Below, in pieces: positions 1 through 64,000 of a stretch of DNA of 64,000 nucleotides (positions are counted from its first letter, which is position 1; each line of letters begins with the position of its first letter). This DNA comes from Spartobacteria bacterium. GTDB taxonomy: Bacteria > Verrucomicrobiota > Verrucomicrobiia > Chthoniobacterales > UBA10450. The stretch covers positions 310,001 to 374,000 of the forward strand of contig PMSN01000025.1 in the NCBI GenBank assembly GCA_003167555.1, in the 5' to 3' direction. The notes beneath the pieces were generated by a model. That model worked only from the letters and a program-made list of their open reading frames with translations, was not told where the DNA came from and did not search any database. The position numbers were made by a program, and so were the translations under genes.

Positions 1-2916
1 GAACAGTTCAAAGCGCTCTCGGACGACGATCTCCGCGCCAAGACCGCGGCTTGGAAAACGGAGCTGGCTGCGATTTCCGATTTGCTGGAGCAATGGGCGA
101 AGCTCGACGAAATTTTGCCGGAAGCATTCGCGGTCGTGAAAAACGCGGCGCGCCGGCTGATGGAGCGCCAGCAGACCTTCAGCGTCTGCGATCAGCCGAT
201 GACCTGGAACATGGTGCACTTCGACGTGCAGCTCGTGGGCGGCATGGTTCTGCATCGCGGCAAGATCGCGGAGATGGCGACGGGTGAAGGCAAGACACTC
301 GTCGCGACGTTGCCGCTTTATTTGAACGCGCTCACCGGAAAGGGCGCGCACCTCGTGACCGTGAACGATTATCTCGCGCGCCGCGACGCCGAGTGGATGG
401 GGGAGCTCTATAGTTTTCTCGGCCTCACCTGCGGTTGCATTCAACACGATCAGCCGCCAGACCTGCGTCGCGAGCAGTACGGGATGGACATCACCTACGG
501 CACGAACAGCGAGTTCGGCTTCGATTACCTGCGCGACAACGGCATGGCCACGACGCGCGAGCAGCAGGTCCAGCGCGGCTACAATTACGCCATCGTCGAC
601 GAAGTCGATTCCATCCTGATCGACGAAGCGCGCACGCCGCTCATCATCAGCGGACCGAGCACCGTTTCGACGCATCAATACGACAAGTGGAAGCCGCTCG
701 TGGACCAGCTGGTGCGTAAACAAACCATGTTGTGCAATCGCCTGTCGAGTGACGCGAAGGAACTTTTCGAGCAGGGCAAGAACGAAGAGGGCGGCCTCGT
801 TCTGTTCAAGGTGAAACTCGGCCAGCCGCGCAACAAGCAACTCCTGCGCATGATGGAAGACCCCGAGAAGCGCAGGGCGATGGACAAGGCCGAGCTCTCG
901 TTTTACCAGGACACGCGCAAGGAGGAACTCTTCGCGCTGAAGGAAGAGCTCTTCTTCACGATCGACGAGAAATCGAACGAGTCCGATCTCTCCGAACAAG
1001 GCCGCGCGTTCCTGAATCCGGACGAGCCCGATTCGTTCGTGCTCCCGGACTTGATCAGCGAATTTACCGAGATCGATTTGGACAAATCGCTTTCCGACGA
1101 AGAGAAAGAGAAAGCGAAGGTCGAGCGCCAGCAGCATTGCGACGCGCAGGCCGAACGCATCCACAACATCTCGCAACTCCTCCGCGCCTTCTGCCTTTTC
1201 GAGAAAGACGTCGCTTACGTTATCGAGGAAAACAAAGTCGTCATCGTGGACGAATACACCGGCCGCAAGATGCCGGGCCGCCGCTGGAGCGATGGCTTGC
1301 ACCAGGCGGTCGAAGCGAAGGAAGGCGTCCAGATCGACCGCGAGACACAGACCCTCGCCACGATCACGATCCAGAATTATTTCCGGCTTTATCACAAACT
1401 CGCCGGCATGACGGGCACCGCGGAAACCGAAGCGAACGAATTCCACGACATCTACAAGCTCGATGTCATGGTTATCCCAACGAACCGGCCCGTTGCGCGC
1501 AAAGACGCGAACGATCGCATCTACAAAACGCGGCGCGAAAAATACAACGCGGTCATCAACGAGATCAAGGAACGGCACGGGAAAGCGCAGCCGGTCCTGG
1601 TCGGCACCGTTAGCGTGGAAGCCTCCGAGTTGCTCAGCCGGATGCTGAAACGCGAGAAAGTTCCGCATAACGTTTTGAACGCGAAGTATCACATGCAGGA
1701 GGCCGAGATCGTGCAGCGCGCCGGCCAGGCGGGAACGGTCACGATCTCAACTAATATGGCCGGCCGCGGCACCGACATTAAGCTCGGCGAAGACGTCCCC
1801 GGTCGCGGCGGACTTTTCGTCATCGGCACCGAGCGGCACGAATCGCGCCGGATCGACCGGCAGTTGCGCGGACGTTGCGCGCGCCAGGGCGACCCGGGTG
1901 GCTCGCGCTTCTACGTCAGCTTCGAGGACGATCTCATGCGCAACTTCGGTGCGGCCGATCGCATGACGAAAATCATGGAGCGCTTCGGCCTCGAGGAAGG
2001 CCAGGAGCTGGAGCACCCGTGGTTGAACAAATCCGTCGAGACCGCGCAGAAGCGAGTCGAGCAGCGCAATTACCTCGCGCGCAAGCGCACCCTCGATTTC
2101 GACGACGTGATGAACAACCAGCGCGAGGTCGTTTACACCTATCGCAACGACACGATCGATTCCGAAGAGCCGCGCAAGCTGGTCTACGAAGTGATCGAGG
2201 AAGCGCTGCCGGCGAAGGTAAAGGAATTTCTCGGCGACGGCTCAGCCGGCGAGGAGCTGAATTATCCCGCTCTCCTCAACTGGGTAAACGTGACATTCCC
2301 CCTCGGCCTGACGAAAGAAAAGGCGCAATTCGAAACACGCAGCGTCGACGAGAATGCGCAATTCCTGATCGGGAAAATCAAGGAGTCGTACGAACGCAAA
2401 TCGAGCCACGAAGAACCGACGGCGGTGAAGAGCCTCGAGCGTTACATCATTCTGAACGCGATCGATCGGCTCTGGCAGGAGCATCTCTACGCGATGGATG
2501 CGTTGCGCGAGGGCGTTTACCTCCGCGGTTACGCGCAGAAGGATCCGCTCATCGAATACAAGACCGAGGCCTACGACATGTTTGTCGAGTTGATGGCGAA
2601 CATTAAGAACGAAGTGCTCCACAATCTTTTCCGGAGCACGTCGAACTTGCAGGCCTTCGAGAATTTCCTCTCCACGCTTCCGCAATTTCTCCTGCGCGAA
2701 CATGCCCCGGCGTCCCCAACCGCGACCGGCCCCGCGCCCGGACGGCGCGGCGAACGAATGGCTGCAGGCGATGGCGTTTCGGAAAACGGCGATGGCTCGG
2801 AATTGAAACTCGATCTCGCGCCCGTGCGGCGCGACGTGCCGAAGGTGGGGCGCAACGAGCCGTGCCCGTGCGGCAGCGGTAAGAAATACAAAAATTGTTG
2901 CGGCCGCGTGGCGTAA
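1..2916 (+). CDS. secA: Preprotein translocase ATPase SecA (5' end outside window)
   Basis: SecA is the ATP-driven motor that pushes unfolded preproteins through SecYEG at the inner membrane. The reading frame is open from base 1, so the first few dozen residues are missing; 971 residues are visible. The Walker A motif ATGEGKT is near visible residue 93 and the DEVD Walker B box near 200. A charged insertion of more than 100 residues follows the first nucleotide-binding subdomain (visible residues about 220-390); such insertions are known from Bacteroidetes/PVC SecA. The protein ends in the zinc-binding SEC-C motif [13 protein letters not shown], which binds SecB or ribosomes in other species. 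It converges on the next gene with a gap of about 10 bp. secDF and yajC lie elsewhere in the window. Confidence 0.97.
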
Positions 2917-2926
2917 GTGCGCGCGG

Positions 2927-3412
2927 CTACAGCTCGAACGGTAGCTCCAGCATTGCCCCGGCCGCGAGTTCTCGCCACCGCGCGCTAAGTTCTTCGATTC
3001 GGTTTCGCACTCTGGTCAGTTCGATCTCGGTTAATGCGCGCGGCTCCGGACGTCCTCCGGTTTTGGCGAAGGCCGCGGCGAGGGCGTTGAACTCCTCGGC
3101 CGGACACGCAGGATCGCCAGCGCGTTCCGCGCCTAACGCGCCGACGATGTATTCAACCTCGATTGCCTCGTCCGGCAGCGGCCCGCGCGCGCCTTTTCCG
3201 GTTGTTTGCTCAATGTCCCACCCGGCCGCGATGAGGCCGTAGAATCCCCGATCAAACTTCAACTCAGTCTCAACCGCGTAATGAGTGAGATCGTGCAGCG
3301 GAAAAAACGCAGCGCGTTGATCGTCCTGTCGCTGCCACGTCGCCGACCCGTCGGCGCGGATGCAGCGGAGAAGAGCGCCGCCATCTTTTCGTTTGGTAAA
3401 TTGGATTTTCAA
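2927..3412 (-). CDS. Hypothetical protein, 161 aa
   Basis: This is a soluble protein of unknown function with no signal peptide or membrane segment. The N-terminal half is rich in aromatic residues and charged strands (for example HDLTHYAVETELKFDRGFYG), and the C-terminal 40 residues form a charged helix. The apparent start is TTG (complement of 3410-3412), since no in-frame ATG is available near the N-terminus. The gene is convergent with secA and divergent from recQ, with a palindromic repeat in the divergent gap. I do not recognise the family with certainty. Confidence 0.75.
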   Translation of the reverse strand: MKIQFTKRKDGGALLRCIRADGSATWQRQDDQRAAFFPLHDLTHYAVETELKFDRGFYGLIAAGWDIEQTTGKGARGPLPDEAIEVEYIVGALGAERAGDPACPAEEFNALAAAFAKTGGRPEPRALTEIELTRVRNRIEELSARWRELAAGAMLELPFEL

Positions 3413-3442
3413 TCAACGAACATGACTTGAGGTTTCACGGTT

Positions 3443-3597
3443 TGTCATCCCGAGCCGCGCAGACGGCGAGGGACCTCACGATTACTCAATCGCTTTCGCG
3501 TTACATTTGGCATCAATCGCGGTTTGCGCGTGAACTCTCGCGATAGCGGCAGATGCGCTTGTGAGGTCCCTCGCCGTCTGCGCGGCTCGGGATGACA
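3443..3597. repeat. Long palindromic repeat, GACGGCGAGGG subfamily
   Basis: Two perfect 37-bp arms (3443-3479 and 3561-3597) in inverted orientation flank an 80-bp spacer. The outer ends read TGTCATCCCGAGC and the complement. The same arms recur at 34082-34236 and 38162-38317. It lies between divergent genes, upstream of recQ. Confidence 0.9.
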
Positions 3598-3655
3598 GCT
3601 GCAATGCGCGCGGACTTGTGCGCGCGCTTTGAATTCGCCAGAGTCACGAACCGCA

Positions 3656-5776
3656 ATGACCCCTCACGATGTTCTCGAAAAATATTTTGGCTTTCGAGAG
3701 TTCCTCGATGCGCAGGAGGAAGTGATCACCGCGATCACCGGCGGCGCCGATGCGCTCGTCGTTATGCCCACCGGCGGCGGCAAATCGCTCTGCTACCAAT
3801 TGCCCGCGCTTTTGCTCGAAGGCACCACGGTCGTCGTTTCGCCGTTGATCGCGCTGATGAAAGATCAGGTGGACGCCCTGCAACGACGCGGCATTTCCGC
3901 GACGCTCATCAACAGCTCGCTCACTCCGAGCGAACAGCAGGAGCGCATCCGGGCGCTGGCCCGCGGCGAATTCAAACTCGTTTACATTGCGCCGGAGCGA
4001 TTCCGGAGCCGCTCGTTTTTGGAAGCGCTCGGCCAGAGCACGATCGCGCTCTTCGCGGTGGACGAAGCGCATTGTCTCTCGATGTGGGGCCACGATTTTC
4101 GGCCCGATTATTTCCGGCTCGATCAAGTTCTCGAAACACTGGGCCGTCCGCAGGTGGCCGCATTCACGGCGACGGCGACGCCGGAAGTGCGCCGCGATAT
4201 CCTGACGCATCTTCGTTTGCGCGAGCCGCGGGAATTCGTGGCGGGATTTGCCCGGCCGAATTTGAAGTTGCTCATCACGCACGTCGCGAATGAGCCGCAA
4301 AAATACGAGCGCCTGAACGCGTTGATCCGCGAGAACAAGACCGGCATCGTTTATTGCTCGACGCGGAAGCGGGTCGAGGCCGTCGCCGAAACGCTGAAGC
4401 TGGCGAAGATATCGAGCATTCTTTACCACGGCGGGATGAACGACGAGGAGCGCGAGCAGGCGCAGAACGAGTTCATGCAAGGCCGCCGCGACATCGTGGT
4501 GGCGACAAACGCATTCGGGATGGGGATCGATCGCGCGGACATCCGCTTCGTCGTGCACTTCGATGTGCCGGGCAGCGTCGAGGCCTATTATCAGGAAGCG
4601 GGGCGCGCCGGGCGCGACGGCGAGGCGGCGACGTGCGAGCTGCTCTTCAATCACGCCGACACGAGGGTGCAGGAATTTTTCATCGAGGGAAGCAATCCGC
4701 CGCTCGAGTTCATCGCGCAGACCTACGAAATGTTGCGGCGCGAGGCGGACGAGAAACATGAACTGCAAATTTCGATCAAGGACATGGCGGCGCGCCTGGA
4801 CTCCGAAGGAAACGACATGATGCTCAGCTCGTCGCTGCATATTCTCGATCGCGAGGGCTACATCGATCGGTTCGATATTCCCGGGCGTCGCGTCCGCGGA
4901 ACGCGCCTGCTTCAGCCGGACGTGCGCGGCACCCAACTAAAGCTCGATGCAGCGAAGCTCCGCGAAAAGGAGCGGCGCGATCGCGCGAAGTTGAAGTTGA
5001 TGGTCGACTTCGCGTATGCGCGCACCTGCCGGCAACAGGCGATCCTGCGTTACTTCGGCGAAGAAGATCCGGCGCGCTGCGGCAATTGCGACATCTGCCT
5101 CGAAACCGCCGGACCCGCCCGCGCACCGAGCACCGACGAAGCACTCATCGTGCGCAAGGCGCTCAGCGGCGTGGCCCGCATGTCCGGCCGCGGCGGCGAA
5201 GGATGGGAGCCGCGTTTTGGCCGCGGCAGAATTGTCCAGACGCTTGTCGGCAGCCGCTCGCGCGAGATTATTCAGGCGCGGCTCGATCAGCTTTCTACTT
5301 ACGGGTTATTGCAAAGCGAAGGCGTGGCGTACTTGAACCAGCTTCTGCGTGAGTTGCAGGACGCCGGAATGCTGGTTTCCAGCGGCGGGCAATATCCAAT
5401 GGTCACGCTCACCCAGCTTGGCGACGAGGTGATGAAAGGCCGGACCGATTACGAATTGCGCTGGCCGCAACGCACGGCCTCGGGTTCGTCAGCGAAATTC
5501 GCCGCGCGCAAAGCGAAATCGAAGGCGAGCGGCTTGGAGGAAATGGTTCCGGTCGACGCGGCGCTTTTCGAGCGACTGAAAAAGGTGCGGCTGGATCTCT
5601 CGCGCGAACACGGAAATGTTCCAGCTTACGTGATTTTTCCGGACGAAACGCTGCGCGCTTTCGCGAGGTTGAAACCGAGATCCGTCGAAGCCGGGCGCAA
5701 GATTCGCGGCGTCGGCGAGATCAAAGCGCAAAGATATTTGCCTGCTTTTATCCAGGCGATTGCAACGGAATCTTAA
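3656..5776 (+). CDS. recQ: ATP-dependent DNA helicase RecQ
   Basis: RecQ is a 3'-5' superfamily 2 helicase acting in recombination and fork repair. The order is helicase core with Walker A MPTGGGKS (about residues 37-44) and DEAH box (136-139), helicase C-terminal domain with the arginine-finger stretch QEAGRAGRDG, the RQC zinc module (CRQQ...CGNCDIC), the winged helix, and a C-terminal HRDC domain at about 630-705. At 706 aa it is slightly longer than typical RecQ (about 610 aa). I chose the ATG at 3656; a TTG nine codons upstream is also open. It converges on the next gene with a palindromic repeat between them. Confidence 0.96.
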   Translation: MTPHDVLEKYFGFREFLDAQEEVITAITGGADALVVMPTGGGKSLCYQLPALLLEGTTVVVSPLIALMKDQVDALQRRGISATLINSSLTPSEQQERIRALARGEFKLVYIAPERFRSRSFLEALGQSTIALFAVDEAHCLSMWGHDFRPDYFRLDQVLETLGRPQVAAFTATATPEVRRDILTHLRLREPREFVAGFARPNLKLLITHVANEPQKYERLNALIRENKTGIVYCSTRKRVEAVAETLKLAKISSILYHGGMNDEEREQAQNEFMQGRRDIVVATNAFGMGIDRADIRFVVHFDVPGSVEAYYQEAGRAGRDGEAATCELLFNHADTRVQEFFIEGSNPPLEFIAQTYEMLRREADEKHELQISIKDMAARLDSEGNDMMLSSSLHILDREGYIDRFDIPGRRVRGTRLLQPDVRGTQLKLDAAKLREKERRDRAKLKLMVDFAYARTCRQQAILRYFGEEDPARCGNCDICLETAGPARAPSTDEALIVRKALSGVARMSGRGGEGWEPRFGRGRIVQTLVGSRSREIIQARLDQLSTYGLLQSEGVAYLNQLLRELQDAGMLVSSGGQYPMVTLTQLGDEVMKGRTDYELRWPQRTASGSSAKFAARKAKSKASGLEEMVPVDAALFERLKKVRLDLSREHGNVPAYVIFPDETLRAFARLKPRSVEAGRKIRGVGEIKAQRYLPAFIQAIATES

Positions 5777-5780
5777 GGTC

Positions 5781-5880
5781 TGTCATCCCGAGCGGAGTCG
5801 AGGGACCCCGGTCATCACTCATCTACGCCGCCCGCACAAAACGGGGTCCTTCGACTCCGCTTCGCTTCGCTCAGGATGAC
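5781..5880. repeat. Palindromic repeat, GAGTCGAGGGACCCC subfamily
   Basis: Inverted arms begin TGTCATCCCGAGCGGAGTCG and end with the complement GGATGAC. The second arm carries a short GCTTC duplication. It sits between the convergent ends of recQ and the TPR membrane gene, so it may also act as a bidirectional terminator. Confidence 0.85.
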
Positions 5881-5915
5881 GGTGCGTTGACTCCGCTTCG
5901 TTTCGACAAAGTTTT

Positions 5916-7736
5916 CTATGGCTGGGGAACGTCGGCGTGTTCCATCAGGTGGACATCGTACGCTTTCGCGCGCTCGAGCGCTTCCATCGCTTCGCGGGTG
6001 GGCCCGTTTTTTGAAAAAAGGCGGCTCAGTAATTGCCACGACTCCGCGCGATACCATTGGGTTACCAAACAGGACTCGAGCTCCGCGATCGCGGCCGGCG
6101 TCATTCCATTCTCGTCCAAAGCTTCGATGAAGCGCCGTTCGATTTTCCAATTCGGCGGCCCGGTCCGGGCAGCGAGACGAAAGCGCATCAGGTCGATCTC
6201 GCCGGTTTCTTTGAATTTGAGGACGGCGAGAAGCTCATGCGCCTGAGCGTCGACCAGCGGAAGTTTTGTCGCGCGGTTGAGTAGATCGTGCGCGGTGGCG
6301 AAATCGTTTTGGCGAATCGCGACGACCGCGAGGTTGAGGACGGCGAGAGGTTGGCCCGGCTCCTTGCGGAGTGCGACCTCGAGATGTTTCTTGGCGGCGT
6401 CGAGCTGCCCGTCATGCAGCTCGAGCCCGGCGAGGTTGATCAGCATGCGGACGGAATCGCCGCCGGCGGCGATCGTGCGTTCGAGAAATACGCGCTGATT
6501 TTTCCAATCGAAAGTCTGGAGGCAGGTGCGCGCGCCAAGAAAAACAAGCCACACCGCCAGCGCGCTGGCGACGAGAGTTTTGGAAAGCGCGACGCGCGAG
6601 ATCGCGAGCCCGGCGGCGATGAAGAGGAATGCGGTCGGCAAATATATCCAGTGCTCGGCCACGTTGGCATTCAGCAGCACAACACCGCTGATTGGAAGAT
6701 AGGTAATGGCTGCGAGAAGCAGACAGCAAGAGATCGCCGAATCCTGTTTTCGGCTGCGGACCAGCCAGTAAAGCGCGGCGGCAATGAGCAAGATGCCCAG
6801 GAGTGTTTGCAATTCCCGCCAGGCCGCGCTGTTCGCGCTCGCTTCACTCGGTCCCTCGGGATGCGTCTCCACATCGCGGTCCATGTGAAGATTAATAGGG
6901 AGCAAAATCAGTCCGGTGTATTCGGCAAAGGCGCGTGCAGCGAGGATCGGCCTCACGAGCAACGGTGCCGGCGCATGGAGTGTGGGCGGCGGCACGTGTT
7001 CGGCGGACAGGCGCAGGCTCAGATAAATCACGATCACGAAAAGCGCGGCTGCGGTGGCGGGAAGAAATGCCTTCCAGTTTTTTTTCAGCAACAGGATCGC
7101 GCCCCAGAGCGCCAGAAAAATAAGACCATTCTCCTTACTCAACGCGGCCAGCAGAAAAAGCGCACCGGCCCCTAAGATCAGGAGCCATCGGCCGGCGCCA
7201 TTCGTGCGCAACGCGCGGATCGCGAAATAGAGTCCGAGAAATCCAAATGCCGCCGCGAGCGGATCGGCCCGCCCGGAAATGTAGACAACCGCCGCGGTGT
7301 GGACGGGATGAATCGCCCACGCCAGCGTTGCGACAAACGCGATGCGGCGGCGTTTCCGTTCCTCGACTCCAAACAGGCGCAGCAATTCCTCGCTGAGCAA
7401 AAGGAGCGCAAGCGCTGCGCCGATGTGACAAAGAACTGATGAGAGATGGTAGCCGGCCGGCCCAAACGTGAACGCCGCGTAATCCAGCGTGTAGGTCAGC
7501 CGCTGGATCGGGCGGTAGAAGTCCGACGGCGTCGCGTCGGTAAAGAGAAAATGTTGAAAGCCTTCGGGAATGAGCCGCCAACTGCGGATGAGCGGATCGC
7601 GCAGGGTCAGGGCGGTGTCGTCCCACACGAAATCGTTTTGCAGCGCCGGCGCGTAGAGCGCGAAGACGACGATGGCGAGCAAAAGCGCGGGCAAAATTTT
7701 CTTCACGAACAAAATGCGGTTGGACAGGAGCAACAA
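5916..7736 (-). CDS. Polytopic membrane glycosyltransferase-like protein with C-terminal TPRs (TMTC type)
   Basis: This 606-aa protein begins with a membrane segment followed by a first external loop containing DFVWDDTALTLRDP. That acidic loop is typical of GT-C fold transferases such as the TMTC/PMT group, which transfer sugars from lipid-linked donors. About ten further hydrophobic segments run to residue 400. The last 190 residues are soluble helical pairs of TPR type (for example GQLDAAKKHLEVALRKEPGQ). The acceptor and sugar are unknown. The listed start is a TTG; a GTG ten codons further in (VKKILPALL) is equally plausible. It is divergent from the L,D-transpeptidase-like gene, with about 20 bp between starts. 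Confidence 0.8.
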   Translation of the reverse strand: MLLLSNRILFVKKILPALLLAIVVFALYAPALQNDFVWDDTALTLRDPLIRSWRLIPEGFQHFLFTDATPSDFYRPIQRLTYTLDYAAFTFGPAGYHLSSVLCHIGAALALLLLSEELLRLFGVEERKRRRIAFVATLAWAIHPVHTAAVVYISGRADPLAAAFGFLGLYFAIRALRTNGAGRWLLILGAGALFLLAALSKENGLIFLALWGAILLLKKNWKAFLPATAAALFVIVIYLSLRLSAEHVPPPTLHAPAPLLVRPILAARAFAEYTGLILLPINLHMDRDVETHPEGPSEASANSAAWRELQTLLGILLIAAALYWLVRSRKQDSAISCCLLLAAITYLPISGVVLLNANVAEHWIYLPTAFLFIAAGLAISRVALSKTLVASALAVWLVFLGARTCLQTFDWKNQRVFLERTIAAGGDSVRMLINLAGLELHDGQLDAAKKHLEVALRKEPGQPLAVLNLAVVAIRQNDFATAHDLLNRATKLPLVDAQAHELLAVLKFKETGEIDLMRFRLAARTGPPNWKIERRFIEALDENGMTPAAIAELESCLVTQWYRAESWQLLSRLFSKNGPTREAMEALERAKAYDVHLMEHADVPQP

Positions 7737-7756
7737 GATGCGCGTCTAGGTTTGGA

Positions 7757-8518
7757 ATGCGAACGATTCGCCAATGGATGCTGGGCGCGCTCCTGCTGCT
7801 GCCGAGCAGCGGTTATGCCATTGGAGTTCCGGATGAGTGCACGCAATTGATTGTCGGCATCGCGCCGGATTGGAATTCAATTCACGGAAACCTCCAGTTG
7901 TTTCAGCGCGCGGCCGGAGGAAAATGGGAGCCCGTTGCGCCGGCCTTCCCGGTTCTCTTTGGCAAAACAGGACTCGCCTGGGGAAGCGGCCTGGCGGGGC
8001 AAAACGAAAATGGATTGCGCAAGACCGAGCGGGATGGCCGCGCGCCCGCCGGAGTTTTTTCGATGGGCAAAATTTACACCTACGACGCGCAACTTCCCGC
8101 CGGCGCCGATTATCCCTTTCATCAGGTGACGACGGCGGACGCCTGGGTCGATGATGTGAAGAGTCCAGATTACAATCGCTTCGTCACGATCCCTGATCCG
8201 GCGAATCCGCCGCCGTGGTTTGCAAAGCAAAAAATGCGGCACAACGATTTCGCTTATCGCTGGCTGCTGGAAGTCCGGCACAATTCCGATCCGCCGGTTC
8301 CCGGAGCGGGCAGCGCGATTTTTTTCCATATCCGCCGCGGCGTGAACCGGCCCACGGCGGGCTGCACCACCATGGCCGAGCCGGAATTGGTGAAGATCAT
8401 CACCTGGATGCGCGCCGCGCGGCATCCGTGCTACGCGCTTTTGCCTTCACCGGAGTACGACCAGAAGTGGCAGAGCTGGCATCTGCCTCAGCCCGAGTCC
8501 TGGAAGGTGGAGCATTAA
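7757..8518 (+). CDS. Secreted L,D-transpeptidase (YkuD) family protein
   Basis: The protein is 253 aa with an N-terminal signal peptide (MRTIRQWMLGALLLLPSSGYA). The C-terminal half carries HIRRGVNRPTAGCTTM, which matches the YkuD active-site pattern with the histidine upstream and the catalytic Cys in the (S/T)xGC core. Family members cross-link peptidoglycan or attach proteins to it in the periplasm. Proteins of this divergent subgroup often have no tested substrate, so transpeptidase versus carboxypeptidase activity cannot be told from sequence. It starts about 20 bp from the divergent TPR membrane gene. Confidence 0.82.
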   Translation: MRTIRQWMLGALLLLPSSGYAIGVPDECTQLIVGIAPDWNSIHGNLQLFQRAAGGKWEPVAPAFPVLFGKTGLAWGSGLAGQNENGLRKTERDGRAPAGVFSMGKIYTYDAQLPAGADYPFHQVTTADAWVDDVKSPDYNRFVTIPDPANPPPWFAKQKMRHNDFAYRWLLEVRHNSDPPVPGAGSAIFFHIRRGVNRPTAGCTTMAEPELVKIITWMRAARHPCYALLPSPEYDQKWQSWHLPQPESWKVEH

Positions 8519-8578
8519 TCACGATGCGCGTTTGCAGTTGCCCGTGGTTTGCCTAGGGTGATTCTTCAGGCAGGACTC

Positions 8579-8878
8579 ATGAAAAAGCGAGCAAACCCCG
8601 ATTCAGAAGCAAACATTCGGCGCATCGATACGAAACCGCGCGCCAAGAAACAGACACACGGCTTTCAGGTGCACTTTCTGCGCGGCGGCCAGACGGTCAC
8701 GAGATTGTTCAGCGATAATGGGCACGGCGGCAAGGAAGCCGCGCGTCGCGCAGCGCGGAAGTTTAAGAAGGTGGCGATGGGCGGATTGCCCGCGCGCATT
8801 TTTCGCGGGCCAGTGAGCGCGCCGAAACCGCGGGGCAGGAAAACGGCGAAGGGAAACAAGACGAGCGGGCGTCGATAA
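8579..8878 (+). CDS. Small AP2-type DNA-binding protein
   Basis: The 99-aa protein is very basic. Its centre (residues about 25-62) reads like an AP2/ERF fold: GFQVHFLRGG, then TVTRLFSDNGHGGKEAARR, i.e. three short strands followed by a helix that begins at the GGKEAA turn. Bacterial AP2 domains of this type occur alone or in homing endonucleases and integrases and contact DNA through the sheet. The Lys/Arg/Gly tail resembles a nucleoid-protein tail. I chose the ATG at 8579; an upstream TTG at 8549 is less likely. Function is unproven, probably DNA binding. Confidence 0.65.
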   Translation: MKKRANPDSEANIRRIDTKPRAKKQTHGFQVHFLRGGQTVTRLFSDNGHGGKEAARRAARKFKKVAMGGLPARIFRGPVSAPKPRGRKTAKGNKTSGRR

Positions 8879-8891
8879 GGCGGCTGGACTA

Positions 8892-8964
8892 GGTAGGGCG
8901 AGACTCTGTCGAGCCGAAGCGGGAGCGGAGTTTTCCAAACGGCTCGACAGAGTCTCGCCCTACC
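8892..8964. terminator. Perfect 24-bp inverted repeat between convergent genes
   Basis: Arms starting GGTAGGGCGAGACTCTGTCG at 8892 and ending with the complement at 8964 enclose a 25-base loop. The right arm finishes one base before the stop of the RsmA-Nudix gene. The position suits a bidirectional terminator, but the arm is also a dispersed repeat type (GGTAGGGCG), so it may be a mobile palindrome. Confidence 0.7.
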
Positions 8965-8965
8965 A

Positions 8966-10300
8966 TCACGAAGAAGCCGTGAATGCCTGCCAGCATTCCA
9001 GGAAACCGGGCGCAAAATCGCTTGGCCGCGCCTCGACCCAACCGGAGACAATCTCGGTCGGGAAAAATTCGCCATGCTCGATCTCAGATTTCGGCATTTG
9101 GAATGGTCCATCGTGCGCCGCCCGGTAGAGCCAGATGAATTCCTGGCCGGTTTTCTCGGACGCGGTCAGTTTGGCGACCCGCGTTAAGTTCGCGGCGACT
9201 CCAAGTTCTTCGCGAAGTTCGCGACTCGCTGCCACATCGTATTCCTCGCCGGCATCGACATGTCCGGCGGCGCTCGAATCCCACAGACCCGGGTGCCGGT
9301 CTTTCCAGCGCGACCGCTTTTGCAGAAAAAGTTCTCCCAGGTGGTTGAAAACGAGCATGTGAACGGCCCGGTGCCGCAAGTTATTCCCATGCACTTCGCT
9401 GCGCGGCGCATCGCCGATGACATGGTCCTCCTCGTTCACCACGGGAAAGCGCTCCTCCGCAGTCGCGATCTCGGCCGCGGCCACATCGGAGCGGGCAAAA
9501 TTCGAAAGCGCGATCCACTGCGGGAGCGAAAGCTCTTCCGCGCGTGCCCGCGGATCGAAGCGCACCTCGCTCGACACCTTCTCCCAATCGAGCGCCTCTT
9601 CTTTCAACAGGTTTCGCAGTTGCTTGCGCCGTTGGGAAAATCCGCGCCGGACCATTCGAAAAAAAGTTTCCGCATCGTGATCGGGGAGTTCACCAGGCGT
9701 GCGTGGAGCGATCCGAACGAAGGCGGAATCGACGTCGGGGCGCGGAAGAAAAACGCTCGCCGGCACGGTGCGCAGATATTCGACGCGATAGTGCAATTGC
9801 ATGATGAGAGTGAGCGCGCCGTAATCGCTCGTTCCGGGAGAGGCCGAGATTCGTCGCGCCATCTCTTTCTGTAACATGAACAACCAGAGCGAGATCGGGC
9901 TTGGATATTTCGTGAACTTCAAGAGCAACTGGCTGGAAATATAGTAGGGAAGATTTCCGAGAACTTTTGCGCGTGGCTTTGCGAACAAGCGCCGCACGTC
10001 GTAATTGAGCGCGTCGGCGTGAATAATTTCGAAGCGCTCGCTCGCGAAGCGTTTGCGCAAAAAATCTGCGAGCCGCTGATCTTTTTCGATCGCGAGAACC
10101 CGCGCACCGGAATCGAGCGCGAACTCGGTGAGGGCGCCCAGGCCGGGTCCGATTTCCACCACGTAATCGTCTGGGGACAGCGCCGCTTTCTCGACGATCC
10201 AGCGGGCGAGGTTCGAGTCGTGCAGGAAATTTTGGCCCAGGGTCTTGACCGGAGAGACGCGAATCTCCCGCAGCGTGGCATCGATCTCGGAGAGCTTCAT
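8966..10300 (-). CDS. rsmA: 16S rRNA dimethyladenosine transferase RsmA fused to a Nudix hydrolase
   Basis: Residues 1 to about 275 are an RsmA/KsgA enzyme, which dimethylates two adjacent adenosines near the 3' end of 16S rRNA. The SAM-binding motif EIGPGLGAL and the catalytic LGNLPYYIS motif are present. The remaining 165 residues are a Nudix domain with a complete Nudix box, GHVDAGEE followed by SRELREELGV, preceded by HRAVHMLVFN as in the IPP-isomerase/YfcD-like branch. Ordinary RsmA ends near 270 aa, so this is a true two-domain fusion in one frame without an internal stop. The start at 10300 (MKLSEIDATLREI) matches known RsmA starts; the frame is open 23 codons further upstream. The Nudix substrate is unknown. 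Confidence 0.93.
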   Translation of the reverse strand: MKLSEIDATLREIRVSPVKTLGQNFLHDSNLARWIVEKAALSPDDYVVEIGPGLGALTEFALDSGARVLAIEKDQRLADFLRKRFASERFEIIHADALNYDVRRLFAKPRAKVLGNLPYYISSQLLLKFTKYPSPISLWLFMLQKEMARRISASPGTSDYGALTLIMQLHYRVEYLRTVPASVFLPRPDVDSAFVRIAPRTPGELPDHDAETFFRMVRRGFSQRRKQLRNLLKEEALDWEKVSSEVRFDPRARAEELSLPQWIALSNFARSDVAAAEIATAEERFPVVNEEDHVIGDAPRSEVHGNNLRHRAVHMLVFNHLGELFLQKRSRWKDRHPGLWDSSAAGHVDAGEEYDVAASRELREELGVAANLTRVAKLTASEKTGQEFIWLYRAAHDGPFQMPKSEIEHGEFFPTEIVSGWVEARPSDFAPGFLECWQAFTASS

Positions 10301-10423
10301 CGGAGAAGGCGTCGGCGACGAGAGGGCGAGGGGATTCTCTCTCTTTTGTTCACAAAAAGGTGTGAACAAAACGCACCGTGCCGGCGACTTTATTCACAAG
10401 TTATTCGACCGGGTCGCGCTGAG

Positions 10424-10505
10424 GTTGTAGCCACGGCGCTGTGGGCCGTTCTCTTCGGTATCGGCGCGCCTACACCCGGACGGCCCGCAGGGCCGTGGCT
10501 ACAAC
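10424..10505. repeat. Palindrome with 14-bp arms (GTTGTAGCCACGGC)
   Basis: The arms at 10424-10437 and 10492-10505 are perfect inverted copies. It fills most of the gap between the start of rsmA and the stop of the DUF697 gene. The GTAGCC...GGCTAC ends resemble the repeat at 48149-48228. Confidence 0.75.
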
Positions 10506-10523
10506 GCGAATCATGCGAAGGAT

Positions 10524-11717
10524 TCATGGCAACGCTTCGACTTCCTTTATGCGAGCGGGTTCTCGTCGGGACCGCTTCTTTCGGCTGGCGAGATAAGTTC
10601 GCCGCGCATCTTTCAGCGTCACGCCCTCCAGGAAATAGCCGATGCTGGCGCGACCGATGGCGTACGTCCCCGCGCCCGCGACAGCGCCGCAAACGATATT
10701 GCCCCAGCCGGGGAAAAACTTCAGAAGAGCGCGTGTTCCCTCACGAAGGATCATTCCGGCACCGACATTCACGCCCAAAGCGCCCACAAACTCGGTCGCA
10801 GCCCGCAGACTTCGTTCGCGTCCGCTGATGTACATGATCCCGGAGACCATCAAAAGCTGGAGTGCCGTCAAGATCGGCAGATCGGCGAGCGGAATGGGTT
10901 GGGCGCCGATGGCCGCGCAAATGGCCGTCGTAGACTTCACCAGCATTTGGGCGATCTCCCCCTGCACGGCGCGATCGCCAGCGATGCGTGCCATTTCCAC
11001 CCGCGCTTCATTCCGCATTCCGCGCGCGAGCAGGGACATCAACTGTTGCGCATCGCCCTCCGCCTTGTCGCTGGCGGCATTGGACGAAATCTCGACCACT
11101 TGCAGAAGATTTTCGCCCACGCCCGGTTGTTCCTGGAGCGCGCTTTGGAGCAGCGACCGCGTCGTGGTCTGCGGAGCCAGAGAGATTTTGCCATTGTGAA
11201 AATCTCGACGCACGGCTGTCACGCCGAGCAAGACGACGCCGACCACCTTTGGCATCGGGTGCGCGACCGAATGGGCCGCGATGAAGGTTGTGAGATTTTC
11301 GATTTCACCTGGGGCGTCTCGAACCCCAGCGCCGTCGTCGGCGAGATGAAGCAAGATGTCGGCGGGCTGCTTCTTCAACTCCTCCTGGATTGTCGGAATC
11401 GTTCGCGTGTCGGCGCCGCGCGCATCAAGGAACGAAACCGTTCCGCGGCCGCCCAATTCCATGGCGTGCCAGCGAAAGAGTTCCATCAATAGCTCACGCG
11501 AATCGGCCGGCGGCGCCCAGGCGAAAAGCGCCGCCACGATCTCCTGGAGCGGGAGCCGGTTCGAGCCGGTCAGAACGAAACGCGGCGCGCGCTGTTGCAG
11601 GAATAATTCCTTCAACGGAGTCAGCTCATGCAGGACCGGCCGCTGGATCGTCTCAGGAAGTTTGCCGAGAAAACCCTCGAGCCGCTCGATGATGTGAAGA
11701 AGAGAGGGCCGGTTCAT
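10524..11717 (-). CDS. DUF697 / YcjF-like membrane protein with degenerate GTPase domain
   Basis: The protein has 397 aa. Residues about 40-230 keep the strand-helix order of a Ras-like GTPase (FVLTGSNRLPLQEIVAALF at the P-loop position, VSFLDARGAD at the switch II position), but the P-loop lacks the GxxxxGKS/T signature. The C-terminal 140 residues match DUF697: a helical membrane-associated part with LPILTALQLLMVSGIMYISG, then the glycine-rich VGAGMILREGTRALLKFFPG. Homologues with an intact G domain occur near envelope stress genes. The loss of the Lys and Ser of the P-loop suggests nucleotide binding is lost. The start is divergent from tkt. Confidence 0.72.
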   Translation of the reverse strand: MNRPSLLHIIERLEGFLGKLPETIQRPVLHELTPLKELFLQQRAPRFVLTGSNRLPLQEIVAALFAWAPPADSRELLMELFRWHAMELGGRGTVSFLDARGADTRTIPTIQEELKKQPADILLHLADDGAGVRDAPGEIENLTTFIAAHSVAHPMPKVVGVVLLGVTAVRRDFHNGKISLAPQTTTRSLLQSALQEQPGVGENLLQVVEISSNAASDKAEGDAQQLMSLLARGMRNEARVEMARIAGDRAVQGEIAQMLVKSTTAICAAIGAQPIPLADLPILTALQLLMVSGIMYISGRERSLRAATEFVGALGVNVGAGMILREGTRALLKFFPGWGNIVCGAVAGAGTYAIGRASIGYFLEGVTLKDARRTYLASRKKRSRREPARIKEVEALP

Positions 11718-11803
11718 TCCACTTTGGATTTCGATTTTTGATTTTGGATTAAGCGACCGCTTTCCGCTTGGTTTCCACGGTCACGCCAATTATACCCGCT
11801 CTC

Positions 11804-13792
11804 ATGAGTTTAAATCTCGAAATTCTTTCGCGCGCGGCGAACGAAGCGCGCGGGCTGTGCATGGACGCGGTCCAGGCTTCCAAATCCGGTCACCTCGGTC
11901 TTCCGCTGGGCTGCGCGGAAATGGGCGCGGTGCTCTACGGTTACGCGCTCAAACACAACCCGGAACAGCCGCGCTGGATCGGGCGCGATTACTTCGTTCT
12001 CTCCGCCGGCCACGGCAGCATGTTCCTGTACGCGTGGCTGCATTTGAGTGGGTACGATTTGCCAATGGCGGAAATCAAACGCTTCCGGCAATTGCACAGC
12101 AAGACCCCCGGCCATCCTGAATTTTTCGAAACAGCCGGCGTGGAATGCACCACCGGCCCGCTGGGGCAGGGCATCGGCAACGCCGTTGGCATCGCGGTGG
12201 CGGCAAAGATGGCGGCGGCGCGTTTCAACACACCCGACCACATGATTTTCGATCAGCACGTTATCTGTCTCGCGGGCGACGGTTGTTTGCAGGAAGGCAT
12301 CTCCCATGAAGCGAGCTCGTTCGCGGGCCACTTCGGCCTCGATAATCTGATCCTGATTTACGACAACAATGCGGTCACGCTCGACGCGATGGCCAACGCG
12401 AGCCAAAGCGACGACGCCGCGAAACGTTTCGAGGCTTATGGCTTTGACGTGCAGAAAATCGACGGCCACAACATGACCGAATTTCTGGATGCGTTGAACA
12501 CCGCCAAGAAACGCGACAACGGAAAACCGCAGATGATTATGGCGAAGACGATCATCGGCAAAGGCATTCCGGAAGTCGCCGGGACGAACAAGGCGCACGG
12601 CGAGGCCGGCGTGAAGTATGTCGACGCCGGGCGCAAGGGCTTGGGATTGCCCGACGAGCATTACTTCGTCTCGCAGGAGGTGCGGGACTATTTCGCCGAG
12701 CACAAGAAGACGTTGCTCTCGGCTTACGGCGACTGGGAAAAATCTTACAAGGAATGGCGCTCGAAAAATTCCGAGTTGGCGCGCCAGCTCGATGACGCGA
12801 TCGGGAAAAAAATCCCGGCTGATTTGTCCGATAGAATTCCGGCGTTCCCGAACGACGCGAAGCTCGCGACGCGCAAAGCTGGCAGCGACGTTCTGCAACC
12901 ACTCGCGAAGGCAATGCCGTTTTTCATGAGCGGCAGCGCCGATCTCCACGGGTCGACGCTCAATTACATCGAGGGCGGCGGCGATTTCACCCGCACGAAC
13001 CACCCCGGACGAAACATTCACTTTGGCATTCGCGAGCACGGGATGTGCGCGATCATGAACGGGATCGGGTATCACGGAATCTTCCGCGCCTCGGGCGCAA
13101 CGTTCCTCGTCTTCGCTGATTATTGCCGTCCCTCCATCCGGCTCGCCGCACTTTCCAGACTGCCGAACATTTACATCTTCACGCACGATTCCATCGGCGT
13201 CGGCGAGGATGGACCGACGCATGAACCAGTCGAGACGGTGAGCGGTTTGCGATTGATCCCGCAGCTCGATGTCATCCGGCCGGCTGATCCCGAGGAAACC
13301 GCGGGTGCGTTCATCGCTGCGACGCAACGGATCGACGGGCCAACGCTTCTCGCGCTCACCCGCCAGGCTGTGCCGATGTTGAACGAAATCGACGCGAAAA
13401 CGCGGCGCGAAGGCGTCGCGCGCGGCGGTTACATCGCGAAACGCGAGAGCGGAAAACTGGAACTTATCCTGATGTCGTGCGGCAGCGAATTGCAGCACGC
13501 CATGAAAGCCGCGAGCGAGCTCGGCGCCGGCACGCGTGTCGTGTCAGTGCCGTGCTTCGAGCGTTTCGAGCGTGAGTCCGCGGAATATCGCGAAGAGGTT
13601 TTGCCGAAATCGTGCCGGCGTCGCGTGGCCATCGAAGCCGGGGTCTCGCAGCTTTGGTATCAGTATGTCGGCCTCGAAGGGAAGGTCGTTGCCCTGCACC
13701 GTTTCGGCATGAGCGGGCCGGGCGACCAGGTCATGAAAGAATTCGGAATGGACGCCGCCCATGTCGTCGAAGCAGCGAAGTCGCTGAGCTAA
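11804..13792 (+). CDS. tkt: Transketolase
   Basis: This is a thiamine-diphosphate enzyme of the non-oxidative pentose phosphate pathway, 662 aa. The [18 protein letters not shown] segment, the TPP-binding [13 protein letters not shown] and the [15 protein letters not shown] loop of the pyrimidine domain are all present. The domain order is the usual PP, Pyr, C-terminal. The start ATG at 11804 gives [17 protein letters not shown], a normal family N-terminus. It converges on dnaB with a palindromic repeat in the gap. Confidence 0.96.
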
Positions 13793-13797
13793 GCAGC

Positions 13798-13891
13798 TGT
13801 CATCCCGAGCAAGGTCGAGGGATCCCGTTGCGCTACCTTTAAGGTTTCGCGGCGGGGTTCCTCGACTCCGCTGGGCTGCGCTCGGAATGAC
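13798..13891. repeat. Palindromic repeat, GAGTCGAGG subfamily
   Basis: Arms TGTCATCCCGAGC...TCGAGGGATCCC and the partial complement ending CTCGGAATGAC. It sits between the convergent ends of tkt and dnaB. Confidence 0.85.
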
Positions 13892-13899
13892 GGCAGTGG

Positions 13900-15384
13900 T
13901 TAATTCGGCTCGCTCACGTTCCGCGCGCGGTCTTCGAAGCGCGTGAATTCCTTCAGGAACGTCAGCGCGATCTCGCCCACCGGCCCGTTGCGTTGTTTCG
14001 CAATGATCAACTCGGCTTCGCCTGCTTTCTCCGCGCGGGCATCCTCGTCCTCTTCGTAGATCTCCGGCCTAACGAGTAGTCCCACCAAGTCCGCATCCTG
14101 TTCGATCGAGCCCGACTCGCGCAAATCGCTCAGGCGCGGCTTGCCGCCGGTGCGCGCTTCCGGTTGCCGATTCAACTGCGCGAGCACGATAACCGGAATC
14201 TTCAGTTCCTTCGCGATGCCCTTCAGGCCGGCGGAGATTTCGGAAATTTCGAGCTGCCGATTGTCCTGCGCGCGGCGCGTGGTCGAACGCAACAGCTGCA
14301 GGTAATCGACCACGAGAAGCTTGATGTCCTTCTGCGCTTTCAGCCGCCGGGCCTTGGCGCGCAATTCGAGGATGCTCAGACCCGCCGTGTCATCGATGAA
14401 GATTTGTGCTTCGGCCAGCTTCGAGGCCGCGGCCGTGAGACTTGGGAAATCGCGTTCGGCCAAAAACCCGTCGCGCACTTTCTGTAGATTCACTCGGGCG
14501 CGAGAACAAAGAAGCCGCTGGACCAACTGCTGGCTGCTCATTTCCAAACTGAAAACAGCGACCGGCAGTTTCTCATTGATGGCCACGTGCTCGGCGATGT
14601 TCATGGCCAGCGCCGTCTTTCCCATACTGGGCCGCGCCGCAATCACGATCATTTCCGATTCGTGCAAACCATTGGTCATGCGATCCAGCTCGGCGAAACC
14701 CGTGGAAATTCCCGTGATGCCGCCACGCCGCTCGTAGAGTTTCTCGATCGCTTCGATCGCCTCCATCACCTGGTCCTTCATCGTGAGGACCTGCCCTTTG
14801 AAACGATCCTCGCCGACCGAAAAAATTTTCTGCTCCACTTCATCGAGGAGATTGTGCACTTCGTCCTGCTCCTCGAACGAACGCCGCACGCTTTCGGTGC
14901 AGGCGGCGATGATCTGGCGCAGAATGTATTTGTCGCGGACGATCTCCAGGTAATAGGTCACGTTCGCTGCCGTCGGCACGAAAGTGAACAAGCTCGTGAC
15001 CGCCGCCGCGCCCCCGACTGTTTCGAGCAAATTCCGGTCACGCAAAACCTGCGTGAAGGTGATCAGATCGATACCCTGGCCGGCGTTCCACAGCTCGACC
15101 AGAACCACGTAGATGGTTTGATGCGCCGGGACGTAGAAATATTCCTCATTAATTTTCTCGACGCATTCCGCGATGATTTCGCGCGGCGAGATGAGCATGG
15201 AACCGAGCACGCCCTGCTCGGCTTCGACGCTGTGGGGGAGCGTTCGGTGAATATCCTGCGAGGAAGATGTGAATGACCCGCCCCCGTTGGGCCCGCCATT
15301 TTTTTCCGGCCAGCCTCGGCCGGGCGCATTGCCCGATTCTCTACGAGGCTTCTCACCAGTCCGAGAGGACGGTTGAGTAGCCAT
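13900..15384 (-). CDS. dnaB: Replicative DNA helicase DnaB
   Basis: DnaB is the hexameric 5'-3' helicase of the replication fork. The 494-aa protein has a low-complexity N-terminal tail of about 50 residues, the DnaB N-terminal domain (LPHSVEAEQGVLGSMLIS), a linker, and a RecA-like domain with Walker A ARPSMGKTALAMN and the LVVDYLQLL Walker B region. The DnaB arginine-finger region RESGSIEQDAD is present. Its ATG follows the TAA stop of rplI with no intervening base, so the two are co-translated, as in the widespread rpsF-ssb-rpsR-rplI-dnaB arrangement. No rpsF, ssb or rpsR is seen upstream here. Confidence 0.97.
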   Translation of the reverse strand: MATQPSSRTGEKPRRESGNAPGRGWPEKNGGPNGGGSFTSSSQDIHRTLPHSVEAEQGVLGSMLISPREIIAECVEKINEEYFYVPAHQTIYVVLVELWNAGQGIDLITFTQVLRDRNLLETVGGAAAVTSLFTFVPTAANVTYYLEIVRDKYILRQIIAACTESVRRSFEEQDEVHNLLDEVEQKIFSVGEDRFKGQVLTMKDQVMEAIEAIEKLYERRGGITGISTGFAELDRMTNGLHESEMIVIAARPSMGKTALAMNIAEHVAINEKLPVAVFSLEMSSQQLVQRLLCSRARVNLQKVRDGFLAERDFPSLTAAASKLAEAQIFIDDTAGLSILELRAKARRLKAQKDIKLLVVDYLQLLRSTTRRAQDNRQLEISEISAGLKGIAKELKIPVIVLAQLNRQPEARTGGKPRLSDLRESGSIEQDADLVGLLVRPEIYEEDEDARAEKAGEAELIIAKQRNGPVGEIALTFLKEFTRFEDRARNVSEPN

Positions 15385-15921
15385 TTATTTTGTTTCGGTG
15401 CGTTTTCTAATCGGTCGCGCTTTTTCCGTGACCTCACCCGCCACTTCGGACGCCGGCGCTTCTTCTTTCGCTGGTTTTACCTGGAAAATAAATTTCGCGG
15501 TGACGTCGTGGTGCAACTTGATCGCCACTTCGTGGTCGCCGGTGGCCTTGATCGGATGATCGAGCACAATGCGATGGCGGTCGATCTCGTTGCCCAGTTC
15601 GTTTTTCAATCGCTTCACGAGATCCTGCGCGGTGATCGATCCGAACGCTTTTCCGGTCTCGCCGGTCTCGAGCGTGAAGACGATCTTCAGCTTGCTGATC
15701 CGGCGCGAAAGTTCTTCCGCCTCGTTCAATTCCGCAGCTTCGCGCGCGGCGCGTTTCGCCTTCAAATTGTCGAGCTGGCGCAAGCTGCGTTTCGTCACTT
15801 CGTAGGCTTTGCCCTGCGGCAAAAGAAAATTGCGCGCATAACCGCGGCGCACCTTGACGACATCCGCCTCGGCGCCGAGGCCGGGGATGTTTTCGGTCAG
15901 AATAATTTCGGTGGAAGGCAT
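15385..15921 (-). CDS. rplI: 50S ribosomal protein bL9
   Basis: bL9 binds 23S rRNA and helps frame maintenance. The start at 15921 gives MPSTEIILTENIPGLGAEAD and the conserved VKVRRGYARNFLLPQGKA loop, both diagnostic. At 178 aa it is about 30 residues longer than E. coli bL9, because of an Ala/Glu/Lys-rich C-terminal tail (EEAPASEVAGEVTEKA). The frame is open upstream as far as the transposon, but that stretch is not coding. The transposon end lies 101 bp upstream of the start codon, so the native promoter region has been cut or displaced. Confidence 0.96.
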   Translation of the reverse strand: MPSTEIILTENIPGLGAEADVVKVRRGYARNFLLPQGKAYEVTKRSLRQLDNLKAKRAAREAAELNEAEELSRRISKLKIVFTLETGETGKAFGSITAQDLVKRLKNELGNEIDRHRIVLDHPIKATGDHEVAIKLHHDVTAKFIFQVKPAKEEAPASEVAGEVTEKARPIRKRTETK

Positions 15922-16014
15922 GACAATTCTTGGCTGATAAAGTTCCGCGCGAAAAAAATCGGCGAGCGCGGGGAGGGGGATTATAGGACTGCCGGAATCG
16001 GTGTCAACGGTTAG

Positions 16015-16022
16015 AAAAAAAT
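16015..16022. repeat. Left 8-bp target-site duplication
   Basis: AAAAAAAT directly abuts the left transposon end and is repeated exactly at 19637-19644. An 8-9 bp duplication is the norm for the IS1 family. The A-tract makes chance similarity more likely than usual, but the terminal T also matches. Confidence 0.85.
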
Positions 16023-16044
16023 GGTAGTGTCCTAATTTGAAATC
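16023..16044. repeat. Left terminal inverted repeat
   Basis: The sequence begins GGTAGTGTCCTAATTTGAAA and matches the complement of 19615-19636 at all 22 positions. The GGTRRTG start resembles IS1 ends. The last codons and stop of the 282-aa cargo gene lie inside it. Confidence 0.93.
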
Positions 16045-16880
16045 TGAGGCGGCTGAGGGCGCATTTCCAGCCGAACGAAAATACGCGTAGCGTCTTGATC
16101 CATATGGGCTGCAATCGCTCCCGTCCGGCTTTGAATTTCCGGCAGAATGCTCAGAACTTTTTTGACATTCCTTTTCCCCAAGCCGTGAACGTTGAGGTAA
16201 TTCACGCCATTCTGAATGTTGCGCTTCATCTTCGTACAAATGTCCGTCGTGATCTTGGCGGCAGATGCGGCAGAAAAAACAAACTCAGTCCATGGAAGAT
16301 CAGTGACGATGTTGTTGTAAAGCGCCTGAAATTTTGCCTTCGCTGTTTCGAGATCGCCAGGGTAAACGCTACATAACGCCTCATGAAGCGGCCAAAACCA
16401 CTCCTCTAAATATCCCGCTGAGCACAAATTAGCGAAATGGCCCCCCCTGGGACCGTAGACATGCACAATCTGTGTTTTTAGGCCCTCGACTGAGCCTCCA
16501 GAATTAAATCTGGCGCGAAGAAAAAGGCAGGCATTTAAAAGAGGTATGTCCTTGGGAAGGAGAATCGGACGAAACTTTCGGGCGGTTTCCTCGATTCCGG
16601 GAAGAGCTTCTAGCGCGGCGTTGACGGTCGGTGCGCTGTTCTCATCCAATATCACCCCGGCTTCATCCAGGGCTTCCGTTCGGAGAATTTGTCTTAGACC
16701 GTGTTGCTGCCTTGGCGTCAAACTGTGCGGATCAATTACGAAAGTCGATCCCTCGACCTTAGTCGTGACCGACTTGTCAATATTGATATTGATTAATGAA
16801 GAGAATTTTATCCCAGTGATTGACGAAAGCTTTGGAAGGTTAATTCCAATTGCTTTCAGCCTCTCCGAAATGCTTCTCAA
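16032..16880 (-). CDS. Transposon cargo protein, 282 aa, unknown
   Basis: I do not recognise this protein. It starts with a possible helix-turn-helix-like segment (residues 1-35, ISERLKAIGINLPKLSSITG), followed by a linker with SLTPRQQHGLRQIL. The rest is mainly helical with aromatic patches (AGYLEEWFWPLHEALCSVYP) and a C-terminal helix with NVHGLGKRNVKKVLSILPEI, which resembles a helix-hairpin-helix (GLGKRNVKKVL). No signal or membrane segment is seen. It lies 21 bp downstream of the 82-aa gene, same strand, and both are probably one transcript. Its stop codon (complement of 16032-16034) is within the left inverted repeat. A two-gene toxin-antitoxin or accessory function is possible but not shown. 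Confidence 0.72.
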   Translation of the reverse strand: MRSISERLKAIGINLPKLSSITGIKFSSLININIDKSVTTKVEGSTFVIDPHSLTPRQQHGLRQILRTEALDEAGVILDENSAPTVNAALEALPGIEETARKFRPILLPKDIPLLNACLFLRARFNSGGSVEGLKTQIVHVYGPRGGHFANLCSAGYLEEWFWPLHEALCSVYPGDLETAKAKFQALYNNIVTDLPWTEFVFSAASAAKITTDICTKMKRNIQNGVNYLNVHGLGKRNVKKVLSILPEIQSRTGAIAAHMDQDATRIFVRLEMRPQPPQISN

Positions 16881-16901
16881 GAGCAGGGGGGGCTAACTAG
16901 A

Positions 16902-17150
16902 TCAATTGCGCGTGCTGGTTTCAATTGCCTGCGCGGCCTCAATTAGAGACACTATGTCTGATTTGACAAAGATCGCCGAACCTTTTCGAATACCTGCAAA
17001 TTCGCTCAGTGGAATATCCTCTCCCCGAGGCGTTAGAACTCGCTGTTTTGGCTGACATCTTTCGACAATGAATCCGTCTCGGATCGTTTTTCCGAAAGCC
17101 TCCAGTACAAAATCTCGTGCGCTGCTATCAAATGTGATTCGGACACTCAT
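16902..17150 (-). CDS. Small cargo protein, 82 aa, upstream partner of the 282-aa gene
   Basis: This is a short soluble protein with a beta-rich centre (IVERCQPKQRVLTPRGEDI) and a C-terminal helix (KSDIVSLIEAAQAIETST). A GGAG-type ribosome binding site precedes the ATG on the minus strand (AGGAGTAAG just upstream of 17150). It is encoded directly upstream of the 282-aa gene in the same direction. The size and order recall antitoxin-toxin pairs, but no known antitoxin motif is visible. Confidence 0.68.
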   Translation of the reverse strand: MSVRITFDSSARDFVLEAFGKTIRDGFIVERCQPKQRVLTPRGEDIPLSEFAGIRKGSAIFVKSDIVSLIEAAQAIETSTRN

Positions 17151-17355
17151 CTTACTCCTCCAAAATTAAATCGTCGCATACTAAACAAATAGACGCCAGC
17201 AACAATGAAATTTGTCAATTTATTTCTTAGTAGCAGTAATTGCGCCGTCCTACTGCGCGATGTAAAAGATACATGCGTAGCAGTTTACATAGGAACACTC
17301 ACCACCCCTGCGACTGATTATCAAATTAGCGATTTCTTCGCCGCCGTCAAGTGCC

Positions 17356-17655
17356 TCAATTCTCATTCCGTCGTGCCGTCGCCGCAATCGCCACTTTGAC
17401 GGCGCTCTGCGGGGAATCCACAGGCGGAATTTCCAAAACCGCGATGGTCTTGATTTCTTTCCCTTCCTCATACTTCCACGCGTAAGCACGCTTGGCTTTA
17501 TCGTGGCCCACTAAATCGAAAACCTCGACCGTTCCCTGCCACGCGATGAGTTTGTTGAAAACTTCTTTTACCGGGACGGATTCGACATATCGCGAATCGC
17601 ATCCGTGCATCGCTTTAATCGCCCGTTGTAGGCTCTTGATCTTCTCAGGCTGCAT
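17356..17655 (-). CDS. Hypothetical protein translationally coupled to the transposase, 99 aa
   Basis: The start codon overlaps the end of the transposase frame (AATGCAGCCTGA: ATG here, TGA there), so translation is probably coupled. The protein is a small alpha/beta domain with VEVFDLVGHDKAKRAYAWKY in the middle and no recognised motif. The tight link to the transposase suggests it belongs to the element rather than to unrelated cargo. Its C-terminus is Arg/Asn rich. Confidence 0.68.
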   Translation of the reverse strand: MQPEKIKSLQRAIKAMHGCDSRYVESVPVKEVFNKLIAWQGTVEVFDLVGHDKAKRAYAWKYEEGKEIKTIAVLEIPPVDSPQSAVKVAIAATARRNEN

Positions 17656-18472
17656 TGACTAGATCGGCAACCGTCCAGTGGCTTGTCTCGATTCCTGCCG
17701 CCATTGCGGGCGTGCAACGAAGCGAGCCGTGCGTTTTCACAAGGTTGTAATACGCGAGATTGAGCGCGATTGCCGCCTTGAAATTCGGCAATTTTTTGGA
17801 GAACGCCAGCGTCAAGCGGGCCAACCGCTTGCAGTGTGTCCGCACCGTAAGATTGGCCCGCTCGATGTATGACGTGCAAATGTGATTGTGGTTTGGAGCG
17901 CCAATCATCGGGATTTTGTGAACGGCGCGAAGTTCGCCGGGGCTGTACCTACGTTGAACCTCTGCGCCGCTCGGGGTTGAATATTCCTTTACGATTTGCG
18001 CGTAGTCGATGACGGGGCCGAATGCTCGCTCAACCGCGTCGGCATAATTGACCATCGCATCGGTGGAAAGCTGAATCCGATTTGTCAGCCGTCCCGCCAA
18101 ATCCTCCATGAACATGTGAGCATGATAACGGTCGCGCGGGCCAACGACAAAAGAGGGAATCAGTTTTGTCTCAGGGTCGATGCCCATGAAGGTCCACACA
18201 TCGCCAAGCCCCTGTCTGCGATCTGTCTCAGTCGCGTTGCGTCTTTTCTTGCCGATGAAGCCCCACAACTCGTCAACCTCGATACGCGAGCAATTTAGTC
18301 CGCGCATTTTTTGATCGAGAATTTGATGGCACGTTTCACCGACGCGGACACCAAGGCGCATGATCGTATCGCGATGAATTTCAGTCATGCGCTCGATTGA
18401 GCGAATGCTGTTTCCCTCTGCGAGTGCGCTAATCACTGCGACCTGTTTTTCGGTGCTGAGGATGTTCGCCAT
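17645..18472 (-). CDS. IS1-family DDE transposase
   Basis: The transposase has 275 aa. Residues about 14-41 form a helix-turn-helix (ALAEGNSIRSIERMTEIHRD). The catalytic triad is visible as D67 (IEVDELWGFIGKKR), D138 (QLSTDAM) and E204 (CTSYIERANL), and the block ERANLTVRTHCKRLARLTLA aligns with the conserved C-terminal part of IS1 transposases. It lacks the N-terminal zinc-finger segment of E. coli InsAB and is a single frame, so no frameshift is needed. It is divergent from the ribbon-helix-helix gene, with shared operator-like repeats between them. Confidence 0.93.
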   Translation of the reverse strand: MANILSTEKQVAVISALAEGNSIRSIERMTEIHRDTIMRLGVRVGETCHQILDQKMRGLNCSRIEVDELWGFIGKKRRNATETDRRQGLGDVWTFMGIDPETKLIPSFVVGPRDRYHAHMFMEDLAGRLTNRIQLSTDAMVNYADAVERAFGPVIDYAQIVKEYSTPSGAEVQRRYSPGELRAVHKIPMIGAPNHNHICTSYIERANLTVRTHCKRLARLTLAFSKKLPNFKAAIALNLAYYNLVKTHGSLRCTPAMAAGIETSHWTVADLVNAA

Positions 18473-18498
18473 AAACTTTTGTTTCCGTTTCTGATTTA

Positions 18499-18552
18499 TT
18501 GTGCCACAGTAAATCAGGCAGTCAATAGATTATTTGTGGCACAGAAAAGAAA
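18499..18552. promoter_or_regulatory. Operator-like TGTGsCACA repeats in the divergent gap
   Basis: TTGTGCCACAGTAAATCA at 18499-18516 and TTTGTGGCACAGAAAAG at 18533-18549 share a TGTGsCACA palindromic core. A third, weaker copy lies at 18718-18741 just after the small gene. The first and third are imperfect inverted copies (14 of 18 positions). The second covers the likely GTG start. They are good candidates for binding sites of the ribbon-helix-helix protein controlling itself and the transposase; this is inference. Confidence 0.45.
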
Positions 18553-18715
18553 ATTACCAAGGGGCCGCCCGAAGTTCCCGAAGGGCGAGGCGAGAGATGA
18601 GCTGCTCCGCGTCCGCGTCTCACGCTCGGAAATGAAAAGTTTCGAGGAAAAGTCGGCACGGGCAAACGAACCGCTGCCAGAGTGGGTGCGAAAACGATTG
18701 ACGGAAGCAGAGTAA
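18536..18715 (+). CDS. Ribbon-helix-helix type small DNA-binding protein
   Basis: The 59-aa protein (GTG start at 18536) has a basic N-terminal arm (KRKLPRGRPKFPKGEARD), a single strand LLRVRVSRSE, then helices EMKSFEEKSARAN and LPEWVRKRLTEA. This strand-helix-helix order with the SxxEWVR-like helix is that of MetJ/Arc repressors and many antitoxins. Upstream open codons back to 18479 are possible but have no ATG. It is divergent from the transposase gene, so a repressor of transposition is plausible. Confidence 0.62.
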   Translation: MAQKRKLPRGRPKFPKGEARDELLRVRVSRSEMKSFEEKSARANEPLPEWVRKRLTEAE

Positions 18716-18717
18716 CG

Positions 18718-18741
18718 TGATTTAGTGTACCACAGAAAAGA
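18718..18741. promoter_or_regulatory. Third TGTACCACAGAAAAGA motif copy
   Basis: TGATTTAGTGTACCACAG followed by AAAAGA ends one base inside the tRNA-like sequence. It shares CCACAGAAAAG or GCACAGAAAAG with the copy at 18533 and is inverted with respect to the copy at 18499. It could be an operator half or the end of a nested small element. Confidence 0.35.
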
Positions 18742-18814
18742 TGGAGGCGACGGGATTCGGACCCGTAATTTCCCAGGTGTATAACCGGGTGGTTTACCGT
18801 TAGCCTACGCCCCC
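18742..18814 (-). tRNA. tRNA-like sequence, anticodon not assignable
   Basis: Read on the minus strand the 73-nt sequence folds as a cloverleaf. The 7-bp acceptor stem is GGGGGCG/CGCCTCC with one G-U pair. The T arm is perfect (ACGGG, loop TCCGAAT, CCCGT). The D arm is weak (GGCT...AACC, one mismatch). The anticodon arm CCCGG...CTGGG forces an 8-nt loop TTATACAC, or a 7-nt loop with a C-U mismatch, so the anticodon could be read as AUA or as UAC with an inserted base. CCA is not encoded. It may be a decayed tRNA or a mobile-element tRNA mimic. Confidence 0.5.
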
Positions 18815-18832
18815 AAATTTTCTGAAATAGTG

Positions 18833-18900
18833 CCCCGGTGCCTGATCGGAGGGTTTGGAATCCTCCCAGTGCAGAGTTGGAATCTGCACACTCGGTCACC
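18833..18900 (+). other. Second tRNA-like double-hairpin sequence (Pro-like anticodon arm)
   Basis: An anticodon-like arm GAGGG-TTTGGAA-TCCTC (18849-18865) would read UGG (proline). It is followed after a 5-nt variable region by a perfect 5-bp T-like arm GCAGA-GTTGGAA-TCTGC (18871-18887). The D-arm region is shortened and the 5' and 3' ends pair poorly (CGGTG with CACCG), so this is not a normal tRNA. It lies 18 bp from the other tRNA-like sequence, in the opposite orientation. Confidence 0.4.
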
Positions 18901-18962
18901 GAGGTCTTGGTTTTGTCCCGGTTGTGCCGCAAGCGCGCCGGGACAAATTTTTTCTAGACGGC

Positions 18963-19379
18963 TCATATTACTTTCTTGAAAACGGCGGGCCGCTGACCCC
19001 GCCCCGGTTCAATTTCCTCAATCTCTCCGTTTTTCTTCAATCTGGTCAAAACTGTCGCGACGGCATTCATCCCGAGTTGATACCCGAACGTCCGCAGGCA
19101 GCGGTGTATATCCCGAATCGTGTAATCGGTCGGCATTTTGGCGATTGCGCTTTTCACGAGGCGGGTGTTCTCGCCGTACGCCCTCTCCGTGGGATTATGC
19201 GGAACGAGAAGTAAATTGGGATGCGCGTTGTCGTCGGGTGCCGTTCCGTTTGTCCCCTGCTGCCTCGACATATCCTCCCGCACAATACGGTAAGCCTCGA
19301 TTAGCGCCTGCCTCTCGCGAATCTCATTGGCTAGGCGATCTTCAATTTTCCGAATGTCCTCAACGGTCTGCGGTGACAT
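18963..19379 (-). CDS. Cargo protein with coiled coil and winged-helix-like C-terminus, 138 aa
   Basis: The N-terminal 40 residues are a charged coiled-coil helix (VEDIRKIEDRLANEIRERQA). A linker leads to a C-terminal winged-helix-like domain: IRDIHRCLRTFGYQLG, NAVATVLTRLKKNGEIEEI, then a basic wing GRGQRPAVFKK. It is probably a DNA-binding protein. Its stop lies about 60 bp from the second tRNA-like sequence and it is transcribed from near the right end of the transposon. It could be a regulator or an accessory transposition factor. Confidence 0.68.
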   Translation of the reverse strand: MSPQTVEDIRKIEDRLANEIRERQALIEAYRIVREDMSRQQGTNGTAPDDNAHPNLLLVPHNPTERAYGENTRLVKSAIAKMPTDYTIRDIHRCLRTFGYQLGMNAVATVLTRLKKNGEIEEIEPGRGQRPAVFKKVI

Positions 19380-19472
19380 GATTTAGAGAGTAAACGAAGA
19401 TGCCATGCAAAAGCAAGGACAAAGTTATGGGCCGGAGTTTTCGCAATCTTGCAGGTTATTCGCAGATTTGCA

Positions 19473-19496
19473 GGCGCATTTAATGCGCCCGTTTTT
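19473..19496 (+). terminator. Possible rho-independent terminator in transposon end
   Basis: A 7-bp stem GGCGCAT/ATGCGCC with a 3-base loop is followed by CGTTTTT on the plus strand. It could shield the right end of the element from transcription. No plus-strand gene immediately upstream is seen. Confidence 0.45.
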
Positions 19497-19500
19497 GTCC

Positions 19501-19530
19501 GACAATGCCCGACAATGCCCGACAATGCCG
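19501..19530. repeat. Three tandem 10-bp units GACAATGCCC
   Basis: Units at 19501, 19511 and 19521 are identical except the last base of the third. They lie about 100 bp inside the right end of the transposon, a position where iterated transposase or host-factor sites are often found. Confidence 0.7.
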
Positions 19531-19614
19531 ACATTTATAAGGCGAGGGTGGATGCGGCAAATTTACCAGCGTGGAAATTGCCAAAGCGTGATTCGAGTTA
19601 ATTCAGGTTATTTC

Positions 19615-19636
19615 GATTTCAAATTAGGACACTACC
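19615..19636. repeat. Right terminal inverted repeat
   Basis: This is the exact complement of 16023-16044, ending GACACTACC. It is followed by AAAAAAAT at 19637-19644. Confidence 0.93.
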
Positions 19637-19644
19637 AAAAAAAT
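19637..19644. repeat. Right 8-bp target-site duplication
   Basis: AAAAAAAT is identical to 16015-16022 and lies directly outside the right inverted repeat. Confidence 0.85.
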
Positions 19645-19673
19645 TCCGTCGTTCAGATGCGGGCGGTAGACTT

Positions 19674-21740
19674 CTACCAGGATAATCCGGGCGCTTGCGA
19701 GACAACGATCTGGTCGAAACGAGGGTCGCCGCGCAGGTCGTCCCATTGCGGATGAAGTCTTAGCACTCCGTAGGTGAGATAATTCGGGCTGCGTTCCACC
19801 GTCGCGATTTGTTCGATGGCCAGATCTTTGTTGCCGGTCCAGGCATAGATTTGGGCCAGGTTCACGGCAAAGGCAGGACCATCGACGCCATCCTTCGCGA
19901 TCGACAGCAGTTCGCAAGCGCGCCGTCCCTCCCGGAGTGCGTCTTCGTTTCGCCCGAGGCCAGCGTCGATTAGTCCGAGCAGGCTGAGAGCGGCGGCAAA
20001 ATCGGGCTGCTCTTCCGCGATTTTCGCCACTTCTTCGCGGGCCGCGGTGAAAGCCACTTCCGCTCGCTTCGCGTCTCCCTGCAAGCGAGCGATGAAGCCT
20101 TCCCAGTAGCCGCGCGGATAATTGACGCCGTTTGGATTCGTGCCGCCGACCGTGTAGTTCTGCAAAAGGCGAGCGTTCGCGGCGGGCGTGCGCTCGCATA
20201 GAGCGTGGTCGGCATCATCGATGTCGGGAGCAAGCATTGGATCTTTGGCCACCAACCGGGCGAGGGTATCCTGAAAGGGCTTGATGTCGGCGCGTTCGTC
20301 GAACGCGACCAGCGCCCGCGATATCAAGATAAAAGGATCTTCCGGCACGACGGCCAGAGCCCGGTCGTAGATGCGAGCCTCGTCGCCGTAAAGATGCCGC
20401 ATCTGATAGACCAGGGCGAGTTGCTGAAGCGTAAGAAAATTGCGTGGATCCAGCTCGATGGCACGCTCGAGACTGCGGCTCGCTTCGGGCCACCTTCCTT
20501 CACGCCGATCGATGTATCCGGTGTATTCGAATACTTCCGGATTGTTCGGCAGCGTGCGCCGGGCGATATCCAGTTCGCTTCGGGCCCGGCCATAATCTCG
20601 GAAGCCATGGTAATAGTAGTCGGCTAAACCGAGGTGGACTTCGCCGGCATCGGGCCGCAATCGCAACGCCGCCTGGAGTGAAGCATTCGCCAGTTCGAGG
20701 CGCGCCGGCGTGTGATCATGGCCCTGCCAGTAAATATCTCCGTGCACGCGCGCCAGCAGGCACCACGCAGCCAGAAAATTTGGGTCACGTTTGACCGCTT
20801 GTTCGAGAAGCCGTCCGGCTTCCGGCAGTTTCTTGCCTGCTTGGATTTGATTCGACGTATCCGCATAGAGAGCCCGGGCGCGGGAAAATAAATCGAAGGC
20901 CTCGAGATCGGTCGTAGGAGGTTGCTTGATCGCGGCTCGCTCGCCCGGGGAGAGCTTGGCCCGAAGCTGCCCGGCGATGGCTTCGGCGATCTCGCTCTGA
21001 ATCGCGAAAACATCCGCAATGTCCCGGTCGTAATGTTCCGCCCACAAGTGCGCGTCGCTCCGGGTATCGATCAACTGCGCCGTGACCCGCACGCGATTCT
21101 TTTCCCGTTGCACACTGCCTTCCAAAACGTGCGCGACGCCGAGCTGCCGCCCGATCTCGCGCAGATTGCGCGGGCCGATCCTATACTGCATGACACTCGT
21201 GCGGCTTACGACCTTGAGGTCCGCCACGCGCGAGAGCTCGGTCAGGATGTCATCCTGCACTCCGTCTGCGAAGTAAGAATTCTGCTTGTCGTCGCTCCGA
21301 TTTTCAAACGGCAGCACCGCGATGCTTTTTTCGGTAATGACCAATGCGCCTGCCGCCTCGTGAGAAGAATCGCTCACACCGGATGTTTTCGGGGGCACCC
21401 GTTGAATCAGGAAAAGCATCGCGGCCAGCGCGACAATCACAGTGATCGCCACCGTAAGTTTACGTCCAGTCCTGTGCGTGATCGATTCGCCGGGAGACAC
21501 GTCCTCGGTCCGTTTGAGGCCCTCGGGCGTGAGCTCGAACGCCCAGGCAAAAACCAGAGCGACTGGCAAACCTATCAACAGCAGCAGAATGACCAGCCGG
21601 ACTGCCCAGTTCGGAATATTAAAAAACGGAAAGACCTGGGTCGCGACCTGGATGACCAGCCAGGCAAAGACGGCATAGGCGACGGCGGTCTTGTAAACAT
21701 TCCGTCGCTTTAATTCGCCAAAAAATTCTTGCGTTTTCAC
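19674..21740 (-). CDS. Membrane protein with TolB-like (FlgO-type) domain and TPR array
   Basis: The 688-aa protein begins with MKTQEFFGELKRRNVYKTA, a cytoplasmic start seen in a large family of TPR proteins often linked to adenylate-cyclase-like regulators. Two membrane helices (about 20-70) and a third (95-113) follow. The TolB_N/FlgO-like domain (SIAVLPFENRSDDKQNSYFADG, then VSRTSVMQY and VLEGSVQREKNRVRVTAQL) spans residues 140-260. The rest is helical TPR repeats. The role is unknown, probably a scaffold or sensor in the periplasm. Before the transposon inserted, this gene lay about 140 bp upstream of rplI. Confidence 0.85.
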   Translation of the reverse strand: MKTQEFFGELKRRNVYKTAVAYAVFAWLVIQVATQVFPFFNIPNWAVRLVILLLLIGLPVALVFAWAFELTPEGLKRTEDVSPGESITHRTGRKLTVAITVIVALAAMLFLIQRVPPKTSGVSDSSHEAAGALVITEKSIAVLPFENRSDDKQNSYFADGVQDDILTELSRVADLKVVSRTSVMQYRIGPRNLREIGRQLGVAHVLEGSVQREKNRVRVTAQLIDTRSDAHLWAEHYDRDIADVFAIQSEIAEAIAGQLRAKLSPGERAAIKQPPTTDLEAFDLFSRARALYADTSNQIQAGKKLPEAGRLLEQAVKRDPNFLAAWCLLARVHGDIYWQGHDHTPARLELANASLQAALRLRPDAGEVHLGLADYYYHGFRDYGRARSELDIARRTLPNNPEVFEYTGYIDRREGRWPEASRSLERAIELDPRNFLTLQQLALVYQMRHLYGDEARIYDRALAVVPEDPFILISRALVAFDERADIKPFQDTLARLVAKDPMLAPDIDDADHALCERTPAANARLLQNYTVGGTNPNGVNYPRGYWEGFIARLQGDAKRAEVAFTAAREEVAKIAEEQPDFAAALSLLGLIDAGLGRNEDALREGRRACELLSIAKDGVDGPAFAVNLAQIYAWTGNKDLAIEQIATVERSPNYLTYGVLRLHPQWDDLRGDPRFDQIVVSQAPGLSW

Positions 21741-21920
21741 GCTTGGCCCTTTGCCACAGATTTCTGTTTACTCGTTAGGTAAACTCTAGGCCCGGCATAG
21801 CAGAAGCAACGGCCAATGTCAGCCACAACCTTCCGTGCGCAGGAGGAGCGCCGCGTTTTTCCCAGACAACGGGAGAGTTGGCAGTTCCGCGCCGCACTGC
21901 ACGGCGCGTTCCATTCGAGA

Positions 21921-22481
21921 TCAGACCATCCCGAGCTTCATCCGGCCGGCTTCGCTGATCATGTTTTGATTCCAGGGTGGATCCCAGACGAGCTGCACAT
22001 CAGCTTCGTCAATGCCGTCGATCGTGAGAATTTTGCTCTGCGCGTCGTGCGCGATCGCGGGCCCCATGCCGCAGCCGGGCGCGGTCAGCGTCATTTTCAC
22101 ATCGACCTTTACGCCGCCTTCCGGACGCTTCGTGAGCTGGCAATCGTAAACCAAACCGAGATCGACAATGTTTACCGGAATTTCGGGATCGAAACATTGC
22201 CGCAATTGTTCCCAGACGGCTTTTTCATCGACCTCGCCCGAGCTGGCTGCGGGAGTTTTTTCCGTCGCGCCATTGGTCGAGGCAGGTTTCTCGAGGCCAA
22301 GCGCGTCCAAATCTTTTTCGGCGACGCGCGCCAATCCCTGATAGGTCGCGATCGTGTAGCTGCCGCCGAGCGTTTGCGTGATCACGCCAGGCGTGCCGGC
22401 CGGGATTGTCGTTTTGGCTCCGCTCGGGATCAGGATCGCCTCGCAATCCCGCGTCAAAGTGAACTCAGTATTTTTGTGCAT
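21921..22481 (-). CDS. sufT: Fe-S cluster assembly factor SufT (MIP18 family)
   Basis: SufT helps deliver Fe-S clusters to targets and is linked to lipoate synthase and aconitase maturation in other bacteria. The C-terminal MIP18 domain is clear: DPEIPVNIVDLGLVYDC, then LTAPGCGMGP with the conserved Cys, and VWDPPWNQNMISEAGR. The first 75 residues are the extra N-terminal part of the SufT subfamily (LIPSGAKTTIPAGTPGVIT). It lies 19 bp downstream of sufU, same strand. The neighbouring lipoyl-dependent dehydrogenase fits the lipoate link. Confidence 0.9.
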   Translation of the reverse strand: MHKNTEFTLTRDCEAILIPSGAKTTIPAGTPGVITQTLGGSYTIATYQGLARVAEKDLDALGLEKPASTNGATEKTPAASSGEVDEKAVWEQLRQCFDPEIPVNIVDLGLVYDCQLTKRPEGGVKVDVKMTLTAPGCGMGPAIAHDAQSKILTIDGIDEADVQLVWDPPWNQNMISEAGRMKLGMV

Positions 22482-22500
22482 GGGTTTAGGGAAGTTCGCG

Positions 22501-22986
22501 CTACTTTTCGATTATAATTTTTATTTTACGCCCGGTTTCTTGGCCCGCGTTGAGCTGGCTCAAGAGCGTCGATCCGTTCGCAATTCTTGGCGCCGGCGTC
22601 GCTGGAGAGTTTTCTTCGCCGCTCAAGGCCGAGCGCAGCGCACTCTCGACCAACTGCGCGCAATGAATTTTCACTGGCGGCAACGGCCCGAGCGGCGCGG
22701 CCAGTTCTTCGCCCGACATCGACCTGGCTTCCGCGATCGTTTTGCCCGCGAGCATTTCCGTCGCCACGCTCGCCACCGCGATCGCCGTCTGGCAGCCAAA
22801 AGTCTGGAACGTCGCGCGATCGATCACCTTGCGGCCGTCTTCCTCTTTGAATTTCACCCACATCCGCAACATGTCGCCGCAATCGGCGCTACCGACCGTG
22901 CCAATCGCGTCCGCATCTTTCATCTCGCCGAGATTGCGCGGATTTTTGACCGCGTCCTCGATTTTCGATTGCAGGTCGTCGTTCAT
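22501..22986 (-). CDS. sufU: Fe-S scaffold protein, NifU/IscU-like
   Basis: The 161-aa protein carries the scaffold cysteines: GSADCGDMLRMWVKF, FGCQTAIAVASV and KIHCAQLVESAL. Together these three Cys and the Asp after GSA.C form the cluster/zinc site of the IscU/SufU fold. The last 40 residues are a variable tail ending in a short basic strand. It precedes sufT by 19 bp. The upstream gap to the rhodanese-like gene holds a palindromic repeat. Confidence 0.88.
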   Translation of the reverse strand: MNDDLQSKIEDAVKNPRNLGEMKDADAIGTVGSADCGDMLRMWVKFKEEDGRKVIDRATFQTFGCQTAIAVASVATEMLAGKTIAEARSMSGEELAAPLGPLPPVKIHCAQLVESALRSALSGEENSPATPAPRIANGSTLLSQLNAGQETGRKIKIIIEK

Positions 22987-22993
22987 ATTCTTT

Positions 22994-23088
22994 TGTCATC
23001 CCGAGCGCAGTCGAGGGACCCCGTGTTGATACCTCTGAGGTTACGCGTCGGGGTTCCTCGACTCCGCTTCGCTACGCTCGGAATGACA
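22994..23088. repeat. Palindromic repeat, GAGTCGAGG subfamily
   Basis: Arms TGTCATCCCGAGCGCAGTCG and complement ending CTCGGAATGACA fill the gap between the rhodanese-like and sufU genes, which point the same way. A hairpin here could reduce read-through within the presumed operon. Confidence 0.85.
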
Positions 23089-23092
23089 GAGC

Positions 23093-23647
23093 TCATGTTT
23101 GTTCGACGTGATAACGCGGCAATTTGGGATCGACCTCCGCGCTCCAGGCATCGATCCCACCGCGCAGGCTTTTCACGTTTTCGAATCCGTGCCCTTGGAA
23201 ATACGCGGCCGCATCCATGCTCCGCGCTCCCGTGTGATCGTAAACGGCCAACAGATCGGTCCGCGATTCCTTGCTCAAAATTTCCTGCATCAATTCCTGG
23301 GTGAAAAGATGCGAGCCGGGCAATTTCACCGCATCGAATTCTTCGCGCGTGCGGACATCGAGAAGATAAACCTTATCGCCGCGCGAAAGTCGCTCCGCCA
23401 GCTCGCTCGGTTCGATCTGCATCGCCAGGTCCGCTTCGTGGCTGGCGATGATGTGCTCAGTCACTTCATCGGTGTTGAGATTTTCGTTTCGGGCACAGAC
23501 GCCCGCCAACGTTTCATCCGGGCTGAACCCGCAACTGCTGCAACCGCCGATGTGATATTTGCGAAAAAGGGCGCGCTGCGCACCCGGGAACTGCCCGAGC
23601 AGTTCCTTCATCGTGACGTTGGGATCGATCGCGGCAGCGGCATTCAT
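23093..23647 (-). CDS. DUF1858-type redox domain plus rhodanese domain lacking the catalytic cysteine
   Basis: Residues about 8-60 hold a small domain with HIGGCSSCGFSPDETL, a CxxC redox pair as in hybrid-cluster-associated DUF1858 domains. Residues 75-184 are a rhodanese fold (KVYLLDVRTREEFDAVKLPG). At the active-site loop the sequence is VYDHTGARSMDAA where active rhodaneses have CxxGxRS, so Asp replaces the persulfide-forming Cys. Sulfur transfer is therefore unlikely at this site; a binding or regulatory role is more likely. It precedes sufU and sufT on the same strand. I chose the ATG at 23647; a TTG four codons upstream is open. Confidence 0.85.
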   Translation of the reverse strand: MNAAAAIDPNVTMKELLGQFPGAQRALFRKYHIGGCSSCGFSPDETLAGVCARNENLNTDEVTEHIIASHEADLAMQIEPSELAERLSRGDKVYLLDVRTREEFDAVKLPGSHLFTQELMQEILSKESRTDLLAVYDHTGARSMDAAAYFQGHGFENVKSLRGGIDAWSAEVDPKLPRYHVEQT

Positions 23648-23691
23648 ATTCGTGACCAACCTAAGGTCGAGGAGGTAATGCGCAAGCGTCT

Positions 23692-23823
23692 GGGGAGCGC
23701 AGGCTGCTAGCCTGTTCTTTTCGGCAGCTTGCCGAAAAGCTTCTCGGGTGACTTGAGATGTCGCTGCGCGAAGATGTCGTCGGCAAGCTGCCGACGACTG
23801 CAGGCTGGCAGCCTGCGCTCCCC
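23692..23823. repeat. Palindrome with 23-bp arms (AGCGCAGGCTGC)
   Basis: Arms GGGGAGCGCAGGCTGCTAGC at 23692 and its complement ending at about 23823 match at 22 of 23 positions. Inner stems CGGCAGCTTGCCG and GTCGGCAAGCTGCCGAC form two further hairpins. It separates the rhodanese-like gene from the end of the E2 gene. Confidence 0.8.
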
Positions 23824-23826
23824 AAA

Positions 23827-25098
23827 TCAGAGCTTCGCCGGCTCGCCCAACAGCTCGACGATCCGCTTCAGCAAACGTCCGGCTCCGCCGCCATCGAGGC
23901 TGCGATGATCGAAGCTCAACGTGACCTGCGCTTCCGTGCGTGGAACGAATTCGCCTTTGCCTTCATCCCACGCCGGCACCTTTTTTCCAACGCCGAGCCC
24001 GAGTAACAACGTCTGATCCGGCAAAGGAATCGGCGTTCCCCATTCCAATCCGAAGCTGCCGAAGTTCGAAATAGAAGCAATCCCACCCGAAGTCATATCA
24101 CCAGTGAGCCGGCGGCGTCGCGCGAGATCGACCAGCTCCGCATAATGACTCGTTAGGTCGGCGAGGGAAGTTTTGTCGGCGTTCCGAATCACGGGAACCA
24201 TGATGCCGTCCTGCGCTTCCACCGCGACACCGATGTCGATCGATTTGGAGCGAATCGCGCGTCCGCCAATCAGACGCGCGGCGGCGTTTGGTTGCTCCGC
24301 GAGCGCGAGCGCGAGGGCGCGTAGTGCGTAGAGCGCGGGCCCCGGCTTGGGATCACGTTTGGCGCGGTCCTGCAACACGGGATCGAGACAAACGGAAAGG
24401 CCAACCGTGGCGAGCGGTCGCGTCCAGCTGCGCCGCATCGCATCGGCCACGCCGGTGCGGATCGCGCTCGCATCCTCGCCTGATTGCTTTTCGATTCCGC
24501 CCAAAAATTTCTCCAGGTCTTTGATCGTGACCCGACCCGCGTTTCCGCTGCCGGCGATCCCCGCCAGATCGGCTTGGGTCAATTGCAGCTCGGCCATGCG
24601 TGCGCGAATTCGCGGCGATAGATAGCCCGCGCCCTTTGTGCTCGCGGGAACGGGCAGCACGCCAGCTTTATCGACCTGGAAATGCGAACCGGCTGCCACG
24701 GGCGGCAGGCCTTTTTCGTCGATTTGGAAGTGCGAGCCGCTTCCGTCTTGTGTCCGCACCGCTTTCGCCGATTCCTCTTCGCGACCCGGCACTTCCTTCG
24801 CCACGTCGCCTTTCGGCGGCTGCGGTGCGCGCTTCTGGAAACGCGCGGCATCGGCTTCGCTCGCTTCAACGTAACCGAGCACCGCACCGACGGCATAAGT
24901 TCCTTTCACCTCGGCATCGATCTTCGCGATCTCGCCCGCGCACGGCGTGGTCACGCCCATGACGGCCTTGTCGGTCTCGACCTCGATGATTTCCTGGTCG
25001 GTGGAAACTTTATCGCCCGGCTGGACCTTGATCGCAACGATCGTCGCCTCGGCCATCGATTCGCCGAGCTGCGGCATAGTGATTGGGACTTGTGGCAT
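23827..25098 (-). CDS. Dihydrolipoamide acyltransferase (E2) of a 2-oxoacid dehydrogenase complex
   Basis: The 423-aa E2 has one lipoyl domain with the lipoylated Lys in EVETDKAVMGV, a linker, a peripheral-subunit-binding domain (LSPRIRARMAELQLTQADL), and the catalytic trimer domain ending in LSFDHRSLDGGGAGRLL, which contains the HxxxDG active site. The linker contains two near copies of SHFQ(I/V)D(E/K)(K/A)G, so it looks internally duplicated. It follows E1 beta by about 120 bp, most of which is a palindromic repeat. Substrate (pyruvate, branched-chain or acetoin) is not fixed by sequence. No E3 gene is in the window. Confidence 0.93.
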   Translation of the reverse strand: MPQVPITMPQLGESMAEATIVAIKVQPGDKVSTDQEIIEVETDKAVMGVTTPCAGEIAKIDAEVKGTYAVGAVLGYVEASEADAARFQKRAPQPPKGDVAKEVPGREEESAKAVRTQDGSGSHFQIDEKGLPPVAAGSHFQVDKAGVLPVPASTKGAGYLSPRIRARMAELQLTQADLAGIAGSGNAGRVTIKDLEKFLGGIEKQSGEDASAIRTGVADAMRRSWTRPLATVGLSVCLDPVLQDRAKRDPKPGPALYALRALALALAEQPNAAARLIGGRAIRSKSIDIGVAVEAQDGIMVPVIRNADKTSLADLTSHYAELVDLARRRRLTGDMTSGGIASISNFGSFGLEWGTPIPLPDQTLLLGLGVGKKVPAWDEGKGEFVPRTEAQVTLSFDHRSLDGGGAGRLLKRIVELLGEPAKL

Positions 25099-25111
25099 AA
25101 ATTGTCAGCTA

Positions 25112-25207
25112 GTCATTCCGAGCGGAGCGAAGCGAAGTCGAGGAACCCCGTGGCGTAGCGGACGGTAATGCAACGGGGTCCTTCGACTCCGCTTCGCTCA
25201 GGATGAC
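25112..25207. repeat. Palindromic repeat inside the dehydrogenase operon
   Basis: Arms GTCATTCCGAGCGGAGCGAA and complement ending CTCAGGATGAC occupy the gap between E1 beta and E2. It belongs to the GAGTCGAGG subfamily with an extra GCGAA step. It may attenuate E2 relative to E1. Confidence 0.85.
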
Positions 25208-25218
25208 AGCAATCATAA

Positions 25219-26187
25219 TCATTCGCTAAGGACTTGCCGCGCTTTGGCCGCGATCGTCTTCGCGTTGGGCCGATGCTCGCTCCAAAGATTCGGGTGATAA
25301 GGAATCGGCGTGTCCTTCGCGTTGAGGCGCGCCGGAGCGGCATCGAGCAGATGGAATCCTTCAGTCGCGACGCGCGCGATCACTTCCGCCGTCACGCCGC
25401 CCCACGGGAACGCTTCGCCGACGCACAGCAGTCGCCCGGTGCGCGCGACCGACGCGAGCACGGTATCCGTATCGAGCGGCTTGACCGATCGAAGATCGAC
25501 CACTTCGATCTCGATACTGTCGGCACTGAACTGCTGCGCAACGGCGAGCGCTTCATGGACCATTGCGCTATTAGTCACGATGCTGAGATCGCGTCCCGGC
25601 CTAACGACTCGTGCTTTCCCAATCGGCAATTTCTCCGTCGGGAGCGCGTCGGCCTTGAGATGATAATAAAGATACTTGTGCTCGCAGTAGATGACCGGGT
25701 CGTCGATCGCGACCGCGTCGATCAACATCGTGTAGGCATCTTCGACCGTCGCGGGCGTGAGGACGACCAGCCCGGGATAATGCGAGTAGAGCCCTTCCAT
25801 GCTCTGGCTGTGGAATGGGCCGCTGCCTTTCGTTCCGCCTGACGGCAGGCGCACGGTGATCGGGCAGGGGACCTGGGTGCGCCAATACTGGGTGCCGGCG
25901 TTGTTGAGAATCTGGTTCAGCGCGATGCTGGAGAAATCCGCGAACTGCATTTCCACGATCGGCCGCATTCCTTCCATCGCCGCGCCGATCGCGGTGCCGA
26001 CCATGGCGTCTTCGCTGATCGGCGTGTTCAAGACGCGCCCGGGAAATTGTTCCGCCAGACCTTTCGTGGCTTTGAACGCGCCACCGAATTTTCCGGCGAT
26101 GTCCTGACCGTAGATGAAGACGCGCTTATCTTCGCGGAGGAGGTAAGTCTGCGCCTCGCGGATCGCTTCGAGGTAGGTGACGCTCAC
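25219..26187 (-). CDS. 2-oxoacid dehydrogenase E1 subunit beta
   Basis: E1 beta, with E1 alpha, makes the thiamine-dependent decarboxylase. It is 322 aa from the GTG at 26187, which overlaps the TGA of E1 alpha in GTGA. Family signatures include FIYGQDIAGKFGGAFKAT, VEMQFADFSSIALNQI and LPSGGTKGSGPFHSQSMEGL. The C-terminal transketolase-like domain has VVDLRSVKPLDTDTVLAS and the GEAFPWGGVTAEV segment. Translation is coupled to E1 alpha. Confidence 0.94.
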   Translation of the reverse strand: MSVTYLEAIREAQTYLLREDKRVFIYGQDIAGKFGGAFKATKGLAEQFPGRVLNTPISEDAMVGTAIGAAMEGMRPIVEMQFADFSSIALNQILNNAGTQYWRTQVPCPITVRLPSGGTKGSGPFHSQSMEGLYSHYPGLVVLTPATVEDAYTMLIDAVAIDDPVIYCEHKYLYYHLKADALPTEKLPIGKARVVRPGRDLSIVTNSAMVHEALAVAQQFSADSIEIEVVDLRSVKPLDTDTVLASVARTGRLLCVGEAFPWGGVTAEVIARVATEGFHLLDAAPARLNAKDTPIPYHPNLWSEHRPNAKTIAAKARQVLSE

Positions 26188-27209
26188 GGAATTTGGTCGA
26201 CGAGTTCGCGCGTCGAGACCGCGCACCAATCTTCTTCGCTACCGACTGGTGCGTCTTCTTGCTGCGCAGTCGCGACGGCCTCGTCGACTTCGGCCGCGAT
26301 CTCGGCCCGCATTTGCTGCAAGCCTGCGCGATCGAGGAGTTCATGCTCGAGGATGAATTGCTCGGTGCGTTGCAACGCATCTTGGGCGAACGGCTCGCGC
26401 CGAATGTCGTCGGTCACGTAGCTCGCATCATCATGTTCTCCGTGACCGGCGAGACGTAAAGTCGATGCGACCACGAGCTGAGGTGGACGACCAGCCCGCG
26501 CGCGCTTGACGGCGGCGCCTATGACGTCGAGGCACTGCGTGAGGTCGGTGCCGTCGACCGAGCTGCCCTCGTAACCGTAGCCTTTCGCACGATCGACCAG
26601 ATCCGCACAGGCGAACTGGCGGTCGTTAGGCGTGGAGTAGGCGTAATGATTGTTGGTCGCGACGATCACCAGCGGCACATGCTCGACCGCGGCGATGTTC
26701 ATCCCTTCGTGCGTCGCACCAGTTTGCATGCCGCCTTCGCCAATGGTCGTTAGGCCGATGAAACCTTTCTCGCCCTTCATCCGCTTCGCGAGCAATTTGC
26801 CGACCACGACCGGAATCATCGCGCCCAGATGGCTGATCATCGCGAGCTGCCCCGCCTTCGGGCAGCCACGATGAATATTCCCGTCGCGCCCGCGCATCGG
26901 GCCGAGTCGCGAACCAAGATAAGTGCGCGCCACATCGACCAGCGGCTCGCCAAACACCGAGCGCCCGGCCTGATCGCGAATGAGCGGTGCGAAGACGTCG
27001 CCCTTCTGCAAAAAAATCCCGCAGGACACGCTGACCGCTTCCTGGCCTTTGCCGAGGTAAACGCCGCCGGTGATCAGGCCCCCGCGATAAAGACTTGCGA
27101 GTTTATCCTCGAAAATCCGCGTCTGGAGCATGATGCGGAACGCTTCGAGGTATTTCTCGTGTGGCGCCGCTTTCGAGGTCGAGGCGTCACGTTCCGCGGT
27201 TTGAAGCAT
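26184..27209 (-). CDS. 2-oxoacid dehydrogenase E1 subunit alpha
   Basis: The 341-aa subunit has the ThDP site in GEGGMQTGATHEGMNIAAVE and VIVATNNHYAYST. The GEG rather than GDG start, and the GRDGNIHRG loop, are shared with branched-chain and acetoin-type E1 alpha subunits, so the complex may act on branched-chain 2-oxoacids or acetoin rather than pyruvate. That is inference. It is the first gene of the E1 alpha-E1 beta-E2 group. Confidence 0.92.
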   Translation of the reverse strand: MLQTAERDASTSKAAPHEKYLEAFRIMLQTRIFEDKLASLYRGGLITGGVYLGKGQEAVSVSCGIFLQKGDVFAPLIRDQAGRSVFGEPLVDVARTYLGSRLGPMRGRDGNIHRGCPKAGQLAMISHLGAMIPVVVGKLLAKRMKGEKGFIGLTTIGEGGMQTGATHEGMNIAAVEHVPLVIVATNNHYAYSTPNDRQFACADLVDRAKGYGYEGSSVDGTDLTQCLDVIGAAVKRARAGRPPQLVVASTLRLAGHGEHDDASYVTDDIRREPFAQDALQRTEQFILEHELLDRAGLQQMRAEIAAEVDEAVATAQQEDAPVGSEEDWCAVSTRELVDQIP

Positions 27210-27290
27210 CCAACGAGTTAGCCATTGAGCCCAAAGCGGCGCAAAGTGTTTTTTGGTGAACAGCTAATTCCCGCGCCGAGATTTGTTCCC

Positions 27291-30200
27291 CTAGCGCGAG
27301 AGCGCCATACCTTCTTCGTGCTCTTCGCCTTCGAGCGGGAAATTCCGTTGCGTCGCTTTCTGCGGCGATTGCCGCTTCAGTTCGCCGTCGCTCCCGCGGT
27401 CGCCGGATAATTTCATCCCGACAAGTTTGCTCACACCCCGCTCTTCCATCGTGACGCCGTAAAGAATGTCGGCCTTCGCGATCGTGCGCTTGTTGTGCGT
27501 GATGATGATGAACTGGCTTTGCGAAACGAAGCGCTCGAGCACGCGGATGAACCGGTTGATGTTGCTCTCGTCGAGCGGCGCGTCCATTTCGTCCAGGATG
27601 CAGAACGGGCTCGGCCGCACCATGTAGATCGCGAAGAGCAACGCGACCGCCGTCATGGTGCGCTCGCCGCCGGAAAGGAGCGACACGCTTTGCAATTGCT
27701 TGCCCGGAGGCCGCGCCGTGATCTCGATGCCGCAGTTGAGCGGATCGTTCTCGTCCTGGAGCGAAAGATCGGCCCGCCCGCCGTCGAAAAGTTCCCGGAA
27801 CATCTCGCGGAAATTGACGCGGACTTGCTCGAACGTTTCGGCGAAAAGTTTTTGCGTCGTGCTGTTGATCCGTGCGATCACGTCGAGCACTTCGCGGCGC
27901 GCGGCGACGAGATCGCTGTTCTGTGTCTCGAGAAAACGGTAGCGCTCCTCGAGTTCGTCGTACTCATGCACGGCCTCGAGGTTGACCGGCCCCATGTTGT
28001 CGAGCTGCCGGGTGAGATCGGCGATCAACTGCTCAAGGTTTGCGTCATCTGGGTGGATCGGCTGCTCCGCGGGCGATGCGGAAGATGTCGTGGCTTCGCT
28101 GCCATTATCAGCATCGAGCGACCCTTCGGCTCGGCTCAGGACAGGCTCCGCGCTCGATCCACCAGCCCGGCGCTTCGTCACGACGCTCAACGTTTTTTGA
28201 AAGACAAGGGCGTCGGTCGTGAACGAATGCAGATCGACCTGGTAACGGCGCATCACATGCTCGGCCAGATTTTCGGTGCGCAATTGCAGCTGGGTTTGAC
28301 GGACTTCCTGTTTGCCACGCAGATCGCGCAGGTCGTTTAGGGAATCACGCAGGCCGCGGAGTTGCGATTCTTGCTCGTTCACCGCCGCGAGGCGCGAGCT
28401 TCGTTCGCCTGTAAGTCCCGCGACGGACTTCCCGGCGTCTTCCAGCGCGGACGTTTGCTCGGAAATGCGCACCTCGGCTTCTTGGGATTCCGTCGCTTGT
28501 CGGGCCAGCCGGTCTTGATACGTCGCGATGTCGGAGCGTCGCGCGGCGACCAGGTCGGCCAGCTCAGCTTCACGCGCGGCCATGGGCTGGCGATGATTGA
28601 CCAGACTCTCGTGGCGCTGCCGTTCCGTCGCCACGGCAAGACGCAGCTCATTCAATTTCTCGGCAGCGTCCTCTTCCTGCGTCCGCGCATTTTCGCGCTC
28701 CTCTTCGGCAGCGCTCTTGCGCGTTTGTTCTTCGTCGAAATTCTTCCGCAGCGATTCCAGGTCCTGCTCGAGTTGGGCGATTCGCGCGTCGGCGCTCTGG
28801 ACCTGTTGCTCCAGGGTGCTCTTCTCCGTTTGCAAACCAGCCAGCTTTTGTTCCGCATCCTGCACCGCGCGTTCCGCGGATAGAATTTCGACGCCGGCTT
28901 GCGATTGACTCTGATGCGCCGCCTCATGGTTCTGGCGCGCCGCGTCCACAGCGAGATTGGCAGCTTCGAGTTTTTCCTTCGACTGCTCGCACGCCGTAAT
29001 CAGCGCGCCGCGTTCCGTCTCGAGCGATTCCCATTCCTGCTCGAGCGTGGTGAGAATCGCTTTCCGTCCCAGAAGCGAATCGCCGGCCGCGATAGGACTT
29101 CCCCCGAAGATGATTCCTTCCACGGAAATGAACTCACCGCGGAGCGTGGCGAATTGCAGGTTGCCCGCGCGTTTCTTGAGTTCGAGAGCAGTTGCCAGAT
29201 CGGAGACGATCGCCACATCGCGCAATAATTGCCTAACGAGTGGTGCCAGCGTGTCTGGCGCGTCGACTTTTTCAATGGCCCATGCCAGCGCGCCTCCGGG
29301 AAGTTTGGACGGCGGTGGGAACGCTACGCCGGCTGACAACGCGGGGATCGCCAACGCGGCCTGCCCCAATTTCTTTTCGGTCAGCGTCGAGAAAATTTCC
29401 GCGGCGAGATCTGTGTTCTGCAAAACAACGGCGTGCATGCTCCGGCCCAACGCCGCTTCCAGCGCCGGCACGAATTCACGGTCGACATTGAGGCTGGCAA
29501 CGAGCGCGCCCGCGATCGCCGGGCGAATTCGATCAGGATCGTCGAGTCCTTTCAGGATCGCCTGTGAGCCTTTCTCCAGGCCTTCGCCTTCCGCGGTCAT
29601 CTGACGCAACACTTCGAGACGCGCCTGCTTTTCGGCGAGCAAGCGTTCCACGCGGATGATTTCCTTCTCGGCCTCCGCGAGATTGCCGCGGTGCTGTTGC
29701 GTTTGCTCCTCCGCCGTGCGCAACGCCTGGCGCAATTCCTCCGCCGTTTGCTGCTGGCTTTTCATGGCCGATTGAGCGCGGGCGAGGTCCGCGCGCGTTT
29801 GCTCGACGTGGCGCGTCGCCTCATCGAAGCTGCGGCTCAGCTCGAGGATTCGCGCAGCGGTGGCATCGCGTCGCGCCACGATTCCGGTGAGTTCATTCTG
29901 CAAACCGGTCATGCGGCTCTCGGATTTCGAAAGCGACATCTCAAGCGAATGGAGTTCCTCCTCCTTTTGCGCGCGCTCAGCGCGAGCCGACTGCAGCATT
30001 TCAGTGAGCTGCTCGACCTCGCGGTTCTTCGTCTCGAGAAGTTGATTGGTCTTCGCAATGAGCGCGTCGGCCTCATGCAGCTGCGACTCCTGCTCGCTTC
30101 GTTTTGTTTCCGCAGAGGCGATGTCGCTTTCGTAACGCGCGATTAATTCCTCGAGTTCTTGCGCGCGCTGGCGATTGAAATCGATCCGATTGCGCAGCGC

Positions 30201-31094
30201 GGCCAGGTCACTCTGGACACGCTGCACTTCCGCGCGGGCATCGCCGATCTCGCTGTCAATTTCATCCAGGCGGCCGCGCTTCTCCGCGAGCTGGTTCTCG
30301 CTCGTCTCGATTTTTTCGTGCGCGCTGCGTTCCGCTTCCACGAGGCGCGCCACTTCCGCGCGGCCGCGCTCGGATTCGGCCTGGAGGTCATCGAGCTGAC
30401 GGCGCGAATGGTGAGTGTCGAGAACCTGAAGATCCGCCAGCAGCGTCTGGTAGCGGCGCGCTTTCCCCGCTTGGCGCTGGAGCGAACCGATCTGGCGTTT
30501 CACTTCCTTTATGATGTCGCCAATGCGGAGAAGATTCGCCTCGGTCGCTTCCAGTTTGCGCAACGCTTCGCGCTTTTGCGTTTTGTATTTCGTGATCCCG
30601 GCTGCTTCTTCAAAAACCGTGCGGCGATCCTCCGGACGCGAACTCAGAATCAAATCGATCTTGCCCTGCTCCATGATCGAGTAGGCGCTGCGACCGACGC
30701 CGGTGTCCGCGAACAGACTTTGGATATCGCGCAACCGGCAGACCGTTTTGTTCAGCAGATATTCGGAATTTCCATCGCGATAAACGCGGCGCGTGACGCG
30801 CACGTCGTGCCAATCCACGCCGAGCTCGCTGCCGCAATTCGTGAAAGTGAGGGAGACTTCGCCGAACCCAAGAGGCTTGCGCGATTCGGTTCCGTTAAAA
30901 ATAACGTCAGCCATTTCGCCACCGCGCAACGCCTTGGCCGATTGCTCGCCGAGCACCCAGCGCACGGCGTCGAGCACGTTCGATTTTCCGCACCCGTTCG
31001 GCCCGACGATGGCCGTGACGCCTTCGTGGAATTCAAAAATAGTTTTATCCGCGAAGGATTTGAAGCCGACGAGCTCGAGCGATTGAAGATGCAT
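27291..31094 (-). CDS. smc: Chromosome segregation ATPase SMC
   Basis: SMC is the condensin ATPase. From the ATG at 31094 (MHLQSLELVGFKSFADK) it is 1,267 aa. The N-terminal Walker A GPNGCGKSN, the long coiled coils, the hinge at about residues 510-640 and the C-terminal signature LLSGGERTMTAVAL with Walker B FCILDEMDAPLDES are all intact. In the second coiled coil near the head, a Ser/Gly/Glu-rich stretch (28080-28160) contains SSAEPVLSRAEGSLDAD, whose DNA looks like a dispersed palindromic repeat that has become coding. A basic C-terminal tail follows the ATPase head. Confidence 0.96.
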   Translation of the reverse strand: MHLQSLELVGFKSFADKTIFEFHEGVTAIVGPNGCGKSNVLDAVRWVLGEQSAKALRGGEMADVIFNGTESRKPLGFGEVSLTFTNCGSELGVDWHDVRVTRRVYRDGNSEYLLNKTVCRLRDIQSLFADTGVGRSAYSIMEQGKIDLILSSRPEDRRTVFEEAAGITKYKTQKREALRKLEATEANLLRIGDIIKEVKRQIGSLQRQAGKARRYQTLLADLQVLDTHHSRRQLDDLQAESERGRAEVARLVEAERSAHEKIETSENQLAEKRGRLDEIDSEIGDARAEVQRVQSDLAALRNRIDFNRQRAQELEELIARYESDIASAETKRSEQESQLHEADALIAKTNQLLETKNREVEQLTEMLQSARAERAQKEEELHSLEMSLSKSESRMTGLQNELTGIVARRDATAARILELSRSFDEATRHVEQTRADLARAQSAMKSQQQTAEELRQALRTAEEQTQQHRGNLAEAEKEIIRVERLLAEKQARLEVLRQMTAEGEGLEKGSQAILKGLDDPDRIRPAIAGALVASLNVDREFVPALEAALGRSMHAVVLQNTDLAAEIFSTLTEKKLGQAALAIPALSAGVAFPPPSKLPGGALAWAIEKVDAPDTLAPLVRQLLRDVAIVSDLATALELKKRAGNLQFATLRGEFISVEGIIFGGSPIAAGDSLLGRKAILTTLEQEWESLETERGALITACEQSKEKLEAANLAVDAARQNHEAAHQSQSQAGVEILSAERAVQDAEQKLAGLQTEKSTLEQQVQSADARIAQLEQDLESLRKNFDEEQTRKSAAEEERENARTQEEDAAEKLNELRLAVATERQRHESLVNHRQPMAAREAELADLVAARRSDIATYQDRLARQATESQEAEVRISEQTSALEDAGKSVAGLTGERSSRLAAVNEQESQLRGLRDSLNDLRDLRGKQEVRQTQLQLRTENLAEHVMRRYQVDLHSFTTDALVFQKTLSVVTKRRAGGSSAEPVLSRAEGSLDADNGSEATTSSASPAEQPIHPDDANLEQLIADLTRQLDNMGPVNLEAVHEYDELEERYRFLETQNSDLVAARREVLDVIARINSTTQKLFAETFEQVRVNFREMFRELFDGGRADLSLQDENDPLNCGIEITARPPGKQLQSVSLLSGGERTMTAVALLFAIYMVRPSPFCILDEMDAPLDESNINRFIRVLERFVSQSQFIIITHNKRTIAKADILYGVTMEERGVSKLVGMKLSGDRGSDGELKRQSPQKATQRNFPLEGEEHEEGMALSR
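28101..28160. repeat. Repeat-derived segment inside smc
   Basis: On the plus strand the DNA reads CGAGCGACCCTTCGGCTCGG followed by CTCAGGACAGGCTC, a short imperfect palindrome. It lies in a low-complexity insertion between the coiled coil and the C-terminal head. The end CTCAGGA resembles arms of the intergenic repeats. Confidence 0.45.
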
Positions 31095-31205
31095 GTAAAG
31101 GGCGGGCGCGCCCGCTCTTAATAACGGTATCGAGCCAGCGGAGAGCAAGCAAATAATACTAAATAGCGACCGGCGAAAGCGCCCGACCACAAGATATGGC
31201 GCAGG

Positions 31206-32531
31206 TCAGGCGCGGACGGGCTTTCGCGCGCGGACCGCCCATTGCACCAGATAGAGAACTGAGCCGACCGCGAAGACCGCGCCGTTGACCAGAAACTCCC
31301 GCTTGGTGGCGTGCGTCAGAATCCAGATGATGGCGGCGATCGCGAGCGGCGGAACGATCGGCGCGCCCGGGAAATTAAACGGCTTGGTTTCCGTGCGCAC
31401 ATCCCGCCGCATCAATTCCCAGGCGGCGGCGCAGCATATTATATAGAGCAACAACGCGGCGACGTTCGCCATGATCGCGAGCGACGCGAACGTGGACGTA
31501 AGCGACAGCAGGAACGCGATGATGCTGTAAGTGAGAATCGCCGCGTCGGGTGAATGCCACCGCGGATGCACATGAGCAATCCATCGCGGCAGAATGCCAT
31601 CACGACCGAATGCGAAGAACATTCGCGGTGAGCTGAGGATATCGCTCGCCACAAAACCGGATGCTGAAATGGTCGCGCCGGCCAGCAACAGCAGGCGACC
31701 GAAGTTTCCGAGAAACGAAGCGGCGGCTTCAGCGAGGGGAGCGGCCGTTTTGTCGGCAAGCTGCGGCCCCAATGTTCCTTGCGCGACCAGTTGAATCAAA
31801 ATGTAGAGCGCGGTGGTGATCGCGAGGGCGAGATAAATTGCGCGCGGCACGGTCCGCGCCGGATTCTTCACTTCGCCGCTCGGGATGAGCGCGACTTCAA
31901 TGCCGAAGAACGCGAAGAGGAGAAGCAAAACGGAATCCCCCAGAGCCTTGGTGCCAGGCCAACCGGGCCACGCCATTGCGGCTGGCTTGATGAAGAAAAC
32001 ACCGACAGCCACGAACACCAGGAGCGGAATGAGTTTAGCGATGGTCACAATGCCGACCGCACCGGTTCCGGCTCGCACGCCGCGAATATTAATCGCGGCA
32101 AGCAGTGCATAGATGACAAACATCAGCGCAGTTCGTGCCGGAGAACCACCGAACCACGGCGCCAGGGACACGACCGTGCCGACAAAAAAATTCACGACGG
32201 CCGCCACGCTCAAGAGTGCTGTCGTGCAGAAAAACAAACCGGTGATGAAGCCGACGTAACGCCCGAACGCCACTTCGGCGTAAGCGTACAGTCCACCCGT
32301 CAGCGAGACACGGCTGCCCGCCAGCGCGAAACAGGTCACGAACAAAGTCATCGCGATCGCACACGCGACGAATGCGATCGGCGCCGCGGCCCCCAATCCC
32401 TGAGCCACGAGCGCCGGCAACGCGAAGATACTCGCGCCGATCGTGGTGTTGATGATGTTTGCGGCCAGACCCGGGACGCCAATCGCGCGGACCAATTGCG
32501 CATCCGCGTTGCGCGGCGGTTCCCAAGACAT
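31206..32531 (-). CDS. Amino acid permease, APC superfamily
   Basis: The protein has 441 aa with 12 predicted membrane helices. The N-terminal GVPGLAANIINTTIGASIFALPA carries the broken first helix with the GA(S/G)IF substrate motif of APC transporters, and PSGEVKNPARTVPRAI after helix 6 is a family hallmark. Substrate is not predictable, probably an amino acid or polyamine at the inner membrane. The start is divergent from the M20 peptidase across a palindromic repeat. Confidence 0.9.
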   Translation of the reverse strand: MSWEPPRNADAQLVRAIGVPGLAANIINTTIGASIFALPALVAQGLGAAAPIAFVACAIAMTLFVTCFALAGSRVSLTGGLYAYAEVAFGRYVGFITGLFFCTTALLSVAAVVNFFVGTVVSLAPWFGGSPARTALMFVIYALLAAINIRGVRAGTGAVGIVTIAKLIPLLVFVAVGVFFIKPAAMAWPGWPGTKALGDSVLLLLFAFFGIEVALIPSGEVKNPARTVPRAIYLALAITTALYILIQLVAQGTLGPQLADKTAAPLAEAAASFLGNFGRLLLLAGATISASGFVASDILSSPRMFFAFGRDGILPRWIAHVHPRWHSPDAAILTYSIIAFLLSLTSTFASLAIMANVAALLLYIICCAAAWELMRRDVRTETKPFNFPGAPIVPPLAIAAIIWILTHATKREFLVNGAVFAVGSVLYLVQWAVRARKPVRA

Positions 32532-32570
32532 GCCGAGACACTGACCACGACCGCGGATCGAGACAAGTCT

Positions 32571-32650
32571 GTCATTCCGAGCGAAGTCGAGGAATCCCGT
32601 GGCGCGTCGATCGAAGTTCTACGGGGTTCCTCGACTTCGCTCGGAATGAC
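32571..32650. repeat. Palindromic repeat, GAAGTCGAGGAA variant
   Basis: Arms GTCATTCCGAGCGAAGTCGA and its complement TCGACTTCGCTCGGAATGAC flank 40 bases. It lies in the divergent gap between the permease and M20 genes. Confidence 0.87.
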
Positions 32651-32712
32651 GGGAGCCGCGCGTCAAACGAAGTCGTAGCCAAACCTGCGGAACTCGGTTT
32701 AGTTTACCCACT

Positions 32713-34050
32713 ATGCGCGCCCGTCATCTCGAAGATTATTATTCCTTCCTGCGGTTCCCGAGTGTTTCCACCGACGAGGCGTATGCCGGAAAAGTGAGGG
32801 AGTGTGCGGAGTGGTTGGTGAAGAAATTGCAGGCCATCGGCCTCGAGACGCAGCTCGTCCCGACCGCGGGTCATCCGGTGGTCTGGGCGAGAAACAAACA
32901 TCAGCCTGGCCGCCGCAGCGTGATGATCTACGGCCACTACGATGTGCAGCCGCCTGATCCGCTCGACCTCTGGGAGTCGCCGCCGTTCGAACCGGTCCTG
33001 AAAAATGGTTATGTTTTTGCGCGCGGCGCGACCGACAACAAAGGCCAGATCCTGTCGCACATCCTCGGTGTGCAGGAAGCGCTCGAGCAGGATGGAGATC
33101 TGCCGGTCAATCTGCATTTCGTCATCGAAGGCGAGGAAGAGATCGGGAGCGGAAATCTCGGCAAGTTTCTTTCGGATAACCGCGAGGCGCTGCAATGCGA
33201 TGTTGCGGTCGTTTCCGATACGGGAATGGTGGCGCGCGGCGTGCCGACGCTGAGTTACGGCCTGCGCGGTGTGACAGCGCTCGAAGTGAAAATCACGGCG
33301 GCGAAAATGGATTTGCACTCCGGCGTTTTCGGCGGCGCGGTTGCGAACCCGGTCACCGCGCTCGCGCGTTTGCTGGCAACATTGCATGACGAAAATGCGC
33401 ACGTCGCCATTGAAGGATTCTACGACACCGTGAAGCCGCTCGAAGATTGGGAGCGCAAAGCGTGGCGCGAATTGCCGATCGATGGAGACAAGGCAATTCT
33501 GGATGAGACCGGCGCTCCGGCGCTTTTCGGCGAGAAGGGTTACAGCACGCTCGAAAGAATCTGGGGACGACCGACGGCGGAGATCAATGGCATTGGCGGC
33601 GGTTACCAGGGCGTGGGAACGAAAACGGTGATCGCGAGTCACGCGATGGCCAAGCTGACCTTCCGGCTCGTGCCGGACCAAGAGGGCGACAACATTCTGG
33701 CTCTGGCGGAGCGGCATCTGAAGCAACATCTGCCGCCTGGCGTTACGATGGAAATCACGCGCGGCCACAGCGGTCCGTGGTATTTGACCGATCCGCATTC
33801 CGCGGTGGGCGAAGCGGCGCTACGGGCGCTGCGGGAAGCGTTTGGGAAGGACCCGGCCGTGATTCGTGAAGGCGGCAGCATTCCGATCGTGTCGCAATTC
33901 CGGAGTATTCTTGGGGTCGAGACGCTCTTGTTAGGCCTGGCCCTGCCGGATTGCCGCGCCCATTCGCCGAATGAAAATTTCCCTCTCGAGAATTTGGAGG
34001 GCGGCATTCGGCTGAACAAAGCGGTCCTGGCCGAGCTGGCGAAAAGCTAA
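32713..34050 (+). CDS. M20 family metallopeptidase / dipeptidase
   Basis: The 445-aa protein is a zinc-dependent cytoplasmic peptidase of the ArgE/DapE/CPG2 type. Metal ligands are seen in IYGHYDVQPPDPLDLW, GATDNKGQILSH, the catalytic EGEEEIGS pair, and SDTGM. The dimerisation domain lies between about residues 185 and 330. It resembles the Xaa-His dipeptidase/CNDP subgroup; the exact substrate is unknown. The next gene is separated by a palindromic repeat. Confidence 0.92.
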   Translation: MRARHLEDYYSFLRFPSVSTDEAYAGKVRECAEWLVKKLQAIGLETQLVPTAGHPVVWARNKHQPGRRSVMIYGHYDVQPPDPLDLWESPPFEPVLKNGYVFARGATDNKGQILSHILGVQEALEQDGDLPVNLHFVIEGEEEIGSGNLGKFLSDNREALQCDVAVVSDTGMVARGVPTLSYGLRGVTALEVKITAAKMDLHSGVFGGAVANPVTALARLLATLHDENAHVAIEGFYDTVKPLEDWERKAWRELPIDGDKAILDETGAPALFGEKGYSTLERIWGRPTAEINGIGGGYQGVGTKTVIASHAMAKLTFRLVPDQEGDNILALAERHLKQHLPPGVTMEITRGHSGPWYLTDPHSAVGEAALRALREAFGKDPAVIREGGSIPIVSQFRSILGVETLLLGLALPDCRAHSPNENFPLENLEGGIRLNKAVLAELAKS

Positions 34051-34081
34051 ACGAACGAACAGGGCCGCGCACCAATTTGCT

Positions 34082-34236
34082 TGTCATCCCGAGCCGCGCA
34101 GACGGCGAGGGACCTCACAAGCGCTCTCCCGCTTCCGCGCGGCGTCGGGCGTGTCCGTCAAATCACGCCTTCTGTTTTGAGATAACGCAAATTGCATGGG
34201 CGAGGTCCCTCGCCGTCTGCGCGGCTCGGCATGACA
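34082..34236. repeat. Long palindromic repeat, GACGGCGAGGG subfamily
   Basis: Outer arms are the same as at 3443-3597, with one change (GGCATGACA instead of GGGATGACA). It lies between the M20 gene and the NlpC/P60 gene. Confidence 0.9.
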
Positions 34237-34287
34237 AGCATCTTAGCTGGTTCTTCATCATCGGGGCCTGTGCTACTTTCCCGCTCC

Positions 34288-35352
34288 ATGCGACAAGCCA
34301 AGAGAATTGCCGGCACTCTTTTTCTGATCGCAATGATGCTGGGCGTCGTCGAGCGAGCGCGGGCCGAAGAGTCATTAGGCAACAAGCTCAAGAAAATCTT
34401 CGCGCCGACGCCGACTCCCACGCCGCGAAAGCATCGCAAGAGTTCAACCGCCAAGAAGGAAAGCGCGGAGAAATCGCCTTCGCCAAAGCCAAGCGCCACA
34501 CCGGAGAAATCGCCGACACCGTCGCCGGCGAGAAAACAAAAAGCGTCGGCGAGCCCCACGCCGTCCGCGAAATCGGAAGCGAGCGCATCCGTTTCGCCGA
34601 AGAAAAAGAGAAAGACTTCTCCGAGTCCCACACCGGAAAGTTCGCCGAGCGCTTCGCCCAGAAAGAAAAAGAAGGCATCGCCATCACCAACGCCGGCAGA
34701 GTCGCCGTCGCCCAGTCCGGCCGCTACGCCTGAAGTACGCGCATCGCCGAGCGCGACACCGTCGCCCCCTCCCGCTGCGAAGAAAAAAGGCGCGCCCGCT
34801 ACCATCTCCGCGAGCAACATCACCGGCTACGACGGTTATCCCGAGAACGTGCGCAAGATCACCGACGCCGCCCTCGAACTGACGACGCGCAACCTCGATT
34901 ACAAATACGGCTCGGCCGATCCGGCCAGCGGGGGGATGGATTGCTCCGGGTTCGTTTACTTCGTCCTCACGCACAGTGGCATTCGCGATGTCCCGCGCGA
35001 TTCGAGTCAGCAATATGTCTGGTTGCGCAAGGCTGGAACTTTCAAGGCGGTCAACAGCCGGCAGGACGACACGTTCGAGATCGATGAGCTGGTGCCGGGC
35101 GATCTTCTTTTCTGGACCGGCACCTACAGCATCGAACGCGATCCGCCCATCACGCATGCGATGATTTATCTCGGTCGCGAGAAGGGGACGAACCAACGGA
35201 TCATGGTGGGTGCGAGCGACGGCCGCACCTACAAGGGCGAATCGCGTTACGGCGTGAGCGTTTTTGATTTCAAAATCTCGCGCGTGGGCAAAACGGACGA
35301 AGGGCGACTCACTCCGATGTTTATCGGCTATGGCCACATCCCCGGTCTGTAG
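34288..35352 (+). CDS. Secreted NlpC/P60 cysteine hydrolase with long Pro/Ser/Lys linker
   Basis: The 354-aa protein has a signal peptide (MRQAKRIAGTLFLIAMMLG). Residues about 40-170 are low-complexity repeats of PSPTP/KKK/SASPSA type, a likely flexible wall-spanning segment. The C-terminal 180 residues are an NlpC/P60 domain with catalytic Cys in MDCSGFVYF and His in THAMIYLG. Such enzymes cut peptidoglycan stem peptides. I chose the ATG at 34288 because it begins the signal peptide. The stop codon TAG is part of the palindrome at 35348-35408. Confidence 0.88.
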   Translation: MRQAKRIAGTLFLIAMMLGVVERARAEESLGNKLKKIFAPTPTPTPRKHRKSSTAKKESAEKSPSPKPSATPEKSPTPSPARKQKASASPTPSAKSEASASVSPKKKRKTSPSPTPESSPSASPRKKKKASPSPTPAESPSPSPAATPEVRASPSATPSPPPAAKKKGAPATISASNITGYDGYPENVRKITDAALELTTRNLDYKYGSADPASGGMDCSGFVYFVLTHSGIRDVPRDSSQQYVWLRKAGTFKAVNSRQDDTFEIDELVPGDLLFWTGTYSIERDPPITHAMIYLGREKGTNQRIMVGASDGRTYKGESRYGVSVFDFKISRVGKTDEGRLTPMFIGYGHIPGL

Positions 35353-35408
35353 CGGCGGTCTCTGACCGCCGTCATCGCCATTCTCGGCGGTCGGAGACCG
35401 CCGCTACA
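35348..35408. repeat. Palindrome with 24-bp arms (TGTAGCGGCGGTCTC)
   Basis: Left arm TGTAGCGGCGGTCTCTGACC at 35348 pairs with the right arm ending CCGCCGCTACA at 35408, with one mismatch. It lies between the convergent ends of the NlpC/P60 gene and the small membrane gene, and likely acts as a terminator. Confidence 0.82.
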
Positions 35409-35409
35409 A

Positions 35410-35592
35410 TTACCGCTCGTTAGGCGAAGTCGAGATAGCTGGCGTGGCGGTTTCCGTGGGACGCGGCGCTGCGCTGAAACTCAAATCGCGACGGTGTTTG
35501 TACCACGCGCCAGCGACGAGCAACACCACGACGAGAATCACGAGGCGCTGTTCGGCGGGCGTGAGAATGAAGATCGCGAAGAGCCGTCTCAT
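35410..35592 (-). CDS. Small single-pass membrane protein, 60 aa
   Basis: After a short start ([15 protein letters not shown]) there is one hydrophobic helix ([15 protein letters not shown]) and a polar Pro/Thr/Ser tail. The TPAEQR(L/)V start is seen in small proteins fused to or beside ComEA-like genes, but no helix-hairpin-helix follows here. The ATG overlaps the TGA of queC in ATGA, which supports translation. Confidence 0.6.
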
Positions 35593-36272
35593 TTCGTGGC
35601 GTAGGAAATTGGATCCTCAAAGCCGGCGGCGCGAAATCCCTCGAGCCGGAGCCGGCACGAATCGCACTCACCGCACGCGAGCCCGTCGCCGACCGGATCG
35701 TAACAACTGCGCGTTAGCGAAAAATCGACGCCGAGTTCAGTTCCCTTCCGGATGATTTGCGATTTCGACATCGAGATAAGGGGAGCGTGGATTTGAAATC
35801 GCGTGCCCTCGACTCCAGCCTTTGTCGCGACATTCGCAAGTTCCTCGAACGCGGCGATGAAAGCCGGCCGGCAATCGGGATAGCCGCTGTAGTCGATTGC
35901 GTTGACGCCGATAAAAATATCCGCGGCGCCCAGGACCTCACACCAGGCCAGCGCGTAGGACAGGAAGATCGTGTTCCGCGCCGGAACGTAAGTGATCGGA
36001 ATGCCGCTCGTTTTTTTTGTATCGCAATTTGTCGGAACGGCGATTTCATCCGTCAGCGCCGAGCCGCCGAAGATGCGCAAATCAATCGCGGCGATTCGAT
36101 GTTCGCTGGCGCCGAGCGATGCAGCCACTCGCTTCGCGGCAGTCACTTCGATGTCGTGGCGCTGGCCGTAATGGAACGAAAGCGCATGCGCATCGAAACC
36201 TTCATGAATGGCAACCGAGAGCGTCGTCGCAGAATCGAGGCCGCCGCTCAGCAGCACCACCGCGCGTCTCAT
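35589..36272 (-). CDS. queC: 7-cyano-7-deazaguanine synthase QueC
   Basis: QueC converts 7-carboxy-7-deazaguanine to preQ0 with ATP and ammonia. The PP-loop [12 protein letters not shown] is at the N-terminus, and the C-terminal zinc site [14 protein letters not shown] is complete. The enzyme is 227 aa, normal for the family. It lies 3 bp downstream of queF on the same strand, and tgt is in the same window. queD and queE are absent here. Confidence 0.96.
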
Positions 36273-36275
36273 CGC

Positions 36276-36695
36276 TTACCTATCGGGAAACTCGGCGCGC
36301 ACGGTGAGAGCGATCCCGCCTCGAGCGGAAAACTCCGCGGTGACGCTTGCGTAGCGCGGGTCGCAGGCACGGACGAAATCATCGAGGATGCGATTGGTGA
36401 CAGTCTCGTTAAAGGCCCGCTCATTTCGATAGGAAGCCAGATAGAATTTCAGCGACTTGCTCTCGATGCAGATTTTTGCGGGAACGTATTCGATGGTGAT
36501 CTGCGCGAAATCCACCTGGCCGGTTACGGGACAAAGCGAAGTGAAATCGGCCGTCTCAAATCGGATCCGGTAATTGCGTCGCGCGGGATTTGGAAACGTC
36601 TCGAGGCGCGCCTCCGCGGGTGAGGCAGGGAGACGCGTCTCACTCTTTCCGAGCAAGGTCAGCGCTTGCGGTTTGGTTCGTTTCGCCACGAGCAC
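36276..36695 (-). CDS. queF: NADPH-dependent 7-cyano-7-deazaguanine reductase QueF
   Basis: QueF reduces preQ0 to preQ1. The type I motif is clear: FTSLCPVTGQVDFAQI with the catalytic Cys and Asp, and ESKSLKFYLASYRNE. In the following substrate-binding segment the common FHE is FNE here (RAFNETVTN). At 139 aa it is of the short unimodular type. It is directly followed by queC. Confidence 0.93.
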   Translation of the reverse strand: MLVAKRTKPQALTLLGKSETRLPASPAEARLETFPNPARRNYRIRFETADFTSLCPVTGQVDFAQITIEYVPAKICIESKSLKFYLASYRNERAFNETVTNRILDDFVRACDPRYASVTAEFSARGGIALTVRAEFPDR

Positions 36696-36734
36696 TAATT
36701 ACGGCTCACCGGCCCGGGATTCAATTAGCTTTCA

Positions 36735-36813
36735 ATGTGGGAGCGACCTCAGTGTCGCGACTGGTCGAATGAGTTGCGTGCCGGGAGTCGGGGCACTGAG
36801 GCCCCTCCCACAT
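36735..36813. repeat. Palindrome ATGTGGGAG...CTCCCACAT
   Basis: Outer arms ATGTGGGAG and the complement, then an inner pair CCTCAGTG/CACTGAGG. It sits between queF and the secreted hypothetical gene. Confidence 0.72.
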
Positions 36814-36822
36814 TAGGTTTGC

Positions 36823-37677
36823 TCAGTCCGGCTGGCGCAACATCGGATCGTTGAGCGCGCGCTCGCGGTCGCCGGGCTTGTTGTAGTTCCAGTAATCGAC
36901 TTTCAGGTTGCGCTTCAATTTCAAGTGGCTGCCATCGGCGGCGGTCCATTCGCGGAGCAGATGCGGCCCGTCGCGATCGAGAATGAAATGGTCGATCCCG
37001 GCGGCGTGCTGCACGTCGACGTCGATGAACTTCTCCGTCGAGGTGAACGAAATCTTCGCCGGCTTAAACGCGAACGTGTCCTTCTTCGAATTGATCGTCG
37101 AACCGGCCAACTGCACTTCGAATCCGGTCGCCGGTTTGGAAAAATCGAGGGTGCGCACGAGCCACGGCAGCTCATCGTAGAAGTACCCGTTCGCCGGCAG
37201 CGCGACGTTTTCTTTTCCGTCCGCCATCCCGTCCCAATAGGTGTGATATTCGTAGCTGAATTGATCGGCGCTGCGGCGCGCCTCCTTGAAGGTATTGCCG
37301 CAACTGTCGTTGCTCGTGAGGGAAAACTTCAGAAGCTGCGCGTTGTCGACTCGCCAGAAGTTCGAGTGCATTTGCTGATAAACGTAAAGCCCGGTCGGCA
37401 CGTGCAGAATCTGGTTGAGCTTGAGGACCGCGACCGCTTCGGGCTGCTCCGGATTATCCGGCTTGACCAGTTGCTTCGGATCGAACGGCTCGCGCACCAG
37501 AATGTGGAGGACTTCGCATTGGCGCGGAACGCCGTAGCGGGCGATCTGCCCTTCGTAGATATTGAACTCGGCTTTGCCGTCGCCCCAGTAGCTGTTGTTT
37601 TGCAACAGGGCCGGCGTGAACTGACCGAAGGCGTTCGCGGCCACGAAAAACGCAACCAACTGAAGCGAGCGAAACAT
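36823..37677 (-). CDS. Secreted hypothetical protein, 284 aa
   Basis: A signal peptide follows the ATG at 37677 (MFRSLQLVAFFVAANAFGQF). The mature part is beta-rich with many aromatic residues, e.g. NNSYWGDGKAEFNIYEGQIARYG and the STEKFIDVDVQHAAG region. It appears to be a conserved PVC secreted protein of unknown role. An ATG six codons upstream (MPYFRG) is also possible. Still further upstream the frame is open through a minisatellite and is not likely coding. Confidence 0.75.
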   Translation of the reverse strand: MFRSLQLVAFFVAANAFGQFTPALLQNNSYWGDGKAEFNIYEGQIARYGVPRQCEVLHILVREPFDPKQLVKPDNPEQPEAVAVLKLNQILHVPTGLYVYQQMHSNFWRVDNAQLLKFSLTSNDSCGNTFKEARRSADQFSYEYHTYWDGMADGKENVALPANGYFYDELPWLVRTLDFSKPATGFEVQLAGSTINSKKDTFAFKPAKISFTSTEKFIDVDVQHAAGIDHFILDRDGPHLLREWTAADGSHLKLKRNLKVDYWNYNKPGDRERALNDPMLRQPD

Positions 37678-37724
37678 TCCCCGAAAATATGGCATTCCAG
37701 CAGAGTGTCGAGGTTTCTGCCATT

Positions 37725-37759
37725 GGGCGTTGGACGTTGGGCGTTGGACGTTAGACGTT
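37725..37759. repeat. Minisatellite of GGGCGTTGGACGTT units
   Basis: Two exact 14-bp units (37725-37738, 37739-37752) and a partial AGACGTT fill the divergent gap between the secreted gene and the DUF6572-like gene. Confidence 0.75.
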
Positions 37760-37765
37760 TCTGAA

Positions 37766-38161
37766 ATGAGTTCGAGCGACCCAACGGTGTCTGGCGTGGC
37801 CAATCCAGCCGTGATCGATCTCTTCGCGCACGATCAAAAAACGGATCAGGTTCTTCTCGCGATGAACGAGCCGCGGCCATGGGATAGCTCCGCTGAGCGG
37901 CTGCACGAACTCCAGGAAAAATTCAACGCCTACGTTTCCTTCCTGCTCGACGGCGAGATGGTGGCCGCGCATCCGGAGCTGGCCGGCAAATCGGCGCGCA
38001 TCGAGCTGCGTTGCGATCACATGCCGGACGAGCGCGCGCTTGGTTTGCTCGAGCTGATTCACAATCAACTCGAGCTTCAGGAAATAAAGATGGAGGTCGT
38101 CGTGGCGCAGCAGGGATGTGATGAAGGGTTGCGCGTGCCACCCCGGTTGACGCGAGATTGA
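37766..38161 (+). CDS. DUF6572-like small protein
   Basis: The 131-aa protein from ATG 37766 starts MSSSDPTVSGVANPAVIDLF and continues AHDQKTDQVLLAMNEPRPWD, resembling DUF6572 proteins of unknown role. The middle (ERLHELQEKFNAYVSFLLDG) is helical, and the protein ends with two short strands. It has no signal peptide. It converges on apt across a palindromic repeat. Confidence 0.7.
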   Translation: MSSSDPTVSGVANPAVIDLFAHDQKTDQVLLAMNEPRPWDSSAERLHELQEKFNAYVSFLLDGEMVAAHPELAGKSARIELRCDHMPDERALGLLELIHNQLELQEIKMEVVVAQQGCDEGLRVPPRLTRD

Positions 38162-38317
38162 TGTCATCCCGAGCCGCGCCGACGGCGAGGGATCTCGCAC
38201 CTGCAAATTAGGGCTGGCGCCAAACATCAGGGATCATCTGACGTAAACGTCTGTTGCAGCGCGCAAGCGGTAGACCGCTTGCGAGGTCCCTCGCCGTCTG
38301 CGCGGCTCGGGATGACA
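38162..38317. repeat. Long palindromic repeat, GACGGCGAGGG subfamily
   Basis: Third copy in the window of the arms at 3443-3597; the left arm differs at two positions (GCCGACGG, GGGATCTC). It lies between convergent genes. Confidence 0.9.
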
Positions 38318-38328
38318 ACGCAACGCGC

Positions 38329-38859
38329 TCAGTACTTCAAAAACGAAACCACCGGTGTCGGCGCGAGCTTCTCGCGGCCGTGCAGGAACTCCAATTCGAT
38401 CAGGAACTGCGCTTCGAGGAGAATGCCGCCGACTTTTTTGATCAGCGTCGCAGCAGACGCCGACGTGCCGCCGGTCGCGAGGAGATCGTCGATTAGGACA
38501 ATTTTTTCGCCGGCCTCGATGGCATCGATGTGCAGCTCCATCTCGGCCTCGCCGTATTCGAGAGAATATTTCGCGCTCTCGGTTTTGTACGGCAGCCGGC
38601 CTTTCTTTCGCAACGGGACAAAGCCAATCCCGAGCTCATACGCGACCGCCGAGCCAAAGAGAAATCCGCGCGCATCGATTCCCACGATTTTGTCGATCGC
38701 CTTGCCGCGGCACTGCTCGAGGAACGCATCGATCGATGCGCGGAAAAGCGTGCCATTCGCGAGAATGGGGGTGATGTCCTTGAAGATGATTCCTGTCTTC
38801 GGAAAATCCGGCACATCGCGCACCGCGGCGCGCAGTTTTTGAAGAGAGTCGGGAGCCAT
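38329..38859 (-). CDS. apt: Adenine phosphoribosyltransferase
   Basis: Apt salvages adenine to AMP using PRPP. The 176-aa protein has the N-terminal RDVPDFPKTGIIFKDITPIL signature and the PRPP-binding loop VLIDDLLATGGTSAS. Length and order are normal. Confidence 0.96.
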   Translation of the reverse strand: MAPDSLQKLRAAVRDVPDFPKTGIIFKDITPILANGTLFRASIDAFLEQCRGKAIDKIVGIDARGFLFGSAVAYELGIGFVPLRKKGRLPYKTESAKYSLEYGEAEMELHIDAIEAGEKIVLIDDLLATGGTSASAATLIKKVGGILLEAQFLIELEFLHGREKLAPTPVVSFLKY

Positions 38860-38960
38860 GGCCGGACGCTAGCGGGTCGCTCGGAAACGTCAACGGCAGG
38901 CCGAACTGTTGGATTTATCGGCGCCTGACATTAAGCTGCACGCATCCGTCACCCACTCGC

Positions 38961-39404
38961 ATGAAACCATTCATCTCTGTCTGCGCTGTCGTTTTTGTCC
39001 TGGGATTTTCTTCCGCCACGCGCGCGGCCGAGCCATCGCCGGCAAATCCTTCCGACGCCATTCGCGGCTTCTATCGATGGTATGTGACGGCGGTGATTGC
39101 CAACCGGCAACCGATGGAAAATCGCAAGGAGATGAAGCGCTTCGTGACTGAGCGCCTTCTCAACGAAATCGACAAGATGGTGAAGGGCCCGGATGGACTC
39201 GACGGCGATTATTTTCTCGACGCGCAGGACTTCGATAAGCTTTGGGCGAAAAACATTACCGTCTCGAATCTGAAAGTCAGCGGGAAGAACGCCACGGCCG
39301 AGGTGCTGCTCGCGGGGAAGGGCGAGATGCGTCGCCGGCTCAAGGTCGACCTGGTGAACGACGGCGCGGCTTGGAAGATCGACAAGGTGCAGGGGCGCGA
39401 GTAG
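38961..39404 (+). CDS. Secreted DUF3828-like protein
   Basis: The 147-aa protein has a signal peptide (MKPFISVCAVVFVLGFSSAT). The mature part begins SDAIRGFYRWYVTAVI, typical of DUF3828/NTF2-like periplasmic proteins, and ends with strands LKVDLVNDGAAWKIDKVQG. Role unknown. It is 63 bp upstream of hemX. Confidence 0.72.
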   Translation: MKPFISVCAVVFVLGFSSATRAAEPSPANPSDAIRGFYRWYVTAVIANRQPMENRKEMKRFVTERLLNEIDKMVKGPDGLDGDYFLDAQDFDKLWAKNITVSNLKVSGKNATAEVLLAGKGEMRRRLKVDLVNDGAAWKIDKVQGRE

Positions 39405-39467
39405 CGGTCGAGGCGCAAGGGGCAGGATTGCCAAGGAGAGTGGCCCCTTCTAAAATAGCTGCTCCCA

Positions 39468-40259
39468 ATGGACCGCCAGCTCTTGATCGCTTCGACGCTT
39501 TGTTTTTTCACGGCGCTCGTGCGCACCCTCCTCGCGGCGCGCGACGGAATCTCGCTCCACGGCCGCTTTAATTTTTTCGCGATCGGGCTCGGCTTTCTTT
39601 TTCAATCGGCGTTCCTTTCCATCCGCGGACATGCGCTCGGCCGCTGTCCGCTCACAAATCTCTTCGAGGTTTTCGTCTTTCTCGCCTGGTCGGTCGCGTT
39701 GATTTATCTGCTGATCGGTCCAGCGTATCGCCTTTCGCTCATGGGAGCGTTCACGGCGCCGCTCGTTTTCGCGCTGCAAACGTTTGCCCTGGCCGCGCCC
39801 ATCGATGTGCCGCATCGCTCGCATTTGTCGGCGAATCCGTGGCTGGAATTTCACGCCTCGATCTCGATGATCGCCTACGGCGCTTTCGCGCTCGCGTGTG
39901 TGGCAGGCGTGATGTACCTCGTGCAGGAGCGGCAACTCAAGACGCATCAAATTCATTCGATCTTTTATCGTCTGCCGCCGCTCACGAATCTTTTTGCCGC
40001 GATCACGCGTCTGCTCTGGCTCGGCTTCGCGCTTTATAGCGCCGGCCTTGTCAGCGGATTTTTTACCGGTGGGCCGCTGCCAAGGCTGAAAATGGTGGCC
40101 GCGTTCGCCGTCTGGCTTTTTTACGGCGCGATTTTGCAAGGCCGGCATCTCCACTGGTTCGCGCCGAAACGCGTGGCGGCGCTTTGCATCCTCGCCTTCA
40201 GCGCGGCGGTCTCGGTTTTGTGGGCCATCAACTTCGTGTCGCAAACCCGTCCGGTATGA
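39468..40259 (+). CDS. hemX: HemX/CcsA-like cytochrome c assembly membrane protein
   Basis: The 263-aa protein has eight predicted membrane helices, with helix pairs LIYLLIGPAYRLSLMGAFTA and MIAYGAFALACVAGVMYLV characteristic of the HemX/CcsA family. HemX proteins are encoded next to hemA in many bacteria and tune glutamyl-tRNA reductase levels or c-type heme handling. The TGA overlaps the hemA ATG (ATGA), supporting that pairing. The WWD heme-handling motif of true CcsA is not obvious. Confidence 0.8.
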   Translation: MDRQLLIASTLCFFTALVRTLLAARDGISLHGRFNFFAIGLGFLFQSAFLSIRGHALGRCPLTNLFEVFVFLAWSVALIYLLIGPAYRLSLMGAFTAPLVFALQTFALAAPIDVPHRSHLSANPWLEFHASISMIAYGAFALACVAGVMYLVQERQLKTHQIHSIFYRLPPLTNLFAAITRLLWLGFALYSAGLVSGFFTGGPLPRLKMVAAFAVWLFYGAILQGRHLHWFAPKRVAALCILAFSAAVSVLWAINFVSQTRPV

Positions 40260-41320
40260 CGAACCTGTTTTGCATCGGCATCAGCCATCACACCGCGAAA
40301 GTGGAGACGCGCGAACGTTACGCGCTCCGGCGTTCGGAAGAAGCGGTGCGAGCGGGAAGCGGATGTGCGGAAGCGCTCATCCTGCCTACGTGCAATCGCG
40401 TGGAAGTTTACGGCGCGGCGGATTCGTCCATCGGCACGGAGCAGATCGTGCGCTGTTTGGCGGAATCGGAAACAATGGAAGACGCCAGCGCATTTTATCG
40501 CTACGAAGGGGAAGATTGTGTGCGCCATCTGTTTCGGGTTGTGTCCGGCCTCGATTCAATGGTGATCGGCGAAACCGAAATCCTGGGGCAAGCCAAGAAA
40601 GCTTATGAGAACGCGCGCGCCTCGGGAAATGCCGGCCCGTTGTTGCATCGCCTTTTCCAACGCGCGTTTCGCGCCGCGAAACAAGTGCGCAGCCGCACCG
40701 AGATTACGCGCGGCGCGGTTTCGGTTGGATCGGTGGCAGTGGAACTGGCGGTTAAAATTTTCGGCGATCTCCGCGAGCGCAAAGTGTTGCTGCTCGGCGC
40801 GGGGGAGACGAGCGAGCGGACCGCGCGAGCTTTGAGTTCGCGCGGCGTGACCGACATTCGCGTGAGCAACCGCTCGATCGAGCGTGCGGAAACGTTGGCT
40901 GCCGTGGTGCGTGGACGCGCTGTGCCCTTCTCCGCGTGGGCCGATCAATGCGCGGAGATCGACATCCTGATTTCTTCCACGTCCGCCGAAGAGCCACTCT
41001 TAACGCCCCTCATCTTGTCGCCGTTGATCCGGGAGCGATTGGATCGCCCGCTTTTCATTATCGATATCGCCGTGCCGCGCGATGTGGCGCCGGAGGTGAA
41101 TGAAATGGACGGCGTATATCTTTACGACATCGATTCGCTTCAATCGATCGCAGCCCAATCGCTCGCGCTCCGCCGGCAGCAGATCGCGGCCGGTGAGGAG
41201 ATCATCGCGGAACACGTCGCCGATTTCCGCGCGCGTTACGGACAGTTCGGCGAAGCGGCGAAACGTCCGCCGGTGTCCGGCGGATTGGATGAGGCGACGC
41301 TGCGCGCTTCGGAACTGTAA
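40256..41320 (+). CDS. hemA: Glutamyl-tRNA reductase, short form
   Basis: HemA makes glutamate-1-semialdehyde, the first step of C5 heme synthesis. It has the start FCIGISHHTAKVETRER, the catalytic Cys in LPTCNRVEVYG, the SGLDSMVIGETEILGQ segment and an NADPH-binding domain (LLLGAGETSERTA). At 354 aa it ends soon after the spinal helix (AEHVADFRARYGQFG), so most of the usual C-terminal dimerisation domain is missing; the family norm is 410-450 aa. The frame ends at a clear TAA just before hemC. Its start overlaps the hemX stop. Confidence 0.93.
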   Translation: MTNLFCIGISHHTAKVETRERYALRRSEEAVRAGSGCAEALILPTCNRVEVYGAADSSIGTEQIVRCLAESETMEDASAFYRYEGEDCVRHLFRVVSGLDSMVIGETEILGQAKKAYENARASGNAGPLLHRLFQRAFRAAKQVRSRTEITRGAVSVGSVAVELAVKIFGDLRERKVLLLGAGETSERTARALSSRGVTDIRVSNRSIERAETLAAVVRGRAVPFSAWADQCAEIDILISSTSAEEPLLTPLILSPLIRERLDRPLFIIDIAVPRDVAPEVNEMDGVYLYDIDSLQSIAAQSLALRRQQIAAGEEIIAEHVADFRARYGQFGEAAKRPPVSGGLDEATLRASEL

Positions 41321-41329
41321 CAGCGCTCC

Positions 41330-42268
41330 ATGAGCGCCGAAAAACAAAAGATCATTCTGGGCTCGCGCGGGAGCGAGCTGGCGCGGGCGCAAACGGCGAT
41401 GGTGCTGAATGCGTTGCGAGGAGCGTGGCCGCAACTCGACGTGCGGATCGAGATCATCAAGACCAGCGGAGACGAACGCGGAGCTGAGCCGATCGATCCG
41501 CGCGCCGGCCGCAAAGGAGTTTTCACCGGCGAAATCGAGCGCGCTTTATTGGCGGGCGCGATCGACATCGCCGTGCACAGCGCAAAAGATCTCCCGAGTG
41601 ACCCGACTGCGGGATTGGAAGTATTTGCCGCTCTTCCCCGCGCCGCAGTGGACGACGTCTTGATCCGAAAAAGTCCGGGTGATCTGGCTTCGTTGAGACG
41701 CCACGCGATCGTCGCGACGGGCAGTGTGCGTCGGCGGCATCAACTCCGCTGGCAACGTCCCGACATCGAGATTGTCGATCTGCGCGGAAATGTGCCGACG
41801 CGTTTACGGAAGCTGGTCAGCAACGAATGGGACGCCATCGTGCTGGCGCGCGCCGGGATCGAACGCCTCGGTCACGATTTATCGGGCGGGTCTTTTGTTT
41901 TTGAAGGGACGCGCTTCCATGCGGAAATTTTGTCGCGGGCTGAGTTTCTCCCGGCGGGCGGGCAGGGTGTGATCGCCTTGGAGCTGCGAAGCGAGGACGA
42001 AAACACTAAGGCACTCGCGGATCGCGTGAACCATCCCGAGACGATTCTTTGTTTGAACGCAGAAAGGGAATTTCTGCGATTGTTGCAAGGTGATTGTAAT
42101 TCACCGGTGGGCGTGCTGGCGACGATGGAGGGAAAGGTGATGAAGGTGCGCGCGCAGATTTTCGAACCTGGCGCGAGGGAGCCACACGCGGGCGAAGTCG
42201 AAGGACCGATTGAAGAAGGCGCCGAACGATTGGCCGCCCGCTTAATGGAAAAGATCAATGGCCGATAA
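41330..42268 (+). CDS. hemC: Porphobilinogen deaminase (hydroxymethylbilane synthase)
   Basis: The 312-aa enzyme polymerises four porphobilinogens. Family signatures include LGSRGSELARAQTAMV, the catalytic segment IAVHSAKDLPSD, and the dipyrromethane cofactor Cys in LQGDCNSPVG. It starts 9 bp after hemA and overlaps the next gene by 11 bp. Confidence 0.96.
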   Translation: MSAEKQKIILGSRGSELARAQTAMVLNALRGAWPQLDVRIEIIKTSGDERGAEPIDPRAGRKGVFTGEIERALLAGAIDIAVHSAKDLPSDPTAGLEVFAALPRAAVDDVLIRKSPGDLASLRRHAIVATGSVRRRHQLRWQRPDIEIVDLRGNVPTRLRKLVSNEWDAIVLARAGIERLGHDLSGGSFVFEGTRFHAEILSRAEFLPAGGQGVIALELRSEDENTKALADRVNHPETILCLNAEREFLRLLQGDCNSPVGVLATMEGKVMKVRAQIFEPGAREPHAGEVEGPIEEGAERLAARLMEKINGR

Positions 42269-43790
42269 GAAACCAAAGGGAAAATGCTGCCTCGTGGGCG
42301 CCGGGCCGGGGGATCTCGGCCTGGTCACGCTGCGGGCGAAAGAGTGCATCGAGCAGGCGGAGGTGATCGTCTACGATTACCTCTGCAACCCGGAGATGTT
42401 GAAATGGGCGCCGGAAAACGCGGAGATCATTTACGCGGGTAAAAAGGCGGGCGCGCACACCCTCACGCAGGAGGAGATCAATGCGCTTCTGGTCGAGAAA
42501 GCGCTCGCTGGAAAAAACGTCGTGCGACTTAAGGGCGGCGATCCATTCGTCTTCGGACGCGGGGCGGAGGAAGCGCAGGCGCTCGCAGCGGCGCGAATTC
42601 CATTCGTCGTCGTTCCCGGAATTACCTCGGCGATTGCCGGCCCGGCTTACGCGGGAATTCCAGTCACGCATCGCGGGAAAAATTCGCACGTCACGTTCCT
42701 GACTGGGCATGAAGATCCGGAGAAAGCCGGAAGCTCGATCGACTTCGGCGCTCTGGCGCAGTTGGGCGGAACGCAAGTGATGTTGATGGGAGTGGAACGG
42801 ATCGAATCGATCGCGCGCGAAATGCTGGCGAAGGGAATGCGGCGCGATCTGCCGGTGGCGTTGATTCGATGGGCCACGACGGGGCGGCAGGAGACATTGG
42901 TCGGCACGCTCGAAAATATCGCGGAGCGCGTCACCAAGAGTGGCTTCACCGCGCCGGCGGTGGCGGTGTTCGGTGAGGTCGTTGCCTTGCGCGAACAACT
43001 GAATTGGTTTGAAGATCGCCCACTTTCCGGGAAGCGGATCGTTGTGACCCGGACCCGCACGCAAGCCGGAGTGTTGAGCGAAGAACTGCGCGCCCTGGGC
43101 GCCGACGTGATCGAGCTGCCGACGATCCGGATCGAGCCGCCCAACGACTTGCGCGCGTTCGCCGAGCTGGTGCAAGAGGCGCACGCCTATGATTGGATCG
43201 TCTTCACGAGCCCGAACGGCGTCACGGCGTTCTTCGATTTGTTCTACAAGCTTTACGACGACGCGCGCGAGATCGGCGGTGCGCGCATCGCGGCGATCGG
43301 CGCGGCGACAGCGCAGCGGATCAAGGAATTTCGGCTGCACGTCGATCTGCAACCAGAGGAATTCGTGGCGGAAGCGCTCGTGCGCGAGTTCCGGAAGGAG
43401 GGCGGCGTGGAAAACCTGAGGATTCTTCTGGCCCGAGCGGAGAAGGCGCGGGATTTGCTTCCGAAAGAGCTATCGGCCTTGGGAGCTATTGTGGATGAAG
43501 GTTTCGCCTACCGCACGGTCCCCGAAACGCGCGACGAGACCGGCGCGCGGCGCCGATTATTGGAGGAAGGCGCAGATCTGATCACTTTTACCAGCTCATC
43601 GACAGTGGAAAATTTTCTCGCACTTGATTTGCCGTGGCCGGCGCGGATGCAGGTCGCGAGCATCGGCCCGGTGACTTCGCAGACTGCGCGCGCTCGTGGC
43701 TTGGAGGTCGCGGTCGAAGCGCGCCGGCACGATATCCCGGGGTTGGTCGAGGCCGTGCGCAAATTTTTCCTGGGCAAAAGCGAGGAATGA
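42258..43790 (+). CDS. cobA-hemD: Fused uroporphyrinogen-III methyltransferase / uroporphyrinogen-III synthase
   Basis: Residues 1 to about 255 are the SAM-dependent methyltransferase (LVGAGPGDLGLVTLRA, VRLKGGDPFVFGRGAEE), which makes precorrin-2. Residues about 258-510 are HemD (PLSGKRIVVTRTRTQAGVL, DWIVFTSPNGVTAFF), which closes the ring to uroporphyrinogen III. This fusion is known from several phyla. It starts inside hemC and its TGA overlaps the grpE ATG. Confidence 0.95.
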   Translation: MADKKPKGKCCLVGAGPGDLGLVTLRAKECIEQAEVIVYDYLCNPEMLKWAPENAEIIYAGKKAGAHTLTQEEINALLVEKALAGKNVVRLKGGDPFVFGRGAEEAQALAAARIPFVVVPGITSAIAGPAYAGIPVTHRGKNSHVTFLTGHEDPEKAGSSIDFGALAQLGGTQVMLMGVERIESIAREMLAKGMRRDLPVALIRWATTGRQETLVGTLENIAERVTKSGFTAPAVAVFGEVVALREQLNWFEDRPLSGKRIVVTRTRTQAGVLSEELRALGADVIELPTIRIEPPNDLRAFAELVQEAHAYDWIVFTSPNGVTAFFDLFYKLYDDAREIGGARIAAIGAATAQRIKEFRLHVDLQPEEFVAEALVREFRKEGGVENLRILLARAEKARDLLPKELSALGAIVDEGFAYRTVPETRDETGARRRLLEEGADLITFTSSSTVENFLALDLPWPARMQVASIGPVTSQTARARGLEVAVEARRHDIPGLVEAVRKFFLGKSEE

Positions 43791-44506
43791 AGACGCCGAT
43801 GGAGATCAAGATCGCGGACGAATTTGCCTCGACGATGCAACAGTTGAGCGCAGAGGCGGAGAAGACCTTGCCGGGGGAGGCGTGGGAGGACGGGAGCAGC
43901 AACGCCGAACAGTTCGCGCAAATCCTGGAGGAATTCCGCGCCTTGAATGGCAGGCTTCAAAATTTCGAAGAGACCGTCACGGGTCGATTCGAAAAACTGG
44001 AAGGCGCGGAGAAGCCCGATCTCGCGGAGCAATTCCGCAAGCTGGATGAACACATGGCGGGAATCCGTAACACCGAGACTGTCAATCAACGGCTCTTCGA
44101 TTCGCTCCATGAAGAGCTGATCAAGTATCGCGACAACTTCCTGCACGAGTCATTGCAGAAACCGTTCATTCGCGATCTCATCATTTTGTTCGACGACCTG
44201 AGCTCTCTCTCCTCGCAACTCCAAACCGCCGCGGAAGGTGGCGACACGAAGCGGAGAATGCTGGGGCAGTGGCACGCCAATCTGGAGAACGCGATCCATT
44301 CGCTCACCGAAATTCTGCACCGGATGGAAGTGAGCGAGATCGAACCGAAAGAGATGGTAGACCGCGCCTTTCATCGCGTGGTGAGTTTCGAGCCGGCGGA
44401 TTTTGCGGAAGACGAAGGCCGGATCGTGATGCGCGTGAAACGCGGATTTCTCTGGCGCGATCAGGTTTTGCGACCCGAAGAAGTGGTCGCCAAGCGTTTC
44501 GGCTAA
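43787..44506 (+). CDS. grpE: GrpE-type nucleotide exchange factor
   Basis: The 239-aa protein has a long N-terminal coiled coil (residues 30-120), a KYRDNFLHESLQKPFIRDLI helix, and a C-terminal beta domain with FHRVVSFEPADFAEDEGRI, ending VLRPEEVVAKRFG. This is the GrpE fold, which swaps ADP for ATP on Hsp70. The sequence is divergent from canonical GrpE, and the next gene is a short Hsp70, so it may serve that paralogue. The start ATG overlaps the stop of cobA-hemD. Confidence 0.82.
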   Translation: MKTPMEIKIADEFASTMQQLSAEAEKTLPGEAWEDGSSNAEQFAQILEEFRALNGRLQNFEETVTGRFEKLEGAEKPDLAEQFRKLDEHMAGIRNTETVNQRLFDSLHEELIKYRDNFLHESLQKPFIRDLIILFDDLSSLSSQLQTAAEGGDTKRRMLGQWHANLENAIHSLTEILHRMEVSEIEPKEMVDRAFHRVVSFEPADFAEDEGRIVMRVKRGFLWRDQVLRPEEVVAKRFG

Positions 44507-44635
44507 CTCAGAGCAAGAGCTAGCGTTGGACGGCGAGAATTCACGGTAATTTCCGCGCCCGAGCGGGCATGGAAATTGCACCCTCTGGAGTGCGGAAAAC
44601 CATCGTTTTCCATCAGCTCAATCAACACTCACAAA

Positions 44636-46198
44636 ATGACTCGAAGAAAAGCCATCGGAATCGATCTTGGCACCACCTTCTGCGCGGTCGCGCACATCGA
44701 CGTTTACGGCAAGCCGCAGATCATCCCGAACGCCGAAAGCGAACGCATCACGCCGTCGGTTATTCTTTTCGATAGCGAGAGCGTGATCGTCGGCACCCTC
44801 GCGAAGAACAGTTCCGTCGCCGAAGCGGAACGGATCGTCGACTTTGTGAAGCGCGAGATAGGCAAGCCGAAGGAGCAATTCCATCGCGAATTCAACGGGA
44901 AGATTTATTCGGCCGAAGAATTGTCGGCGCTCATCCTGCGCAAGCTGAAAGCGGACGCCGAAAAGTATTTGAAGGAGCCGGTGACCGACGCGGTCATCAC
45001 CGTGCCCGCCTATTTCAACGACGCCGAACGCACGGCCACGATCACCGCCGGTCAGCTCGCCGGGCTCAATGTTTTGCAGATCATCAACGAGCCGACGGCG
45101 GCGGCTGTCGCCTACGGTCTCGATAAACTGGATGAAGACCAGACTGTTTTCGTTTTCGATCTCGGCGGCGGAACGTTCGACGTCACGATCATGCGCATTC
45201 AGGGGCAGGGCATCGAGATGCTCGCGACGAATGGCGATCATCGGCTCGGCGGCAAAGATTGGGACGACGTGATTGTGAATCACGTGGCGGAGGAGTTTGA
45301 TCGCGCGCACGGCGAGAACCCGCTCCTGGATTTGCAGAGCTACCAGGACCTTCAGAGCCGCGCGCTCGCGGCCAAGATTCAACTGTCGAGCCGGCCGCGC
45401 ACGGCGCTCGTGCACAGCCACAACGGAAAGAGCGTCAAGGTCGAGCTGACGCGGGAAGAGTTCGAACTCAAGACGCGGCATCTGGTCGAGAAATGCAAAA
45501 CGATTTGCGAGATGGTTTTGCAGGAAGCGAAGATGGAGTGGAGCGACATCGACAAAGTGCTGCTCGTCGGCGGCATGACCCGGATGCCGATGGTTCGCGA
45601 GATGGTGGTGAAGCTTTCGTCCGTCCCGATGGTGGACGATGTGAACCCGGACGAAGCCGTCGCCGTGGGCGCCGCCATCCAGGGGATTCTGTCCTTGCTG
45701 CGCGAGGAGGAAGTCTCCGGCGTGAGGACCTTGCCGGAAAATACCAGGATGCAGTTTTCTTCCCGCGAAGGCGGACTCATCCAGGTGACGAACATCACCT
45801 CGCACACGCTCGGCGTCGTGCTCTGGGACGAAGCGCACCTCGAGGAATACGTTTTCCCGATGATCCGCAAGATGACGGCAATTCCGGCGATGGCGAAGAA
45901 TTCATTCGGCACCGCGAGCGCGAACATGCAGCGGGCCGTGGTCCGCGTCGTGGAAGGCGAGAGCACGCTGCCCGCCGAGTGCACACCGCTCGGACTTTGC
46001 GACGTCGAGTTGCCGGCATTTTTGCCGAAAGGGTCGCCGGTTGAGCTGACTTACGAGTACAATGCCAATCAGGTCCTGGAAGTTTCGGTCAACGCCTGCG
46101 GAAACGAAGCGACGGTGAGCATCGAGCGAAATACCGGCCTCGCGCCGAATGAAGTTGAGCGCGCGACGGCGGGCCTCGGCGCCATTGCGGTCGCATGA
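44636..46198 (+). CDS. Short DnaK-like Hsp70 chaperone
   Basis: The 520-aa protein has a complete Hsp70 ATPase domain: IGIDLGTTFCAVAHIDVYGK, INEPTAAAVAYGLDKLDE, FDLGGGTFDVTIMRI and VLLVGGMTRMPM. The substrate-binding beta domain follows (SSREGGLIQVTNITSHTLGV), but the protein stops soon after it, so the helical lid of canonical DnaK (about 638 aa) is missing. It is a paralogue rather than the main DnaK. It is preceded by grpE and followed after 1 bp by a J-like/FGE protein. Confidence 0.92.
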   Translation: MTRRKAIGIDLGTTFCAVAHIDVYGKPQIIPNAESERITPSVILFDSESVIVGTLAKNSSVAEAERIVDFVKREIGKPKEQFHREFNGKIYSAEELSALILRKLKADAEKYLKEPVTDAVITVPAYFNDAERTATITAGQLAGLNVLQIINEPTAAAVAYGLDKLDEDQTVFVFDLGGGTFDVTIMRIQGQGIEMLATNGDHRLGGKDWDDVIVNHVAEEFDRAHGENPLLDLQSYQDLQSRALAAKIQLSSRPRTALVHSHNGKSVKVELTREEFELKTRHLVEKCKTICEMVLQEAKMEWSDIDKVLLVGGMTRMPMVREMVVKLSSVPMVDDVNPDEAVAVGAAIQGILSLLREEEVSGVRTLPENTRMQFSSREGGLIQVTNITSHTLGVVLWDEAHLEEYVFPMIRKMTAIPAMAKNSFGTASANMQRAVVRVVEGESTLPAECTPLGLCDVELPAFLPKGSPVELTYEYNANQVLEVSVNACGNEATVSIERNTGLAPNEVERATAGLGAIAVA

Positions 46199-46199
46199 C

Positions 46200-47795
46200 A
46201 TGATGCAATACGACTCGCAGTTTCCCGTCCCCCTGCCGGATGACCCGCAGAAGTGGGACGGCTGGAGCAAATACAAGTCGCGCAATTTCTACGAGCGGCT
46301 CTGTCTTGATCCCCACGCGAATCCGAGCAACGAACTCATCGAAGAGCATTGCCGGGAGTTGATGCGGTGGTGGCAGAAGAAGCTGCCGCTCAAGAACCAG
46401 CCGAGCAATCCGCTCGCGCAGTTGCTGCGGCCGGGATTGGACGAATCGTCGCGCTATCTCACCGAGGCCAGGGTGGAATTGCTCGATCCCGCGCGGCGCC
46501 GGCAATTGGATTCGGTGCTGGCCGCGCAAGCCACTGAGCAAGCGGTCATCGAGTTTCACAAGTATCTGACCTTCGCTCTCGCGGATGGAACGTTAACAGT
46601 CGAGGAAGAGAAGAGCCTTCACCAGTTTGGAAGCGAACACGGTCTTACCCAGGAACAGATCGCGTCTTACATCGAAGCCGAGCTGACGGATAGCGGCGCG
46701 AAACGCGTAACGCCTGAGACCAAACCGGCGCCCGAGGAGTCGAGAAAAGAACTCAGGGGCCGCCGCCAAACCTCGGTGGATCCCAAGGAAGATTTCCTGC
46801 GGATGCTTCGGCTCAGCGGCCTCGATAGCGACGGAATGGCGGACGAAACGCGGGATGCGTTCGTCAACATGGCGGAAAATCTCGGCATCGAGCCCAGCGA
46901 CGCGGAAGACCTCGTCGATCTTTACCTCGAAGAAGCCGACAAGATGTCCGATCCCGAGTCGTTGCCACCGCCGCGCGTCACGGTGGTCCAGCCGGCGCAG
47001 GTCCAGGCTGCTCCCGCATCTGCCCCGGCGCCGAGCGTGGATCATGAGGGCGCGCGTCTTGCAAATTATGTGAACTCGCTCGGTTGCCAGATGCTCTTCA
47101 TTCCTTCGGGTGAATTTCTCATGGGCAGTGAAGCCATCGACGCCGGTCCCAACGAGCGGCCCGTGACCAAGGTGACCTTGAGCAGGTTTTACATTTCCCG
47201 CTTCCCGATCACGAACGCCGAATACGAGCAGTTCGATCACAGCCATGGCCGGAAGCGTGCTCCCGGCACGAGCGATCTTCACCCCGTCGTCTACGTCAGC
47301 AGCCTCGACGCGATCAAGTTCTGCCAGTCGTTGTCAGCCCGGGAACGAAAAAGATACCGCCTTCCGACGGAAGCGGAATGGGAGTATGCCGCCCGAGGCA
47401 CCGACAACCGCAATTACCCATGGGGAAATCATCAAGGCCGGGGCGACCTGGCGAACTTCGCCGATCGCAACACGGTCTTTGCCTGGAGCGACCACGAGAT
47501 CGATGACGGTTACCCCGAAAGTTCACCCGTCGGCGCGTTTCCGTTTGGGGCCAGCCCGTTCGGCTTGGAAGACATGGCGGGAAATGTTTGGGAATGGTGC
47601 CACGATTTTTTCGAACCCTACCGCGGAGTGCCCAAGGTAAATCCGCGCGGGCCGACGGCGGGAGCGAAACGAGTTTATCGAGGCGGCAGCTGGAAATCGC
47701 GCTTCAACAGCCTGCGAGCGTCCGCGCGCGGTTCCAATATGCCGAATTACTCCTGCAACGACCTCGGCTTCCGCGTCGTTTGCGAATGTGAATAA
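46200..47795 (+). CDS. J-like and TerB-like N-terminus fused to a formylglycine-generating-enzyme-like domain
   Basis: The 531-aa protein has three parts. Residues about 20-110 follow the helical plan of a J domain (RNFYERLCLDPHANPS, then ELLDPARRRQLDSVL), but the HPD motif is missing (RWWQKKL at that place). Residues about 120-165 resemble a TerB/EF-hand-like helical pair (LADGTLTVEEEKSLHQFG). A Pro/Ala linker leads to a C-terminal SUMF1/FGE-sulfatase domain (FIPSGEFLMGSEAIDAG, RLPTEAEWEYAARG, GNVWEWCHDFF, VYRGGSW). FGE-like domains bind or modify proteins; the Cys pair of true FGE is not clear. Its place after grpE and dnaK suggests an Hsp70 client or cofactor. Confidence 0.82.
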   Translation: MMQYDSQFPVPLPDDPQKWDGWSKYKSRNFYERLCLDPHANPSNELIEEHCRELMRWWQKKLPLKNQPSNPLAQLLRPGLDESSRYLTEARVELLDPARRRQLDSVLAAQATEQAVIEFHKYLTFALADGTLTVEEEKSLHQFGSEHGLTQEQIASYIEAELTDSGAKRVTPETKPAPEESRKELRGRRQTSVDPKEDFLRMLRLSGLDSDGMADETRDAFVNMAENLGIEPSDAEDLVDLYLEEADKMSDPESLPPPRVTVVQPAQVQAAPASAPAPSVDHEGARLANYVNSLGCQMLFIPSGEFLMGSEAIDAGPNERPVTKVTLSRFYISRFPITNAEYEQFDHSHGRKRAPGTSDLHPVVYVSSLDAIKFCQSLSARERKRYRLPTEAEWEYAARGTDNRNYPWGNHQGRGDLANFADRNTVFAWSDHEIDDGYPESSPVGAFPFGASPFGLEDMAGNVWEWCHDFFEPYRGVPKVNPRGPTAGAKRVYRGGSWKSRFNSLRASARGSNMPNYSCNDLGFRVVCECE

Positions 47796-47796
47796 G

Positions 47797-47849
47797 GTAG
47801 GGCGATTGACCTTAATCGCCCGGGCGGTCAGACCAACCGCCGAGCCTAC
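47797..47849. terminator. Double hairpin between convergent genes
   Basis: GGCGATT/AATCGCC at 47801-47820 and GGCGGT/ACCGCC at 47823-47841 form two stems, and the outer GTAGG/CCTAC ends also pair. The rpsU stop codon lies inside it. It is a likely bidirectional terminator, related to the GGTAGGGCG repeat type. Confidence 0.65.
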
Positions 47850-48043
47850 GAGGGATTGAACCGGAACTTCGTGCGGCCACGCTTCGCGTTGGCCTTGGCC
47901 TTACGCCGGCTTTTTTGGTTTGGCGTTTCGAATGCGCGCAACCGGCGGACTTCTTCCAAAATGCCCTCGGCATCCAGCTTATTCTTCAGCCGCTTTAACG
48001 CCCGGTCGACAGGCTCACCTTTACGCACAATGACTTCTGGCAT
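47846..48043 (-). CDS. rpsU: 30S ribosomal protein bS21
   Basis: The 65-aa protein begins MPEVIVRKGEPVDRALKRLK and has the basic C-terminus of bS21, which helps initiation near the 16S 3' end. A GAGGAA ribosome binding site lies upstream of the ATG on the minus strand. Its stop codon lies within the hairpin at 47797-47849. Confidence 0.93.
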   Translation of the reverse strand: MPEVIVRKGEPVDRALKRLKNKLDAEGILEEVRRLRAFETPNQKSRRKAKANAKRGRTKFRFNPS

Positions 48044-48148
48044 GGTAGATTCCTCGCTTTGAAAAATTGCCGGTCCGCCCGGTGAATCCGAGACTACTCG
48101 GGCCGGAGACAGGCGTCAACTATTGTGAATAACTTTCGCTTTCTCTCC

Positions 48149-48228
48149 CTGTAGCCGCCGTCCTGTGGGCGGCGTCGACTTCGGAATGAAAGGGCCATTA
48201 GGCGCTTCGCACAGCGAAGCGGCTACAG
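48149..48228. repeat. Palindrome with CTGTAGCCG/CGGCTACAG ends
   Basis: The 9-bp ends pair perfectly, and inner CGCTTCGC/GCGAAGCG stems form a small hairpin. It lies between secDF and rpsU, directly after the secDF stop. Confidence 0.7.
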
Positions 48229-48231
48229 CAC

Positions 48232-50577
48232 CTAACCCGTAGGGCCCGTGGCGGCTGCGGCTTTTTCCGTCACCTCGCGGCGCAGGGTCGAAGCGCTGCC
48301 GCCGCGCGCCCGCGTCCACCAAAGCACGATGGGCGAGGCGATGAAGATGGAGGAGTAGGTTCCGACCACGACGCCGATGATGATCGCCAGGGCAAAATCG
48401 CGCAGGACGGAACCGCCCAGGAAAAAGAGACAAAGGATCGGGATCAGCGTGACCGTGCTCGTCAGGATCGTGCGGCTCAGCGTCTGGTTGATGCTGTCGT
48501 TCATGATCTGTTCGATGGAACCGCGCTTGCCGCTGGCCAGACCTTCGCGGATTCGATCGTAAACGACGATCGTGTCGTTAATTGAATAGCCGGCAATCGT
48601 CAGGACCGCGCCGACCATCGTTAATGTCAGCTCGCGGTGGAGCAGCGAAAAAACTCCGACCGTAATAATGACGTCGTGCAGCAACGCGACGATTGCCCCG
48701 ACGGCAAACGACAGCTCGAAACGAAACGTGACGAAAATCAGAATGCCGAGAATGCCCAGCCCGAGTGCGATGAGCGAATTCCTGGCCAGCTCGCCGCCGA
48801 CAAGCGCACCGACGCGTTCCGCGCCTTCGATTTTGAATTGCGCCTCCGGCATCGTCTTCATCACCTGGCTTTCGACGGCATCGCTCGTCCGCAAGGGAGT
48901 GCGGACCGTGATGTAGTATTTGCCGCCTTGGGCCGATTCCTGAATGGACGCGTCGCCGAAGTGCAACGGGGTCAGCGCCTGCCGGACCTGGCCGATGTCG
49001 ATGACTTTGGGCGAACTCAGAGTGAGCAGGTCGCCACCTCTGAAATCGACGCCGAAATTCTTTTCGCCCCGCGCGTAAAAGGAAGTCGCGCCGGCAATGA
49101 TCAACGCGAGCGAGCACATGCAGGCCAGAAAACCTTTGCCGAGGAAATTGATATGTTGCGACGAGATCAAGTGCAGCATCGAGACCTTCTTCACTCGATC
49201 CGTATCCACGAACCAGCCAAAGACATTGCGCCCCACGATGAGCGCGGTGAAAAGCGAAGCGAAAATGCCGATCGTGAGTGAAATCGCAAAGCCCCGCACC
49301 GGGCCGGTCGCTTTTAAGAACAAGATTATCGCCGTGATCAGCGTCGTGACGTTGGCGTCGAAGATCGAGCTGAACGCTTTTTGATAGGCGGCTTGCATCG
49401 CGATCTTCAAGGATTTGCCGAGCGCCAGCTCCTCGCGCAGCCGCTCGTAAATCAAAACGCTCGCGTCGACCGCCAGGCCGATGGTGAGGATAATACCCGC
49501 GATGCCGGGGAGCGTGAGAACGACTCCGCCCGGGATGAGCTGAAACGCGCCGATGAGCAGGACGATGTTGATGAGCAGCGCGAGACACGCGATCACGCCG
49601 ACGAATCGGTAGTAAGTCATGACGCACACCAGAGTAATCGCGAGGCCGAGCAGACCCGCCAGGATGCTCGCGCGGATCGAATCGAGCCCGAGGGTGGGCG
49701 AGACGCTGCGTTCCTCCTCGATGCTGACCGGCGTTTGCAACGGATTCTCCAACACGCTCGCGAGATTCCGCGCCTCCTTTTCCTCGAAGCGACCGGTAAT
49801 GACTGCCGTGCCGCCGTAAATCGCGTCCTTAATTACCGGGGCTGATTGAATGGCGCCATCGAGCACAATGGCGAACCGGTACCCTTTGAATTTTTCCGTG
49901 ATGTTTCCGAATATCTTTGCGCCTTCCGCATCGAAGTTCAGCTTCACCGACCAACCTTCATTCCCGTACTCCGCGTTGGACTGGGAGACGTGCTCCCCGC
50001 CCAGGTCGGCCTTCTTTTTCACCAGAAGCCGCTCTTCTTCCTGCTTCTTTCCCTCTTGGGCGCGAAGCTTGTTAATCTCGATTTTGTATTCGGGCGGAAT
50101 GACCTCCGTGCCGGCGTCGATCCCCCGCAGCCGCTCGCCGTTATCGGGATAAACCAGGCGGAACTCGAGCTTCGCCACCCGCGAAAGTTGCTGGCGCGCT
50201 TCCTGGATTTTTTCCGTGCTCAACCCCGGGATCTGCACCAGGATCCGATCCTTCCCGACCGGGCTGATGATCGGTTCGCTCGCGCCAAAATAATCGACGC
50301 GTTTCCGGATCACTTCGACCGCCTGGTCGAGCATTGCCGGCGTGATTTCCTTGTCCGTCTGCTGGAGCCTGATCAGGAACGACGTGCCGCCTTTGATGTC
50401 GAGCCCGAGCGCGATTTTTTTGTCGGGCGGATAAACCATCATCACGCTCATGGCCACCGCCACCACCACCAGCGCCATCGCGAGAATGCGTTTCCGCGTG
50501 CCGTAATCGGTCGCGAAGTACCAGCCGAAAAGTCCGAGCCAAAGCAGCTCGATGAAAAACATGACGCCGGGAGTCAT
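48232..50577 (-). CDS. secDF: Fused SecD-SecF protein export subunit
   Basis: The 781-aa protein joins SecD (residues 1 to about 460: DIKGGTSFLIRL, the PPEYKIE periplasmic part, LPGIAGIILTIGLAVDASVL) and SecF (about 480-781: FRGGDLLTLSS, TIAGYSINDTIVVYDRIRE). SecDF uses the proton gradient to pull preproteins out of SecYEG. Both RND-type helix bundles with their conserved Asp are visible. The start ATG is 8 bp after yajC. The fusion is known in several phyla. Confidence 0.96.
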   Translation of the reverse strand: MTPGVMFFIELLWLGLFGWYFATDYGTRKRILAMALVVVAVAMSVMMVYPPDKKIALGLDIKGGTSFLIRLQQTDKEITPAMLDQAVEVIRKRVDYFGASEPIISPVGKDRILVQIPGLSTEKIQEARQQLSRVAKLEFRLVYPDNGERLRGIDAGTEVIPPEYKIEINKLRAQEGKKQEEERLLVKKKADLGGEHVSQSNAEYGNEGWSVKLNFDAEGAKIFGNITEKFKGYRFAIVLDGAIQSAPVIKDAIYGGTAVITGRFEEKEARNLASVLENPLQTPVSIEEERSVSPTLGLDSIRASILAGLLGLAITLVCVMTYYRFVGVIACLALLINIVLLIGAFQLIPGGVVLTLPGIAGIILTIGLAVDASVLIYERLREELALGKSLKIAMQAAYQKAFSSIFDANVTTLITAIILFLKATGPVRGFAISLTIGIFASLFTALIVGRNVFGWFVDTDRVKKVSMLHLISSQHINFLGKGFLACMCSLALIIAGATSFYARGEKNFGVDFRGGDLLTLSSPKVIDIGQVRQALTPLHFGDASIQESAQGGKYYITVRTPLRTSDAVESQVMKTMPEAQFKIEGAERVGALVGGELARNSLIALGLGILGILIFVTFRFELSFAVGAIVALLHDVIITVGVFSLLHRELTLTMVGAVLTIAGYSINDTIVVYDRIREGLASGKRGSIEQIMNDSINQTLSRTILTSTVTLIPILCLFFLGGSVLRDFALAIIIGVVVGTYSSIFIASPIVLWWTRARGGSASTLRREVTEKAAAATGPTG

Positions 50578-50585
50578 TTCAGCGA

Positions 50586-50903
50586 TTAGCCCTCAGTGGT
50601 TTTCACCACGTTCGTCACGGCGGTCTTCTCCATTTCCAGCTTCACGTTATCGGCGACCTTCACGATCACGGTCGTCTCTTTCACGTTCGAGATCAGACCG
50701 TGGATGCCCGATGAGGTCACGACGCGATCGCCCGTTTTTAGCGAAGAGACGAGCTTGGTCTGCTCTTTTTGCCGGCGCATCTGCGGCCGGATCATCACGT
50801 AATACGCGACCACGAACATTAAGATGAAAGGAAGAATGCCGAGGAGCCCGGCCCCGGGCGCGGGCGCGGGAGCGGTGGTTTGTGCGAGAAGAATGGAAAA
50901 CAT
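50586..50903 (-). CDS. yajC: Preprotein translocase subunit YajC
   Basis: YajC is a small SecDF partner. The 105-aa protein has one membrane helix (LPFILMFVVAYYVMIRPQ) followed by MRRQKEQTKLVSSLKTGDRV and VTSSGIHGLISNV, the family hallmark. It lies just upstream of secDF on the same strand. Confidence 0.95.
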   Translation of the reverse strand: MFSILLAQTTAPAPAPGAGLLGILPFILMFVVAYYVMIRPQMRRQKEQTKLVSSLKTGDRVVTSSGIHGLISNVKETTVIVKVADNVKLEMEKTAVTNVVKTTEG

Positions 50904-51043
50904 GATGTTGGAGCTGGAATTTTTCGCGGCCCCGCGGCTGGCGGCAAGCCAAGGCGGACGAGCGGCTTCTTACTGAGCACAAGCCCGCTCAAATTGCAAG
51001 GGATCGAACAATGTTGCGGACTACGGACTTCCAGTCCTCGCCG

Positions 51044-51382
51044 CTATTTTTCCAAGAGCAAATTGATCTCTCCGCGCAGTTTGGGGACATCATTCGTCGC
51101 GACATCCCACAACACGTCCGAAACCACAACATCGTATCCGTGAATCATAACGTTGCGCATCGCGATGATCTGCCGCCACGGAATCTCTGCGTGCGATGCT
51201 CGCCAGTTCTCGGGCAGGCGCGACGCCGCTTCGCCGATCAATTCGACACAACGCTCCAAGGCGCGGCGGAACTCGCGATTGCTGTCCAAATCTTTGCGGG
51301 TGCGCGTCGCCAGCAGTGCTGCAATTTCATCCGCGAATTCGACGATCTGACGAAGTGTCAGCGTCAGATCACGATCGCTCAT
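51044..51382 (-). CDS. hepT: HepT-like HEPN toxin
   Basis: The 112-aa protein has the HEPN fold with the Rx4-6HxY motif RNVMIHGY, the active site of HepT ribonucleases and DUF86 proteins. The LERCVELIGEAASRLPE helix is also typical. It overlaps the nucleotidyltransferase gene by 14 bp. In known HepT-MntA pairs MntA adds AMP to the Tyr of the HxY motif to block toxicity. I chose the ATG at 51382; an ATG five codons upstream is open. Confidence 0.9.
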   Translation of the reverse strand: MSDRDLTLTLRQIVEFADEIAALLATRTRKDLDSNREFRRALERCVELIGEAASRLPENWRASHAEIPWRQIIAMRNVMIHGYDVVVSDVLWDVATNDVPKLRGEINLLLEK

Positions 51383-51680
51383 AAAGCTTGACGGCATTCC
51401 GCGCGACCAGGTCGCGAAACGCCGGATGAAGTTGCGAACAGAAATCTACCTTGTGGCCGAGGATGGCGCCGAGCTCCTCACCGAAACTGAAGTAGCGCAA
51501 TCCGACCCCACGCAGAGCGCCGGGCGCAAATTCCGCGAGCACATCGATGTCACTTCGCGCCGGGTCGAAATCGTCGCGCAAGACTGAACCGAAGAGCGAG
51601 AGCGAGCGAATGCCCCGCTCCTGGCAGAAGCGGGCAATCAGCTCGCGGTCGATGGCGATGGGCAGATCAGCTGTGGTCAT
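51369..51680 (-). CDS. mntA: MntA-like nucleotidyltransferase antitoxin
   Basis: The 103-aa protein carries the minimal nucleotidyltransferase motif GSx10DxD as GSVLRDDFDPARSDIDVL. Such MntA proteins AMPylate HepT. It is the upstream gene of the pair and its stop codon lies inside hepT. The ATG at 51680 gives MTTADLPIAIDRELIARF. Confidence 0.88.
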   Translation of the reverse strand: MTTADLPIAIDRELIARFCQERGIRSLSLFGSVLRDDFDPARSDIDVLAEFAPGALRGVGLRYFSFGEELGAILGHKVDFCSQLHPAFRDLVARNAVKLYERS

Positions 51681-52040
51681 GACGGGACTGAGATTAACAT
51701 TCGCGCGCACAACGGCCAATCAAACTGTGCCAGGAATAATCGGCGCAGCATCCGTCGCGGCTCTCCGATCCGCGATCTCAACGAGACGAGCAGCGATCGC
51801 GTGATGCCGAGCGACCGTCGCGCCGACGCCAGCCGCAATTTCTTAACGCCGAGCATCGACTTCGCGACCCGGAGCATTCATTTCGCGACCCCGAGAACTT
51901 TGGCCTGCCAATCATCGAGGATAAATCCTTCGTCGGGTTCTAACGGATAATCTGCCGGTGGTATGAGCCTTTATCTTTGCCTTGCCGCCGGGTTTGTCGC
52001 TTGATAATTTCTCCCGCAGCGCTCCCGAACTTTCCGCCCC
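51681..52040. other. Intergenic stretch with degenerate direct repeats, no gene
   Basis: This 360-bp stretch has no supported gene. Two 20-bp direct repeats of GAGCATnnAnTTCGCGACCC type are seen at 51851 and 51872. Short open frames on either strand lack starts, motifs and codon bias. Confidence 0.55.
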
Positions 52041-52574
52041 ATGCCCTCTCTTCCTCCTTCTCTCCCGGTCTCCGGCGTACCCTGCCAAATCTGCGGACAA
52101 GGCGCCATGGCGCGGAAGCGCGTGTATCGAATGAGCGGACCTGCCGTCGTTATCGGGTTCATCCTTCTAATCCCCTCCATACTTGGCATTCTTTTCGGTG
52201 GTTTGACGATGCTCTTCACCATAATCGGCAGCAGCACTGCGCCGACCGCGGACAGCGAAATTCAGAAGGTAAAAACGCAACTCATCTCGCGGCGTGTGCC
52301 TGCTGACATCGTGGAGGATGTTGCCGCCGGAAAAACGATTGATGAGATCCGCCTTGCCAACCTGACGCCTGATCAACGCATGCAAGTGCGGGCGGCTGAG
52401 CTAAAAGTTTCGACTGCGAAAGCTGTTCCCGGCCTCGCCGCTTGCTGTGGCGGCGGATTTTCGGTGATGATCATCATCGGATCATTCGTCGGCGGTCTGC
52501 TCGGCTGGCTTCTGGTGATGCGCAAAACGGTTCTTCAATGCTTCAGCTGTGGAGCGGTGGTCGCTGCTTCGTGA
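52041..52574 (+). CDS. Membrane protein with cysteine pairs at both ends
   Basis: The 177-aa protein starts with a CxxC pair (VPCQICGQGAMARKRVYRM), has one strongly hydrophobic helix pair (about 37-62), a soluble helical middle (SEIQKVKTQLISRRVPADIV), a second hydrophobic helix (about 138-160) and ends with a second CxxC (LQCFSCGAVV). The two half sites could make one split zinc ribbon on the same face of the membrane. Function unknown. Its 3' end precedes the next gene by 22 bp. Confidence 0.7.
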   Translation: MPSLPPSLPVSGVPCQICGQGAMARKRVYRMSGPAVVIGFILLIPSILGILFGGLTMLFTIIGSSTAPTADSEIQKVKTQLISRRVPADIVEDVAAGKTIDEIRLANLTPDQRMQVRAAELKVSTAKAVPGLAACCGGGFSVMIIIGSFVGGLLGWLLVMRKTVLQCFSCGAVVAAS

Positions 52575-52596
52575 CTTCGAGCTGACAAGTTCCTAT

Positions 52597-53367
52597 ATGT
52601 TGACCTTGCTTAAAGCCTTTCTCGAGAAGATCGATTTTCTCGCGATCGCCGAGGCACTCCGAAAGCGGAAAAACCGACGTGTTTCAGCTGCGCTGTACGT
52701 CGTTCTCGTTCAGTCGTACGAAATTATCGAGCTTTACCGAATCTTGTTGGACGAACTGCGTGCGGCTCTTCAAAGCCACGAATATAACGATGTCGCGCAT
52801 CGTTTCTATTTGAACTCATCTCGAATCGCTCATCTTCTGATACGTCAGTCATCGAACCTGGAAGTGATGGAGACCTTAACGGGAGAGCTCTTGAATGAGC
52901 TCCGAGTTGTCGATAATAAGTTTGTGGAAGCCTACAGGAGTATTTTTCCAGGGAAGTTCGGCATTTTGTTCGAATCCCGCCGTTTGCTCGATACGGGACG
53001 CCTGTTGCTTTCAGATGCTGACATCGAGGGTTACCCTGTAAACTTCCATCATGAATCGCGTGCGCTCTACTTTTCTGGAGGCAATATGAGTGACGACGAT
53101 CGAAAGCAAACAGCGAGCTATATTTATGGGAACGGTCGGAAGTCAGCATTTGAGGTCAGTAGCGCTGATGGGGATATCTTCTTCGAAGAACTCAAAAGGT
53201 ATTTTCGAGACGACGATCCATATGGGAAATTAAAGGCCATTGAGGACTTGACGGAAAAGTATAGGACGGCCCTGCTAAACAATTTTGACGTGGTTGACTT
53301 ACTCGGAGACATCGCAAAGGTGCGAAGGCACTACGGTTGGGCGCCCGAATCCGAGGAACGCGAATAA
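52597..53367 (+). CDS. Hypothetical soluble protein, 256 aa
   Basis: I do not recognise this protein. From ATG 52597 the first 130 residues are helical with a repeated Leu/Ile pattern (SAALYVVLVQSYEIIELYRILLDEL). A middle part contains GKFGILFESRRLLDTGRL, and the C-terminus is charged. Codon use is more AT-rich than in the core genes, so it may be transferred DNA. It lies in the accessory island between the HepT pair and the cyclase-like gene. Confidence 0.68.
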   Translation: MLTLLKAFLEKIDFLAIAEALRKRKNRRVSAALYVVLVQSYEIIELYRILLDELRAALQSHEYNDVAHRFYLNSSRIAHLLIRQSSNLEVMETLTGELLNELRVVDNKFVEAYRSIFPGKFGILFESRRLLDTGRLLLSDADIEGYPVNFHHESRALYFSGGNMSDDDRKQTASYIYGNGRKSAFEVSSADGDIFFEELKRYFRDDDPYGKLKAIEDLTEKYRTALLNNFDVVDLLGDIAKVRRHYGWAPESEERE

Positions 53368-53429
53368 GTCCTCTCTGCTCGGCCAAAGCGGTATTTAGGC
53401 GAGGTAGGACAGCTAGAACAAAGACCGTC

Positions 53430-54344
53430 TCACGTATCCTCGGACAATTTGTCAGCTCCGCCCTCAGAAAAGTCGCTGTCCACCGACCTGACCTCCCAGT
53501 GTAAGGTGCCCCCAGGCATCTTTACACCTTCGCCGTTCTGGTTCACGAACAAGAGCCGAAGCCCCCAGCGACTGGCCAAGAACTTTGCCATGGTTCCCGG
53601 GGGCACTCCCGCGCCGTCAACTGGGGGAGTAAGATTGTTCGGCAGGCTACGAACGTAGTCTACGTATCGTTTCGTGTTCACGTGTTTCTGCGCGTCTGCC
53701 TGCAGATATTCTAAAGATGGTTTGATGGTCCTTTGATCAAGTAGATATGCCCAATTCAAGCACCACCGCCGAAAGGGTTTTAGCCCTTCGAATTCTTTTT
53801 TTAGGGGAACCTCCAGGAGGTGGAGTGGCTGACCGGCGCCCGGCGTCCTAGTTGTGCGGTCAAAGTCTTTCGTGCCGATTATGCTTTCGCACGCAACGAC
53901 CGCTGCTGGCGGATGCAGAAAGCAACCCGACCAGTCTTGCATTCGCTCCGCGTCCCTCAGAGTAGCGAGTTGAGGACCCAATATCAGTCCGGTTTCTTCA
54001 TCTGTGAAAACATCACCTAGGGCAATTGATCCCCGAAAAGGAAAGCGATAGACAAAGCCCAATTCCAGTAGCCGAATGCACGCAAACACGAAGTTATGAA
54101 CGTTCCGACTGTCATTGATGTTATGTGAGATGAGAACGACGGAATCGAATACAAACCGAGCAACTTCTAAGTTATCGATATCCGCTGCGGGATTGTTTCG
54201 TGCGGTATTAGTAAATGCTTCCGAGCGGATGGTCCGAATAAACAACCTCAATTCCTTCCGGATTGACGCCAAGTCATCGGTATTCAGTCGGGAAGTGAAC
54301 CCGAGGATATCAAAAAGAGCCACTAAGCGATTACGCTTGATCAT
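53430..54344 (-). CDS. Nucleotidyl-cyclase-like (class III) domain protein
   Basis: The 304-aa protein begins MIKRNRLVALFDILGFTSRL, where FDILGFT matches the first metal-Asp strand (FxDIxGFT) of class III adenylate/guanylate cyclases. ARFVFDSVVLISH is at the second metal-Asp hairpin (normally GDS/GDA), and FRGSIALGDVFTDEETG fits the RxGIxxGxV segment. The C-terminal 150 residues are not recognised. Base-specifying Lys/Asp residues cannot be placed by eye. Such stand-alone cyclase-like proteins occur in defence islands, including Pycsar, whose effectors differ from the partner seen here. Activity is unproven. Confidence 0.62.
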   Translation of the reverse strand: MIKRNRLVALFDILGFTSRLNTDDLASIRKELRLFIRTIRSEAFTNTARNNPAADIDNLEVARFVFDSVVLISHNINDSRNVHNFVFACIRLLELGFVYRFPFRGSIALGDVFTDEETGLILGPQLATLRDAERMQDWSGCFLHPPAAVVACESIIGTKDFDRTTRTPGAGQPLHLLEVPLKKEFEGLKPFRRWCLNWAYLLDQRTIKPSLEYLQADAQKHVNTKRYVDYVRSLPNNLTPPVDGAGVPPGTMAKFLASRWGLRLLFVNQNGEGVKMPGGTLHWEVRSVDSDFSEGGADKLSEDT

Positions 54345-54390
54345 TTGTCGCTCCCCGAAACTTTCTCATCCAAGATCCTCTCTTCGCGCA

Positions 54391-55098
54391 TCATGCCGGC
54401 TTCGAACGTGGATATTTTTCAGATGCTGACCTAATGGAGTCGACGATCACTTCCTTCGCGAGAGCATAGTCGCTCCGTTCCTCAAAACATTCGACATAGC
54501 GAATATCCTTCCCGCGGCTGAACGCATATCGATCAATCATTGTCACAGCTTCGCGAATCAGTTGCAGGAGATCTGGAACCGTCCATGCATTTTGCAGTCG
54601 GAACGCGCCTCCACCAGAGAGAGCCACGCCATAATTCAGATGGGCGACGACATTGTGGCGCCATTTTCGCAGCGTTTTTATGAGAATGAGATGGCGTTGT
54701 CGATCGGGCTCCGAACAAAGAGGTTTTCTACCACAAATTAGGATATCTGCGTGCAGGGGGAGCGTAAGGCCCGCCTCTGTCACTTCTTTTAACCAGCCTT
54801 TTCGCACCTCAGTAAGATAACGCAGCAGGTTGATCGCGCCGGGGTCGTCGTCGTAGACGATGCACAGGTGAAGAAGTGCGCAATTCAAATGCGCGGTAGT
54901 GGTTAAGAACCAAAAATCACGTGTTTCAAACAATTCTTTGTTGAAGTGCCCTTGAGCATCCCATAACGCCGAAAAGCAGTCGATATGTTGCTTTGCGATT
55001 GCAAGGCGCGTCGTTAAAACATCAAAACGTTTTCGATGCTGGCCGACCTTCGTTAGGGTTTGCCGCCCAGAAATGCGTGGATTTGACTGTTGTTTCAA
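54391..55098 (-). CDS. AbiU2/HEPN-like protein, possibly 5'-truncated
   Basis: The 235-aa frame has the AbiU2-like order TTRLAIAKQHIDCFSALWDA, then FWFLTTTAHLNCALLHLCIV, then a helix with RKWRHNVVAHLN, an Rx5H HEPN-type motif. AbiU2 proteins are abortive-infection HEPN factors. The only start available is a TTG at 55098, overlapping (TTGA) the stop of the methyltransferase remnant; no ATG lies near. The family N-terminus is at or just before TLTKVGQHRKRF, so the real start may be lost to a recombination junction. It lies 46 bp upstream of the cyclase-like gene, same strand. Confidence 0.6.
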   Translation of the reverse strand: MKQQSNPRISGRQTLTKVGQHRKRFDVLTTRLAIAKQHIDCFSALWDAQGHFNKELFETRDFWFLTTTAHLNCALLHLCIVYDDDPGAINLLRYLTEVRKGWLKEVTEAGLTLPLHADILICGRKPLCSEPDRQRHLILIKTLRKWRHNVVAHLNYGVALSGGGAFRLQNAWTVPDLLQLIREAVTMIDRYAFSRGKDIRYVECFEERSDYALAKEVIVDSIRSASEKYPRSKPA

Positions 55099-55244
55099 CG
55101 ATAGAAGACGAAAGCGCTGAACGGCGGATCGATGTAAACCAAATCGACGCAGCCCTCCGGCAGCTTCCGGAGCGGCTCAAGATTATCGCCGCAGTAAATG
55201 ACGCGCGTATCGATCAGCGCCGAAGCTTTGGGGGATTTTGCCAT
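55095..55244 (-). pseudogene. Truncated 5' end of a DNA methyltransferase
   Basis: The minus-strand frame from ATG 55244 reads MAKSPKASALIDTRVIYCGD, then NLEPLRKLPEGCVDLVYIDP and PF, and stops after 49 residues. This is the start of a beta-type (type III-like) adenine/cytosine-N4 methyltransferase including the DPPF/DPPY catalytic motif. The normal continuation (N...YEVFW) is replaced by SAFVFYR and a stop. About 250 or more residues are missing. It marks a deletion or recombination junction with the AbiU2-like frame. Confidence 0.72.
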
Positions 55245-55304
55245 CTACGCGAATCATAGAAGCGGCGGGCGCGGCGTCAATCGGAACGGCTGCTCAATCC
55301 AAAT

Positions 55305-57056
55305 TCAGTTCAGGAGTTCACCCCAGCAAGGCTCCTCGAGTTGCACGGCGGGATCATCGATCTCGCTGCGATTTATTTTTTCGTATTGATCTGAGACGTC
55401 GGTCCAGGCGCGCACGCGTAACGTGACGTGATCGCCGGGACGCAAGCGGGCGGCCGCCATAGGCTCGTTGTCGCGCATGCTCCAGAGGTAAACGAGCGAT
55501 TCCAGCGCTTCCTCCTGTGTGCGACCCGTGGGCACTACCTCGGTGAGATGCAGAGCGAGGATGTGATCCTTGTAGGGAACGCTGCCGGGCCGCGGCACGG
55601 CGGAGATGGAATCGACTGTTCCGCTCACGATAACTTCCTCGCCGGCGCGGGGCACGAAGAAATGCGCGGGCGCCGGTTGTCCCAGTTTCATTTCGAGCAA
55701 TTTCCAATCGCCGAAGGCCAGCTCGCGGCAGGCAAATTCCCACACGACCAGTTTTTTTCCGGCGAGCCGATCGCGGCCGTGCGCCAGGTCGCGGCTAAGA
55801 ATTTCGCGGGTGGCGAAAGCGCCATCGCTATTGCGCAGGATGCAATCGAGCGGACGCCCGCCGAGCGCGCGGCTGAGATGCTCGGCGAATCCGGCGGATT
55901 CGCCCCAGCCCAGGGCGGCGAGCGAAAAGATGTTCGAGAAGCTGTCGCCGAGAAGAAGGATGTCCGCTTCCTTGCTCGCGCGCCAGGGCCCGCCGCGCGC
56001 GGAGATTTCGTGGATCGTGACTTTCTCCTGGAGATAAAGATTCTGCGACGCCGGCAGCTTCAACATCCTGACAATGTCGCCCAGACCGTTGATCTCTTTG
56101 GCCTCGACCTGAAGCGTCGCATCTCCTGGCGATGCCGGAGTCTGGATGAAGGTCGCGAGATTTTCCGCGATGCGTTCCATTGTCTCGGGGCGCCAGTGCG
56201 TGTCGGTTTCCAAATAAACCGCCTCGCCAGTCGTGCCACTCTTCTGTTGCAGGAACGCGTCGCCCGGATCGAAGACGCGCACGCCTTCTTTTTGCAGACG
56301 CTCTTTGAATTCGGAGAAGGAAGGATTCTGGAGAAGCGCGTGCGGTTCCGCGCGGGCGGAAAGCTTATCGGAGTCGATGCCCGGCTTCATCGGGACAGGG
56401 AGCGCGATCAATTCGATCCCGCGCGCGGCGAGCTGGTTTCGAAACTCGACGATCGCTTTCACCGGATCGGGCTGCGCTCCAGTGGTGTGCGCGCGGTGCC
56501 GCATCTGCGCCGCGTCCAGGAACGGCGGCCCCGTGATGTAATCGACATCGGGCCGATAAAAGAGCCACGCGTCGCGTCCGAGATAGACCTGTTCGTTCCC
56601 GGCGCCGAGTGTGCCGCTCAAGACCGTTTGAACGCGCGGCAGGAGCCAATCGGATACGACCGAATCGCTTTCGAGCGCTTTCTCGGCAGCCTTGAGATCG
56701 GCGCCGCGCGGAAGCAAATGCCAGAGATCGATCGGCTGGCGGACCGCTCGAATCTTCGACCACGCCGGATAAACTCTGTACACGCCAAAGCTCGGCAATC
56801 CGCCGCCCGCACGTGGCGCGCGCAACTCGACCGCGAGCTGGATCGCGGGGACGGAAACGACCGTGAGGAGAAATAATACGATCAGGAGCGAGCGAGCGCC
56901 GGGTGTGAATTCCGTCCGCTTGAGGGCGAACTCTGCCTCTGATTCGCGCGAAACTTTGCGGTGCGTCTCTGGCGTCGGCTCGCTGTAACGCGGCAGCGAA
57001 TGGGTCGGCCTGCGCGGCTCATCGCCGCCGATTGGGTCTGGATTTTCTCGTGACAC
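55305..57056 (-). CDS. AlgJ/AlgX-like SGNH acetyltransferase, membrane-anchored
   Basis: The 583-aa protein has a cytoplasmic N-terminus of about 50 residues and one membrane helix (LLIVLFLLTVVSVPAIQL). The periplasmic part has the AlgX/AlgJ features: GRDAWLFYRPDVDYITG, the ETDTHWRPETM segment with the catalytic DxxH, and a GDSFSN motif for the nucleophile Ser. These enzymes transfer acetyl groups to exopolysaccharide after MBOAT export. A C-terminal extension of about 150 residues follows. It starts 10 bp after the MBOAT gene. Confidence 0.86.
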   Translation of the reverse strand: MSRENPDPIGGDEPRRPTHSLPRYSEPTPETHRKVSRESEAEFALKRTEFTPGARSLLIVLFLLTVVSVPAIQLAVELRAPRAGGGLPSFGVYRVYPAWSKIRAVRQPIDLWHLLPRGADLKAAEKALESDSVVSDWLLPRVQTVLSGTLGAGNEQVYLGRDAWLFYRPDVDYITGPPFLDAAQMRHRAHTTGAQPDPVKAIVEFRNQLAARGIELIALPVPMKPGIDSDKLSARAEPHALLQNPSFSEFKERLQKEGVRVFDPGDAFLQQKSGTTGEAVYLETDTHWRPETMERIAENLATFIQTPASPGDATLQVEAKEINGLGDIVRMLKLPASQNLYLQEKVTIHEISARGGPWRASKEADILLLGDSFSNIFSLAALGWGESAGFAEHLSRALGGRPLDCILRNSDGAFATREILSRDLAHGRDRLAGKKLVVWEFACRELAFGDWKLLEMKLGQPAPAHFFVPRAGEEVIVSGTVDSISAVPRPGSVPYKDHILALHLTEVVPTGRTQEEALESLVYLWSMRDNEPMAAARLRPGDHVTLRVRAWTDVSDQYEKINRSEIDDPAVQLEEPCWGELLN

Positions 57057-57066
57057 GCTTTGTTTC

Positions 57067-58536
57067 TTAGAAAATGAAATAGATGAACGGGTTGTATTCC
57101 TGCGTCGCGAGCACGACCAACGCGAGCCAGCCGAGCGCGAAACAAGCCGCCGTCTTGGGAATGGTCATGCGTTGGGTCCAATCCCACGTCTGTTTCCCGG
57201 CCCAGACGACGAGCGCGGCGATGCCGAGCGAAAGCAGATAGTACGGCTTGTAAAGAATCCCGCTCAACAGCGCCGCGGCCGGATAAGCGTGGCCGAGTCC
57301 GAACATGCTCGCGAGATAGGCGAGGGCGCGCGACAGATCGGACGTGCGGAAGAAGACCCAGCCGAGCAATACGATGAGAAACGTGATCGCGATCCGGAGC
57401 GGTTTCGGGAGGCTGTGATAGAAACCCTCGCGTCCCTGGCTTCGCTCGAACGCGAGCATTCCGCCATGCATTCCGCCCCAGATGACGAAGTTCCACGACG
57501 CGCCATGCCAAAGGCCGCCCAGGAGCATCGTGAGGATCAGGTTAATGTAAGTGCGGCTGAGCCCGCGCCGGTTTCCGCCGAGCGGAACGTAAAGATATTC
57601 GCGCAGCCAGGTCGAAAGCGAGATGTGCCAGCGCCGCCAAAAATCGGTGATCGATTCCGAGCAGTAAGGTGAGTCGAAATTTTTCGCGAAAACAAAACCG
57701 AACATGAGGCCGAGCCCAATCGCCATGTCGGAGTAGCCGCTGAAATCGAAATAAATCTGGAACGCGTAACCGATCGAGCCAAACCAGGCATCGAGCGTCC
57801 CGATCGAGCCGGCATTGAAAGCGGTGTCGGCGATTTTTCCGCACGGATTCGCGAGAAGGATTTTTTTCGCGAGCCCGAGCGCGAAGAAGGCGACGCCGCG
57901 CGCAAATTTATCCGAGGTGAGGGTGCGATGCTTCAGTTGCTGCGCGAGAAACGAAAATTTCAGGATCGGCCCCGCGACGAGATGTGGGAACATGGAAACG
58001 AAGCAGGAGAAATCGATGAAGTTCGACATCGCTTCCGCTTCGCCGCGATAGACATCGATCGTGTAGCTGAGCGCCTGGAATGTGTAGAAGCTGATTCCGA
58101 GCGGCAGCACGACGCGGAAGAACGTGTCGAACTGCGAGAGGCCGAGCGCGGGCGCGAGCGCGTTGTAGTTCTCGATCCCGAAGTTGAAGTATTTGAAAAA
58201 GCCGAGCGTCGCAAGATTGAGGAGGACCGAGACGAGGATGGCGTGGCGTTGGGTGCGCGTCCGCGGCGCGCGGCGCGTGAGCTGGGTCACCGGCTTATGC
58301 AGCACGCGCCAAAATTTCCAAGTGTCGTGCGCGATGACCAAACTCATCAGCCAATCGACGAAGGTGGTCGCGAACATAAGCGGCATGAAGCGCGGCTCGG
58401 CCCAACCGTAAAAGGTGTAGCCGGTCAGGATGAGCCAGAAATTCCGCCAGCGCTGCGGCGCGCGCGCGAGCAGGTAGTAGCCCAGGAGCGCGAGCGGCAG
58501 GAAGTAGTAAACGAAAATGTGAGAGCTGAAAACCAT
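57067..58536 (-). CDS. MBOAT O-acyltransferase (AlgI type)
   Basis: The 489-aa polytopic protein carries MBOAT marks: SYTIDVYRGE, SESITDFWRRWHISLSTWLR and GLWHGASWNFVIWGG, which includes the catalytic His. AlgI-type enzymes move acetyl groups across the membrane for polysaccharide O-acetylation. It is followed by the AlgX-like gene on the same strand, and a second AlgJ-like gene starts divergently. Confidence 0.95.
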   Translation of the reverse strand: MVFSSHIFVYYFLPLALLGYYLLARAPQRWRNFWLILTGYTFYGWAEPRFMPLMFATTFVDWLMSLVIAHDTWKFWRVLHKPVTQLTRRAPRTRTQRHAILVSVLLNLATLGFFKYFNFGIENYNALAPALGLSQFDTFFRVVLPLGISFYTFQALSYTIDVYRGEAEAMSNFIDFSCFVSMFPHLVAGPILKFSFLAQQLKHRTLTSDKFARGVAFFALGLAKKILLANPCGKIADTAFNAGSIGTLDAWFGSIGYAFQIYFDFSGYSDMAIGLGLMFGFVFAKNFDSPYCSESITDFWRRWHISLSTWLREYLYVPLGGNRRGLSRTYINLILTMLLGGLWHGASWNFVIWGGMHGGMLAFERSQGREGFYHSLPKPLRIAITFLIVLLGWVFFRTSDLSRALAYLASMFGLGHAYPAAALLSGILYKPYYLLSLGIAALVVWAGKQTWDWTQRMTIPKTAACFALGWLALVVLATQEYNPFIYFIF

Positions 58537-58630
58537 GCGGGCGATTCTGGGCTTATGGGCCGGTTGCGAATAAAAACAGCACGGCGCAGTTGAAAGAATG
58601 CGTAATATCGCTACCGGCTTTCAATCTCGA

Positions 58631-59689
58631 ATGAAATTTTTCTGCGCGTCTCTTTTGCTTTGCTTATGCGCGACACGTCTCGTCGCGGAAAATCCTGCGC
58701 CGCTTTCGCTCTCGGAACCGCAGCAGAAATTTTCGCAGGAGCTTGCCACGGTCTTTCAAACTCTCGAAAAGAAAAACGCCGCGGCCGGCGCGGGCGCCGA
58801 TGGCTGGTTGTTTTTCGCGGGCGAGCTTCGTTTACTCTCGCTCGGGCGTTTCTGGGGCGACGACGCGCGGAAAGTCAGCCGCGCGCACAAGCCGGAGCTG
58901 GCCGATCCGGTTCCGGCGATCGTCGATTTCCAGCAGCAATTGAAGGCGCGCGGGATCGATTTGCTGGTAGTGCCGGTTCCGCCGAAGGCGGCGGTCTATC
59001 CGGAAAAAATTGTTGCCGGCTTCGATGCGCGCAGCGTCGATGCGGCGCCTGTGCTGCACCGCTTTTATGACGAGCTGCGCGCGGCCGGCGTGGAAGTTCT
59101 CGATCTCACGCCGGTCCTGCTCCAAAACCGCGAGAGCGAAGGCGGCGCCGTTTTTTGCCGCACGGACAGCCACTGGTCCGGCAAGGGCTGTGTGCTGGCG
59201 GCGCAAGCGATCGCGGAAAACGTTCGCAAGAGATTGACCGCGCCGCCGGCGCGAAAGGATTACGTCTCGGAGTGGAAGGAAGTGCAGATCAACGGCGATC
59301 TCGCCGGCCTTCTCCCTCACGAGATTCAAAAGCCGGGAGCTGAAAAGATTTCTGTTCGCGTCGTTAGGGAGAAGGGGACCGGCGCCGCGATCGAGCCGGA
59401 TGCGAACAGCCCGGTGCTTCTTCTCGGCGACAGTCACACCCTTGTCTTCCACGATTTTCTCGCGGAGCACGCCGGGCTGGTGGATCAACTCGCGCAGGAA
59501 CTTGGATTCGCTCCTGACTTGATCGGCACGCGCGGCTCGGGAGCGACGCCCGTTCGCTTGAATTTTTACCGGCGCAGTTTGAAAGACGCCGGATACCTCG
59601 CGAAAAAGAAAATCGTCGTCTGGTGTTTCGCCGCGCGAGAATTTACGGAAGCGACCGAAGGCTGGGGCAAAGCGCCGATCGCCAAGTAG
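58631..59689 (+). CDS. AlgJ-like SGNH acetyltransferase, secreted
   Basis: The 352-aa protein has a signal peptide (MKFFCASLLLCLCATRLVAE). It has GADGWLFFAGELRLLSLG, the catalytic TDSHWSGKGC (DxxH) and LLLGDSHTLVFHDF for the nucleophile Ser. It resembles the periplasmic half of the AlgX-like protein across the divergent promoter region. The ATG at 58631 is chosen for the signal peptide. Confidence 0.86.
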   Translation: MKFFCASLLLCLCATRLVAENPAPLSLSEPQQKFSQELATVFQTLEKKNAAAGAGADGWLFFAGELRLLSLGRFWGDDARKVSRAHKPELADPVPAIVDFQQQLKARGIDLLVVPVPPKAAVYPEKIVAGFDARSVDAAPVLHRFYDELRAAGVEVLDLTPVLLQNRESEGGAVFCRTDSHWSGKGCVLAAQAIAENVRKRLTAPPARKDYVSEWKEVQINGDLAGLLPHEIQKPGAEKISVRVVREKGTGAAIEPDANSPVLLLGDSHTLVFHDFLAEHAGLVDQLAQELGFAPDLIGTRGSGATPVRLNFYRRSLKDAGYLAKKKIVVWCFAAREFTEATEGWGKAPIAK

Positions 59690-59759
59690 CCTTGATTTCC
59701 TTGACGCGCGGGCCGATTCGCTGGAAAGCGATTGCCGTGTCGAGCGTCGCGCAACCCCA

Positions 59760-61025
59760 ATGATCACTCCGAAAAACAAATTCTTTTCGTCGCTGATCGC
59801 GTCCGCACTACTCGCGTCTCCAATATTTGCGCAGCAACAGAACTCCGCGAGTGAAGTGCAAACCGTCGCGCACGAGACCGCTGGGCCGCAGGGTTCCATC
59901 AGTGTTTTGATCCTGGGCGATTCGCTCGCGCTTTGCGGATTCGGAAAACGGCTCGACGAACGCTTCCGGAAAAGTCCGTTCGTGAAAACCACCTTCACCT
60001 ATCTCGCCTGCGGCACGAATCCTCTGAGCTGGCTGAAGGAGCGGCCGTACACAAATATCAAAACCCATTGCGGATTCGTGAGCATCGAACCGGCCGGCCC
60101 CGGCCGCGCGAAGGAATTCGAGGACGTCTACGGCATGCGGCGCGGCTCCGTCCCCGGCGCGCATCCCGTCCCGAAGCTCGAGGATTTGCTCGCGACCATC
60201 CGGCCCGACATCCTGATCATGCAAACGGGCACGAATCTTTTCGATTTGTTTCCCGATCGCAAAACCGTGAACCCCCATCGCCACGGACCGGAGCTGCGCA
60301 GTTATCTGGTCCCGTTTGTTTCGAAGGCGACGCGGAGTCCTTCGACGTTGCGAAAAATTTACTGGGTCGCGTCGCCCACGTCCGGCCGCGTTTCAAAAGA
60401 GATCCAGGATTTCGTGATCGAGCAAACGCGCGCCGACATCGGCCATATCGCAAGTGTCATCGATAGCCGGCCGCTCGTCTCCTATCCCTACAAACATATG
60501 GAACCCGACCGCGAGCATTTCATCGGCGCGGACATGGATCAGTGGGCCGACAAAGTATTCGAGATCATCGAGCATGATCTTTCGCTCCAGCCGATCGCGT
60601 CGCTTAAGCCACTCTCCGAACTTGTGCCGGCGCCTCAGCCAATTCTCGAGCAACCAAAAATGCCCGCGGAAAAAAAAGAAGAGCTGCTCCAGGTGAGCGC
60701 GAAGCTGGTCTTCAAGACGCCGCCGATTCCGGTGAAGGAATTTCTTCCCTACCAGGAATTTCTTGTCGGTTACGTCTACGATGTGAGCCGGGTGATCGCG
60801 GGCGAGTACACCGAAAAACAAATTCTCGTGATGCATCCGGCTTACATCGGGCTTAGAAGGCAGAGGCTCCACTACCGCGTGGGCCGGACCTACAAGCTGC
60901 GCTTGCACGAATTGGAAGGAACACTTTGGAATACCGTGAAATCGAAGGATGATTCCGGATTGATCAATCTCCAGCCCTACATCCGAATCGAGGATGAAGC
61001 TAAACACCCTGAAAATGCTCGCTAA
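59760..61025 (+). CDS. Secreted SGNH/GDSL hydrolase-like protein, 421 aa
   Basis: It has a signal peptide (MITPKNKFFSSLIASALLAS). The N-terminal SGNH domain starts with SVLILGDSLALCGFGKRLDE and has block III QTGTNLFDLF. The His block near residue 255 (DREHFIGADMDQWADK) resembles the block V region. The C-terminal 130 residues are an extra beta-rich domain (VGYVYDVSRVIAGEYTEKQI). Likely a polysaccharide acetyl esterase or transferase. Confidence 0.78.
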   Translation: MITPKNKFFSSLIASALLASPIFAQQQNSASEVQTVAHETAGPQGSISVLILGDSLALCGFGKRLDERFRKSPFVKTTFTYLACGTNPLSWLKERPYTNIKTHCGFVSIEPAGPGRAKEFEDVYGMRRGSVPGAHPVPKLEDLLATIRPDILIMQTGTNLFDLFPDRKTVNPHRHGPELRSYLVPFVSKATRSPSTLRKIYWVASPTSGRVSKEIQDFVIEQTRADIGHIASVIDSRPLVSYPYKHMEPDREHFIGADMDQWADKVFEIIEHDLSLQPIASLKPLSELVPAPQPILEQPKMPAEKKEELLQVSAKLVFKTPPIPVKEFLPYQEFLVGYVYDVSRVIAGEYTEKQILVMHPAYIGLRRQRLHYRVGRTYKLRLHELEGTLWNTVKSKDDSGLINLQPYIRIEDEAKHPENAR

Positions 61026-61833
61026 GAAAGACTGGTCGCCGGTGCTTCAATCGGTGGCGTTGCCGCTCGCGCTGTTGGTCGGCGTAGTCAGCTTCGTCCT
61101 CGTGGCCGACGGCAAATCGAAACAACCGAAGCCGCCTCCGGAGCCGCCGCCGCCGAGCATCCTCATGGTCGGCGATTCATTGTCCGTGGGAAAATTCGGC
61201 GAAGCGATCCAGACGCATTTCGAAGCGAAGAAATATCAGGTGGCCGCGTACGCCTCGTGCGGATCGTCGCCGGAGCATTGGTTGAGAGACGAACCGGAGT
61301 TCTATACCAAGTGTGGCTACCGCCAGCACACGACGAGCGGCGACATCTTCACCGATTGGGTGAACGGGCGGCCGCCGCGGCGAACGCTCACGCCGAAAAT
61401 CGAATCGCTGATCGAGCGGCACAAGCCCACGGTGGTCATCATCCAGCTCGGCACTAACTGGATGGATCGATCGCTGACCCTGCCGCAAATGCAGAGTTAT
61501 CTCCATCGTTTCATGAAAGCGGCCAAGCGCGCTCCGGTGAAAAAGGTCGTTTGGATCACGCCGCCGGATTCCTATAAGTTCCGGAATGTGCAGGGGAAAT
61601 ATCGGCAGATCATCCGGGACGTCGCGAGGGACGAAGGCATTTCGATCGTCGAGTCCAGGACCCATTACAAGATGGGAAAGACCGGCAGCGACGGGATCCA
61701 CTACAACACTGAGTCATCGCAAGAGTGGGCCCAACAAATCCAAAAGGATTTGGATTCCAAAGTGGTCCCGCCCGAGCCGAGCCGGCGGCTGAGCAAATTC
61801 AAGACGGACGATACTTCGGGCGGATCGCAATAA
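60994..61833 (+). CDS. SGNH/GDSL hydrolase, membrane-anchored, 279 aa
   Basis: An N-terminal membrane helix (QSVALPLALLVGVVSFVLV) is followed by a Pro-rich linker (KPPPEPPPPS) and an SGNH domain: ILMVGDSLSVGKFGEAIQ, block III IQLGTNWMD and block V DGIHYNTE. It overlaps the previous gene by 32 bp, so they are co-translated. It fits a role in removing or adding acyl groups on the exopolysaccharide of this cluster. Confidence 0.84.
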   Translation: MKLNTLKMLAKKDWSPVLQSVALPLALLVGVVSFVLVADGKSKQPKPPPEPPPPSILMVGDSLSVGKFGEAIQTHFEAKKYQVAAYASCGSSPEHWLRDEPEFYTKCGYRQHTTSGDIFTDWVNGRPPRRTLTPKIESLIERHKPTVVIIQLGTNWMDRSLTLPQMQSYLHRFMKAAKRAPVKKVVWITPPDSYKFRNVQGKYRQIIRDVARDEGISIVESRTHYKMGKTGSDGIHYNTESSQEWAQQIQKDLDSKVVPPEPSRRLSKFKTDDTSGGSQ

Positions 61834-61843
61834 CGCCGCGCCG

Positions 61844-63055
61844 TTAATCGACCAGCGGCTCCCGCGTTTTGTAGCCGCTCACGAATTGCGCGCGCAGTTC
61901 GGAGAATGTTCCGTCCTCGATCGCCGTACGCACGCGAGTCATCAGGTTCAGATAGAAATGCAGGTTGTGAATTGTGATCAGACGCAGGCCGAGAATCTCC
62001 TCCGCCTTGATGAGGTGCCGGATGTAGCCGCGCGCAAAGTTGCGGCACGCTTCGCATTCGCATCCGTCTTCGATCGGGCCGGCCTGCATGGCGAATTCCG
62101 CATTCTTTAGATTGAGCGTGCCGCCGGCGGTGAACGCGGTCCCGTTGCGCGCGAGTCGCGTGGGCAACACGCAATCGAACATGTCCACGCCGCGCGCGAT
62201 CAGTTCGAGCAACTGCGGCGGCGTCCCGAGTCCCATCGCGTAGCGCGGCTTGTTCTCCGGCAGATGCGGCTCGCTCCATTCCACCGCGCTCATCATTTCC
62301 GGCTCCGGTTCCCCCACGCTCACTCCACCGATCGCGTAGCCATCGAACTCCATCGCCGCGAGCGCCTGCGCACTCGAGCGCCGCAAATCTTCAAATGTCC
62401 CGCCCTGCACGATCCCGAAGATCAGCTGGTCATTCCGAGCGAAGCGCAGCGAAGTCGAGGAACCCCGTGGCAATACTGCCGATTCCAACGCGGGGTCCCT
62501 CGACTTCGCTGCGCTCCGCTCGGGATGACGAGGAGCAGCCTCTTTGCATCGCTTCGCCCAACGCGTCGTCATCTCCAAACTCCGTGCCGCGTAATCGTAT
62601 TCGCACGGCCACGGCGGGCACTCATCGAGCACCATCGCGATATCGCTTCCCAGCGCCGCTTGGATCTCCATGGCGATCTGCGGGCTGATGAACGCCGGCG
62701 TCCCATCCAGATGATTTTGAAACGCGACGCCTTCCTCCGTGATCTTCCGCAACTTCGCGAGCGAAAAAATCTGATACCCGCCGCTGTCCGTCAGGATCGG
62801 CCCATCCCAATTCATGAAGCGATGCAATCCGCCGAAATGCCGGATGACCTCGAGTCCTGGCCTAACGAACAGATGATAGGTGTTCCCGAGAATAATCTGC
62901 GCCTTCAGCTCGCGCAGCTCGCGCGGGCTCACGGCCTTGACCGAGCCTTGCGTTCCCACTGGCATGAACGCTGGCGTCTCGATGACTCCATGACCAGTCG
63001 TTAGGCGGCCGCGCCGGGCTTTGGATTTGGCGTCGACGCTGAGCAGTGTGAACAC
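61844..63055 (-). CDS. tgt: tRNA-guanine transglycosylase with a repeat-encoded insertion
   Basis: Tgt exchanges guanine 34 for preQ1 in GUN-anticodon tRNAs. The GTG start gives MFTLLSVDAKSKARRGRL. The TDSGGYQIFS and VDMFDCVLPTRLARNG active-site parts and the zinc site CECEAC...H are present. Between KRCKEAA (about residue 183) and LIFGIVQGG (about 221), where other Tgt have a short loop, there are about 35 extra residues, HPERSAAKSRDPALESAVLP and onwards, encoded by a palindromic repeat (62429-62529). The frame is maintained, so the enzyme may still work. queC and queF in this window supply its substrate. Confidence 0.95.
   Translation of the reverse strand: MFTLLSVDAKSKARRGRLTTGHGVIETPAFMPVGTQGSVKAVSPRELRELKAQIILGNTYHLFVRPGLEVIRHFGGLHRFMNWDGPILTDSGGYQIFSLAKLRKITEEGVAFQNHLDGTPAFISPQIAMEIQAALGSDIAMVLDECPPWPCEYDYAARSLEMTTRWAKRCKEAAPRHPERSAAKSRDPALESAVLPRGSSTSLRFARNDQLIFGIVQGGTFEDLRRSSAQALAAMEFDGYAIGGVSVGEPEPEMMSAVEWSEPHLPENKPRYAMGLGTPPQLLELIARGVDMFDCVLPTRLARNGTAFTAGGTLNLKNAEFAMQAGPIEDGCECEACRNFARGYIRHLIKAEEILGLRLITIHNLHFYLNLMTRVRTAIEDGTFSELRAQFVSGYKTREPLVD
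62429..62529. repeat. Palindromic repeat inserted in frame within tgt
   Basis: Arms GTCATTCCGAGCGAAGCGCA and its complement ending GCTCGGGATGAC, with one or two mismatches, flank a 28-bp spacer. It is the same GTCGAGG subfamily found at 25112 and 32571, here inside a coding sequence. Confidence 0.9.
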
Positions 63056-63161
63056 CTGAGTATGTTGCGATTGCGTGCGCAGACAGCAAGTGGAAGTCTG
63101 AAAAGTGCGGCCGGATCGATTCCAATGTCTGCTCGCGTCGGTACAAGGCCAAACTCTTTCG

Positions 63162-64000
63162 ATGAAGAATGAACCACATCACTCTAAAGCAACCGGCCAG
63201 GAGGCAGCGCTTTCGGCTTTTCGCCGGTGCGACCAGTTTGCCTATTGGGCGGCGCTCCTGGCCGTGCTGATCTGGGCGGCCCGCTTGCGTTTCCAGTGGC
63301 CGCCCGATCCGGTCGCTGACGGTGACATTGGAGGATACCTTTTATCGGGCATCGGGAAGTTGCTCGGGAACGGTTTCATTCATGTCCGGCGGAACTTTGT
63401 TTACCCGGGGTGGCTCTATCTCTTGCTCCGTTGCTTTAGCGATTTTCGAGCGATCACGATCGCGCAACATGCGCTGGGCCTCGTCGCGGGTGTTCTTTTT
63501 CTAGCGACGTGGTGCGAAATTCGCAAATTCTATCGCGCGCCGCGGATTCCTTATTCGCTTTATCGCTGGCTCGGTTTGTTGGCGGCGGCGATTTACCTCT
63601 TCGCGCTCGAACCGATTCGCCTGGAAGGTGAGCTTCGCCCGGAAGGGCTCTGCGGCTTTCTGGTTATTCTGAGCATCTTCCTCGTTGTCCGATTTACCTG
63701 GAGGTCGCTCGCGCGGCCTCATCCGAAAATCGCGGTGAGTTGCGGGAGCGCCCTGATCTTTACCGCCACGCTGCTGGTGTTTGTAAAGCCGAGTATGGGT
63801 TTGGCGGCGGCAGGCGCCTTCGTTCCGGTTGCGTTAGCCCTCCTTTGGCGACGCGATGCTCGCGCCACGATTTGCCTCGGCGCCGCCGCGGGCGCGACTG
63901 CGCTGCTGTTGGTCGTGCCCGAGAGTCTTCTGGCGCGCGGTGATGAAACGCAGATCACTTTTCTGCCGACCGATCTCTTCATGATTCACGCCGCGCAAAT
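63162..64000 (+). CDS. Polytopic membrane protein, possible glycosyltransferase (3' end outside window)
   Basis: The frame from ATG 63162 (MKNEPHHSKATGQEAALSAF) stays open to the window end, giving 279 residues so far. There are at least five hydrophobic segments (WAALLAVLIWAARL, LVAGVLFLATWC, LVILSIFLVVRF, LIFTATLLVFVKPSMGL, GAAAGATALLLVV). An early loop has ADGDIGGYLLSG, which could be the acidic loop of GT-C transferases. Family not certain. It begins after tgt, divergently, with about 100 bp between starts. Confidence 0.7.
   Translation, partial: MKNEPHHSKATGQEAALSAFRRCDQFAYWAALLAVLIWAARLRFQWPPDPVADGDIGGYLLSGIGKLLGNGFIHVRRNFVYPGWLYLLLRCFSDFRAITIAQHALGLVAGVLFLATWCEIRKFYRAPRIPYSLYRWLGLLAAAIYLFALEPIRLEGELRPEGLCGFLVILSIFLVVRFTWRSLARPHPKIAVSCGSALIFTATLLVFVKPSMGLAAAGAFVPVALALLWRRDARATICLGAAAGATALLLVVPESLLARGDETQITFLPTDLFMIHAAQ

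Follow-up and report, generated by a model that had tools for sequence, protein, structure and literature searches.

A cargo-carrying transposon, very likely complete, of an IS1-related family with a tRNA-like gene

Positions 16015-19644 of the window, which is the whole analysed stretch of 64,000 nucleotides, very likely (probability of about 0.88) represent a complete transposon that carries cargo and belongs to an IS1-related family; transposition itself is inferred. The core of this family is formed by a tRNA-like gene, a divergently oriented gene for a ribbon-helix-helix (RHH) regulator, the transposase gene and an overlapping gene, orf99, encoding a protein of about 100 amino acids. The element contains the following features:

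16015..16022, no strand, left target-site duplication AAAAAAAT, identical to 19637-19644
16023..16044, plus strand, left terminal inverted repeat GGTAGTGTCCTAATTTGAAATC (repeat search, genome and family comparison)
16032..16880, minus strand, orf282, passenger, with its stop codon within the terminal repeat (ORF list)
16902..17150, minus strand, orf82, passenger (ORF list, profile search)
17356..17655, minus strand, orf99, conserved accessory gene, its start overlapping the transposase stop (ATGCAGCCTGA)
17645..18472, minus strand, IS1-like DDE transposase, 275 aa, single frame (profile searches, alignment of relatives)
18493..18550, no strand, two palindromic repeats (TGTGCCACA / TGTGGCACA), probable operator, lying between the transposase gene and the divergent regulator gene (repeat families D1 and I5)
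18536..18715, plus strand, small RHH (NikA-like) protein, probable repressor (weak profile match, family recurrence)
18719..18741, no strand, third operator-like repeat copy, adjoining the tRNA 3' end (repeat family D1)
18742..18815, minus strand, tRNA-like gene with G3:U70, A73 and the loop TTATACA, anticodon AUA (ARAGORN, Rfam)
18833..18904, minus strand, second structured stretch with an 8-bp acceptor-like stem and two hairpins
18963..19379, minus strand, orf138, passenger, with homologues carried by other family elements (homology search)
19615..19636, minus strand, right terminal inverted repeat (repeat search, genome scan)
19637..19644, no strand, right target-site duplication AAAAAAAT, identical to the left copy

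The inverted repeats 16022-16044 and 19615-19637 comprise 23 nt with 100% complementarity; when the outer T/A pair is assigned to the duplication, 22-bp ends and an exact 8-bp duplication are obtained, and the distance between the outer ends is 3,614 bp. The original prediction, made from sequence alone, had claimed precisely these perfect ends, duplication and length, which held in the repeat search and in a genome scan with a reversed control. With up to three mismatches, the 22-mer end occurs in the genome only twice, namely, at the two ends in opposite orientation, and the reversed control pattern does not occur; similar ends are present in 28 of the 83 genomes of the family (control, 0). 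Accordingly, the uniqueness of the 22-mer to two sites, the empty controls and the positive genomes of the family show that the ends are not due to chance. The element is present in its genome as a single copy. An empty orthologous site, also sought at the suggestion of the original prediction, was found in the related genome G021, in which the neighbourhood is the same but the element is lacking: the joined flanks align over the junction at 78% across 678 columns. The left flank is also matched by further genomes.

The alternative, a chance origin of the ends and duplication around cargo that is simply chromosomal DNA, is all but excluded. The single-copy state is compatible with it, but it is contradicted by the empty site, by roughly 50 homologues of the element that likewise have exact duplications and by orf282, homologues of which were found nowhere else in the 213 genomes of the order searched. 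For the transposon, the ends, the duplication and the catalytic residues are shown; the 22-bp ends are most likely the substrate of the DDE transposase, which would mobilize everything between them as one unit, and transposition, which is inferred, would create the 8-bp target duplication. Joint movement of the passengers with the ends is likewise an inference, drawn from the duplications and the empty site.

The transposase is encoded by one open frame of 275 codons; the two overlapping frames of classical IS1 were not found on ORF inspection of the element. Residues D67, D138 and E204, proposed in the original prediction, are invariant in the alignment of its relatives. The protein passes the cut-off of PF03400 (DDE_Tnp_IS1; 34.9 bits vs. 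24.1) but remains below that of the NCBIfam IS1 equivalog NF033558 (57.6 bits vs. 100), and for the latter reason the element was assigned to an IS1-related group, not to canonical IS1. The transposase is thus a divergent, single-ORF, distant relative of IS1. The 8-bp duplication and 22-bp ends satisfy the IS1 criterion (8-9 bp, with ends of approximately 20-25 bp).

Approximately 50 additional complete elements of this type are delimited by similar ends and exact 8-bp duplications of differing sequence; they enclose the transposase gene and variable cargo. They were found in Verrucomicrobiota, Acidobacteriota, Myxococcota, Pseudomonadota and other phyla. The hosts are mostly uncultured bacteria of soil and groundwater, and the family is widespread. 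Complete elements span 1.9-6.2 kb, and each has over 1 kb of DNA besides the transposase gene; the non-transposase DNA comprises 1.1-5.3 kb (median 2.4 kb; 2.8 kb in the window's element). Full elements with ends flanking the transposase alone, which would have refuted the original prediction, were not seen, the shortest being 1,911 bp. Within a single genome, the elements L232 and L233 agree by 94% across the transposase region but not in the middle; the same backbone therefore bears different cargo there. Since all of the approximately 50 delimited elements carry more than 1 kb of non-transposase DNA, they form a real group of cargo-bearing IS1-like elements ('transporter IS'). The criterion of transporter ISs, IS ends enclosing passenger genes not related to transposition, is fulfilled, with movement as one unit inferred. 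The cargo-bearing IS1 subgroup considered possible in the original prediction is supported, refined to a divergent single-ORF IS1 relative.

Among the passengers, orf82, orf138 and orf282 are without known function. Homologues of orf138 occur in three of the element's relatives and in a few places of unchecked context. The cargo of relatives includes genes for GmrSD, AIPR, IrrE peptidase, HTH and SocA/Panacea proteins, as well as zeta toxin, PIN, a type II restriction pair and AbiU. Outside the core, the elements bear exchangeable passengers: orf82, orf282 and orf138 here, and genes of the toxin-antitoxin, restriction and abortive-infection types in relatives. The expectation of at least five further frames held (orf78, orf99, orf82, orf282 and orf138 exist); that of about 2.5 kb of cargo held as to the presence of cargo, but orf99, the RHH gene and the tRNA-like gene belong to the recurring core.

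Gene orf99 is present in 45 of the 50 complete elements, and the RHH gene in 30. The structure model of the orf99 product (pLDDT 93) has no clear solved relative: the best Foldseek match has an E-value of 0.23, and the best VIA-align match (Z 5.5), a designed protein, is not convincing. The product is regarded as a conserved accessory protein, the gene of which overlaps that of the transposase; its role is not known. The NikA-like match of the RHH protein (E 0.003) falls short of the cut-off, and the start at 18536 is inferred, the ORF being listed as 18479-18715. The palindromes at 18493..18550 are likely an operator, a function that is inferred; through them the divergent RHH protein would most likely repress the shared promoter.

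The tRNA-like gene usually lies directly upstream of the genes for the regulator and the transposase, and this position is kept across several phyla; no such gene is detectable in several relatives. In the window's copy, ARAGORN calls a tRNA-type match and Rfam family RF00005 gives 47.8 bits at 18742-18814 on the minus strand, so the criterion of a canonical tRNA (ARAGORN plus Rfam cloverleaf) is met; many relatives fail both, and in many the D arm is shortened and Rfam gives no match. Two tRNA-like sequences had been predicted originally, of which this one held; the second, 18833-18904 on the minus strand, is recognised as a tRNA by neither ARAGORN nor Rfam, although it is structured, folding better than all 200 shuffles (z -3.2).

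Forty-two tRNA-like genes, located in or beside the elements, were curated. A stop anticodon was found in 38 of them (UUA in 30, CUA in 7, UCA in 1), on differing tRNA bodies. The alanine signature G3:U70 is present in 31/42, all with A73 as well, from which charging with alanine is predicted, not shown. Position 37 is C, not a purine, in 38/42. At the position of the relatives' stop anticodons, the window's copy reads AUA; it may be decayed and may have lost stop reading. The acceptor and T stems covary, with a score reached by none of 500 shuffles, and a structural tRNA scan was positive in 27 of 54 elements versus 2 of 216 shuffled ones. The anticodon stem is often mismatched. The stop-anticodon frame pairs best in 30 of 43 genes, and a shifted frame in 5. 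Since host tRNAs for lysine and aspartate are hit by covariance model R1 too, genome-wide counts obtained with this model were excluded from the evidence.

Many members of the clade thus carry a tRNA-like gene predicted to be alanine-charged, with a stop anticodon, the likeliest role of which, tentatively and at less than even odds, would be weak nonsense suppression; charging and decoding are inferred, and no target is known. A bolder reading, a conserved core alanine-charged suppressor tRNA (mostly for UAA/UAG) in several phyla, controlling translation of the element or of the host, is equally held with more doubt than confidence. Because anticodon stems are often imperfect and no suppressed target was found, the suppressor function is inferred, not shown.

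Several candidate targets were rejected. Transposase frames are open in nearly all copies; in-frame stops are one TAG in L061, one TGA in L079 and two TAA in L127, most other interrupted copies being frameshifted. In the long frames that are interrupted, TAA is not over-represented (19 TAA, 23 TAG and 49 TGA vs. a background of 3784/3012/5984), so no suppressed target is known. Neither the transposase stop codons nor the first upstream in-frame stop correlate with tRNA type. The stop codon of the RHH gene varies, being TAA in the window and TGA in L056 and L058.

Three other readings of the gene were considered. Firstly, it is possible that a tRNA mimic, not decoding and perhaps alanylated, serves the element as a structured regulator or as a processing signal, the conserved loop YUACA being a contact or base-pairing site. 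This is supported by the best conservation of the acceptor and T arm with G3:U70/A73 together with a weak anticodon stem, by short D arms and Rfam misses, by C37-A38 conserved beyond the anticodon and by the absence of a readthrough target among interrupted frames. Against it, the stop triplet is kept on differing bodies (alanine-type; leucine-like and another long-variable-arm type in L097/L109) and even when position 37 changes (CTTTAAA, CTTTAGA), CUA and UCA variants exist, and the triplet lies exactly at 34-36 where stems are perfect (L097b, L102, L106, L109). Secondly, functionless captured or decaying tRNA genes may be hitch-hiking, as atypical copies (the window's AUA copy, L126, L132) and relatives without the gene would allow; this is unlikely in view of the compensatory stem changes, the conserved position and the prevalence of stop anticodons. 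Thirdly, an anticodon shifted by one would give an ordinary valine (UAC) tRNA with canonical U33 and A37. In an alphaproteobacterial branch the shifted stem is equal or better (L112 5/5, L120 4/5), but overall the shifted frame pairs at 85/215 positions, near the 66 of another wrong frame, versus 137 for the stop frame, and most bodies have the alanine signature, which makes this reading improbable too.

If weak nonsense suppression is confirmed, this would be, as far as the literature searched shows, the first simple transposon family to encode a nonsense suppressor of its own; its stop-anticodon genes may account for some of the predictions of 'tRNA-Stop' or undetermined tRNAs in annotations. 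Independently, a widespread IS1-related transposon group is defined, routinely carrying extra genes, including those of toxin-antitoxin and phage-defence type, and easy to annotate by its clear ends. Nothing relevant was found in the literature searched, which mostly did not cover subscription papers, on IS1 elements with passengers and tRNAs or on suppressor tRNAs on transposons; within the same limits, the combination of an IS1-related element, cargo and a stop-anticodon tRNA-like gene is undescribed.

The IS1 family shares with the element a DDE transposase of detectable homology, inverted ends of 20-odd bp beginning with GGT and the 8-bp duplication, and plasmid-borne relatives are annotated as 'IS1 family transposase'. 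Unlike IS1, the window's element has no insA/insB frameshift, although single-frame members of that family exist; its D138-E204 spacing is longer (65 residues between them, with approximately 24 in canonical IS1), and its 3.6 kb include passengers, accessory orf99, the RHH regulator and the tRNA-like gene. The tRNA-like domain of tmRNA, which is alanine-charged, likewise has G3:U70/A73 and a best conserved acceptor and T arm, whereas the alanine-type copies are cloverleafs of approximately 66-78 nt without an mRNA-like part and with a conserved UUA/CUA-type loop. Nonsense-suppressor tRNAs, including those of recoded phages, combine a tRNA body with a stop anticodon on a mobile element, like most of the family's genes though not the window's AUA copy, but no recoded genes were found in these elements, and the family's genes have a poor anticodon stem, C37 and a mostly alanine-type body. 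Transporter ISs (tIS; concept described in PMC3129680 and PMC7986276), such as those of the IS1595 family, similarly enclose genes unrelated to transposition between IS ends, together with a transposase. The window's transposase has no match to the IS1595 transposase domain in Pfam or NCBIfam up to E 1, and, in contrast to IS1595-type tIS, cargo is apparently the rule across the IS1-related group, and the tRNA-like gene is part of the core.

The IS1-related element of the window comprises the following features:

16015-19644: whole element
16023-16044: left terminal inverted repeat GGTAGTGTCCTAATTTGAAATC
17645-18472, minus strand: gene of the 275-aa DDE transposase
19615-19636: right end, exact complement of the left
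both sides, outside the inverted ends: target duplication AAAAAAAT, the two copies identical

The transposase matched the Pfam IS1 transposase model above the cut-off and scored under the cut-off of the NCBIfam IS1 model; residues D67, D138 and E204 are invariant among close relatives. The original prediction of inverted ends, a flanking duplication and a DDE transposase held. Even when as many as 3 mismatches are allowed, the 22-bp end sequence has no further site in the 4.2-Mb genome.

The element lies between a gene which we take, from its sequence, to be that of ribosomal protein L9 and a gene with TPR-like repeats. The original prediction had proposed empty sites as a check, and a search with the joined flanks revealed one in a related genome, G021 (locus L165), where both flanks align through the junction (78% over 678 columns) and the element is absent; in other genomes, the left flank runs up to or close to the junction. 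The ends, the duplication and the empty site are shown. The passenger gene orf282 was found in none of the other genomes among 213 of the order. A second one, orf138, was found in similar elements of the genomes G005, G055 and G193, and also in G019 and G020, at places that may or may not belong to an element.

The ends are present in 28 of the 83 genomes of the family, with 0 matches for a reversed control pattern. The transposase alignment retrieved 80 loci in bacterial genomes plus 27 in viral contigs, and the delimiting script required nothing more than inverted ends bordered on their outer sides by the same 8-mer; 53 loci gave a delimited element, and two poor fits were discarded. The 50 complete elements resembling the window's type, the window included, are 1,911-6,161 bp long (median 3.2 kb) and contain 1.1-5.3 kb of DNA other than the transposase. 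Ends enclosing the transposase alone, which would have refuted the predicted cargo carriage, were not seen among the delimited elements. Carrying cargo is accordingly the norm in this group, as far as elements were delimited.

A recurring gene order is also shown. The conserved, putative accessory gene orf99, starting within the 3' end of the transposase gene (overlap ATGCAGCCTGA), was found in 45 of the 50 complete elements; its predicted structure is confident (pLDDT 93), and structure comparison of the model gave no convincing match among solved proteins. A gene for a small ribbon-helix-helix (RHH) protein, divergent from the transposase, is present in 30 of the 50, and in the window's element the stretch separating this gene from the transposase gene holds the palindromes TGTGCCACA and TGTGGCACA; the protein is inferred to be a repressor. 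Variable cargo is represented by GmrSD, AIPR, IrrE-type peptidase, HTH, SocA/Panacea antitoxin, zeta toxin, PIN, NYN, type II restriction and methylase, and AbiU.

Several derivatives were also found. In two genomes, at L046 (7967-8004, 38 bp) and L049 (3532-3564, 33 bp), two inverted ends are fused with nothing else, flanked by exact 8-bp duplications; these are apparently remnants of family elements or the outcome of extreme internal deletion. Short derivatives of 237-657 bp with the same ends, lacking a full transposase, occur at L040 (19552-19788), L039 (5407-5903), L051 (880-1488) and L055 (4589-5245); some retain part of orf99, and all except L039 have exact duplications. The element L139 (1016-7176) has two related transposase genes and two copies of orf99, and is probably one element nested in, or fused with, another.

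A phylogeny of 101 transposases splits the clade of the window (83 rows) with full support from a second one, termed 'sister' as a description and not a rooted result, since the tree was midpoint-rooted. The window's clade includes Verrucomicrobiota, Acidobacteriota, Myxococcota, Fibrobacterota, Planctomycetota, Pseudomonadota and others. Delimited members of the sister clade mostly have ends like GGTAGTGGNTCAGTTTGAA; they also carry cargo, and some are from Mesorhizobium, Hoeflea and Acidiphilium plasmids.

The genome G039 contains four full sister-type copies (L232, L233, L234, L235) with related transposases and mostly different cargo, which suggests cargo exchange; L232 and L233 are 94% identical over the transposase region and differ in the middle. 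On an Acidiphilium multivorum plasmid, a RES-domain/MbcA-ParS-Xre pair of toxin-antitoxin type (L254, 5880-6718) adjoins a sister-type element end, just beyond or across the ends as delimited. A 6.65-kb sister-type element with an 8-bp duplication (L256, 486-7139) lies in the large genome of Brevundimonas phage vB_BpoS-Gurke, in a stretch, transposase included, without annotated genes in the phage record.

ARAGORN reported 'tRNA-Stop (tta)' in several different elements. A structural scan detected a tRNA-like gene in 27 of 54 elements versus 2 of 216 shuffled sequences, and none was found in the sister type. The covariation of the stems is shown: compensatory changes in the acceptor and T stems go far beyond shuffles. 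Candidates were gathered from the region upstream of the transposase and from other parts of the elements, giving a list of 42 hand-curated from scans, with the anticodons UUA (30), CUA (7), UCA (1), AUA (2, one being the window's) and other (2). These counts are not independent observations, because the genes share ancestry, and a binomial probability computed for them under the assumption of independence is not valid evidence. In a further case outside the list, L112, the stem favours UAC. A G:U third acceptor pair and A73 are alanine identity elements; both are present in 31 of the 42. In L097 and L109, the body is leucine-like and its variable arm is long, yet the anticodon is UUA, and the anticodon stem of L109 is perfect. 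Against a simple suppressor stand the weak anticodon stems (64% paired overall, 137/215), C at position 37 in 38 of the 42, and a compact D hairpin in many copies, which are not reported by Rfam.

In L097 (2135-2315, Myxococcota), two different stop-anticodon tRNA-like genes, one leucine-like and the other of a second long-variable-arm type, lie in tandem upstream of the transposase. In such upstream regions, translation of the strand antisense to the tRNA-like genes often gives peptides of a 'GxEP...' type; the small annotated 'GxEP...' proteins beside these transposases are likely spurious.

The loop of the window copy is TTATACA and its stem is fully paired only with an 8-base loop; this copy may therefore have lost the reading of stop codons. 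Directly 5' of it, at a position like that of the tandem tRNA in L097, is a second structured stretch.

In the proposed scheme, the transposase would mobilise the element, the RHH protein would repress, orf99 would have an accessory role, and the tRNA-like RNA would be alanylated and read stop codons. No gene needing suppression for expression was found within the elements; thus, the target, if one exists, is not identified. In L061 (5793-6614, locus G193:C99), the transposase gene is intact save for one in-frame TAG at a lysine position, and the element also has a UUA tRNA-like gene; both decay and genuine readthrough are possible.

Insertion sequences that carry passenger genes are already known as 'transporter ISs' (tIS; PMC3129680; PMC7986276), and annotation already recognises possible suppressor tRNAs as a category (PMC9897764). 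No report linking the two was found in the literature searched, with most subscription papers and ISfinder outside its scope. Accordingly, the element represents a variation on a known kind, and it is the tRNA-like gene that makes it of interest.
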